A DNA stretch of 35,952 nt from Spirochaetales bacterium (GTDB lineage: Bacteria > Spirochaetota > Spirochaetia > Treponematales > Treponemataceae): the NCBI GenBank assembly GCA_003246335.1, contig QKAR01000127.1, positions 1-35,952 on the forward strand. The letters are read 5' to 3'. The notes under the pieces were generated by a model that was given only the letters and a program-made list of their open reading frames with translations, had not been told where the DNA came from and did not search any database. Of the stretch, positions 1 to 35,952 are shown piece after piece. Positions within the stretch are counted from its first letter, which is position 1. The number at the start of each line of letters is the position of its first letter. A program made the position numbers and the translations under genes.

Positions 1-369
1 GATCTCGCGATCGAGCCCGTCGTGGGCCCCGAGGTGTTGACCGGCTCGACGCGGCTCAAGGCGGGAACGGCGCAAAAGCTCGTCCTCAACATGATCTCGA
101 CCGGTTCCATGGTCGGCATCGGCAAGGCCTACCAAAACTTGATGGTGGACCTGATGCGGACGAACGAAAAGCTCGAGACGCGGGCGGAAAACATCATCAT
201 GGCGGCGACCGAATGCGACCGCGAGACGGCGCGGTCGACGCTAGAGGCATCGGGCGGGAAGGTAAAGCTCGCGATTACGATGATACTGCTCGGCTGCGGC
301 GCCGAAGAGGCGCGAATAAAACTTGATCAGGCTCGTGGACATATTCGAGACATCTTACGGAATCCTTAA
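1..369 (+). CDS. murQ: N-acetylmuramic acid 6-phosphate etherase MurQ (3' part)
   Basis: The reading frame is open from the first base, so the gene begins upstream and only the C-terminal 122 residues are present. The stretch GPEVLTGSTRLKAGTAQKL followed by NMISTGSMV is the hallmark sugar-phosphate-binding (SIS-fold) segment of MurQ, and a UBA-like helical C-terminus follows, as is usual for the family. MurQ cleaves the lactyl ether of MurNAc-6-phosphate to give GlcNAc-6-phosphate and D-lactate in the cytoplasm. It is followed 13 bases later by a MurP-like PTS permease and then by mupG, which fits peptidoglycan sugar recycling. Family assignment is firm; the substrate follows from the family. 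Confidence 0.92.
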   Translation, partial: DLAIEPVVGPEVLTGSTRLKAGTAQKLVLNMISTGSMVGIGKAYQNLMVDLMRTNEKLETRAENIIMAATECDRETARSTLEASGGKVKLAITMILLGCGAEEARIKLDQARGHIRDILRNP

Positions 370-382
370 GGAGGATGATGGT

Positions 383-1810
383 ATGACGAACGTGGAACTA
401 GCGGAAAAAATCGTTGAGCTTTCGGGCGGCAAGGGAAACGTGAAAAGCGCGCAAAACTGCATGACCCGGTGCCGAATCACGGTGAGCGACCCGGCGGCCG
501 TCAACAAGGACGCGCTAAAAAACCTTGACGGCGTGCTCGGCCTCGTGGAGGACAATGACGCCCTCCAGATCGTGCTGGGGCCCGGCAAGGCGAAGAAAGT
601 AACTGACGCCGTGATCGAATCCCTGGGCGGCAGGGCCGCCGTGAACCAAGTGACCGAGGACTGGAAATCCAACAAAGACAAGCTCAAGAAGGGGCAGAAG
701 CAAGGCGCGGTAAAGGCCTTCGTGCGGCTCATCGCCGATATATTCATCCCGCTCATACCGGCCATCATCGCCGCCGGTATTTTCAACGGACTCGGGAGCC
801 TCATCGGAACGCTTATCGGCCAAAAAGTCCTCGCGGACGGCGGTTTCTGGAAAGCCACCCAGCTCATGTTCTCGCTTATCGGTTCGGGCTTCCTGGGCTA
901 TTTCGCGATCTATACCGGCATCAACGCCGCGAAAAAATTCGGCGCCACCGAGGCGCTCGGCGGCATGCTCGGCGCGCTTTCCATCGGCGGCAACATCGTC
1001 GCTCTATCGACCATGCTCGGCCTCTATAACAAGGACGTGCCGCTGAACTCGATCCTTACCACCGGTAAGGGCGGCATCATCGGCGTCATTCTCGGGGTTT
1101 GGATACTCTCGAAAATCGAGAAGCAAATCCGCAAAATGATTCCGGACGTGCTCGATCTCGTCGTGACGCCCTTCGTTACCATGCTCGTCGCCGGAGTCCT
1201 CTACGTGTTCATCCTGATGCCGGTGACCGGCTTCGTTTCCGACGGACTCATCAAGGTCTTGAGCGTCATCATCAACTCGTCGAACCCGATCGTCGCGGTC
1301 ATTTCCGGTTACGTCCTGTCGGCTTTGTTCCTCCCGATGGTGCTCATGGGCCTCCATCACGGGCTCATTCCGATCTACGCCATTCAGCTTGAGGCGATGG
1401 GCGGCGTTACGCTGTTCCCGGTTCTCGCGATGGCCGGAGCGGGTCAAGTGGGCGCGGCGATCGCGATCTACATCATCGCGCGAAAGGCGAAGAACGTGCG
1501 CATGCAAAAGGTAATTACCGGCGCGCTGCCCGCCGGCTTCCTCGGCGTCGGCGAACCGCTTATTTACGGCGTCACCCTCCCGATGTTCAAGCCATTCATT
1601 ACCGCCGGTCTCGGCGCGGGATTCGGCGGCGCGTACGTCATGCTCACGCATGTCATGGCGTCGGCGTGGGGACCGTCGGGACTCGTCGCCATCGCGATCA
1701 TGAAACCCGATTCCATGCTGAATTATTTCATCGGCCTCGTCATAGCGTACGTCGCGGGCTTCATCGTCACCCGAATAGCGCTTTCCGAAAAAGATTTGGA
1801 GAATGTGTAA
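383..1810 (+). CDS. murP: PTS EIIBC permease, MurP-like (MurNAc-type sugar)
   Basis: This 475-residue inner-membrane permease has an N-terminal EIIB(Glc-type) domain (about residues 1-85; phosphocysteine Cys26 in NCMTRCR) joined to a multi-spanning EIIC domain. The EIIC carries GVGEPLIYGVTLP, which resembles the MurP sugar-site motif. I chose ATG 383 because a strong AAGGAGG at 368-374 lies 8 bases upstream; a longer in-frame start at 323 would run inside murQ. As in E. coli MurP there is no EIIA domain, and an EIIA gene is present further down the operon. The gene lies between murQ and mupG, as expected for import with phosphorylation of MurNAc or MurNAc-GlcNAc. The exact sugar is inferred from context. 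Confidence 0.85.
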   Translation: MTNVELAEKIVELSGGKGNVKSAQNCMTRCRITVSDPAAVNKDALKNLDGVLGLVEDNDALQIVLGPGKAKKVTDAVIESLGGRAAVNQVTEDWKSNKDKLKKGQKQGAVKAFVRLIADIFIPLIPAIIAAGIFNGLGSLIGTLIGQKVLADGGFWKATQLMFSLIGSGFLGYFAIYTGINAAKKFGATEALGGMLGALSIGGNIVALSTMLGLYNKDVPLNSILTTGKGGIIGVILGVWILSKIEKQIRKMIPDVLDLVVTPFVTMLVAGVLYVFILMPVTGFVSDGLIKVLSVIINSSNPIVAVISGYVLSALFLPMVLMGLHHGLIPIYAIQLEAMGGVTLFPVLAMAGAGQVGAAIAIYIIARKAKNVRMQKVITGALPAGFLGVGEPLIYGVTLPMFKPFITAGLGAGFGGAYVMLTHVMASAWGPSGLVAIAIMKPDSMLNYFIGLVIAYVAGFIVTRIALSEKDLENV

Positions 1811-2870
1811 GAGTCCCGGATTTTCGGTATTCGTCTCGCAATTCGGCGGGGTGAAGGATTCGCTCAAACGGCTCTATCGGCCGGGCGGGCAAATATTCAC
1901 CTCGCTCCACGTAAGCGAGGAATTCGCGCCCGATTATCCCGAAAAGGCGCGCGCCATGTGCGCGTACTTAACGGATATCGGGTACTCGATAATCGCGGAC
2001 GTCTCGAAGAAAACGCTTGGCGTCTTCGGCGAGACCGATATCGCGGAATTCGCCCGACGAATGGGGATCGCGACGTTACGCCTCGATTACGGCTTCTCTG
2101 ACGAGGAAACCGCCGAGATCGCGAAAAAAATACCGGTGTGCCTTAACGCGTCGACGATGACGCCCGAGTCGGTCGCGAAAATCGCCGAAGGCGCGGTCGC
2201 CGTATACGGGATGCATAATTATTATCCGAGGCCGGAGACCGGCCTCGACGAAGAGCAATTCGACCGCGTAAACCAAAACCTTTCGGAACTCGGCGTCGAG
2301 GTTTTGTGCTTTATTCCGGGAGACGCGGCATTGCGAGGCCCTTTGTTTCAGGGCTTACCGACGCTTGAGAAGTACCGGGGAAAATCCGCGTACGCCTCGT
2401 TCGTCGATATGAACCTCGTGCACCGCGTTTCGTCCGTGTTCGTCGGCGACGGGCTTATGAGCGAAGAAAGCTCGCGCAAAATAGATCGGTTCCTCGAAAC
2501 GGGCGTCGTCGAGCTCTCCGTCGAGTTTTCGCCTGAATATCGCTATCTTGACGGTCAGTCTTTTACCGTTCGGGTTGACTCGCCGCGCTGGACGCTGCGG
2601 CTTCAGGAGTCGCGGGAATATTCCACGCCGGGGCGGCCGATTGAGCCGGCAAACGCTATCGAGCGTGTACCGGGTTCGGTAACGATCGACAACCGCCTCT
2701 ATCTTCGGTACTCTGGCGAGATTCAAATAGTCCGGGAACGGTTTCCGGCTGATCCCAAGGTTAACGTGATCGGGAATATAAGCGACGGGGATCTTTTCCT
2801 TTTGGACCGTTGCGCGAACGGCGGGCGCGTACGCTTCGCTCCCTCGGTCGAGCGGGATACGGAAAAATGA
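1803..2870 (+). CDS. mupG: MupG-family (DUF871) 6-phospho-N-acetylmuramidase
   Basis: A 355-residue DUF871/MupG-type protein with an N-terminal TIM-like barrel and a smaller C-terminal beta domain. Family signatures are the N-terminal GFSVFVSQFG strand, QIFTSLHVSEE, HNYYPRPETGLD, and FIPGD followed by RGPLFQGLPTLE. In Staphylococcus aureus MupG splits MurNAc-6-phosphate-GlcNAc inside the cell and feeds MurQ, so its place after murQ and the EIIBC gene is telling. The ATG at 1803 overlaps the EIIBC stop by 8 bases. It is preferred over GTG 1851 because the conserved FSV strand lies before residue 17. The ribosome-binding site is poor, so coupled translation is likely. Confidence 0.88.
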   Translation: MCKSPGFSVFVSQFGGVKDSLKRLYRPGGQIFTSLHVSEEFAPDYPEKARAMCAYLTDIGYSIIADVSKKTLGVFGETDIAEFARRMGIATLRLDYGFSDEETAEIAKKIPVCLNASTMTPESVAKIAEGAVAVYGMHNYYPRPETGLDEEQFDRVNQNLSELGVEVLCFIPGDAALRGPLFQGLPTLEKYRGKSAYASFVDMNLVHRVSSVFVGDGLMSEESSRKIDRFLETGVVELSVEFSPEYRYLDGQSFTVRVDSPRWTLRLQESREYSTPGRPIEPANAIERVPGSVTIDNRLYLRYSGEIQIVRERFPADPKVNVIGNISDGDLFLLDRCANGGRVRFAPSVERDTEK

Positions 2871-3700
2871 TGCGCATTGATAAGATTTTGAACAATAACG
2901 CGATCGTGAGCCTAGACGCGCGCGGGGCCGAGATCGTCGCCATGGGGCGCGGCCTCGGATTCCAGCGCAAAGTCGGGGACTCGGTCGACGACGGGGCGGT
3001 GGAGAAAATTTTCCGTCTCGAGTCCGGCGAGGTCGCGGCGCGCTTTCAGGAAGTGGTCGCCGCCATACCGATCGAGAGTTTTATCATGACGGAGCGGATT
3101 ATCGACTTCGCGAAGCGCGAGTTCAAAATGCGCCTCTCCGACGGCATTTTCGTTTCGCTTCCGGACCATATTCATACGGCCCTCGAGCGGTATCGATCCG
3201 GTATGGTTTTGAAAAACCCGATCTTGCTGGATATACGCCGATGCTTTCGCGACGAATATCTCGTCGGCGAAAAGGCGGTGGAAATCGTCGCCGAGGAAAC
3301 CGGGGTGCGTTTCGCGCCCGACGAGGCGGGGTTCATCGCCATGCATTTCGTGAACGCCGGTCTCGGGGGAGAAAGCCGCGACTCGGAATCCCTTATACAG
3401 GATATCGACGGGATAACCTCGATAGTCAGGGATTGGGTCGGCGGCGCCGACGAGGACTCGATGTCCTGGTACCGGTTCGTGACGCACGTGAGGTTTTTCG
3501 TCGAGCGACTGAGCTTGAGCGCCGATTATCCCTCGGGAAACTTCGAATTATACGAGATCGTGAAGGCGCGATACCCTACGTCGTTCGCCGGCGCGGCGCG
3601 CGTGGCCGAATACGTTCTTGGACGCTACGCCCATGAAGTGAGCGAAGAGGAAATGGTGTATTTAACGATGCATATTGAGCGGTTAGCCGCTAGGAAATAA
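2870..3700 (+). CDS. BglG/LicT-family PRD transcription antiterminator
   Basis: At 276 residues this has the standard LicT layout: an RNA-binding CAT domain (about 1-55, beginning MRIDKILNNNAIV), PRD1 and PRD2. The four phosphorylatable histidines are all present at H100, H159, H206 and H268, almost the exact LicT numbering. Such proteins bind a ribonucleic antiterminator hairpin in the leader mRNA and are switched by HPr- and EII-dependent phosphorylation. ATG 2870 is used because GGAA sits at a better distance; ATG 2867 overlaps the mupG stop and is possible. No antiterminator/terminator leader is visible in the window, so its target is presumably the operon leader upstream of position 1. 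Confidence 0.9.
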   Translation: MRIDKILNNNAIVSLDARGAEIVAMGRGLGFQRKVGDSVDDGAVEKIFRLESGEVAARFQEVVAAIPIESFIMTERIIDFAKREFKMRLSDGIFVSLPDHIHTALERYRSGMVLKNPILLDIRRCFRDEYLVGEKAVEIVAEETGVRFAPDEAGFIAMHFVNAGLGGESRDSESLIQDIDGITSIVRDWVGGADEDSMSWYRFVTHVRFFVERLSLSADYPSGNFELYEIVKARYPTSFAGAARVAEYVLGRYAHEVSEEEMVYLTMHIERLAARK

Positions 3701-3716
3701 GAAAGGAATCGCCATC

Positions 3717-4253
3717 ATGCTTTTTAAGAATATTTTTGGAAAGAACGCGCGAATGGAAAAACCGGTCGGACCCAAGGACGATTGGACGGTGACGAGTCCG
3801 GCGATCGGCGCGGTCATTCCGCTCGCCTCGGTGAACGACAAAGCATTCGCCGAGGGGATGATGGGACCGGGTATCGCGATCGCGCCCACTTCGGGAAAAA
3901 TCGTCTCGCCGGTGGACGGAGTCGTGGATACGCTCGCGGAAACCCTACACGCGGTGGGACTCCATTCCGACTCGGGACTCGACGTTCTCATTCACGTCGG
4001 GCTCGATACGGTGAAGCTCAACGGAAAATATTTTTCCGCGAAAGTCGCCGAGGGACAACGAGTGAAGAGGGGTGACTCCCTCATAGAGTTTGACGCCGCG
4101 TCGATCGAGTCCGCGGGATACGAAATCACGACGCCGATGACGATCGTGAACGCGGACGAGTTCGCGAAAGTTACCGTCGCCGACGAGACCTCGGCGGGGG
4201 AAGGAACCGCGCTTATTTGGGTAACGCCGCAAGAAAGGGGGAAATCAACATGA
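3717..4253 (+). CDS. crr: PTS EIIA component, Glc type (Crr-like)
   Basis: A 178-residue soluble EIIA(Glc) domain. The phosphorylated histidine is H93 in LIHVGLDTVKLNGKYF, and the partner histidine H78 lies in LHAVGLHSDSG; these match H90 and H75 of E. coli Crr. SGKIVSPVDGVV is the expected N-terminal beta motif. It would accept phosphate from HPr and pass it to the EIIB of the MurP-like permease, which has no EIIA of its own. It starts 16 bases after the antiterminator gene with AGAAAGGA-type ribosome-binding sequence upstream, and its TGA overlaps the ATG of ptsH. Confidence 0.9.
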   Translation: MLFKNIFGKNARMEKPVGPKDDWTVTSPAIGAVIPLASVNDKAFAEGMMGPGIAIAPTSGKIVSPVDGVVDTLAETLHAVGLHSDSGLDVLIHVGLDTVKLNGKYFSAKVAEGQRVKRGDSLIEFDAASIESAGYEITTPMTIVNADEFAKVTVADETSAGEGTALIWVTPQERGKST

Positions 4254-4507
4254 AAACTTTTGAATATACCATTACCGCGCCCGAGGGCATTCACGCCCGC
4301 CCGGCGGGCGCGCTCGTAAAGACTGCTCAAGGCTTCGCGTCGGAGATACGGATATCGTTCGGGGAAAAGACCGCGAGCGCCGCGAAGCTTTTCGCGCTGA
4401 TGAAGCTTGGCGTCAAGCAGGGCCATACCGTCACCGTTACTGCCGAAGGCACCGACGAAGACGCGGCGATCGGCGCCGTCGCCGAATTCCTCAAGGAGAA
4501 TTTTTAA
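4250..4507 (+). CDS. ptsH: PTS phosphocarrier protein HPr
   Basis: An 85-residue HPr with the active histidine H15 in GIHARPAGALV. The start is ATG 4250, preceded by AAGAAAGGGGG and overlapping the crr-like stop (ATGA). Alignment without gaps to Bacillus HPr puts Lys at position 46 (sequence ASAAKLFALMKLGV), where the regulatory serine for HPr kinase normally stands. The phosphotransfer role is therefore intact but the HprK/CcpA regulatory switch looks absent. It lies between the EIIA and EI genes, making a local relay. Confidence 0.93.
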   Translation: MKTFEYTITAPEGIHARPAGALVKTAQGFASEIRISFGEKTASAAKLFALMKLGVKQGHTVTVTAEGTDEDAAIGAVAEFLKENF

Positions 4508-4508
4508 C

Positions 4509-6146
4509 GTGACCGCGCTCCGGGGAACCGCCGCGTCGGCCGGCGTCGCGCGGGGACCGATCCGTTTCGTAACGCCTGCCGCCGAACGGGGGGATATTCG
4601 ACTATCCCAAGATCCAAAGCGTGAGCTTTCCCGTTTTGACGAGTCGATAAAAATCGCGACCGGGGAGCTCCGCGCGATCCACGAAAAAACGGTAAGCGAA
4701 ATCGGCGAAGAAAGCGCGGCCATATTCGAGATTCACGCGCAAATGCTCGAGGACGACGACTATCTCGAAGCGGTACGCGAGGAAATTACCAGCAATGGAC
4801 TCGCGGCGGAAAGCGCGGTGCGCTTCGCCTCGGAAAAATTCGCGCGCATGCTCGTCGAAACGGGCGACGACTATATCGCCGCGCGCGCTCAGGACGTAAA
4901 AGACGTCGCGACGCGCGTAGTCGCGATTCTTTCCGGCGCCGCGCGCGATGGATTCGCGCTCTCTCAACCCTCGATCATCGCCGCCGATGACCTCAGTCCG
5001 AGCCAAACCGTTTTATTGGACCGCGCTAAAGTTCTTGGGCTCGTAACCGCGCGCGGCGCGATGAATACGCACACGGCTATTCTCGCGCGGTCCATGGGCA
5101 TACCCGCCGTCGTCGCGCTCGGCCACGGAATCGACGTCGCGCGCGACGGCCTTGAAGCCATCGTGGACGGGACCGAAGGCGTTCTCTATATCGAGCCGGA
5201 TACCGAGACCTCCGAGCGCCTCGCGGCGAAAGAAGCTTCGTTGAAAAGCGGGCGCATTGAGCTTGAAATCCTCCGGGGAAAGGTTAACCGCACAAAAGGC
5301 GGCAGAACGGTCGAAGTATACGCAAACGCGGGCAGTCTCGAAGACGTTGAACTCGCCCTACGGAATGATACCGGCGGCATCGGTTTATTCCGGAGCGAAT
5401 TTCTTTATTTAGAGAAAGCAGATTATCCCACGGAAGAAGAACTTTTTTCCGCGTACAAGAATGCGGCTGAACGCCTCGCCGGAAAAAAACTCATCGTTCG
5501 GACGCTCGATATCGGGGCCGATAAGCAAGCGCCGTACTTTAACATCCCGCCCGAAGAAAATCCCGCGATGGGTCTCCGCGCGATCCGCATTTGCCTGACC
5601 CGCCCGGACGTTTTCGACTGCCAGCTCCGCGCGATCCTCCGCGCCTCCGCCTTCGGCACGGTTGCCGTAATGTTCCCGATGATTTCGTCGACCCAGGAAG
5701 TTATCGAAGCCCGCAAGCGTCTGCGGAACGCGATGAATGAGCTTGCGACGGAAGGAACGTCGTTCGACCCTTCGATCGAGACGGGTATAATGATCGAAAC
5801 ACCGGCGGCGGCCATAATCAGCGACGAGCTCGCGCCCCTAGTGGATTTTTTCAGCGTCGGCTCGAACGATCTTACGCAATACACGCTCGCGATGGATCGT
5901 CAAAACGACGCGCTGCGCGAGCTGTACGACCCGCATCACGAAGCCGTGCTACGCCTCATCGAAATGACGGCGCGCAACGCGCATGCGGCCGGTATTTGGG
6001 TTGGAATTTGCGGGGAGCTAGGATCTGATGTCGCGCTTACCGATCGATTCCTCTCCATGGGAATCGATGAATTTTCGGTAAGCCCGGCGAGCGTGCTCGC
6101 GCTCCGGAACTCAATTAGGAATTCTTCGGTCGGAGAACCGGCGTGA
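4509..6146 (+). CDS. ptsI: PTS enzyme I (phosphoenolpyruvate-protein phosphotransferase)
   Basis: A 545-residue EI that takes phosphate from PEP and gives it to HPr. The active histidine is H188 in MNTHTAILARSMGIPAVV. The PEP-binding C-terminal barrel carries RTLDIGADK, MIETPAAA, SVGSNDLTQYTLAMDR and GICGELGSD. GTG 4509, with AAGGAG at 4493-4498, is the likely start; earlier in-frame codons lie inside ptsH. It begins one base after ptsH and its TGA overlaps the GTG of the next EIIB gene. It is slightly shorter than the usual 570 or so residues but no motif is missing. Confidence 0.95.
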   Translation: MTALRGTAASAGVARGPIRFVTPAAERGDIRLSQDPKRELSRFDESIKIATGELRAIHEKTVSEIGEESAAIFEIHAQMLEDDDYLEAVREEITSNGLAAESAVRFASEKFARMLVETGDDYIAARAQDVKDVATRVVAILSGAARDGFALSQPSIIAADDLSPSQTVLLDRAKVLGLVTARGAMNTHTAILARSMGIPAVVALGHGIDVARDGLEAIVDGTEGVLYIEPDTETSERLAAKEASLKSGRIELEILRGKVNRTKGGRTVEVYANAGSLEDVELALRNDTGGIGLFRSEFLYLEKADYPTEEELFSAYKNAAERLAGKKLIVRTLDIGADKQAPYFNIPPEENPAMGLRAIRICLTRPDVFDCQLRAILRASAFGTVAVMFPMISSTQEVIEARKRLRNAMNELATEGTSFDPSIETGIMIETPAAAIISDELAPLVDFFSVGSNDLTQYTLAMDRQNDALRELYDPHHEAVLRLIEMTARNAHAAGIWVGICGELGSDVALTDRFLSMGIDEFSVSPASVLALRNSIRNSSVGEPA

Positions 6147-6448
6147 CGTCGCCGACTCGTACGGAGCTCTGCGAAAAAATAATCGCGATCTCCGGCGGCG
6201 CGGAAAATATCGCGCGCGTTTGGAACTGCGCGACCCGTCTTCGCCTTTCGTTCGTCGACCCTGACGCCGTATCGATCGAAAACTTCAAGACGCTCGCTAA
6301 AGAGACCGAGGCGGGAGAAATACCCATCGCCGGAATCATCGAAAGGCCTGGGGAAATTCACCTCGTCGTCGGCTTCAAAGCGAGGTCTCTGCGCGTTGAG
6401 TTGGGCGCATCGCTCGCCGGAGCGCGATCGGAAGATCTCATCCCCTAA
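6143..6448 (+). CDS. Free-standing PTS EIIB domain, Glc type
   Basis: A 101-residue protein consisting only of a Glc-type EIIB domain, with the phosphocysteine C29 in WNCATRLRLSF. It starts at a GTG overlapping the ptsI stop (GTGA). The neighbouring EIIBC already has an EIIB domain, so this is a second one in the same operon. It could serve another EIIC in the cell, replace the fused domain, or act as a signalling domain towards the PRD antiterminator. The core active-site motif is more canonical here than in the EIIBC gene. The partner is unknown. Confidence 0.85.
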   Translation: MTSPTRTELCEKIIAISGGAENIARVWNCATRLRLSFVDPDAVSIENFKTLAKETEAGEIPIAGIIERPGEIHLVVGFKARSLRVELGASLAGARSEDLIP

Positions 6449-6497
6449 CCGCGCGAGAGGGCGATTGCTTGCCTCGGTTCGGCCCCGGGGTTCCCTG

Positions 6498-6527
6498 TTG
6501 ACAAACCATGCAGTCCGAGAATATTAC
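6498..6527 (+). promoter_or_regulatory. Putative sigma-70 promoter for the PEGA-domain gene
   Basis: TTGACA at 6498-6503 is followed after 18 bases by TATTAC at 6522-6527. It lies in the 139-base gap after the EIIB gene, about 60 bases before the ATG at 6588. The region around it resembles the promoter at 8347-8377 (TTGACAAA and a shared TACTGC end). The rest of the gap holds no other feature I recognise. Confidence 0.5.
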
Positions 6528-6587
6528 TGCAGTATACACACCAAAGAAATCGGCAACAAGCGAACCATTTTCGGCAGGGAGCCGGGT

Positions 6588-8287
6588 ATGAAAAAAGTGA
6601 TTCTTGCGACGTGCGCGATCGTGGGACTGTGGCTTTGTGCCGCTGGCGTCGGTTTTGCGGAAGACCGAACGGTCATCATTCTCAATTTTTCGAGCGAAAC
6701 GGGCGATGAGTCGGTCGCCGCAATGGCGGCAACCGCCCAGGGTATTCTCAGCCGGGGAATACGCTATATCGGGGAGTTTGAGGTCGTTCCGGCGCCCTCG
6801 TTTAAAATCGGTACCGACCTCGCGAGCCTGAGAGAATTCGCCAATTTAACGAATTGCGAGTACGTCATATTCGGGACGCTGACGCCGGGAAAAAACGGTT
6901 CGGTCAAAATCGCGAACGACCTTTATTCGCGCGCGGACGATTCCATCAGCGAAACCGTGGAAACGGCGGAAAGCGCGCTTGACGTTTTTTCCGCCTCGGA
7001 CGCCATTTCCGTAAAAGTGCTGTCTGAACTGCACAAGAAAAAAATTTCCTACGGAACGCTTACTCTCGCGACTACCGGGGAACGAGCCGATTTCGACGTA
7101 TACGTGAACGCGTTCTCGCCGCCTCGAACGTATCCGAGATATCGAGCATCCCCGACGGTGAAAAACAAGTACGCGTGGTCGCCCGTTCCGGCAGAAACGC
7201 GGGTAGGGTGCTTTTTAGCGACGCCGTCGTCATCAAGCCGAACGACTCAACGCCCATCAAGATAGGATTTGAGGACTTCGCCGCGCGCGTGGCGGGTCGA
7301 AAAGATAAGGGTTTATTGACCATTACGAGCGATCCGGCCGGAATGACCGTGGTGGTCGACGACGGAACTCCGGCGGAAACGCCGATCACGCTCGAGCTCG
7401 AGCCGGGAACCCACAAGTTTCAGCCGATCGAGACGCTCATCGTAGGGTCCGACCGATACTACGCGGGCCAGCCGATTCAATGGGTCATCGTTCCCGCCGG
7501 GGACGAGGCCGTCATCCCCATTAAGCTTGAAACGCTCGCCAGTACGCTCGATTATTCCTTAATCCCGAGCGACTGCGCAATCACGCTTGACGGCGCGGCC
7601 CTTCCGCGCGGCCCCGATAAAAAAACCGTCGACGTTGCCGCGGGCTATCATTCCCTGCAGGTTACGCGCGGCGGCTCGTCGATCGTCATGAGTTCCATCC
7701 GGACGAGACCCAACGCGATTACCGCGGTGTCGTGGGGCTACTTACCCGAAACGGCCTATGAAGTGGAGGAGCGCCAAATTTCGTTCAAGGCAAACTCGCG
7801 TTCTTGGGACGATATACAACCCGTCTTGGAAACGGGGTACCCTCGGTTTTTAGGGAACTACGACAATTATTCGATAAAATCGGTTAAATTCGCGCGGAAC
7901 AAGAAATATTTCTACTGGCATATCGAGTTTGCCGACACGAATCCCCTGTATTCGTTGCCGCCCGACTCGGGCGGTAAAATGACCGTACAGCTCGACATTG
8001 AGCGGGCGAAAAATGGGATCGCTAACCTAAATCTTGGTCTGGAGTCGGAAATGAACCGATCAAGCGGGTTTTAGGATTGGACCGCGCAAAAGTGGACTCC
8101 CGTCGATATGCTGTTGACCCGCGTGTCGACGAAAAACAGCCTGACGGGGCGCATCGCGCTCTCTGGCTTAAAAAAATATCTTTCCGGTTCCTATGAAACG
8201 CACATCCAGGTAGCCACGAAAGACTGGCAGCCTTACTACGATCAAAAAGTTGGATGGATCGATTTCGGTTTCCTGACGAAACAGTAA
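6588..8287 (+). pseudogene. PEGA-domain exported protein, broken by a frameshift and a stop
   Basis: The ATG at 6588 (AGGGAG upstream) opens a protein with a signal peptide (about residues 1-24, ending GVGFAED). Near 7109-7112 one base is missing: the frame changes where VYVNGVLAASN would be restored by an added G, and then runs on through 7175-8071. PEGA-like repeats follow (TITSDPAGMTVVVDDG; a second around ALPRGPDKKTVDV). An in-frame TAG at 8072-8074 interrupts a frame that continues DWTAQKWTPVDMLL and ends in TAA at 8285-8287. TAG serves as the ordinary stop of the cytidylate-kinase-like gene and pcnB here, so recoding is unlikely. PEGA proteins are usually envelope proteins. Sequencing error could explain either lesion. 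Confidence 0.8.
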
Positions 8288-8305
8288 ATCCCGCGCGTAA
8301 AGGAG

Positions 8306-8334
8306 CCGACGCCGTATTCTCCCGCCGGCGTCGG
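8306..8334 (+). terminator. Perfect 9-bp hairpin after the PEGA pseudogene
   Basis: CCGACGCCG (8306-8314) pairs with CGGCGTCGG (8326-8334) around an 11-base loop, 18 bases after the TAA at 8287. No T-run follows, so it is not a classical intrinsic terminator; it may stabilise a 3' end or work with Rho. Confidence 0.4.
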
Positions 8335-8346
8335 ACAACCCTCCGA

Positions 8347-8377
8347 TTGACAAAGAAGCCCGACTTGGAAATACTAC
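8347..8377 (+). promoter_or_regulatory. Putative promoter of the amino-acid ABC transporter operon
   Basis: TTGACA at 8347-8352 and TACTAC at 8372-8377 with a 19-base spacer lie about 47 bases before the lipoprotein ATG. The box arrangement and flanks resemble the 6498-6527 promoter. Confidence 0.45.
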
Positions 8378-8423
8378 TGCGTTAACAATAGTGCTCATGC
8401 TTTTTTTTGTTGGAGGAAAAAAG

Positions 8424-9188
8424 ATGAAAAAAACAGTAGCCGCCGTGTTGGCGGTAACCGCGCTCGCGATCGCCTTCGTTGGTTGCAGCAAGAAGGAAAG
8501 CGCCGCTGACGCTAAAACCTGGATTATCGCCACGGACACCGTGTTCCGCCCGTTCGAGTACACGAACGCGAACAACGAGTTCGTCGGCATCGACGTGGAT
8601 ATTCTCGCCGCCATCGCCAAAGATCAGGGTTTCAAGTACGACCTGCAGTCCCTCGGTTGGGACGCGGGCGTAGCCGCCGTGCAGGCCGGTCAGGCCGACG
8701 CGCTCATCGCCGGAGCGACCATCAAGCAGTCACGCATCGATTCCGGCTGGATTTTCTCGGACGGATACTACAACGCGACCCAGACCTTCGTCGTCGGCAA
8801 GGATAGCGCGATCGCTTCCTACGCCGACCTCAAGGGCAAGAACGTCGCGGTGAAGAACGGCACCGCCGGCGCGGACTTCGCGAACAGCCTCAAGGACACC
8901 TACGGATTCACCGTCACCGTGTTCGAGGATTCCCCCACGATGTACCAGGACGTCGTCCTCGGTAACAGCGCCGCCTGCGTCGAGGACACCCCGATCATGG
9001 CCGCGAGCATCAAGGAAGGCGCTCTCGCCCTCCAGATTCCCGCCGGGATGGAAAGCGAGGGAGCTCCCTACGGCTTCGCGATCATGAATACCGCGAACCA
9101 GAAGCTCCTCGACATGTTCAACGCCGGACTCGCGAACATTAAGGCGTCGGGCGAGTATCAGACGATTCTCGACAAATACCTCAAGTAA
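8424..9188 (+). CDS. Polar amino-acid ABC transporter, substrate-binding lipoprotein
   Basis: A 254-residue periplasmic-type binding protein of the PF00497 (His/Gln/Arg/cystine) family. The N-terminus is a lipoprotein signal with the lipobox FVGC (Cys21), so it is probably lipid-anchored outside the inner membrane. Family features include FRPFEYTNANNEFVGIDVDI near the N-terminus and the AVKNGTAGADFANSL hinge region. ATG 8424 is chosen because GGAGG at 8412-8416 lies 7 bases upstream and the lipobox spacing fits; an earlier in-frame ATG at 8391 would spoil the signal peptide. Permease and ATPase genes follow after a terminator. The amino acid carried cannot be told. Confidence 0.93.
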   Translation: MKKTVAAVLAVTALAIAFVGCSKKESAADAKTWIIATDTVFRPFEYTNANNEFVGIDVDILAAIAKDQGFKYDLQSLGWDAGVAAVQAGQADALIAGATIKQSRIDSGWIFSDGYYNATQTFVVGKDSAIASYADLKGKNVAVKNGTAGADFANSLKDTYGFTVTVFEDSPTMYQDVVLGNSAACVEDTPIMAASIKEGALALQIPAGMESEGAPYGFAIMNTANQKLLDMFNAGLANIKASGEYQTILDKYLK

Positions 9189-9219
9189 TCCGTTCGATAC
9201 CTTCGGTTTGTAACCGGAA

Positions 9220-9256
9220 AGCCCGTAAATATGCTACACTATTTACGGGCTTTTTT
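9220..9256 (+). terminator. Intrinsic terminator between lipoprotein and permease genes
   Basis: AGCCCGTAAAT (9220-9230) and ATTTACGGGCT (9241-9251) form a perfect 11-bp stem with a 10-base loop, followed by a run of T to 9256. It lies 31 bases after the lipoprotein stop and 21 bases before the permease ATG. Partial read-through would give more binding protein than permease, a common arrangement in ABC operons. Confidence 0.88.
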
Positions 9257-9277
9257 ATTTGAGGGGAATAGTATTCG

Positions 9278-9949
9278 ATGATTCAAATTTTACAGACGTA
9301 TTTTTTCATGCTGACCCGATCTCTCGGGTATACGCTCATTCTAACGCTGTTCGCGCTCGTGTTCGCCATGCTGATCGGCCTCCTGTTCGCGCTGTGCAAC
9401 GTGAGCCATAACAAAACGCTCAACGTGATCGGCACGGTGTACGTGGACGCCATTCGCGGCGTGCCGCTCATCGTGCTCGCGTATTTCATTTATTTCGGCG
9501 TGCCGCAGGGCATCAAGATGCTCGGCTTCGCGCGTTTCAGGCTTCCGGCCCTGCAGGCCGGCACCATCGCGCTCGCCATGAACTGCGGCGCCTATATGGC
9601 AGAAATTTTCCGCGCGGGAATCGAAAGCATCGACAAGGGCCAGATGGAAGCCGCGCGTTCGCTCGGCTTGACGTACGGCAAAAGCATGAAGCGGGTAATT
9701 TTGCCCCAAGCCTTTCACGTCATGATTCCCTCGATCATAAATCAGTTTATCATTACCTTAAAAGATACCTCGATCCTTTCCGTCATCGGCTATCCCGAAT
9801 TGACGAATATGGGAAAAACCATTTCAGGCAACACCTTTAAGAGCCTACAAACGTGGGCGGTCGTCGGCGTGTTTTACATGGTGGTCATCATCACCTTAAG
9901 CAAGGTCGCCAAGCGCATCGAGAGGAGAATAAAACGTGACAATAAGTGA
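9278..9949 (+). CDS. Polar amino-acid ABC transporter permease
   Basis: A 223-residue inner-membrane protein of the His/Glu/Gln/Arg/opine permease family with about five membrane segments. The cytoplasmic EAA loop, [20 protein letters not shown] (residues 124-143), contacts the ATPase. The single permease suggests a homodimer. ATG 9278 has GAGGGG upstream at 9261-9266. The TGA overlaps the following ATPase gene by 14 bases, indicating coupled translation. It sits behind the terminator at 9220-9256, so its level is probably below that of the binding protein. Confidence 0.93.
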
Positions 9950-10676
9950 CGCCAAGATACGCGTTGAGAACCTGTATAAAAATTTCGACAAGCTTGAAGT
10001 GCTCAAGGACGTGAGCGTCGATATCAAGGAAGGCGAAGTCGTCGTCGTTATCGGCCCGTCGGGAAGCGGCAAATCTACCTTTTTGCGCTGCCTGAATCGG
10101 CTCGAGGCCGCTTCGTCGGGGCGTATCGTGGTGAACGGCAACGACATCAGCGACAAAAAAGTGAACATTAACGTCGCGCGGGAAAACATCGGAATGGTTT
10201 TTCAGCATTTTAACCTGTTCCCCAACATGACCGTCCTCGAAAACGTAACGCTCGCGCCGATCGAACTCAAGAAAAAAAGCGCGGAGGCGGCGAATATCGA
10301 CGGAATGAAGCTCCTGGATCGCGTCGGCCTTTCGGCGAAGGCCGACGTGCGCCCCCAACAACTTTCCGGCGGTCAAAAACAACGCGTCGCCATCGCGCGG
10401 GCGCTCGCGATGAACCCGTCGATCATGCTCTTCGACGAGCCGACGAGCGCGCTCGACCCCGAAATGGTCAACGAGGTTTTGAGCGTCATGAAGGAGCTTG
10501 CCAAGAGCGGCATGACCATGGTTTGCGTGACGCACGAGATGGGCTTTGCCCGCGAGGTCGCCGACCGCGTCCTGTTTATGGCGGACGGCTCCATCGTGGA
10601 AGAGGGCACGCCCGACGAGGTGCTCAAGCACCCTAAGCACGAGCGAACGATCGCGTTCCTAAATAAAGTCTTATGA
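9936..10676 (+). CDS. Polar amino-acid ABC transporter ATP-binding protein
   Basis: A 246-residue GlnQ/HisP-type ATPase. Walker A is GPSGSGKST (40-48), the Q-loop is [13 protein letters not shown], the signature is LSGGQKQR (143-150), Walker B is [12 protein letters not shown] (163-174) and the H-loop is H200. GTG 9936, preceded by AGAGGAG, overlaps the permease end by 14 bases. It powers uptake together with the two preceding genes. Length and all motifs are normal. Confidence 0.95.
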
Positions 10677-10689
10677 GGGGAGGACTGGC

Positions 10690-11274
10690 ATGAAGAAGAT
10701 CATCACGATCAGCCGGGAATTCGGCTCGGGCGGCGGCGAGATCGGCCAAAAAGTGGCTGAACGGCTCGGCTACGAGTATTACGACAAGGATATTATCCTG
10801 CAGGCCGCGCAAAAGGCGAACCTCGACCCGTATAACGTCGAGGACATCGACGAAAAAGTCCTTTCCCGATTCGGCTTTACGCAGAGTCTTTTCGACCTGT
10901 ACAATTCGCCCCCGGACGAACGCCTCTTTAAGGCGGAAAAAAGCGTGATTCGGAAAATGGGAGAGCATGGGAAATGCGTCATCGTCGGGCGAAACGCGAA
11001 TAGTATCCTGCAGGAATTCGACGACTCCCTCCACGTGTTCATTCACGCCGATAAGTATTGGCGCATCATGCGCATGAAACGGGAAAAAATGGCCGACTAC
11101 AGCGAGGAAAAAATCAGTCAGCACATGCGGGACGTGGATAAAGCCCGCCGAAAGTATTGCGCGTATTACACCGATACCGAGTTCGGCGCCGCGGAATTTT
11201 ACGATCTCTGCCTTTCCTCGTCTACGCTCGGCATCGAGACCTGTGTCGACGTCATTTGCTCCGTAGCGCGGTAG
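10690..11274 (+). CDS. Cytidylate-kinase-like family protein
   Basis: A 194-residue protein of the cytidylate-kinase-like family (PF13189). The P-loop is REFGSGGGEIGQKVAERLG at the N-terminus, followed by the typical YEYYDKDII segment. These proteins have a nucleoside-monophosphate-kinase fold, but their substrate is not established and they are distinct from Cmk. The start at ATG 10690 has AGGGGAGGA upstream and lies 13 bases after the ATPase gene, so it may be transcribed with the transporter. It ends in TAG. The converging HD-GYP gene ends 18 bases further on with no visible terminator between. Confidence 0.85.
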   Translation: MKKIITISREFGSGGGEIGQKVAERLGYEYYDKDIILQAAQKANLDPYNVEDIDEKVLSRFGFTQSLFDLYNSPPDERLFKAEKSVIRKMGEHGKCVIVGRNANSILQEFDDSLHVFIHADKYWRIMRMKREKMADYSEEKISQHMRDVDKARRKYCAYYTDTEFGAAEFYDLCLSSSTLGIETCVDVICSVAR

Positions 11275-11292
11275 GAAACCCGTCGCTCGCGG

Positions 11293-12705
11293 TTATTCGC
11301 GGAAATCCTCGTAAATTTCGGCGAATTTCCGCTCAATTAATAAGAACGTCTCGACTATTTCGGGGCAGAAAGCCTGATTTTGCTGCTCCGCTATGTATTT
11401 GACGACGACCTCGTGGGCCCACGCCTCTTTATACGGGCGTTCGCTCCGGAGCGCGTCGTAAATATCGACGAGGGAGGTAAGCTGGGCGGAAACCGGTATC
11501 GCGTAGCCCATGAGGCCCGTCGGATAGCCCGCGCCGTCAAATCGCTCGTGATGGTGGAGAATGATTTCCGCCGCCATGGAAAGTTCTTGCGTTCCCTTCA
11601 CGATTTCATACCCGAGCGTCGTATGCTTTTTCATGGTATCGTATTCTTCTACCGTCAGCTCGCTCGTCTTTCTGAGAATCGCATCCGGGATGCCGACCTT
11701 GCCGATGTCGTGCAGGGGCGCGAATAAGGCGATATCCTTGCAGAATTTTTCGTCCATCCCGAGTTCGCGGGCGAGGAGGGCGGCGAAATACCCAATGCGC
11801 TTCATGTGGTTGCCCGTATCGTCGTCGCGGAGCTCGGCGAGGTTCGCGAGCGTTTCGTACAGGCGCGTGAGCGAGTCGTTTTCTCGTTTGCGAATCTCGG
11901 TGACGTCCTCGGGAAAGCACACGATTTGGCGGACCGTTCCCATTTCATCGAGGAGGGGATAGGCGGAAAGCATAACCCAGCAGAGGCTTCCGTTTTTTTT
12001 CCGAAGGAGAAAATCGCCTTGCTGATCTTTTTTTTCCGTCGGGATAGAAGAAAACCGGCGGGCGAGCGAATCGAAATAATGCTCGGGAAAACCGTAGTTT
12101 AAGTACGCCGAACGGTCAGCGGAAAGAAAGTGGGCCGGCTTGCCGCGCAATTCCTCTGCCGCGTAGCCGATAAGCTCGCAGAACGCGGGATTCGCCGACA
12201 TGATAATCGAGCGCGCGTCGCACACGTACAGCGGCTTATGGATCGTCTCCAATACTTGGAGATACTGGTCTTTTTCCCGACGAAACTCGACTTCCTTGGA
12301 TATATCGCTTGAGATAATGACGAAAAGTCCCTTTTCCGGGGATGAAACCGATAGGCGAAACCACCGGTCGAACGAGGGGGAATGCGCTTCGTATTCCTCG
12401 GCCTTTCCCGTCTCGGAAACGCGGGCATAAACTTCAAGCCAGCGCCGCTCCGTTACGGCGATATCGAGAAAAAAATCGCTCGCCCGATGTCCGACGACAT
12501 CTTTAGCCTTTAACCCCAAAAGAGACGCGAACGCGTCGTTCGCGTCGAGTATTTCGTAATCGATGGGCCGCCGCGCCGTGCCGAGAATTATCCGGCAATA
12601 CGTATAGGAAAACGTCGTGCATTGAAGCGCGCGCGCATCGCGAGAACGCATATCAAACTTTGATGCGTCGAAAAAACGTCGAAACCTTTCGACAAGAACG
12701 TTCAT
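11293..12705 (-). CDS. PAS-PAS-HD-GYP protein, probable c-di-GMP phosphodiesterase
   Basis: A 470-residue protein with two PAS sensor domains (about 35-140 and 148-270) and a C-terminal HD-GYP domain (about 280-460). The HD pair is at 332-333 in LHDIGKVGIPD, and the second metal site with the GYP motif is HHHERFDGAGYP (384-394 region). There is no signal peptide or membrane span, so it is probably cytoplasmic. HD-GYP domains hydrolyse cyclic di-GMP, and the PAS domains suggest control by a bound ligand or redox state. It ends in TAA and converges on the cytidylate-kinase-like gene. It lies 84 bases behind the P83/100 gene on the same strand and may have its own promoter. Confidence 0.92.
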   Translation of the reverse strand: MNVLVERFRRFFDASKFDMRSRDARALQCTTFSYTYCRIILGTARRPIDYEILDANDAFASLLGLKAKDVVGHRASDFFLDIAVTERRWLEVYARVSETGKAEEYEAHSPSFDRWFRLSVSSPEKGLFVIISSDISKEVEFRREKDQYLQVLETIHKPLYVCDARSIIMSANPAFCELIGYAAEELRGKPAHFLSADRSAYLNYGFPEHYFDSLARRFSSIPTEKKDQQGDFLLRKKNGSLCWVMLSAYPLLDEMGTVRQIVCFPEDVTEIRKRENDSLTRLYETLANLAELRDDDTGNHMKRIGYFAALLARELGMDEKFCKDIALFAPLHDIGKVGIPDAILRKTSELTVEEYDTMKKHTTLGYEIVKGTQELSMAAEIILHHHERFDGAGYPTGLMGYAIPVSAQLTSLVDIYDALRSERPYKEAWAHEVVVKYIAEQQNQAFCPEIVETFLLIERKFAEIYEDFRE

Positions 12706-12749
12706 GATAAAATCCTGTTTTCTGTATTTTTACATTTTATTAATGCAGA

Positions 12750-12779
12750 ATCATATCATGAACGACCAAATCTATACAA
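12750..12779 (-). promoter_or_regulatory. Possible promoter for the HD-GYP gene
   Basis: On the minus strand TTGTAT (12774-12779) and TATGAT (12750-12755) are 18 bases apart in an AT-rich 84-base gap, about 45 bases before the ATG. No terminator for the upstream P83/100 gene is seen, so read-through is also possible. Confidence 0.35.
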
Positions 12780-12789
12780 GATTGGAGAT

Positions 12790-14445
12790 TTAACGCGTGA
12801 TCTGCGTTAAATCGCTCGCGCGCAATAATACGATCGCCCCGCTTGCGGACTGAACGAGAAGTCCCTTGTCGGTAACGACGATCGCCGTCGCCGGATGTAT
12901 CGCGACGGGAGACTTCGCCTTGAGCTCGGCGTTTCGGTCAAAGCGCCCGATCGCGTACGAGCCGGATGACTCGACGACGGCGTAATAATCGTTGCCGTTC
13001 TCCGCGAAGGCGCTTTGCGGGGCGATGGAGTCCTTGCCTTGGGCGAGTACCTCAAGGGTATTCGGGTCGATCACGACGAGGCGAATTGCGCCGCCGCCGC
13101 CTTTTTTCCCCGCGATCGCGATAAGGCCCGAGCCCGTGTCGAAGAAGGTTCGGTTCCGCACGGCGTTCAGCGTTGACGTTTTTAGTGTTGAGCCGTCGTT
13201 TAAGTTAACGAGAACGAGTTCGCTTAAAAAGTCTGTCTCGTCCACGACACGGAGCGCGACCGACGGGGACGCTCCCGCGCTCGCGGTTCGAGCCGCCTCG
13301 CTCGCGGCCGCGTCCTGGGCGTTAAGGTCTTTTTGCACGTCCTGCGCGATATCCTTACGCTCGGCTTTCGCCTCGCTCTGCTTCGTATCGGCGAGGGTTT
13401 GGTCGGCTTTGGCGGAAGCCTCGTTTTGGGCGACCGCCTCGCTCGCCTGCGCGGCGTCCGCTTTTTTCGCGGCCGCGTCGGTTGCCGCGGCGTCGGCTTG
13501 CTTTTGTGAGGCGTCGGCTTTCGCCTGCGCGGCTTGCGCCTGCGATTGGGCTTGGGCGTCGGTTGGGTTCGCGTCCGCTTTCGCCTGCGCGGCGGCGGCG
13601 GCAGTCTTCGCTTGGGAGGCATCCTTCGCCGCCTGCGTCGCGGCTTTATCGGCGACGGCCGCATCGGCTTGCTTCGTTGCGGCGTCGGTTCTCGCCTGAG
13701 CGGCGGCTTCCTGCGATTGCTCGGCCCGAGCTTGCGCGGCGTCGCCTTCGCGTTCCTTCAAGTCCGCCATGTCCTTTCGAGTATCGATGGCCGCGCTGCC
13801 GTCTTCTTTCATTTTGTCGACGACGCCCTTATCGGTGAGCGAGGTCGTATCGATCGCGCTGATGGTGCCGGCGAGTCGGGGGTCCGAGAGGGGAATGACG
13901 ATCTGGGTTTTTCCCGGCCACTGCTCGTACGAAAGGGCGAGCCCGACTTTGTCGGCGGTTAAGTTCGCGGTTACGGCGGGTTTATAGCGCTCGGTGAAGG
14001 TGGCCATTTTTCCACGATAAACGGCGTTGTACACGGTAACGTAGGTCGCGAGGGTAGCGGCGTCTTTGTCCGTATACCCATACGCGGCGGAAAGGTATCC
14101 GGCGATGACCCGTCGGATATTATCGATATGATCGACGCCCGCGCCCGCGCCGATGATGAAAATGTCGGCGTCGAAGCCGGTTTTGACGGCGGAATCTACG
14201 GCGTGAATGACGGAATACCGCGCGGGATCTCCCGCTTGGGTCGAGCCCCGTAAAGAGCGGCCGAGCGCGGCGCCGATGCCGCTAATCTCCGCCGCGGTAC
14301 TTACCGTGTCGTGGGGACCCGAATAGTTAATGAAGTTAACGGTATCGCCCGCGCCGGGCGCGATTTCTTTTTGATCGACCTCAAGTGCCGCGGCGAAGCC
14401 GACGACCGACAGGATGCACAAAAGCGCGAAAAGTTTTCTGTTCAT
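12790..14445 (-). CDS. P83/100-family protein
   Basis: About 551 residues with a signal peptide (ending near FAAALEV), an N-terminal folded domain, a long Ala-rich helical segment and a C-terminal beta-rich domain. The order and composition match the spirochaetal P83/100 antigen family, named from a Borrelia protein; its molecular function is not known. The N-terminal FINYSGPHDTVSTAAEI and IFIIGAGAGVDHIDNIRR segments look like a conserved core. The second of two adjacent ATG codons (14445) is preferred because AAGGGG is better spaced from it. The gene follows a beta-propeller protein gene by 6-9 bases, so the two are probably co-expressed as exported proteins. Confidence 0.85.
   Translation of the reverse strand: MNRKLFALLCILSVVGFAAALEVDQKEIAPGAGDTVNFINYSGPHDTVSTAAEISGIGAALGRSLRGSTQAGDPARYSVIHAVDSAVKTGFDADIFIIGAGAGVDHIDNIRRVIAGYLSAAYGYTDKDAATLATYVTVYNAVYRGKMATFTERYKPAVTANLTADKVGLALSYEQWPGKTQIVIPLSDPRLAGTISAIDTTSLTDKGVVDKMKEDGSAAIDTRKDMADLKEREGDAAQARAEQSQEAAAQARTDAATKQADAAVADKAATQAAKDASQAKTAAAAAQAKADANPTDAQAQSQAQAAQAKADASQKQADAAATDAAAKKADAAQASEAVAQNEASAKADQTLADTKQSEAKAERKDIAQDVQKDLNAQDAAASEAARTASAGASPSVALRVVDETDFLSELVLVNLNDGSTLKTSTLNAVRNRTFFDTGSGLIAIAGKKGGGGAIRLVVIDPNTLEVLAQGKDSIAPQSAFAENGNDYYAVVESSGSYAIGRFDRNAELKAKSPVAIHPATAIVVTDKGLLVQSASGAIVLLRASDLTQITR
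13285..13737 (-). repeat. Ala-rich coiled-coil coding repeat within the P83/100 gene
   Basis: About 150 codons (roughly residues 238-388) are dominated by Ala, Gln, Lys, Asp and Glu in imperfect short units such as AQAKADA, KQADAA and AAKKADA. They predict a long coiled coil with no Gly and a single Pro. The GC-rich degenerate repeat produces long spurious open frames on the other strands. Confidence 0.75.
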
Positions 14446-14454
14446 CATATCCCC

Positions 14455-16128
14455 TTATTTTAGCACGTTTTCGAGCGTTCTGCGGGCATATTCGGCGGCA
14501 ACGCTCCCATATCTCCCGTCTAAGAAGGCCGAAAGGGAACGCGCCGCCGCTTCGGCGTTCTCGGGCGCGTAGCGCAGGGCCGCGTACAGCGCGTCGCAAG
14601 CGGCGCAATACACCGAGGCGTATTGTCCCGTCGCGTCGACGGACGAAAATCGATACACGAGCGAATCGATGGCGGCGAGTGCTTTTTCATCGGGGGGGCA
14701 CGCCGCCAGCGCGAAAAGCACGCCGATCGCGAGTGTCGGCGTGTCCGCTCTCGCGGCGGCGCGCGTTAGCGCCGCCCGATACTCGCGCGAACCCATTTTG
14801 CCGAGTAAGGTCGCGGCGCGCGCGCGTTCGCCATCACTGTACGTAATCGCTCGGCCATAACCGCCGTCGCCCGCGTTTTCAATCATATCGATCAACCGGC
14901 GCGCGTACGCGATTTCCGCGTCGCCGATCGTTCCCTCTTGAAGGGCCCTATCGACTTCGGAAAAAAAGGTGAGGCTGTCCGGACCCAACGGTCCGCTCGG
15001 TAAGCCGTACGTAGCCGAATACCCGCTTAGTATACCGTAGTTTTGCCCATTTTTCGCCGCATTCGCGATTTTTACCCGTTCTTCCGCCTTCCAGGCGCGC
15101 AAAAGCCAATCGGAACCGGTTGAAAACGCGAAACCCGTCGGCGAAAGCGCGGGAAGGATCACGCTTCGCGGCAGGGGAAGCCGCCAGACGGTACGGCCTT
15201 TAAGGTTGAGGCCCAGAAGGCCGATGGGCGTCGAAAGGACGAATTCCCCATAATCCAGGGAAAGCTCGCCCGCCGTGGCGGGAAAACCGTCGGGCGAAAC
15301 CCATAGCTTCGCGCCGTCGGTAACGTTGACGGCGGAAACTTCGCCGTTCGCGCTCGCGACCGCGAGCGTCGACGCATGCGCGGTAAGGGCGATAACGGCG
15401 CCGCTCGCGCGGAATTCCCAAACTACCTCGCTCAGGGGCCGTCCCTCGGCGCGGCTTGATCGTACGTCGTAGGCACGGACGGCTCCGTCGCGAAATCCCG
15501 CGGCGAAGCCTCCCGGCAAGGAGCATATGGCGGTTAGCTCGCCTTGGATCGGTATCGTCTCCAAAAGTTCGCCGAACGGGGAAACGCGGGCGACCGAGTC
15601 GCCGCACGGGAGCAGTACATCGCCGTCGGCGGTTTCTCCCAGCGCCCCGGAAGGGTTTCCCGCGAGCGGAAGCGACCATTTACGCGCGCCCAAACCGGAA
15701 AGGCACAGCAGTCGATCGCGCAAGCGAACGAAAATCCTCCCGTCTCGTCCCTCGTAAGGCGAAACAACCGGCGCCGAAGGAGCGCGAGATTGCCAGAGAA
15801 AACTCCCGTTCGCGTTGTAGGCGACGAGGGTTCCCGTGACCGTAGCGGCGAGTACGGTTCCCTCGGAAGAAACGAAACACGCGGAAGCCGGTTTACCGGG
15901 AAGATTGCGACTCCAAAGGAATTTACCCGTCTCGTCGAGGGCGGTGATCGAGCGATCGTCCGTGACGACGTATACGGCGCCGGAGTCGGAAACCGACATC
16001 GCGACGATGTCTCCGGTAAGCACGCGCTTCCATGAAGGATCGACGTTTTCGGCGAAAACTGAGGCGGCTACCGCGACGAGCATCAAACCGCCGGCGAAAA
16101 GCGCGGATACGCGGGGGCGATTACTCAT
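14455..16128 (-). CDS. Exported PQQ-type beta-propeller protein with helical C-terminus
   Basis: A 557-residue protein with a signal peptide (about 1-26, ending VAASVFAEN). Residues from about 30 to 350 are repeated beta-propeller blades of the PQQ/WD type (SDSGAVYVVTDDRSITALD; NANGSFLWQS; VTDGAKLWVS). The C-terminal third is helical and HEAT-like (RARAATLLGKMGSREYRAAL). Propellers of this type usually scaffold outer-membrane or envelope proteins, and no catalytic residues can be named. The ATG overlaps the stop of the rlmD-like gene (ATGA), and the P83/100 gene follows closely, so the three form one minus-strand operon. The function is not known. Confidence 0.75.
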   Translation of the reverse strand: MSNRPRVSALFAGGLMLVAVAASVFAENVDPSWKRVLTGDIVAMSVSDSGAVYVVTDDRSITALDETGKFLWSRNLPGKPASACFVSSEGTVLAATVTGTLVAYNANGSFLWQSRAPSAPVVSPYEGRDGRIFVRLRDRLLCLSGLGARKWSLPLAGNPSGALGETADGDVLLPCGDSVARVSPFGELLETIPIQGELTAICSLPGGFAAGFRDGAVRAYDVRSSRAEGRPLSEVVWEFRASGAVIALTAHASTLAVASANGEVSAVNVTDGAKLWVSPDGFPATAGELSLDYGEFVLSTPIGLLGLNLKGRTVWRLPLPRSVILPALSPTGFAFSTGSDWLLRAWKAEERVKIANAAKNGQNYGILSGYSATYGLPSGPLGPDSLTFFSEVDRALQEGTIGDAEIAYARRLIDMIENAGDGGYGRAITYSDGERARAATLLGKMGSREYRAALTRAAARADTPTLAIGVLFALAACPPDEKALAAIDSLVYRFSSVDATGQYASVYCAACDALYAALRYAPENAEAAARSLSAFLDGRYGSVAAEYARRTLENVLK

Positions 16129-17270
16129 GCGCGCGGGGCCGCGCGGGAGCGAGTAAAAATCCCGAGGGTTTCAACGTGATGGGTTTGCGGGTAAAAGTCG
16201 AAAAGCGTCGCCTTTTTCAAGATGAATCCCGCTTCGGCAAGGCGCGCCCCGTCGCGCGCGAACGTCACCGGATCGCACGACACGTAGCGGATTTCCGGGA
16301 TATCGGCCGCGATGAGCCAGTCAAGGGCCGCGCGTGAAACGCCCGAGCGCGGCGGGTCGACGATAGCCCCGTCGAAGCGCTTTCTCGCGGCGGTATGGCG
16401 TGGCCACTCATCGTCTGAAACGGCGCAAAACGTCGGCGCGAGGCCCGATCCGGCAAGGTTTTCCTCGGCGCGCGCGAGCGACGCGGCGTTATGCTCGACG
16501 AGGGTCGTTTCCCGCCAACTTCCCTCGGCGAAGACGGAAAAAGTGCCGACGCCGGAATATAAATCTAACAGACGCTCGCCCGAAAAGCGGTCGAACGCCG
16601 TTTTCGCGAGCCGGTCGAGGAGAGGAATATTTGACTGAAAAAAACCGCGCACGTCGAACGAAACGGTTTTTCCTCCAACCCGGACGCGGCAATCGGTATC
16701 GCCGTCCTCTTTCCAGAGCTTTTCGTCGTAGCCGAACACGTGATAGCGTTCGCCCGGTTTTCGCGCGCGTAACGCCGCGGAAAGCGATCCGTCCCGTAGC
16801 GCGTTTCGCACCTCGTCCCGGGCGATCGGGCAATCGTCGAGCGGGACGACGGCGTCGTTTTTTCCTTCTTTTAATCCCGCGCCGCCGGAATTGGCGCGAT
16901 GAAACTGAAAGCGCGCTCGATAGCCGAAATCGTCTCCGGATACCGCGTCGATCGTCCCGTCATACGGCAGCTTCGCGCGCTCGATAGCGCTTCGCAAAAT
17001 AGAAAGCCGAAGTTCTTTCTGATATTCGCCGTCCGCCATTTGCAGGCTACAGCCGCCGCATTTGCCAAAAAGGGGGCAGGGAGGCGCGATTCGCCGAGGG
17101 GAAGGCGCTTCGATCCCGTTTATTTTCGCGAAATCGTAGTCTTTTCGGGACTGCGTGATCGTAACGTCCAGCGTCTCGCCCGGCAACGCGAACGGCACGA
17201 ATACGGCTTTCCCGTCGATTCTTCCGATGCACGATCCCCCGGGTACGATTTTTTCGGTTATAATTTTCAT
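16125..17270 (-). CDS. 23S rRNA (uracil-C5)-methyltransferase, RlmD/RumA family
   Basis: A 381-residue SAM-dependent RNA methyltransferase. An N-terminal TRAM domain (about 1-52) is followed by the Fe-S motif CPLFGKCGGC (C65, C71, C74) with a fourth cysteine C147 in DDCPIAR. The methyltransferase domain carries LLDLYSGVGTFSV, DPPRSG (305-310) and the catalytic C332 in VSCDPVTFARD. This is the full RumA-type set; the exact uridine modified (U1939 or another) cannot be told. ATG 17270 is used because the TRAM domain starts there and longer forms would cross the divergent hydrolase gene. A TATACT box lies 10 bases upstream. Confidence 0.92.
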   Translation of the reverse strand: MKIITEKIVPGGSCIGRIDGKAVFVPFALPGETLDVTITQSRKDYDFAKINGIEAPSPRRIAPPCPLFGKCGGCSLQMADGEYQKELRLSILRSAIERAKLPYDGTIDAVSGDDFGYRARFQFHRANSGGAGLKEGKNDAVVPLDDCPIARDEVRNALRDGSLSAALRARKPGERYHVFGYDEKLWKEDGDTDCRVRVGGKTVSFDVRGFFQSNIPLLDRLAKTAFDRFSGERLLDLYSGVGTFSVFAEGSWRETTLVEHNAASLARAEENLAGSGLAPTFCAVSDDEWPRHTAARKRFDGAIVDPPRSGVSRAALDWLIAADIPEIRYVSCDPVTFARDGARLAEAGFILKKATLFDFYPQTHHVETLGIFTRSRAAPRA

Positions 17271-17311
17271 CTGAAGCGTTAGTATAGCATAAATGGCAGA
17301 GAGGAAAATAT
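17271..17311. promoter_or_regulatory. 41-base divergent intergenic region between rlmD-like and hydrolase genes
   Basis: On the minus strand TATACT (17281-17286), just downstream of an overlapping TATGCT, could be the -10 of the methyltransferase gene, leaving a leader of only a few bases. On the plus strand GAGAGGA (17299-17305) is the ribosome-binding site of the hydrolase. I cannot assign a convincing -35 for either direction. Confidence 0.35.
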
Positions 17312-18235
17312 ATGATAAGCGAAACCCTACGAGCCGCCATGTCGGACGGCGAAACGGTGGTATGCCACGTCTGGATACCGGAGTCTGAGGCGACCGCGGC
17401 AATTTTGATCAGTCATGGCATGGGCGAATACGCCGGCCGCTACGAGCGATTCGCCCGCGCGGCGACGGAACGGGGGTACGCCGTGTTCGCCCCCGATCAC
17501 CGAGGTCACGGGGAGACGGCGGGAAGTCCCGATCGCTTTGGCTATCTTGCCGACGGCGACGGTTTTTCGCGCGTGCGGGACGATCTCGCCGAAATCGCCG
17601 ACCGCATCGAGACGCGCTTTCCGGGAATGGCTCTCATGCTTTTGGGCCATTCCTTCGGCTCGCTCGTCGCCCAGCACTTTATCGAGACTTACGGGGCCCG
17701 TTTGCGCGCCTGCGTCCTCTCGGGAACGCGGGGACCCAATCGGGCTGAGTCTTTTTTTGGCCATCTCGCGGCCGTCGCCGTCTCGCGCGCGGTCGGGAGA
17801 CGGACTCCGTCGCCGCTTTTGGACCGTCTCGCGTTCGGGGCGAATAATAGCCGCTTCCCCGACAGGAAAAGCGAGGGAGCCTGGCTTTCGCGCGACGAGG
17901 AAGAAGTGCGAAAATACGAGGAATCCCCGCTTACGGGTTTCGTGTGCGCGGCGGGTTTTTACGAGGATCTCACCGCGGGACTCATGAAAATACACGCGCC
18001 CGCGGCCCTCGCGCGAATTCCCCGGGACTTGCCGGTATTGCTGGCGAGCGGTTCCGACGACCCGGTCGGCGGTTACGGCAAAACGGTGAGCGACCTCGCG
18101 CGCCGCTATCGGGCGATGGGCATGGAGGACGTGACGCTCTCGCTCTATCCGGGCGCTCGCCATGAAATACTCAACGAAACGAATCGCGACGAGGTCACCG
18201 CCGATATCCTGGGCTGGCTTGACGCCCGCCGTTGA
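17312..18235 (+). CDS. Alpha/beta hydrolase, monoglyceride-lipase-like
   Basis: A 307-residue cytoplasmic alpha/beta hydrolase of the lysophospholipase/monoacylglycerol lipase group (Hydrolase_4). The catalytic triad is visible as S114 in LGHSFGS, D249 or D250 in GSDDPVG, and H284 in GARHEILNE. The oxyanion region HGMGEYAGRYERFA and PDHRGHGETAG are typical. There is no signal peptide. The likely reaction is hydrolysis of monoacylglycerols or lysophospholipids; the substrate is inferred from the family only. The ATG has GAGAGGA at 6 bases. The next gene, pcnB, follows after 35 bases. Confidence 0.9.
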   Translation: MISETLRAAMSDGETVVCHVWIPESEATAAILISHGMGEYAGRYERFARAATERGYAVFAPDHRGHGETAGSPDRFGYLADGDGFSRVRDDLAEIADRIETRFPGMALMLLGHSFGSLVAQHFIETYGARLRACVLSGTRGPNRAESFFGHLAAVAVSRAVGRRTPSPLLDRLAFGANNSRFPDRKSEGAWLSRDEEEVRKYEESPLTGFVCAAGFYEDLTAGLMKIHAPAALARIPRDLPVLLASGSDDPVGGYGKTVSDLARRYRAMGMEDVTLSLYPGARHEILNETNRDEVTADILGWLDARR

Positions 18236-18270
18236 CAGAACGCCCGTTTCGGTGGAAAATAGAAATCCAA

Positions 18271-19467
18271 ATGTTATTCAGATACAGCCCCGACGAAAAA
18301 GGCAGGGCGGTCCGCAAGGCGCTCATCTACACGAAAAACGAACACGGCATTCAGCGGGATTTAGTGGCTCCGGACGCCGCGCGCATTATCGGCCATCTGC
18401 GAAATAACGGATATGAGGCCTATTTAGTCGGGGGAGCCGTTCGCGATCTCCTCATCGGCAAATCCCCGAAAGACTTCGACATCGTCACGAACGCCGAACC
18501 GGCGAAAATCAAGCGCATTTTTCGCAACTCACGAATAATCGGCAAGCGATTCCGCCTCGTGCATATTTTTTTCGGCGAGACGATATACGAGGTTTCCACG
18601 TTCCGCTCTCTCGAGGAAGGAACCGTCGGCAATAGCTTCGGTACCATGGACGACGACGTCCAGCGGCGGGATTTCACGCTAAACGCCCTCTATTACGACC
18701 CGATTAAAGAGCAAGTTATCGACTATGTCGGCGGGGTGAAGGACATACGCGCGCGGCGCATAAAGCCGGTTATCCCGCTCAAGACCATTTTCGTCGATGA
18801 CCCGGTCCGGATGCTCCGCGCGATCAAGTACGCCGTATCAACGGACAGCGCCATCCCGTTCTCGCTGGGCCGCGCGATCAGAAAGCATTCATCCCTCCTA
18901 CAGCCGGTGTCGCCGTCGCGACTGACCGAGGAAATCATTAAAATTCTCAATTCCGGCAAGGCCGCCGGAATAGTGGCTTCCTGTCTCCGCTACGATTGCT
19001 TCATGTACCTTCAGCCGAACGCGAATAGCCTCATCGACTCCCGCGCGGGGTTCGCCGACGCCTACCGCGCGAGCCTTGAGGAACTCGACGCGCTCGTCGC
19101 CGCGGGGGACGAGGCGCGGCTTGGGCGAAAGATAGCCTTCATGATCCGCGATCTCGTCGCCATCGTGGCGGACCGCGCCGTGCCGCCTGCGGAGGCGTAC
19201 GCGAAGGCGTACCAAGAATGCCGACGTTTCATCATGCCGATGAACCCGCCGCGGATAGAGCTCGAAACCGCCGTTCGCCAATGCCTCAAGGACATCGGGA
19301 TAAACGTTCGCGCGGCCCGCAGCCGCGAACGCGGGCCGAGAGACGCGCGCGGCCCCCGTAAAGCCGAAGGCGAGGGGACGGCCGACGCCGTTGACCCAAT
19401 CGGGGACGAACCGGGCCGAAAACGGCGGCGTCGCCAGCGAAAGCCGAACCCCGTTACTTCGGCATAG
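18271..19467 (+). CDS. pcnB: Poly(A) polymerase I, PcnB type
   Basis: A 398-residue class II nucleotidyltransferase. The head domain has YLVGGAVRDLLIGKSPKDFD (51-70) with metal-binding D68 and D70, then RRDFTLNALYYD (132-143). FRNSRIIGKRFRLVHI (84-99) resembles the segment that separates poly(A) polymerases from CCA-adding enzymes. The C-terminal tail after about residue 337 is basic (RKRRRRQRK) and probably binds RNA. It would add 3' poly(A) tails that promote RNA decay. ATG 18271 gives a family-like N-terminus; the ribosome-binding site is weak, and an upstream TTG overlapping the hydrolase stop is possible. The TAG stop overlaps the converging TPR gene by 14 bases. Confidence 0.88.
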   Translation: MLFRYSPDEKGRAVRKALIYTKNEHGIQRDLVAPDAARIIGHLRNNGYEAYLVGGAVRDLLIGKSPKDFDIVTNAEPAKIKRIFRNSRIIGKRFRLVHIFFGETIYEVSTFRSLEEGTVGNSFGTMDDDVQRRDFTLNALYYDPIKEQVIDYVGGVKDIRARRIKPVIPLKTIFVDDPVRMLRAIKYAVSTDSAIPFSLGRAIRKHSSLLQPVSPSRLTEEIIKILNSGKAAGIVASCLRYDCFMYLQPNANSLIDSRAGFADAYRASLEELDALVAAGDEARLGRKIAFMIRDLVAIVADRAVPPAEAYAKAYQECRRFIMPMNPPRIELETAVRQCLKDIGINVRAARSRERGPRDARGPRKAEGEGTADAVDPIGDEPGRKRRRRQRKPNPVTSA

Positions 19468-20695
19468 CGGCGATTACTTCGTCCGCTTTTTTGCCGTAAC
19501 GCGCGGGATTCGCGCTTTTTGCCGTATTCAAATACACTTTCGATTCCGCGTACCGCCCATCGGCGTACGCGTTCAAGCCTAACGCCCAATTCACCGTCGA
19601 CGTATCGCCGCCCCGCTCAAGGGCCGCGCGATACCACGCTTCCGCCGATTTATAGTCTTTTTGCGCGTACGCGACGAGCCCGCGATAATACGAAACTAAG
19701 GGGTCCCCAGGCCGCGATTCCGCCGCGCGGGCGAGGTCCGCTCCCGCCGTTCGGTAATTTCCCGCGTTATAGGCCGCCACTCCCGACTGAACGAGATCGG
19801 CGAAAGTCCGCTGAGACGCGAGCCACGTCGAGAAATCCTCGTCGGCGGCTTTGGGGTCGATGTACGCCGCGAAACGGTCGCGAACGGTCGCCGTCAATTC
19901 CTTTTGGCTTGAATCGTTTCGTTGACCGGTTCCCGCGACGAGCAAGGCGCACTCGTGCAAAAACCGCTGATAGTCGGGATTTTCCGAGCTCAGGAGAAAC
20001 GAGGCGAAAGCCCACGCTTGGGGATAAAAGTCCGCGGTATCGCCATCGCCGGTGACCGCCGACAGGAGGCCCTCGACGTCAATGGCGCGCGCGGGATCGG
20101 CGCGAAGCTTTTTCGCGGTCTCAAGCCAAGGCTCCGCCGGACCGATCCCCACGGTTCCCGTTTTGGGGTCATAGGCTAAATTCTCGAATACGGCCTGAAA
20201 ACCGTCGACGATCCATCGGGGCGGCTCGCTCGCGCGGCCGTACGCGTACTGTAAAAAAAGCTGTCTATAGGCGGACGGGCTCGCGAACGCCTCGAAGCCT
20301 TCCGCATCCCGGAGGGGATACATCACGAGTTCCGATCGCGCGGGGTCCGCATAGCGAAGAAACAGGAATTGATTGCGGGTATCCCCGATACGTTCCGAGA
20401 CGTACGCGTCGAACGCGGCCTTATCGGCGAGTATGATGACCCGCGCGGGCGAGTCGCCCGATGCGCCGTCAAAGCGAAACACCCGGTCGAAGGCGGAACG
20501 AATCGCGTTCAAGGCCTTCGCGGTGTCCTCGGCGCCCGCATAGCCTTCGGGATAGGATATCTCGTAACGCCCGGAAACGAACGGGTTTTCCGCCTGAGGG
20601 AGCGGCGAAGCCGCGTCGACGCTCTCGGCGGCCGATGCGAACGGGAGCGCGAGGGCGAGAAGCGCCAGGGCGGCGCGAGTGGCTAATCGGTTCAT
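19454..20695 (-). CDS. Exported TPR-repeat protein
   Basis: A 413-residue protein with a signal peptide (about 1-23, ending ASAAES). The middle part (about 40-290) resembles a degenerate peptidase-MA-like domain around a YRQLFLQYAYG/WIVDGFQAVFENLAY segment, but I see no HExxH zinc motif. The C-terminal 110 residues are three TPR units (VAAYNAGNYRTAGADLARAA; VAYAQKDYKSAEAWYRAALE; LNAYADGRYAESKVYLNTAK). Such proteins usually act in protein assembly in the envelope. The ATG overlaps the stop of the P-loop/Asp23-like gene (ATGA). The 3' end overlaps pcnB by 14 bases on the opposite strand. The function is unknown. Confidence 0.75.
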   Translation of the reverse strand: MNRLATRAALALLALALPFASAAESVDAASPLPQAENPFVSGRYEISYPEGYAGAEDTAKALNAIRSAFDRVFRFDGASGDSPARVIILADKAAFDAYVSERIGDTRNQFLFLRYADPARSELVMYPLRDAEGFEAFASPSAYRQLFLQYAYGRASEPPRWIVDGFQAVFENLAYDPKTGTVGIGPAEPWLETAKKLRADPARAIDVEGLLSAVTGDGDTADFYPQAWAFASFLLSSENPDYQRFLHECALLVAGTGQRNDSSQKELTATVRDRFAAYIDPKAADEDFSTWLASQRTFADLVQSGVAAYNAGNYRTAGADLARAAESRPGDPLVSYYRGLVAYAQKDYKSAEAWYRAALERGGDTSTVNWALGLNAYADGRYAESKVYLNTAKSANPARYGKKADEVIAAMPK

Positions 20696-21588
20696 TGTAT
20701 GTATTTCTCCTCTTCCTGCTTGATTTTATCGATGATGACGTGGACGTCCTCGATGAGAATGCCCATACCGCGCTCGACCGTCTCGACGACGTGGGCTTGC
20801 AGACGATGGATCGTCCCGGTGAGCTCGGGCCCAAAGGGAACGTCGATGACGATGACGATTTGATAGCCGCTCGCGTCGGTCTTTACCGAAAGTTTTTTGA
20901 CGAGAATGCGCGCGTCGAAAGCCTCGATCGCGCCGACGACGTGACGCGCGAGCGCGCTTTGCGAGATGTTCACCCGGGCTTTTTTGGAAAATTCGGGGCG
21001 AACGACGGATTTTTCGTATACGGGCGTGGAATTTCCGGCGATGGGATTTTGCTTTCGCTTTAAAAGGACCCGAACCCGATCGTAGAAAATTTGCGGGTAA
21101 CTGCGCTCTACCTCGACAGACGGGACGGGAATGACGTGCTTTCCCTCGACGCGTCGGGACCTCAGCGCGTTCTCTATTTCCTCTTTCGTCGCGATATCCT
21201 CGATGCGAATGATTTTTTGCGGCTGGGGCAGCTGCAGCCGCGCGGCGATTTTATTCACCATTTTGTCGGACGTCCCGAGGATGAGGACTCGCCGGAAATT
21301 TTGGGTTTGCAGCTCCCGCGCGATCATGTCGCGATGGAGCTTATCGTCGAACAGGGCGACGCGCACCGCGGCGAGGAAAGTTTGCTCGCGCTTCGCCGAA
21401 TGCCCGGCGAGTATTTTGTCGCCCCGAATGAGCAAGCCGTCGTCGATGATGAGGTCGACGCGGTATTTTTGGGCGAGAAGCTTCGCCCGAAAGCTTTTTC
21501 CCGTGCCGCTTTCCCCAACGAGGGCGAAAACCTTTACGCCGTTGAAAAACCAGTAGATGTCGTTGAAAAGGTCACTGAAGCTCATCAT
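20692..21588 (-). CDS. P-loop NTPase with Asp23/Gls24-like C-terminal domain
   Basis: About 298 residues. The N-terminus carries a P-loop, LVGESGTGKSFRAKLLA, in an ATPase- or kinase-like fold with IIDDGLLIRG and RRVLILGTSDKMVNKIA, the last resembling small nucleoside-kinase-like or AAA domains. The C-terminal 110 residues (ISQSALARHVVGAIEAFDA to ILIEDVHVIIDKI) resemble the Asp23/Gls24 (DUF322) fold, including the closing V-x-V-x-I strand. No membrane span is seen. Two adjacent ATG codons (21588, 21585) follow GGAG; either may be used. It overlaps the RluA-type gene by 17 bases and the TPR gene by 3, so all three are coupled. The Asp23 assignment is by pattern and moderately sure. Confidence 0.65.
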   Translation of the reverse strand: MMSFSDLFNDIYWFFNGVKVFALVGESGTGKSFRAKLLAQKYRVDLIIDDGLLIRGDKILAGHSAKREQTFLAAVRVALFDDKLHRDMIARELQTQNFRRVLILGTSDKMVNKIAARLQLPQPQKIIRIEDIATKEEIENALRSRRVEGKHVIPVPSVEVERSYPQIFYDRVRVLLKRKQNPIAGNSTPVYEKSVVRPEFSKKARVNISQSALARHVVGAIEAFDARILVKKLSVKTDASGYQIVIVIDVPFGPELTGTIHRLQAHVVETVERGMGILIEDVHVIIDKIKQEEEKYIQ

Positions 21589-22537
21589 TTTCGCTCCAGT
21601 ATACGCCCTCGGTTTCGAGCCGCGCAAGGACGGCCTCGCCGAAGAAAGAGCGAATCGCGTCGCGAAACCTCGGCGGCAGGGGCGCGACTAACTCGTCGGG
21701 AATTCCCGCCGGTCGTTCTGTCGGGAAGGAGAGCCTCCAGGCGTGAAGGTAGTACGCACCTCGTTTTTGGGTCTTCGGGCTTTTCGCCGAGCCGCCGTAG
21801 CGATCGTCCCCCAATAGCGGGACTCCGCGCGCGGCGGATTGCATCCTAATTTGATGCTTTCTTCCCGTCTCGATGCGGTAACAGGCGAGGGTGACCCCGA
21901 TTCCGTCGACGGTGGCGCGCGCGAGCGGAAACGCGCGGGTTATCATGGTTTTTCCGTCCGTCGAGGCGTCTTCCCAACGGGCGGCGCGCGGAAGGGAGCC
22001 GAGCGCTATGCCCAGATACCGTTTTTCCACGCGATGGTCCGCGATCGCCTGGGTAAACCACTGAGCGCCGGCGAGGCTCTGGGAAAAAGCGATAATTCCC
22101 GAAGTGTTGCCGTCGAGGCGATGGAGGGGACCAACGCGAAAGGACAGCGAGCGTTCCGGGGGAGCGGACGACGCGACGATGTCGGAAAGGCTATTCCTGC
22201 CATGAACGGCGATGCCGGCCGGTTTGTTCACGAAAAGAAGATCGTTTGTCCGCAAGAGAATATCGACGAGGGGAGACGAGGCGTCGGACGCCCCCGTTAC
22301 GGCCTGAAAAACGTTCGCCGAGACGGAAGGATCCGCGATGGGCGAGGCTATTTGGAGGATAGATCCCTCGGAAACGCGAAAATCCGCGCGAACGCGCGCG
22401 CCGTCTACGCGGACAAGCCCTTTGCGAATAGCTCCGTAGGCTCCGGAAAGGGAAAGATCGGGCAAAAATCGGCGAATGACGCGATCGACGCGGCGGCCTG
22501 AATCGTTGGCGGTTATCCGATATTCCCGAAAATCCAT
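21572..22537 (-). CDS. RluA-family pseudouridine synthase
   Basis: A 321-residue RNA pseudouridine synthase with an N-terminal S4 RNA-binding domain (about 14-62) and the RluA catalytic domain. The catalytic aspartate is D142 in GPLHRLDGNTSGII, and IETGRKHQIRMQSA is the second family motif. The layout is that of RluC/RluD (rRNA) enzymes; the target uridine cannot be told. ATG 22537 is chosen because the S4 domain begins soon after and a TATAGT box lies six bases upstream, so longer starts would precede the promoter. It heads the minus-strand operon with the P-loop/Asp23-like and TPR genes. Confidence 0.9.
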   Translation of the reverse strand: MDFREYRITANDSGRRVDRVIRRFLPDLSLSGAYGAIRKGLVRVDGARVRADFRVSEGSILQIASPIADPSVSANVFQAVTGASDASSPLVDILLRTNDLLFVNKPAGIAVHGRNSLSDIVASSAPPERSLSFRVGPLHRLDGNTSGIIAFSQSLAGAQWFTQAIADHRVEKRYLGIALGSLPRAARWEDASTDGKTMITRAFPLARATVDGIGVTLACYRIETGRKHQIRMQSAARGVPLLGDDRYGGSAKSPKTQKRGAYYLHAWRLSFPTERPAGIPDELVAPLPPRFRDAIRSFFGEAVLARLETEGVYWSENDELQ

Positions 22538-22601
22538 ATCACCACTATATACTATGCCGGGTCTTGACAAAAGACACCTTTTAACGAAAATGTCATAATA
22601 C
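22538..22601. promoter_or_regulatory. Divergent promoter region, RluA-type gene and DUF212 gene
   Basis: TTGACAA at 22564-22570 can be read as a -35 on either strand (TTGACA on plus, TTGTCA on minus). On the minus strand TATAGT (22544-22549) lies 15 bases away and six bases before the ATG. On the plus strand CATAAT (22594-22599) is only two bases before the ATG at 22602 and too far from TTGACA, so the plus-strand promoter is unclear. Confidence 0.35.
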
Positions 22602-23081
22602 ATGAGAGCGACCGTTTGCCAGCAAATTTTTCGTTTGCTTCATAACCCGATTTTCCTTGCCGCGATATCCAGTTGGGTTATCAGTCAATTCATTAAAACG
22701 ATCATCACGCTGTTGACGTCGCGCGCGACCTCGTTTCGCGGCCTCATCGAGTTGCTTTTTTGGCGAACCGGCGGCATGCCGTCGAGCCATTCGGCCCTGG
22801 TCTCGTCGGTTGCGACCACCATTGGCTTTCGACACGGCGTTTCTTCCGATTTTTTCGTGTTTTCGTGCTGCTTTGCCCTCATCGTTATTCGCGATTCGGT
22901 CGGCGTGCGCAGATCGAGCGGTCAGCAAGCGAAAGCCCTCAACGAACTGGGAATGAAAGTCGCGTCGCGGCTCAAATATCAATTTAAACCGGTGAAGGAA
23001 ATCCAGGGACATCGTCCGATGGAAGTGTTAGTCGGCATTCTCCTGGGTTTTTTTATCGGCGTCGCCGTCTCGACGCTGTAA
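22602..23081 (+). CDS. Divergent PAP2-family (DUF212) membrane protein
   Basis: A 159-residue integral membrane protein of the divergent PAP2 family (YuiD-like). The signature is GGMPSSHSALVSS near residues 60-75, then RDSVGVRRSSGQQAKALNE and GHRPMEVLVGILLG. It has about four membrane segments. The family is related to lipid-phosphate phosphatases but its activity is not established. There is no clear ribosome-binding site before ATG 22602. The next gene begins 9 bases later, and this may be the first gene of the rnf transcript. Confidence 0.88.
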   Translation: MRATVCQQIFRLLHNPIFLAAISSWVISQFIKTIITLLTSRATSFRGLIELLFWRTGGMPSSHSALVSSVATTIGFRHGVSSDFFVFSCCFALIVIRDSVGVRRSSGQQAKALNELGMKVASRLKYQFKPVKEIQGHRPMEVLVGILLGFFIGVAVSTL

Positions 23082-23090
23082 TTCGACGCT

Positions 23091-24473
23091 ATGACGCGCT
23101 TATTCGCGAAAGCCGCGTTTCGACGCGCGCTTGCCGCCGTTGCGTGCCTATCGTCACTCGCCATTCTTTTTTCCTTTCCCGAGCGTTCCGCGAATCCCCT
23201 GTGGAAAGGGTATCGCGTTTTAGTCGCCTCTCTCGATCTGCCCGAACAAAACGTCCTCGACCGGCTCACCGCCGCGGGAGTGAGCCAAATCGTCTCCCAA
23301 TCCAATTCGCTCGTCGTAAATGACGGCAAAATGGCGCCCGTTTTGCCGTTTTTAGCGAAAAAAAACGATACCATTCGCGTATGGTTTGAAAACGCGCGGG
23401 ATAACTACCGATATTTTTTTTTGGGAGAATCGCCGTTCCTGGACGCGCGGGTTACGAAAGCGCTCGAGTCTGAAAAAGAGCCGTGGGCGCTTGAACGTTC
23501 GGAAAGCGTTCATATAATACCGGTCAGCCTCGTCGCGGCATTACTGCTCGCCGGCGTCGTCGCGGTAAACGGGTCGGCGATCGGAGCCGTCGCGGGACTG
23601 CCGTTCGTCCTGTATTCCCTTTCCAGCAATCGCTTCCCGAGCTATATCGCGGCTCTTTTCGCCGTGCTTGCCGTGCTTTCCTTCGCGAATCTTCTTGAGC
23701 CGGCCAACGAGGGCCTCCGGGCCGACCTGAGACTCCTTCGCCTCAGAAAAAACCCTTTTTCGTTCGTTCCCGTCGCGCTCTCGCTTATCGCGGCCGGATT
23801 CTCGGGACCCCACGCCCTGTCCCTTTTCGCGGCCGCGGCGATTTCCGCCGGGGCGTTCGCTTTTTTTTCGATCGACGCCCTCGCTTTTTTTCGGCGTTTT
23901 CGCGACGCCCGGCGGCTCCATCCCCGATTTAAATCCTATCCCATGCATCCCCAAACCGTCTCGAAATCGTGGCCCCCGCGGCGCGCGCTCGCGTGCGCGC
24001 TTTCCGTTCCCGCGTTCGCGGTCGCGGGCTTTTTCCTCTTCGGTTCGGTTTCCGCCACCGCTACGGGCGCGCCGTTCGGCGACCAATTCGCGGCGGTGTA
24101 CATTCCTTCGCCGACCGGGTATACTGCGGGCGTCGGTTTCGGCGCGGACGACTACGAGGAATTCGTCCGTTCGCGCGAAAATCCCGAATATCCCGATCTC
24201 GCGTGGTTTTTGGCGCTTCGATGGAACGTCGAAACCGCGCCGTGGAGGCGCGCGGGCGTGCCGATCACCGACCCGGCGATCGGCGATAAAACGGTCGTGA
24301 CGCAATACGCGATGGACGACGCCGGGAGAATTACCCCGAGAGCCGACGCGATCAAAACGTTTGACGCGGCTTTTTTCCGCGAGACGCTTTCTTCCGATTT
24401 AACTCCCCTGGAGCGCATGCTAGCCGCCCAGGGCCGTTTTTGTTCCGTTTCGCTGAGGAGCTTCGCACGATGA
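23091..24473 (+). CDS. Unknown membrane protein coupled to rnfC
   Basis: I do not recognise this 460-residue protein. It has an N-terminal membrane anchor (about 12-28), a soluble part to about 140 containing LDLPEQNVLDRLTAAGVSQI, then about six hydrophobic segments between 142 and 320, and a soluble C-terminal part of about 130 residues. No metal or nucleotide motif is evident. Its TGA overlaps the rnfC ATG (ATGA) and it starts 9 bases after the DUF212 gene, so it is translated with the rnf genes. It could be an extra subunit or assembly factor of the unusual Rnf complex. That role is inferred from position only. Confidence 0.7.
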   Translation: MTRLFAKAAFRRALAAVACLSSLAILFSFPERSANPLWKGYRVLVASLDLPEQNVLDRLTAAGVSQIVSQSNSLVVNDGKMAPVLPFLAKKNDTIRVWFENARDNYRYFFLGESPFLDARVTKALESEKEPWALERSESVHIIPVSLVAALLLAGVVAVNGSAIGAVAGLPFVLYSLSSNRFPSYIAALFAVLAVLSFANLLEPANEGLRADLRLLRLRKNPFSFVPVALSLIAAGFSGPHALSLFAAAAISAGAFAFFSIDALAFFRRFRDARRLHPRFKSYPMHPQTVSKSWPPRRALACALSVPAFAVAGFFLFGSVSATATGAPFGDQFAAVYIPSPTGYTAGVGFGADDYEEFVRSRENPEYPDLAWFLALRWNVETAPWRRAGVPITDPAIGDKTVVTQYAMDDAGRITPRADAIKTFDAAFFRETLSSDLTPLERMLAAQGRFCSVSLRSFAR

Positions 24474-25777
24474 CGAACTATATTCGATTCGCGAAGGGTT
24501 TTGAGTCTATAAAAATTGACTCAAGCCCGCTTTCATTGGCAGGCAACGCTTTTTTGCCCCCCACGGCCCTCATTCCGCTTCGTCAACACGCCGGAGAAGA
24601 CGCGAACCTCATCGTGCAATCCGGCGAACGGGTGCGCGAAGGCCAACTAATCGCCCGGTCGACCTCGGATCGGGCGGCCAACGTCCATGCTTCAATCCCG
24701 GGAATAGTCGATTCGTTTCGGGAAGTGCCCATGCCGGACGGTTCCTTGCAAATTTCCGCCGTCATAAAGCTCTCTGGGGCCTTCGACTTGCTCGGTAAGC
24801 GCGAAAGCGCCTATCCGTGGCAAAACGTACCCGAATCTGAACTTTTGCGGGTTATTGAGGACAAAGGTTGCGTAAACTCCTTTTCCGATCCCGTTCCGCT
24901 GGGTCCCCAGCTCCGCAACGCGAAAAGAAACGCCCGATGCACGGTGACCCTGCGGCTTTTCGACGCCGACCCGACGTGCCGCATCGACTCAACCCTCTAT
25001 CGCTCGTTTCCCGATATCATACTCTCCGGCGCGGCAATCATCGCCCGCAGCGTCGACGCGCGGTGCGTCTATCTCGCCCATACGGAAAAACGAACGGCGA
25101 TCGAGGCGCTCAAACTCGACCAAATATTCAACGGCCGCCCGGCGCTTCCGGTCCGTAGCCCCAATCGTTATCCTTCAGGCAATGAAAGAAGAATACGCGC
25201 CCTCGTGTCGGGCATGGAGGATTCGAAGGGCGACGGAGAGACGACCATCCTCGTCGACGTGACTACCGCGCTCAGCGCCTACGACGCCGTCGTGCGGAAC
25301 CTTCCCTGCGTTACCCGTTTCGTCGAGGTTTGCGGGCCGGCCATCGATAGCCCCAAAATACTGAAAGTTCGCGTCGGCACGCCGATCGGCGACGTCATCG
25401 AGGAGTGCGGCGGCTTTAAGGTAGATCCCGCGCGTATCGTGGTAAACGGGCTCCTCGCGGGCCAGGCCGTTTACGATCTCGACACGCCGATCACGAAATA
25501 CGCGAAATCCCTGCACCTCATGGACCGCGACGCCTGCCCGCCGTACACGGTACGCGAGTGCGCGCATTGCGGCCGCTGCCTGCAGGTTTGTCCCGCTAAA
25601 ATCGATCCCCAACGCGTCGTCGCCAGCATAAAGGCCGCCCGAGCTTCCGAAAAGCTCGCCAAGTCGATTTCGGCTTGCCAGTACTGCGGTTGCTGCGCGA
25701 TCGTCTGTCCCTCGCGCATACCCTTGCATCAAATCATAAAAGAGGCGCATAGCCGACTTACGGAGGATCGCACATGA
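24470..25777 (+). CDS. rnfC: RnfC-like subunit lacking the FMN/NADH motif
   Basis: A 435-residue RnfC homologue and the peripheral electron-input subunit in known Rnf. The N-terminal barrel-sandwich part (NVHASIPGIVDSF) and two C-terminal 4Fe-4S motifs are intact: CAHCGRCLQVC (C364, C367, C370, C374) and CQYCGCCAIVC (C403, C406, C409, C413). The expected Gly-rich GxGGAGFPT loop is replaced by GCVNSFSDPVPLGPQ (about 133-147), and the NxAECEPY motif by LRLFDADPT. NYPSG-type sequence (NRYPSGNERR) survives. The ATG has GAGGAG upstream. Binding of NADH and FMN as in classical RnfC is therefore doubtful. Next is rnfD with an ATGA overlap. Confidence 0.85.
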   Translation: MTNYIRFAKGFESIKIDSSPLSLAGNAFLPPTALIPLRQHAGEDANLIVQSGERVREGQLIARSTSDRAANVHASIPGIVDSFREVPMPDGSLQISAVIKLSGAFDLLGKRESAYPWQNVPESELLRVIEDKGCVNSFSDPVPLGPQLRNAKRNARCTVTLRLFDADPTCRIDSTLYRSFPDIILSGAAIIARSVDARCVYLAHTEKRTAIEALKLDQIFNGRPALPVRSPNRYPSGNERRIRALVSGMEDSKGDGETTILVDVTTALSAYDAVVRNLPCVTRFVEVCGPAIDSPKILKVRVGTPIGDVIEECGGFKVDPARIVVNGLLAGQAVYDLDTPITKYAKSLHLMDRDACPPYTVRECAHCGRCLQVCPAKIDPQRVVASIKAARASEKLAKSISACQYCGCCAIVCPSRIPLHQIIKEAHSRLTEDRT

Positions 25778-26802
25778 AGACTACCTCATGGATCGTGTCG
25801 CCCGCGCCGTTCATTTTGTCCCGGCCGACGGTATCCCGCATGTCCGTCATCACGCTCGCCACGCTGACGCCGATTCTCGCCATGCTTGCCGTCGCGAAGG
25901 ATTACGCGGCTCTCCTCACCGTCGCGGCAAGCCTAGCCGGTTGCCTCGCGGCGGAGGCGGCAGGCTCCTACTTTCGCGGGAAAAACACGTTCGGTGACGG
26001 AACCGCGATTCTCGCCGGCGTTCTCGTGGGACTTTTGCTTCCTTCGGGCATGCGGGTATTCGTGTCGTTCGCGGCGGCGTTTACCGGATTTTTTATCGCG
26101 CGAGTCGCCTTCGGCGGACTCGGCGCCTATTGGATACACCCGGTCGCGGTCTCCGTGTGCGTCGCCTACGTGAGTCAGGCGGCTTTTTTTCCCCCGCCGC
26201 TCATCACGGCCGAGGGTATCCGACAGGCGGGCGACGCGTTCGCCGCCTTAAAGCTCGATAAGTTCGCCCAATTGCCGACCGATCAGGGAATCGCGTCTTT
26301 TTTAAACGCGAACGCGTTCTCTCTTTTCGGCATTCGGCTTCCCGAAGGCTACGTGACGCTCTTATGGAACGCGCCGTCCGCCATTCCCGCGTTTCGCTAT
26401 AACATCCTCGTTTTGTTGGCCTCAATCGTGCTTATCGCGATGGATATCGCCGACTGGATCGTCCCCTCGGCGTTCTTGGTCACGTACGGCGCAAGCGTTT
26501 GGTTTCTCTCTCCGATTCCGTTCGGCGGCGCCCCCGAGGGGGGAAATGTCCTTTTCGCCGTGCTCACCAGCGGCGTGCTTTTTACCGCTTTCTACGTCCT
26601 TTCGGACTTTTCCGCGTCCCCGCGCACGAGAATCGGCAAACTCGTTTCAGGATTCGTCGCGGGATTGGCGGCCTTCGCGATTTGCGGTCCCGGCGGGTCC
26701 TCAATCGGCGCCGCCTTTACGGTTATCGTGACGAACGCGGTTAATCCCGTCATTGAGTACGCGGAAAATCGGGCTATCGCGTCCGCGGAGGATATCGCAT
26801 GA
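25774..26802 (+). CDS. rnfD: RnfD-like membrane subunit, flavin Thr replaced by Ser
   Basis: A 342-residue integral membrane homologue of RnfD with about eight to ten spans. It matches at FGDGTAILAGVLVGLLLP, FGGLG (but YWIHPVAVS where NPFNPAM is usual), FYVLSDFSASPRTRIG and the C-terminal IVTNAVNPVIEY. In known RnfD, FMN is joined by a phosphoester to Thr in an SGATPL/SQATPL motif. Here the matching stretch is QGIASFLNA, with S175 at the Thr position and Phe for Pro. Covalent flavin is thus uncertain. The ATG overlaps the rnfC stop and the TGA overlaps the rnfG start. Confidence 0.85.
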   Translation: MKTTSWIVSPAPFILSRPTVSRMSVITLATLTPILAMLAVAKDYAALLTVAASLAGCLAAEAAGSYFRGKNTFGDGTAILAGVLVGLLLPSGMRVFVSFAAAFTGFFIARVAFGGLGAYWIHPVAVSVCVAYVSQAAFFPPPLITAEGIRQAGDAFAALKLDKFAQLPTDQGIASFLNANAFSLFGIRLPEGYVTLLWNAPSAIPAFRYNILVLLASIVLIAMDIADWIVPSAFLVTYGASVWFLSPIPFGGAPEGGNVLFAVLTSGVLFTAFYVLSDFSASPRTRIGKLVSGFVAGLAAFAICGPGGSSIGAAFTVIVTNAVNPVIEYAENRAIASAEDIA

Positions 26803-27269
26803 CGGAAGAAACGAAAACGACCCTTAAGCGATCGAGCGTCATCGTCGCGTTTTTTTTCGCCTTTAGCCTGGCGATAGCCGCCATCCATTACAGTACTCAA
26901 GCCAGCGCCGAACGAGCGATCCGTTCCGCCGCGCAAACGACGCTTGCCGCGTGGGCCCAAGAGCCGCCGAAACTCGGCGATCGAGTCGAATTTCCCGGAG
27001 CCGCGCTTTCCTTTCCCTGGGTTTTTGAAAGTCCCGCGGGGAAGGGCCATGTCGGTTACGTTTTCGTCGCTCCCCTCACGGGTAACGCCGGACCGATGTG
27101 CGCGGTATTTTACTTTACCGATATCTCGGGAACGCGTTTTTGCGGTTTCGCCGGAATTTCGGGAGCTGAGACGAATCCCGAGCGATACGGGATTACCTCA
27201 AGGATAATCTCCGCGCAATCGCGGAAAATCGATCAAATCGCGCGAAACGGGGAGGGCGACGGAAAATGA
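26799..27269 (+). CDS. rnfG: Short RnfG-like subunit without flavinylation motif
   Basis: A 156-residue protein with one N-terminal membrane anchor (about 12-30) and part of an FMN-binding domain. GPMCAVFYFTDISGTRFCGF and SGAETNPERYGI line up with the GA..VLV-ETPGLG part of RnfG. Known RnfG proteins (about 190-215 residues) continue to an (S/T)GATxT motif that carries covalent FMN. This protein stops about 20 residues beyond the ETPG region, and the stop overlaps the next start, so no hidden continuation exists. It may serve as a structural subunit. The family call rests on position in the operon and the partial domain. Confidence 0.75.
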   Translation: MTEETKTTLKRSSVIVAFFFAFSLAIAAIHYSTQASAERAIRSAAQTTLAAWAQEPPKLGDRVEFPGAALSFPWVFESPAGKGHVGYVFVAPLTGNAGPMCAVFYFTDISGTRFCGFAGISGAETNPERYGITSRIISAQSRKIDQIARNGEGDGK

Positions 27270-27844
27270 AAAAATATCTGGCGGTTTTGCTTTTCGCCCT
27301 ATGTCCCCTCGTGCCCGCCGCGGCGCGCCTTGCCTACGGAATTGTTCTCGCGGCGGAAACGGCCTGGCTCATCGCCTGCGCGGCGGGGATTCGGGCGATA
27401 ACCCCTAAACTATCGGGAAATCCCGGGCGCTATCTCGCGGTCGCGTTTCTCGCGGCGGCGACGGCCTTGTTTTCGCTCGCGCTGCGCGCGTATTCGCCCA
27501 TTCTCTCGCTTTCGCTGGGCTTTTACGTGTACCTCGCGGCGTTTTCGTGTCTCTTGATGGAAAATGACGTGTTTTTCTCCGGCAGACCCCGCCGGTCCGT
27601 ACCGTCGTGGCCCCTTATTCCAAGCGTTGTAATTTTTTCGGCGATTCGTGAGCTATTGGCGGCGGGTACGCTATCGGTTCCGTTGCCGGAAGGTATCCGT
27701 TTTTTCCCGGTGATCCCCTCGTATGCGAGCTATAGCCTCGGTTTTTGGGGAACTTCGGGAGCGGCTCTCATACTGCTCGGTTTCGTCGCTTGGGCGGCGA
27801 AGTTCGCCCAACGTCGCCTTAACGCGCGAAAAGGAGAAGCGTAA
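27266..27844 (+). CDS. rnfE: RnfE-like membrane subunit
   Basis: A 192-residue protein with about six membrane spans that matches RnfE/RsxE. LLFALCPLVPAA contains C13, matching the LLGLCPLL cysteine; AFSCLLMENDVFF contains C95, matching VTNCIVVGRAEAF; IRELLAAGTL matches the LREIIGNGTL segment. In known complexes these two cysteines, with two from RnfA, hold an Fe-S cluster in the membrane. Both are kept here. It starts by ATGA overlap with rnfG and its TAA shares a base with the rnfA ATG. It is shorter than the usual 200-230 residues at the N-terminus. Confidence 0.82.
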   Translation: MKKYLAVLLFALCPLVPAAARLAYGIVLAAETAWLIACAAGIRAITPKLSGNPGRYLAVAFLAAATALFSLALRAYSPILSLSLGFYVYLAAFSCLLMENDVFFSGRPRRSVPSWPLIPSVVIFSAIRELLAAGTLSVPLPEGIRFFPVIPSYASYSLGFWGTSGAALILLGFVAWAAKFAQRRLNARKGEA

Positions 27845-28407
27845 TGAAGTATTTCGACACGGTATTCGTCTACGTCTTTTCTTGTTCCGCGTTAATGCTC
27901 TATGGAGTCGGATTAGAGCGCGTGTTTTTCGAGAAATCCTTCAATCGCGCGTTCTTGAGCCGAGCCTTCGGTACTCTCGCCGAGACGTTGATTTCCGTCG
28001 CGGCGCTTTGGTTTCCCGTTCGCCTGATCTTAGTTCCCCACGGTCTTGAGGACTTGACGCTTCCTCTCGTAGCCGTGGTGGGCGGCGCCGTGAGCGCGCT
28101 TTCCGTCGCCATCACTCGGCGCCCGGAAAAAGAACCGTTAGGGGAGCTCGCTTTTTATTTTGGCGCCGTGTTTTTATCGCTGTATTTCGCGTCCTCGCTC
28201 GTTGAGGCCCTGCTTATAGCCTTTTCCTCGGTTATTTCGTTCGTCGGGGCGACGTTGTTTCTGCGCGCGATTCGCGACAGAACGGCCGCGGGAAGCCCGC
28301 CCCTCGACCTTCGGGGGACTCCGCTCGTATTGATGAGTTTAGGGCTACTTTTTCTCGCGATGTACGCCGCCGACGCGTCTTGGTGGCTCGGGGAGGTGTT
28401 CCCGTGA
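27844..28407 (+). CDS. rnfA: RnfA-like membrane subunit without cluster cysteines
   Basis: A 187-residue protein with about six spans and homology to RnfA/RsxA, clearest at the C-terminal FLRAIRDRTAAGSPPLDLRG followed by TPLVLMSLGLLFLAMYA. The N-terminal LGLCPFxG motif is replaced by YGVGLERVFF and the TTNC motif by YFASSLVEA. The only cysteine in the protein is C14, outside both sites. The RnfA half of the RnfA/RnfE Fe-S site is therefore missing although RnfE keeps its half. The start shares one base with the rnfE stop (TAATG), and the TGA overlaps the rnfB GTG. Confidence 0.8.
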   Translation: MKYFDTVFVYVFSCSALMLYGVGLERVFFEKSFNRAFLSRAFGTLAETLISVAALWFPVRLILVPHGLEDLTLPLVAVVGGAVSALSVAITRRPEKEPLGELAFYFGAVFLSLYFASSLVEALLIAFSSVISFVGATLFLRAIRDRTAAGSPPLDLRGTPLVLMSLGLLFLAMYAADASWWLGEVFP

Positions 28408-28937
28408 TCGGCGCGCTCATATTCGCCGCGCTCGCGCTCGCCGGCTCGGTACTCGTCACCCTGTTAGGACTTGCATCCGAAACCGCTCGCGTTCGATCGA
28501 TCGACTCGAGCGTAAGCGAAAAACGAGAGTCGAAAAAACCCGCGGAAACCGCGCCGGCGCAGACGATGCGCGCCGAACTGCATTGCGCTTCCTATCCGCC
28601 TCGGGTTCCCGAGCGATTTCGTTCGATCGGCTATACCGATTGCGGCACGTTCAATATGGCGTTCGGCGGCAATTCTTCGTGCTCGTCCGGTTGCGTCGGG
28701 CTGGGTTCGTGCGCGCGGGTGTGCCCCGCCAACGCGATCGCGCTTCATGCCGGCTCGATATCCGTATCGAGTACCTGTACCGGCTGCGGCAAGTGCGTAA
28801 CCGCATGCCCCAAAAACCTCATAGTCCTATCTCCCTGGGATGCTCCCGCCTCGCTCGCTTGCGCGGCGGGGCTGCCGACGGCGAGCGACGATGGCGGCAC
28901 GGCTAACTGTCCCCTCGCGCCGACCGAAGCGCCCTAA
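28404..28937 (+). CDS. rnfB: RnfB-like ferredoxin subunit lacking the first Fe-S domain
   Basis: A 177-residue protein starting at GTG 28404 with GGGAGG at 28391-28396. An N-terminal membrane anchor (about 1-22) is followed by a linker and a ferredoxin domain with two 4Fe-4S motifs: C93, C97, C103, C107 (GCVGLGSCARVC) and C125, C128, C131, C135 (CTGCGKCVTAC). This part resembles the C-terminal half of clostridial RnfB, including YTDC and GG before the cysteines. The usual N-terminal Fe-S domain (LPGxNCGxCGxxGC) between the anchor and this part is absent. It is the last gene of the rnf operon. Confidence 0.85.
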   Translation: MIGALIFAALALAGSVLVTLLGLASETARVRSIDSSVSEKRESKKPAETAPAQTMRAELHCASYPPRVPERFRSIGYTDCGTFNMAFGGNSSCSSGCVGLGSCARVCPANAIALHAGSISVSSTCTGCGKCVTACPKNLIVLSPWDAPASLACAAGLPTASDDGGTANCPLAPTEAP

Positions 28938-28940
28938 GCG

Positions 28941-28960
28941 AATCGGTTTTTTCGCCGATT
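28941..28960 (+). terminator. Weak hairpin after rnfB
   Basis: AATCGG (28941-28946) pairs with CCGATT (28955-28960) around a loop of six T and CG, four bases after the rnfB stop. The stem is short and no T-run follows it, so termination here is uncertain. Confidence 0.3.
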
Positions 28961-28966
28961 TCGTGC

Positions 28967-28995
28967 TTTAAAAACCCCCTTAACTGGGCTATACT
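28967..28995 (+). promoter_or_regulatory. Putative promoter for the GH57-like gene
   Basis: TTTAAA (28967-28972) and TATACT (28990-28995) are separated by 17 bases. The predicted transcript would begin near 29002, which favours the GTG at 29017 over the GTG at 28996 as the start of the next gene. Confidence 0.45.
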
Positions 28996-29016
28996 GTGGA
29001 AAAAGTTGAGGTACGC

Positions 29017-30903
29017 GTGATTACTGGGGCCACTCCGTTGACAATTTGTTTTGGGCTGCATTGTCCTTTTCCCCCCGTCTTCGATCATTTTAAATGCGAG
29101 GACCATTACCAAAAATTCTATAAGCCGCTGCTTTCCGCCCTGTACGCGCTGCCAAAGCTTCCGTTCACCCTTTCGATGACGGGAACGTTCATCGAGTGGA
29201 TTGAGCGGCATCATGCGGAGTATTTCATTATCATCAACGAGATGATCGCGCGGAAGCAGATTGACGTGATCGGCGGCGGTTTTTACGAACCGTTATTCCC
29301 GTTAATCCCGCCGGTCGACCGCGTGGGCCAAATAGAGCTTTTAACGACGGCGATCCGCAAGACCTTCGGGAAGCGCCCGCGCGGGGCTTGGCTTCCCGCG
29401 AGCGCGTGGGATCCCGTGCTGATTTCCTCGCTCACCACCTGCGGTATCGAGTACGTTCTGCTCGATCGCATACTCATTGAGTCGGCGGGGTTCGCCGGGA
29501 TTGACGGCTACGCGCCGGTTACCCTTGAGGACGGCGGTAAAACAGTCGTCGCGCTCCCGCTTGACAATCAATACCGATATCTCGAGCGCTATTCCCCGCA
29601 GTCTTTTTTTGACCAAATGAAGTCGCTCGCCGAAACCGAATCGCCGCGCGCGCTCGCGATTTTCGTCGACTATACGTCCATACCGGCCCTATTCGCGGAC
29701 GGTGACGGAAAACCCCATTGGTTTGAGAGCCTTGTATCGCTTATAGGCGAGGATTCGGGCATCGAGCTTTCGCATACCGCGCGCGCACTGAAGGGTCGAG
29801 GCAACTTTCCCCGAGCCTACGTTTCGCCGGGCATGTCCCCGTTCGACATCGAATGGCCGAGCAACCAGGACGACATACGCCTGCTCTCGCGCATGCCGGT
29901 AAAAAGATTTCTCGTAGACGCGCCGGACATTTTAAATCTGTACGCGAAGATGACGTACGTCCATTCCCTCGTGAACCAGCTGCGCGGCGATCGTTCGCGC
30001 AAGAACAACGCCCGCGAGGAACTGTGGATCTCGCAATATCGCGAGCCTTTCCTGCCGCAGACGAAGGCCGACCCGCAGAGGTTTCGCGCGCTTTTCTCGC
30101 ACGCGTACAAAAACCTCCTCATCGCCGAAAAGACCTCGCGACTCAAGGGAGTTTTTACCCCATCGATCAACGCGCTCGATTTTGACATGGACGGGACGAA
30201 GGAATACCTTTGCCAGCTCGACCGCATCAACGCCTACGTGCACGCGAAAGGCGGCAAAATATTCGAACTCGACGTGCTCGACGTTAACCGCAATTACTGC
30301 GACGTTTCCTGCGAAACGCCCGGTTTTTTTATCGATCATTTCGCCGGCGCGGAAGACGTGGAGCGACTCGCCCAAGACGGGCGGCTGCCGACGCGGCCGG
30401 TTTTCGCCGAGACCCAGTATCAGGAACTTTCGCTCGAGGCTTCCCGCAACGAAGTTCAGCTCAAGGCGAACGGGCTTTTCGGGTCCTTTCAGCAGCCGCT
30501 TTCCCTGCGCAAGCAGTATAACTTCCGAGACGAGGGCATCCAAGTTCAGTGCATCCTCAAAAACGAAAGTCCGCTCAACCTTTCGGGGGCGTTCCTGATC
30601 GAATTCGCGCCGGCGCTCACGCGGGCGCGCGACCGCTTTCCCATTATGTCCGTGTACGCCCACGACGCGCGCCGTGACGGGCCCTTCGAGCGAGTCCAGT
30701 ACGACGACGTCGCCTGGGTCAGGATTAAGGACTCGGTATCCGACGTCACGTTCACGCTTGAGCCGAACGAGAACGCCTCGCTCATCGCCGTTCCGCTCGC
30801 GTGCGGGGGCTATGACACGGCAAAGCTCTATCTTCACTGGAAGGTCGACTTAAGTCCCGGGTTCGAGACCGAGAAGACGGTGTTCCTCAAGATCGACGGC
30901 TGA
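29017..30903 (+). CDS. GH57 glucanotransferase-like protein, catalytic Glu missing
   Basis: A 628-residue protein with the full layout of GH57 4-alpha-glucanotransferases (N-terminal seven-strand barrel, helical bundle, C-terminal beta domain). Motif GGGFYEPLFPLIP (from 86) is intact, and the C-terminal DFDMDGTKEYL and ELDVLDVNRNYCD match the family. The active-site motifs are changed: HNHQP reads GLHCPFPP (H15 kept, second His lost), the WLxERxW nucleophile motif reads GAWLPASAWDP with A128 in place of Glu, and DDGEKFG reads VDYTSIPAL. It is probably not a glycosidase and may bind glucans. GTG 29017 follows TTGAGG; GTG 28996 is possible. Confidence 0.8.
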   Translation: MITGATPLTICFGLHCPFPPVFDHFKCEDHYQKFYKPLLSALYALPKLPFTLSMTGTFIEWIERHHAEYFIIINEMIARKQIDVIGGGFYEPLFPLIPPVDRVGQIELLTTAIRKTFGKRPRGAWLPASAWDPVLISSLTTCGIEYVLLDRILIESAGFAGIDGYAPVTLEDGGKTVVALPLDNQYRYLERYSPQSFFDQMKSLAETESPRALAIFVDYTSIPALFADGDGKPHWFESLVSLIGEDSGIELSHTARALKGRGNFPRAYVSPGMSPFDIEWPSNQDDIRLLSRMPVKRFLVDAPDILNLYAKMTYVHSLVNQLRGDRSRKNNAREELWISQYREPFLPQTKADPQRFRALFSHAYKNLLIAEKTSRLKGVFTPSINALDFDMDGTKEYLCQLDRINAYVHAKGGKIFELDVLDVNRNYCDVSCETPGFFIDHFAGAEDVERLAQDGRLPTRPVFAETQYQELSLEASRNEVQLKANGLFGSFQQPLSLRKQYNFRDEGIQVQCILKNESPLNLSGAFLIEFAPALTRARDRFPIMSVYAHDARRDGPFERVQYDDVAWVRIKDSVSDVTFTLEPNENASLIAVPLACGGYDTAKLYLHWKVDLSPGFETEKTVFLKIDG

Positions 30904-30914
30904 CGCGATTCCCG

Positions 30915-30943
30915 TTGATTATCTCGGCGGGAAAAGGTATGAT
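30915..30943 (+). promoter_or_regulatory. Promoter of metG, apparently leaderless
   Basis: TTGATT (30915-30920) and TATGAT (30938-30943) have a 17-base spacer. Only seven bases separate the -10 from the ATG at 30951, so transcription should begin at or next to the start codon. Confidence 0.6.
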
Positions 30944-30950
30944 ATCCGTT

Positions 30951-33341
30951 ATGAAACGCAAACTCGTCACTTCCGCGTTGCCGTACGTGAATAATATCCC
31001 TCACCTCGGAAACCTCATTCAAGTCCTTTCGGCCGACGTTTATTCCCGATTCTGCCGCCTTCGCGGGTACGACACCCTGTACGTCTGCGGCACCGATGAA
31101 TACGGCACCGCCACCGAAACGCGCGCGCAAGAGGAGGGGAAGTCCCCCCGGGAACTGTGCGACCATTATCACGCGATCCACTGCGATATCTATAATTGGT
31201 TCGGCATCGCCTTCGACCATTTCGGCCGTACCTCGACGCCCCAGCAAACCGAGATCACCCAAACGATGTTCCTCGATCTCGAGAAAAACGGCTTCATCAA
31301 GGAACACGCCATCGAGCAGCTGTACTGTTCCTCGTGCGGCCGCTTTCTCGCCGACCGCTACGTGCGCGGGACTTGCCCCTCGTGCGGATACGAGGACGCG
31401 CGCGGCGACCAGTGCGAGCACTGCGGAAAACTGCTTGACCCGACGGAGCTAAAAAACCCGCGCTGCTCGACCTGCGGCGCGACGCCCGAAATTAAGTCCA
31501 CGAAGCATCTCTATATCGACCTTCCCGGCATTCTGCCCAACTACGCGTCCTGGATGCAGGAAGCGAGCGAGCGCGGGCAATGGTCGCGCAACGCTATCCA
31601 AATGACCCAAGCATGGATTCGCGATGGGCTCCAGGAACGGGCGATCACCCGCGACCTCAAGTGGGGCATTCCCGTTCCCCGCGCCGGTTACGAGAAAAAA
31701 GTCTTTTACGTTTGGTTCGACGCGCCGATCGGCTATATTTCGATCTCGAAATGCCTGACCGACCGACTTTCGTCGGAGGGAAAGCTCCCGGCCACGGGAG
31801 ATTGGAAAGAATGGTGGCAAAACCCCTCAGAAGTCGAGCTTTTTCAGTTCATCGGCAAGGATAACATCCCGTTTCATACGGTCATTTTCCCGTCAAGCCT
31901 CATCGGCTCGGGCAAAAATTGGACCAAGCTCTTTCACATGTCGAGCACCGAGTATCTCAACTACGAGGCGGGGAAATTCTCCAAGTCGAAGGGAATCGGC
32001 GTTTTCGGGTCCGACGCGAAAGAGTCGGGAATTCCGGCCGATATGTGGCGCTTCTACATTTTCTACAACCGACCCGAAAAGGCTGACGCCCTGTTTACCT
32101 GGAAAGACTTTCAGGAAAAGACGAACTCCGAGCTTATCGGCAACCTCGGCAATCTCGTGAACCGCACGCTGACTTTCGTCGCCCGCTACTATGAGGGGAA
32201 CATTCCCTCCGTCGACGGCATGAAGTCCGCGCGAGACGATATACGCGCGTCCACGACCGCGCTCCGGGAGGCCGCGCTCGCCTCGATCGCGCGCATGACC
32301 GAATCGCTCGAGTGGGCCGACCTTCGCGACGCGTTTCGCGAGGCGTTCGCGCTTTCGTCCGTCGCCAATAAGGCCTTCCAGGACGGAGAGCCGTGGAAAA
32401 CGCGCACCGCGGACCCCGAAAAGGCAGAGGCCCTCATTCACGAGCTTTGCTACGTCATTAAAGACATCATGATCGCGGTACATCCTTATATGCCGAGCTT
32501 CGCCGCCAAAGTCGCCTCTTTTTTCGGCAAGTCGATTTGGTCGGGCTTCGTGTTTAACGAAAGCGAGGCCTTGGCCGGAAAGGACTCAGTCGCCCTGGGC
32601 TATAAGCCGCCGGACGGAACCCTCGCGTGGGAAAATTTGGGTAAACGCGAAGGCTTGGAGACCGTTTCCCAGCCGGAAATCATTTTTAAACCGATGGACG
32701 ACGCGACGGCTAACGCGTATCGCGAGCGGTACGCGGGTTCTCAAAAAGAGCGAAAAGAGAAGGAAGCGAAAATGAACGAGACGACGAAACCAGGGCCGGC
32801 GCCGGAGCCCAAGGCGAAAGACGCCGCGCCCGCGCAAGCCGCAGACCTTATTTTCAACGAGAAAATCGCGCTAAAAACCGCGAAAATCGTGAAAATTGAG
32901 CGGCATCCCGACGCGGAAAAACTGTACGTCGAAACGCTTGACGACGGTTCCGGAGCGGAACGCGTCATTATCTCGGGCCTCGTGCCGTATTTTACCGCCG
33001 AGGAGCTCCTCGGTAAGTCCATTATCATCGCCGATAACCTAAAGCCGCGAAAAATGCGCGGCATCGAGTCAAAAGGCATGCTCCTCGCCGGGGATTATAC
33101 CGACGCGGACGGAACCGAGCATGTCGAGGTTCTTGACTCCTCGTGGGCCGCCCCGGGTACTCCCGTCATTCTCGAGGGCGCCGATCCTGCCGCGAAAAAA
33201 CCCGAATCGATCGACGCGGACACTTTCTTTTCCGCGCCGATGAAAATCGAGAATCACGTCGTGACCATCGGCGGCAAAACGCTCACGATTGCCGGGAAAC
33301 CGGTTACCGCGAAAAACGTCGCGTCGGGCGAAGTTTCCTAA
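30951..33341 (+). CDS. metG: Methionyl-tRNA synthetase with C-terminal tRNA-binding domain
   Basis: A 796-residue class I synthetase that charges tRNA(Met). HIGH reads HLGN (18-21) and KMSKS reads KFSKS (342-346). Between them lies a zinc-knuckle insert with four CxxC pairs (CSSC, CPSC, CEHC, CSTC), the two-zinc form. A linker rich in Lys, Ala and Pro near residue 610-635 leads to a tRNA-binding (EMAP-like) domain with KIVKIERHPDAEKLYVETLD. A further extension of about 50 residues closes the protein. ATG 30951 fits the conserved KRKLVTSALPYVNNIPHLGN start and the promoter position; in-frame ATG 30939 overlaps the -10 box. Confidence 0.96.
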   Translation: MKRKLVTSALPYVNNIPHLGNLIQVLSADVYSRFCRLRGYDTLYVCGTDEYGTATETRAQEEGKSPRELCDHYHAIHCDIYNWFGIAFDHFGRTSTPQQTEITQTMFLDLEKNGFIKEHAIEQLYCSSCGRFLADRYVRGTCPSCGYEDARGDQCEHCGKLLDPTELKNPRCSTCGATPEIKSTKHLYIDLPGILPNYASWMQEASERGQWSRNAIQMTQAWIRDGLQERAITRDLKWGIPVPRAGYEKKVFYVWFDAPIGYISISKCLTDRLSSEGKLPATGDWKEWWQNPSEVELFQFIGKDNIPFHTVIFPSSLIGSGKNWTKLFHMSSTEYLNYEAGKFSKSKGIGVFGSDAKESGIPADMWRFYIFYNRPEKADALFTWKDFQEKTNSELIGNLGNLVNRTLTFVARYYEGNIPSVDGMKSARDDIRASTTALREAALASIARMTESLEWADLRDAFREAFALSSVANKAFQDGEPWKTRTADPEKAEALIHELCYVIKDIMIAVHPYMPSFAAKVASFFGKSIWSGFVFNESEALAGKDSVALGYKPPDGTLAWENLGKREGLETVSQPEIIFKPMDDATANAYRERYAGSQKERKEKEAKMNETTKPGPAPEPKAKDAAPAQAADLIFNEKIALKTAKIVKIERHPDAEKLYVETLDDGSGAERVIISGLVPYFTAEELLGKSIIIADNLKPRKMRGIESKGMLLAGDYTDADGTEHVEVLDSSWAAPGTPVILEGADPAAKKPESIDADTFFSAPMKIENHVVTIGGKTLTIAGKPVTAKNVASGEVS

Positions 33342-33355
33342 TTCCCGAACTGATC

Positions 33356-34474
33356 ATGACCATTGAAAAATTAACTCTCGGGACGGAGGGGACTCGCACG
33401 TTTTCCCTTCTCCCGAACTCCTTTCTCCAAACGCCGTTTTGGGCGAGCTTTAAGGAAGATCACGGATGGAAAGCTTTTTTTTTCCTTCTCGACGAAACCC
33501 TTCCGCTTACCGTATTAGTCCGCCCCTTATCTCGTTTCGCCTCAATCGCCTATGTCCCGCTCGGACCCGCGCTTTCGATCGCGGAATCGTCCGAGCGCAC
33601 CGCGAAACTTTTAGAGACCGCGCGCGCGCTGCGGCCATTTTTGCCGAAAAACGTCATCGCGGTCCGGTTTGACCCGCCCTGGGGAACTACGATCGAGAAC
33701 GCCGCTGACGAAGAATGTCATATTGAGCACACATTTCCCGCACCCTTAGCGCGACCGGCGCGGAAGGCAAGCGCGGACGTTCAGCCGCCCGATACCGTCA
33801 TCCTCGACCTTACGCTCTCGAGCGAGACCTTACTCGCGAACATGAAGCCGAAATGGCGATACAACGTAAAACTCGCGGAAAAAAAAGGCGTTCAGATACG
33901 GGCGCTCAGCGGGATAGAAGGCGCGACCGAGGGAATAGACGCCTTTTACGGCCTTTACTTAGAGACGGCGAAGCGCGACGGCATCGCCGTGCACGATAAA
34001 GAATATTACCGGGACTTAATCGCGGGCGCGGCGGACTATCGGGCGACCGATTTAGACAATCGGATTTCGGCGCGCGTGTATCTCGCCGAGCACGAAGGAA
34101 AGCCGATTGCGTCTATCGTGACGCTTTTTTCGGGAAAGGAAGCGACCTATCTCTACGGGGCGTCATCGAACGAAAAAAGAAATTTAATGCCGGCGTATGC
34201 CCTCCAATGGCGGGCTATACGCGACGCGGCGGAATGGGGCTGCGAACGGTACGACTTCTACGGCATTCCGCCGAACGACGACCCAACGCATCCCATGCAT
34301 GGCCTTTGGCGATTCAAGACGGGTTTCGGCGGGGCGATAGTCCATAGGATCGGCAGTTGGGACATTCCCGAGAGACCGATACTCTACGCCGCTTACCGAC
34401 TCGCCGAAAGCGCCCGCTCCTTTTGGTTTAAGAAAGCGGTTAAGCGCTTGCGAGGAATTCGGCGCACGTCATAA
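33356..34474 (+). CDS. FemAB-like aminoacyltransferase (GNAT fold)
   Basis: A 372-residue protein with the two GNAT-type domains of the FemABX family. KWRYNVKLAEKKGVQI resembles the family motif (K/R)xxRNxxxxAxKxG, and YLYGASSNEKRNLMPAYALQ with ERYDFYGIPP closes the second domain. FemABX enzymes add amino acids from aminoacyl-tRNA to the stem peptide of lipid II, or to other acceptors. The treponeme-type role is not known, although the metG neighbour and the murein genes elsewhere are compatible. ATG 33356 begins 14 bases after metG with a poor ribosome-binding site, so it is probably co-transcribed. Its 3' end overlaps the nicotinamidase-family gene by 35 bases. Confidence 0.85.
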   Translation: MTIEKLTLGTEGTRTFSLLPNSFLQTPFWASFKEDHGWKAFFFLLDETLPLTVLVRPLSRFASIAYVPLGPALSIAESSERTAKLLETARALRPFLPKNVIAVRFDPPWGTTIENAADEECHIEHTFPAPLARPARKASADVQPPDTVILDLTLSSETLLANMKPKWRYNVKLAEKKGVQIRALSGIEGATEGIDAFYGLYLETAKRDGIAVHDKEYYRDLIAGAADYRATDLDNRISARVYLAEHEGKPIASIVTLFSGKEATYLYGASSNEKRNLMPAYALQWRAIRDAAEWGCERYDFYGIPPNDDPTHPMHGLWRFKTGFGGAIVHRIGSWDIPERPILYAAYRLAESARSFWFKKAVKRLRGIRRTS

Positions 34475-35234
34475 GCCGAACGCCGGCCTGCTCCATTTCC
34501 GTAAGGAAAGAAGAGCCGAGTCCCTCGAATCCCGTTACATTTGAGCTCGCGTCGGTGAGAACGATGAGCTTGGACGCCGCGATGCAGGTGATGAGGTCCC
34601 GCACGGTATTCGCGACGCAATGAGAGAGCGCTTCACCGGCGATGGCGACGTTATCGGCGGTCTTGAGCCGCTCGATCAGCGCGAAATTCGTCCTCGATTG
34701 CGGGTCTGCGGCGTCCGACACTTCCGCCCTGATGGCGCTATAATGCTCGGTTCGCACGTTCGACCCCTTGTACGTATAGTCGACGATCCGACCGGGCATA
34801 GCCGACTCCCACGCGATGAGCGCGTCTTCCAGCGGGTAAAAAATATCGTGGCCCCAGGTGCCTATGAGGCAATGCGGCGGCCAAACGCATAAACTGTATT
34901 TCTCGGTCTTCGTGAGCGTCGCCACGTATTCCTCGGCGTATCGCTGGTATTGCGGCACGCTCGCGCGGTATTTTCCGGACGAAAGGGATTCGCTCGTGAT
35001 GGTAGTAAAGGGCGCGGGTGGCTGTCCGTCTTTGTCCAGCCAAAAAATCGGGTGCGCGATATGAAAAAGATGATGGGTATCCATCGTTACGTGCACGCTC
35101 GACAGGCGATTTCCGAGAGAGCCGATCAAATCGATAATTCGCGCGCAGTCCTCGGTGGCTCCGGGCACGCAAAGCGAGCCTTTCGGGTCGCAAAAATCGT
35201 TTTGTGGGTCGATGAGAAGCAAAGTGTTAGTCAT
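34440..35234 (-). CDS. Isochorismatase/nicotinamidase-family cysteine hydrolase
   Basis: A 264-residue protein with the nicotinamidase-type site: D9 in LLLIDPQNDF, a probable lysine K156 in YTYKGSNVR, and nucleophile C206 in LSHCVANT. Probable metal ligands are D52 and H54 in MDTHHL. WPPHCLIGTWGHDI is the typical segment after the metal site. If a true PncA it would turn nicotinamide into nicotinate for NAD salvage; at 264 residues it is longer than most bacterial PncA, so another amidase substrate is possible. The ATG lies seven bases after a TACACT -10, which implies a leaderless mRNA. Confidence 0.85.
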   Translation of the reverse strand: MTNTLLLIDPQNDFCDPKGSLCVPGATEDCARIIDLIGSLGNRLSSVHVTMDTHHLFHIAHPIFWLDKDGQPPAPFTTITSESLSSGKYRASVPQYQRYAEEYVATLTKTEKYSLCVWPPHCLIGTWGHDIFYPLEDALIAWESAMPGRIVDYTYKGSNVRTEHYSAIRAEVSDAADPQSRTNFALIERLKTADNVAIAGEALSHCVANTVRDLITCIAASKLIVLTDASSNVTGFEGLGSSFLTEMEQAGVRLMTCAEFLASA

Positions 35235-35241
35235 GGGCGAC

Positions 35242-35269
35242 AGTGTACCACAGCGCGTCTCATTGTCAA
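35242..35269 (-). promoter_or_regulatory. Promoter of the nicotinamidase-family gene, apparently leaderless
   Basis: On the minus strand TTGACA (35264-35269) and TACACT (35242-35247) are 16 bases apart. Seven bases separate the -10 from the ATG at 35234. The -35 overlaps that of the divergent rnz promoter. Confidence 0.6.
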
Positions 35270-35291
35270 GCGACCGGGATTCGGATATAAT
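35263..35291 (+). promoter_or_regulatory. Promoter of rnz, apparently leaderless
   Basis: TTGTCA (35263-35268) and a perfect TATAAT (35286-35291) with a 17-base spacer. Eight bases separate the -10 from the ATG at 35300, and no ribosome-binding site is present. Confidence 0.65.
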
Positions 35292-35299
35292 CCAAAATA

Positions 35300-35952
35300 A
35301 TGAATCTTGAGGCCTTTATTCTCGGTTGCGGCGGCATGATGCCGTTGCCCTATAGACACCTGACATCCGTCTTATTGCGCCGCGAAGGCGATCTTTTCCT
35401 TTTTGACGCCGGGGAGGGCACGCAGGTTTCCCTGCGGAAGCTCAACCTTCGCTGGAAAAAAATAAACGCGATTTTTATCAGCCACACCCATGCCGACCAC
35501 GTCACCGGCCTGCCCGGCCTGCTCATGCTATCGGCGCAAGTGGACCGCGACGACCCTCTCTATATTTTCGGTCCCCCGAAAATCGCCGAATACGTCGAAA
35601 CGAGCAGAAAAGTGCTTGATATGTTCATTAACTACGAAATCATCGTGAAGGAAGTTACCGCGCCGGGCGTCGTGTATAGCCAAGACGACTTTGACATCCG
35701 CGCCTTCCCACTGAGTCACACGAAACCCTGCGTTGGCTATACCCTCGAAGAGCATCCGCGCCCCGGCGCGTTTAATCCCGAGCGCGCGAAGGCGCTCAAC
35801 GTGCCCTGCGGGCCCCTTTGGTCTAAGCTCCAATCGGGCGAGACGGTTTCTTCCGCCGATGGTGCCGAGGTACGTCCGCAAGACGTGATGGGCGATCAGA
35901 GAAAAGGGCGAAAATTCAGCTTTGTCACCGACACGAAATATTTGCCGTCGAT
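35300..35952 (+). CDS. rnz: Ribonuclease Z (5' part)
   Basis: The frame is open from ATG 35300 to the end of the window (217 complete codons), so the 3' end is outside. It is a metallo-beta-lactamase-fold tRNA 3' endonuclease. The N-terminus ILGCGGMMPLPYRHLTSVLL, the FDAGEGTQ segment and the zinc motif SHTHADHVTGLPGLL are all typical of RNase Z, and FPLSHTKPCVGYTLEE carries a later conserved histidine. It processes the 3' trailer of tRNA precursors. It is divergent from the nicotinamidase-family gene, with overlapping promoters, and its mRNA seems to lack a leader. Confidence 0.93.
   Translation, partial: MNLEAFILGCGGMMPLPYRHLTSVLLRREGDLFLFDAGEGTQVSLRKLNLRWKKINAIFISHTHADHVTGLPGLLMLSAQVDRDDPLYIFGPPKIAEYVETSRKVLDMFINYEIIVKEVTAPGVVYSQDDFDIRAFPLSHTKPCVGYTLEEHPRPGAFNPERAKALNVPCGPLWSKLQSGETVSSADGAEVRPQDVMGDQRKGRKFSFVTDTKYLPS

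Follow-up and report, generated by a model that had tools for sequence, protein, structure and literature searches.

An Rnf complex is defined by its cofactor chain. The classical enzyme, a Na+/H+-translocating ferredoxin:NAD+ oxidoreductase, is known from solved structures (PDB 7zc6, 8ahx, 9eri). According to the accessible part of one source, RnfD is kin to ammonium and urea channels, RnfA and RnfE share an alternating-access architecture, and NqrA of the Na+-NQR is an RnfC homologue without cofactors, possibly with a structural role (PMC12174285). In Treponema pallidum, a "noncanonical RNF-type redox system" was proposed to act as a flavin-based flavodoxin:NAD+ ion pump that supplies extra energy (PMC7512555, accessible part). 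Here, we describe a divergent Rnf-type complex of the Treponemataceae in which, judging from its sequences, the classical electron path has very probably been lost and in which the remaining function appears, almost as surely, to be under selection.

Layout and family-wide spread of the operon

The window, the whole stretch of 35,952 nucleotides that was analysed, contains six rnf genes in the order rnfC-D-G-E-A-B at 24470-28937 (Table 1). All six are intact and overlap, with neighbouring frames sharing 4 bases at each joint and 1 base at the E/A joint. These gene calls agree with a sequence-only reading of the same DNA, which had described six coupled genes in classical order, none of them frameshifted. 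That reading had extended the operon over 22602-28937; the rnf part stands from 24470 onwards, whereas 22602-24473 encodes a DUF212 protein and U460.

Table 1. Features of the divergent rnf locus and the basis of each assignment
Feature	Position	Strand	Basis
DUF212/divergent PAP2 protein, opens the conserved cluster	22602..23081	+	Pfam PF02681, E 1.1e-42
U460, 460-aa membrane protein without family	23091..24473	+	HMM and predicted model
RnfC, NADH/FMN loop gone, two 4Fe-4S sites present	24470..25777	+	PDB 7zc6_C, E 5e-46
Approximate place of the lost GxGGAxFP of classical RnfC	24866..24889	+	11/11 classical vs 0/41 divergent
RnfC eight cysteines, two CxxCxxCxxxC 4Fe-4S sites, residues 364-413	25559..25708	+	each cysteine 41/41
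RnfD, flavinylation threonine gone	25774..26802	+	PF03116, E 4.5e-43
IPAFRYN motif, RnfD residues 204-210	26383..26403	+	column counts, 41 divergent loci
RnfG, shortened, without SGAT	26799..27269	+	motif absence; predicted structure
RnfE, two cluster cysteines: C13 27302-27304, C95 27548-27550	27266..27844	+	PF02508, E 3e-7
RnfA, cluster cysteines substituted	27844..28407	+	hhalign to classical RnfA
RnfB, GTG start, N-terminal Fe-S domain gone, ferredoxin-like pair present	28404..28937	+	motif and domain searches
RnfB eight cysteines, its two remaining 4Fe-4S sites	28680..28808	+	column counts

Each of the six rnf products of this one operon is homologous to its counterpart in Rnf. RnfA aligns with classical RnfA by hhalign at 97.8% probability (E 9.8e-13). 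For RnfG, homology rests on structure rank and gene position, the profile comparison with classical RnfG being weak (20%): the predicted structure (pLDDT 93.6), searched with Foldseek against 350,542 PDB chains, ranked RnfG of solved Rnf complexes in all top five places, with weak E-values of 0.08-0.32. An ordinary Rnf with misread motifs would fit the failure of the Pfam families of RnfA and RnfG to recognise the window proteins (FMN_bind gave no match in RnfG), as well as the S-x-A-T-like patterns in RnfD of L038, L049 and L058, although these lie near residues 293, 331 and 72, off the flavin site. Such an explanation is barely credible: column comparison via intermediates and alignment-free patterns agree, and the window RnfC, RnfD, RnfE, RnfA and RnfB score below all listed NCBIfam cut-offs (RnfC reaches 219 bits against TIGR01945, cut-off 246), whereas RnfC and RnfA of the classical locus L003 exceed theirs. 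Chance or misalignment, the latter a doubt raised by the sequence-only reading itself, is ruled out by the bridging intermediates and the alignment-free motif searches; the hhalign result for RnfA and the structure rank of RnfG also speak against it.

The family was sampled through 41 divergent loci of Treponemataceae, picked non-randomly by RnfD-match score and genus coverage, with 11 classical rnf loci from the same family as reference; two divergent loci (L054 and L071) stop at a contig edge, leaving 39 for RnfG, RnfE, RnfA and RnfB. The window RnfD was matched at E<1e-30 in 136 of 145 family genomes, classical RnfD being weaker among the matches listed, and the RnfA profile found a match in 93 of 93. 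All 106 good family genomes carry the divergent operon; the T. pallidum-type one lies under the E<1e-30 criterion, and its operon was read directly. The check for a conserved clade across relatives proved positive, with a support of 1.00 for the family in the tree. Close relatives with canonical motifs, which the sequence-only reading had named as the case against it, do not occur among the divergent loci fetched from the family, and 41 loci of the same form rule out a single decayed locus.

A decaying relic would be in keeping with fast divergence (RnfG identity of 34-56% and RnfA identity of 36-64% in five more distant pairs), with the loss of rnfB in several genera, and with L041 rnfD and L062 rnfC, each split into two open frames. 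Selection makes this very improbable. In the closest pair (L045-L046), dN/dS is 0.070-0.155 for rnfC, rnfD, rnfG, rnfE, rnfA and the U460 gene, and it never exceeds 0.375 across all computable genes and pairs. Moreover, the operon is present in all the good genomes, is retained in a reduced genome of 1.14 Mb, and keeps its overlaps, with a median gap of -4 at all six operon junctions.

U460 was detected by HMM in 39/41 divergent loci and 0/11 classical loci; it is also present in 12/12 class-level intact loci, and a DUF212 relative occurs in 40/41 divergent loci. In the U460 model (pLDDT 87.4), an N-terminal helix is followed by two mixed domains with a helical bundle between them. None of the 16 members scanned matched Pfam, the window copy matched no NCBIfam family, and no PDB fold was found at E<=0.001, the best weak hits being RND/MmpL transporters (E 0.02, TM-score 0.2); these nulls rule out U460 as a known family. 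Its association with the operon in the family and in the 12 class-level loci, together with the NqrA precedent (PMC12174285, accessible part), would suit a structural or assembly scaffold that transports nothing and serves to anchor U460 with DUF212, or some other machinery of the envelope. We consider such a scaffold distinctly unlikely, given that the T. pallidum-type locus (L051), where U460 is absent and fewer than 80 bases separate the rnfC and DUF212 reading frames, still keeps rnfC, rnfD, rnfG, rnfE and rnfA.

Cofactor sites of the six subunits

The GxGGAxFP NADH/FMN loop of RnfC, invariant in the classical loci, was found in no divergent locus by alignment or by alignment-free pattern search. 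Both CxxCxxCxxxC 4Fe-4S sites persist in all 41, and these two clusters alone, of the sites scored, are kept in every fetched family member. Cysteine columns are retained at 8/9, against 26/102 for other conserved RnfC columns (hypergeometric P 2.9e-4). The loop is also missing from all 15 order-level intermediates with a sound RnfC call (L090 left out). Because it is already absent in intermediates that retain all four RnfA/RnfE cysteines (L091, L092, L096, L097, L099-L101), the data suggest that the acceptor changed earlier than the electron path was lost.

The flavinylation threonine of RnfD occupies its aligned column in 11/11 classical and 0/41 divergent loci (1/41 in an earlier alignment); anywhere in the divergent protein, S[TSG]AT occurs in 1/41 and [ST][GA]AT in 2/41. 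The classical CIGE[TS] is replaced by IPAFRYN, a new, family-wide motif whose residues are conserved in 38 (P205), 39 (A206), 38 (F207), 39 (R208), and 39 (N210) of the 41 loci. Motif searches found no SGAT/covalent FMN motif in RnfG of any of the 39 divergent loci. Non-covalent flavins, such as the riboflavin of RnfD, may still be compatible with these proteins.

In the window RnfA, the cluster cysteines are substituted by E and A, and neither is kept in any of the 39 divergent loci. RnfE keeps its first cysteine in 11/39 and its second in 1/39, the window itself; the half cluster site that had been noted in RnfE thus exists in the window (C13 and C95) but is not a family trait. Counted per locus, none of the four RnfA/RnfE [2Fe-2S] cysteines remains in 28/39, one in 10/39, two in the window alone, and more than two in 0/39. 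No alternative conserved cysteine has appeared, the best columns reaching 14/39 in RnfA, 11/39 in RnfE, and 19/41 in RnfD. Because nearly all conserved RnfA and RnfE residues are gone (1/55 and 3/64 conserved classical columns are still kept, respectively), the cysteine loss is part of a wholesale divergence; this speaks against the reading proposed below, in which assembly of the complex is itself presumed.

RnfB is present in 28/39 readable divergent loci and missing in 11/39, including L062, where the candidate open reading frame encodes an unrelated protein. Its N-terminal CxxCx4C domain occurs in 0/28 divergent and 10/10 classical RnfB proteins. The window RnfB retains two 4Fe-4S sites, as most divergent copies do; L072 RnfB has lost its clusters. 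At the sequence level, then, the ligands of the RnfC FMN/NADH site have disappeared from the fetched family members, as have those of the flavins attached covalently to RnfD and RnfG, of the RnfA contribution to the intramembrane [2Fe-2S] cluster, and of the N-terminal RnfB cluster. The claim that five subunits lack a defining cofactor feature is therefore confirmed against the 11 classical loci, for C, D, G, A and B.

A modified redox complex might nevertheless operate, with RnfB or flavodoxin feeding the RnfC clusters in the cytosol, or with electrons passing via non-covalent RnfD flavins, to an acceptor other than NAD+. The eight invariant cluster cysteines of RnfC and the mostly two-cluster RnfB are consistent with this, as is the loss of the loop in order-level relatives with four RnfA/RnfE cysteines, taken as an acceptor that changed first. 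Indeed, the persistence of RnfB may be a sign that electrons still need to be delivered to some extent. However, RnfB is gone from 11 family loci, was not found in the family f5 loci L119, L120 and L127, and is clusterless in L072, and no cysteine column rises above the counts given for RnfA, RnfE and RnfD. We regard a modified redox complex as unlikely. The "non-classical electron path" of the sequence-only reading is likewise not borne out, with no alternative conserved cysteine, RnfB missing from those 11 loci, and the RnfE half-site confined to the window.

Graded relatives and second copies

Beyond the family, the series is graded: 16 order-level loci are part-stripped and 12 class-level loci carry canonical sites (L098 and L104 are classical and were excluded from the intermediates). 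The intact U460-rnfCDGEAB loci (L108-L115, L118, L121, L122, and L125) have all scored canonical sites, with serine at the RnfD threonine column in L111 and L114. In the tree, the union of the Treponemataceae clade with family f5 is supported at 1.00; L090 was left out of the tree and of the RnfC and RnfD alignments owing to a wrong RnfC call, and L124, which has U460, C and D only, was left out of the tree. Canonical RnfG motifs were absent from L117, L119, L120, L126 and L127; the scoring excludes L116, L123 and L124, and the L094 RnfG frame has AGAS, by pattern only. Because distant relatives of the same operon carry the motifs, the loss appears to be lineage-wide, and the locus would represent an old spirochaetal U460-rnfCDGEAB operon passed on by vertical inheritance.

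The search for a second, classical rnf locus in the window's genome, proposed earlier as a check, was positive (L003). In family f3, a single RnfD, stripped or part-stripped, was found in G146, G180, G186, G192 and G201, and in G163 bar a weak fragment; four of the five single-RnfD loci have lost at least two of the four RnfA/RnfE cysteines, and L096 (G146) has lost none. G149, G177, G189 and G221 have extra RnfD copies, that of G189 being of a short type, and keep all four cysteines. The stripped single-RnfD loci rule out a backup copy as a strict requirement for decay, and the evidence is mixed. A redundant copy may still favour the loss of cofactor sites: of the 12 class-level genomes whose operon is intact, 11 encode one RnfC, whereas two or three were counted in each of several stripped genomes (G151, G154, G162, G338, and G147).

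Possible role and comparison with known systems

Our overall reading, which we put at nearly an even chance, is that the Rnf scaffold has been retained for some role in which no electrons cross the membrane; as its mechanism we tentatively favour a conduit or regulator under the control of the RnfC clusters. One branch of the sequence-only reading, a relative of Rnf that no longer transfers electrons but holds another role, is well supported by the family-wide form, purifying selection, and graded relatives. The RnfD-RnfE-RnfA-RnfG core would assemble with RnfC, plus RnfB and U460 where present, and would pass no electrons across the membrane. Through the transporter-like RnfD and RnfA-RnfE folds, it could form an ion or solute conduit or a regulated carrier, to which the RnfC clusters, with RnfB where kept, would signal the cytosolic redox or iron state. 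Such a cluster-controlled conduit or carrier is a speculative proposal, and the locus neighbourhood contains nothing that names a substrate or ion. More broadly, and somewhat short of even likelihood, a pump may have been converted stepwise across the whole order into a machine that carries no electron flow, is still required, and uses the RnfC clusters as sensor or gate; the syphilis spirochaete would then depend on this converted machine and have no working Rnf. With its cofactor chain stripped in graded steps and its genes kept together under selection, the operon offers a natural experiment on the RnfA-RnfE-RnfD core without electrons. In the treponeme family, apparently including the syphilis agent, a pump-like membrane machine probably does a job other than the one assigned to it.

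The genome identified as T. pallidum contains the stripped rnf form only. Its rnfD in L051 spans the published tp0151 position and groups with the family in the tree, and the locus is apparently the same operon as the published system (PMC7512555). As described in the accessible part of that paper, the model needs a flavin path; of the scored sites, L051 keeps the RnfC clusters alone. Because the complex, judging from its sequence, lacks sites that the model needs and no RnfB was found in this genome, the flavodoxin:NAD+ pump role is put in question, which affects the T. pallidum energy model built on a flavin-based Rnf pump.

Two-subunit Nqr/Rnf-like complexes also lack the covalent flavin threonine of RnfD/NqrB; according to the accessible part of the source, one of their subunits bears an NAD-binding domain and the other is an NqrC/RnfG relative (PMC11334425). 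In Na+-NQR, NqrF takes the position of RnfB, and NqrA, which carries no clusters, that of RnfC; the present operon encodes RnfB and a cluster-bearing RnfC and does not belong to that type. As with NqrA, an RnfC homologue that loses cofactors stays in its complex (PMC12174285, accessible part); however, Na+-NQR retains its transmembrane path, whereas the stripped complex retains the RnfC clusters and has lost the path. With classical Rnf, the window type shares the six genes, their order, and the RnfC 4Fe-4S pair; it lacks the NADH/FMN loop, the covalent flavins of RnfD and RnfG, the RnfA cysteines, and the N-terminal cluster of RnfB, and adds U460 and usually DUF212. The nearest complete form found is the intact U460-rnfCDGEAB operon of other Spirochaetia families, which is of the same operon type.

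Gene layout and cofactor motifs

Eight genes are arranged head to tail in the window in the order DUF212-U460-rnfCDGEAB, with 4-base overlaps at the rnf junctions and a 1-base overlap between rnfE and rnfA. The sequence-only reading had proposed an intact rnfCDGEAB operon at 22602-28937 whose complex follows a non-classical electron path; the operon itself is borne out, its start was misplaced (the interval takes in DUF212 and U460, which are not rnf genes) and the interpretation is supported in part. A family 57 glycosidase-like gene accompanies 38 of the 41 divergent loci vs 0 of the 11 classical loci of the family.

Genes of the operon and its 3' neighbor in the window
Feature	Position	Strand	Remark
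DUF212	22602-23081	+	divergent PAP2 protein
U460	23091-24473	+	460-residue membrane protein
rnfC	24470-25777	+	
rnfD	25774-26802	+	
rnfG	26799-27269	+	
rnfE	27266-27844	+	
rnfA	27844-28407	+	
rnfB	28404-28937	+	
family 57 glycosidase gene	28996-30903		directly 3' of rnfB

The window corresponds to contig C67 in an assembly of 3.05 Mb (completeness 91%). A check for a second, classical rnf locus in the same genome, as had been suggested, located one on contig C142 (locus L003), and every scored site in it is classical. Its RnfG (L003:7508-8644) is 378 residues long and contains SGAT twice, with two FMN_bind matches; the RnfG frames of classical loci L074 and L078 likewise have two motifs each, and multi-flavinylated RnfG is described in an excerpt of PMC8238504.

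Motifs were compared column by column between the 11 classical loci (L003, L074-L083) and 41 divergent loci (the window and L034-L073), the latter picked by RnfD search score and genus coverage. In the classical group, both cluster cysteines of RnfA (11/11) and of RnfE (11/11), the RnfD flavin threonine (11/11), the RnfG [SA]GAT motif (11/11, or 10/11 when an acidic residue is demanded before it), the RnfC GxGGAxFP loop (11/11) and the RnfB N-terminal cluster domain (10/10) are present. In the divergent group, by contrast, the RnfC loop (0/41), the flavin threonine (0/41; 1/41 in an earlier alignment), the RnfG flavinylation motif (0/39), either RnfA cysteine (0/39) and the N-terminal domain of RnfB (0/28) are missing; the first RnfE cysteine survives in 11/39 loci and the second in 1/39, namely the window. 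In RnfD, the classical CIGE[TS] is replaced by IPAFRYN, which is held at five positions by 38-39 of the 41 loci. The gene rnfB itself is missing from 11/39 divergent loci. Among these is every fetched locus of two genera: the three of the genus that contains the T. pallidum-type genome (L050, L051, L062) and the four of genus g15 (L042, L044-L046). The gene at the rnfB position in L072 (L072:3761-4261) has none of the 4Fe-4S motifs and is perhaps an RnfB en route to loss.

The eight cluster cysteines of RnfC are invariant in 41/41 divergent loci. With 23 classical and intact sequences as reference, RnfC retains 8 of its 9 conserved cysteine columns vs only 26 of the 102 conserved columns of other kinds (P 2.9e-4), and the RnfC clusters are thus specially protected. 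Measured in this way, RnfA retains 1/55 conserved columns and RnfE 3/64; these two membrane subunits are changed wholesale, not at their cysteines alone.

Persistence in the family and gradation beyond it

Searched with the window RnfD as query, 144 of 145 family genomes give a match. Because classical RnfD also matches this query, matches were counted by strength: 136/145 genomes have one below 1e-30, classical copies reaching about 3e-22 at best among the matches listed. The T. pallidum-type genome has a match of 3e-26, its divergent form being confirmed from the whole operon, and the remaining eight genomes (one with no match) are assemblies less than 90% complete; all 106 good family genomes therefore hold the divergent form. 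A divergent RnfA profile matches 93/93 family genomes, 92 at or below 4e-36; the weakest match (7.4e-22) is a fragment at a contig end, and the best among 148 other genomes is 1.1e-21. Nei-Gojobori dN/dS for the closest pair (L045/L046) is 0.078 for C, 0.104 for D, 0.095 for G, 0.070 for E, 0.155 for A and 0.135 for U460, and in five more distant pairs, with dS near saturation, 0.07-0.38 where computable. Decay of the operon by neglect is contradicted by this near-universal presence, by the low dN/dS and by the new RnfD motif. In two stripped operons a gene appears to be split: rnfD of L041 (5980-7007), in a complete chromosome, shows up as two overlapping open frames, and rnfC of L062 (6977-8253, genome G043) as two open frames that each match RnfC.

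The same operon, recognized by U460 and RnfC similarity, occurs in sister families. Among 16 order-level loci (L090-L107 minus L098 and L104), the RnfC loop is absent from 15/15 on a strict count, and all four RnfA/E cysteines are found in eight, none in three and one to three in the rest. RnfG reads SGAT in L090, L091, L092 and L107, SGAS in L095 and AGAT in L097 and L101, and 14/15 retain the N-terminal domain of RnfB. At class level, 12 of 20 loci (L108-L127) carry every canonical site scored, with the RnfG motif taken as [ST]G[AS][TS] and serine in the flavin-threonine column of RnfD in L111 and L114. In L123, the RnfC loop and four cysteines are present, and no RnfB was found; L116, cut by its contig, is without the loop; L117, L119, L120, L126 and L127 are stripped to varying degree; and L124 is incomplete.

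A FastTree phylogeny was built from concatenated C, D, E and A sequences of 67 loci (1158 columns), with the root placed next to the classical group; it gathers the intact loci into one clade (support 0.92). Along the second branch, L123, L116, L101 and L117 diverge ahead of the remaining order (1.00), within which families f3 and f4 are placed beside family f5 plus the window family; that last union and the window family itself each receive 1.00. Support is low at some deeper nodes (0.40, 0.43, 0.57), and the placement of L117, which has a long branch, is uncertain. We infer vertical inheritance of the operon. A shorter extra RnfD/NqrB homologue, matching PF03116 only from about position 15 (G316:C1:621587-622477 and similar sites), is common to many Spirochaetia genomes.

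U460 is encoded in 39/41 divergent loci of the family vs 0/11 classical loci; it is absent from L051, and L063 ends at a contig edge. No Pfam family matched 16 members, nor did any NCBIfam family match the window copy, and the confidently predicted fold (pLDDT 87) has no good PDB match. Since U460 adjoins a complete Rnf in 12/12 intact class-level operons, it probably belongs to the ancestral complex as an accessory protein and is not a substitute for electron transfer. A DUF212 gene was located next to only 3 of these 12 (L111, L112, L115; within L108-L125), and U460 may be the older partner.

The T. pallidum-type genome and the question of a backup copy

Genome G020, a single contig of 1,139,633 bases from the same family, encodes an ApbE identical to PDB 4ifu over 340/340 residues. 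We take this structure to be T. pallidum Ftp (TP0796). TP0796 is named, without the code 4ifu, in PMC4767422. The rnfD of G020 lies at 173.9-174.9 kb; a tp0151 variant is reported at 174174 (PMC7162541). Its operon consists of DUF212, C, D, G, E and A, with neither U460 nor RnfB, and a divergent RnfB profile found no match in the genome. Pfam Rnf-Nqr had no match there either; the divergent RnfA and RnfE lie beyond the reach of that model. RnfC keeps both clusters, and the RnfA/E cysteine positions hold D, G, G and R. The single ApbE presumably serves a target other than RnfG, as the two FMN_bind proteins (C1:622681-622899 and 192278-192514), candidate ApbE targets, both lie outside the rnf operon.

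The primary proposal of a T. pallidum Rnf pump is reportedly that of Deka (mBio, 2015). An excerpt of PMC7512555 proposes for T. pallidum an atypical Rnf pump that is flavin-based and supplied by flavodoxin, and one of PMC11371664 repeats this role for tp0151. The sites that such a pump needs were not found in the sequence of the G020 operon. In the open-access collection searched (titles and abstracts shown, some papers examined further), no report of the loss was found.

G020 has one RnfD copy. Likewise, five genomes of sister family f3 (G146, G180, G186, G192, G201; completeness 88-99%, G192 79%) combine a single RnfD with a stripped or part-stripped operon, so a second copy is no precondition of loss. 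Single-RnfD f3 loci keep none (L093, L095), one (L106), two (L107) or four (L096) of the RnfA/E cysteines; all four persist in four f3 genomes that have extra RnfD copies. At class scale, an intact operon goes with a single RnfC in 11/12 genomes, and two or three RnfC occur in G151, G154, G162, G338 and G147, whose operons are stripped. The evidence is mixed: redundancy may favor loss, although it is not required.

Possible function

In the classical route, according to excerpts of PMC12174285, electrons enter at RnfB and pass through the RnfA-E [2Fe-2S] cluster, the RnfG FMN and the RnfD FMN and riboflavin to RnfC, whose clusters and FMN deliver them to NAD+. With the RnfA cysteines, the covalent flavins of RnfG and RnfD and the RnfC FMN gone, only the RnfC clusters and a putative riboflavin site, together with the input pair of RnfB in loci that keep it, would remain of this route, judging by sequence. 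Such remnants might exchange electrons directly between RnfB and RnfC in the cytosol, with a new acceptor, which we consider somewhat unlikely; that the stripped complex is purely a scaffold is slightly more doubtful. Over both, we tentatively prefer a putative conduit or carrier that would be controlled by the RnfC clusters. The preference rests on the electron route being mostly gone and on two likenesses noted in excerpts of PMC12174285: the kinship of RnfD with ammonium/urea channels and the resemblance of RnfA-E to alternating-access carriers.
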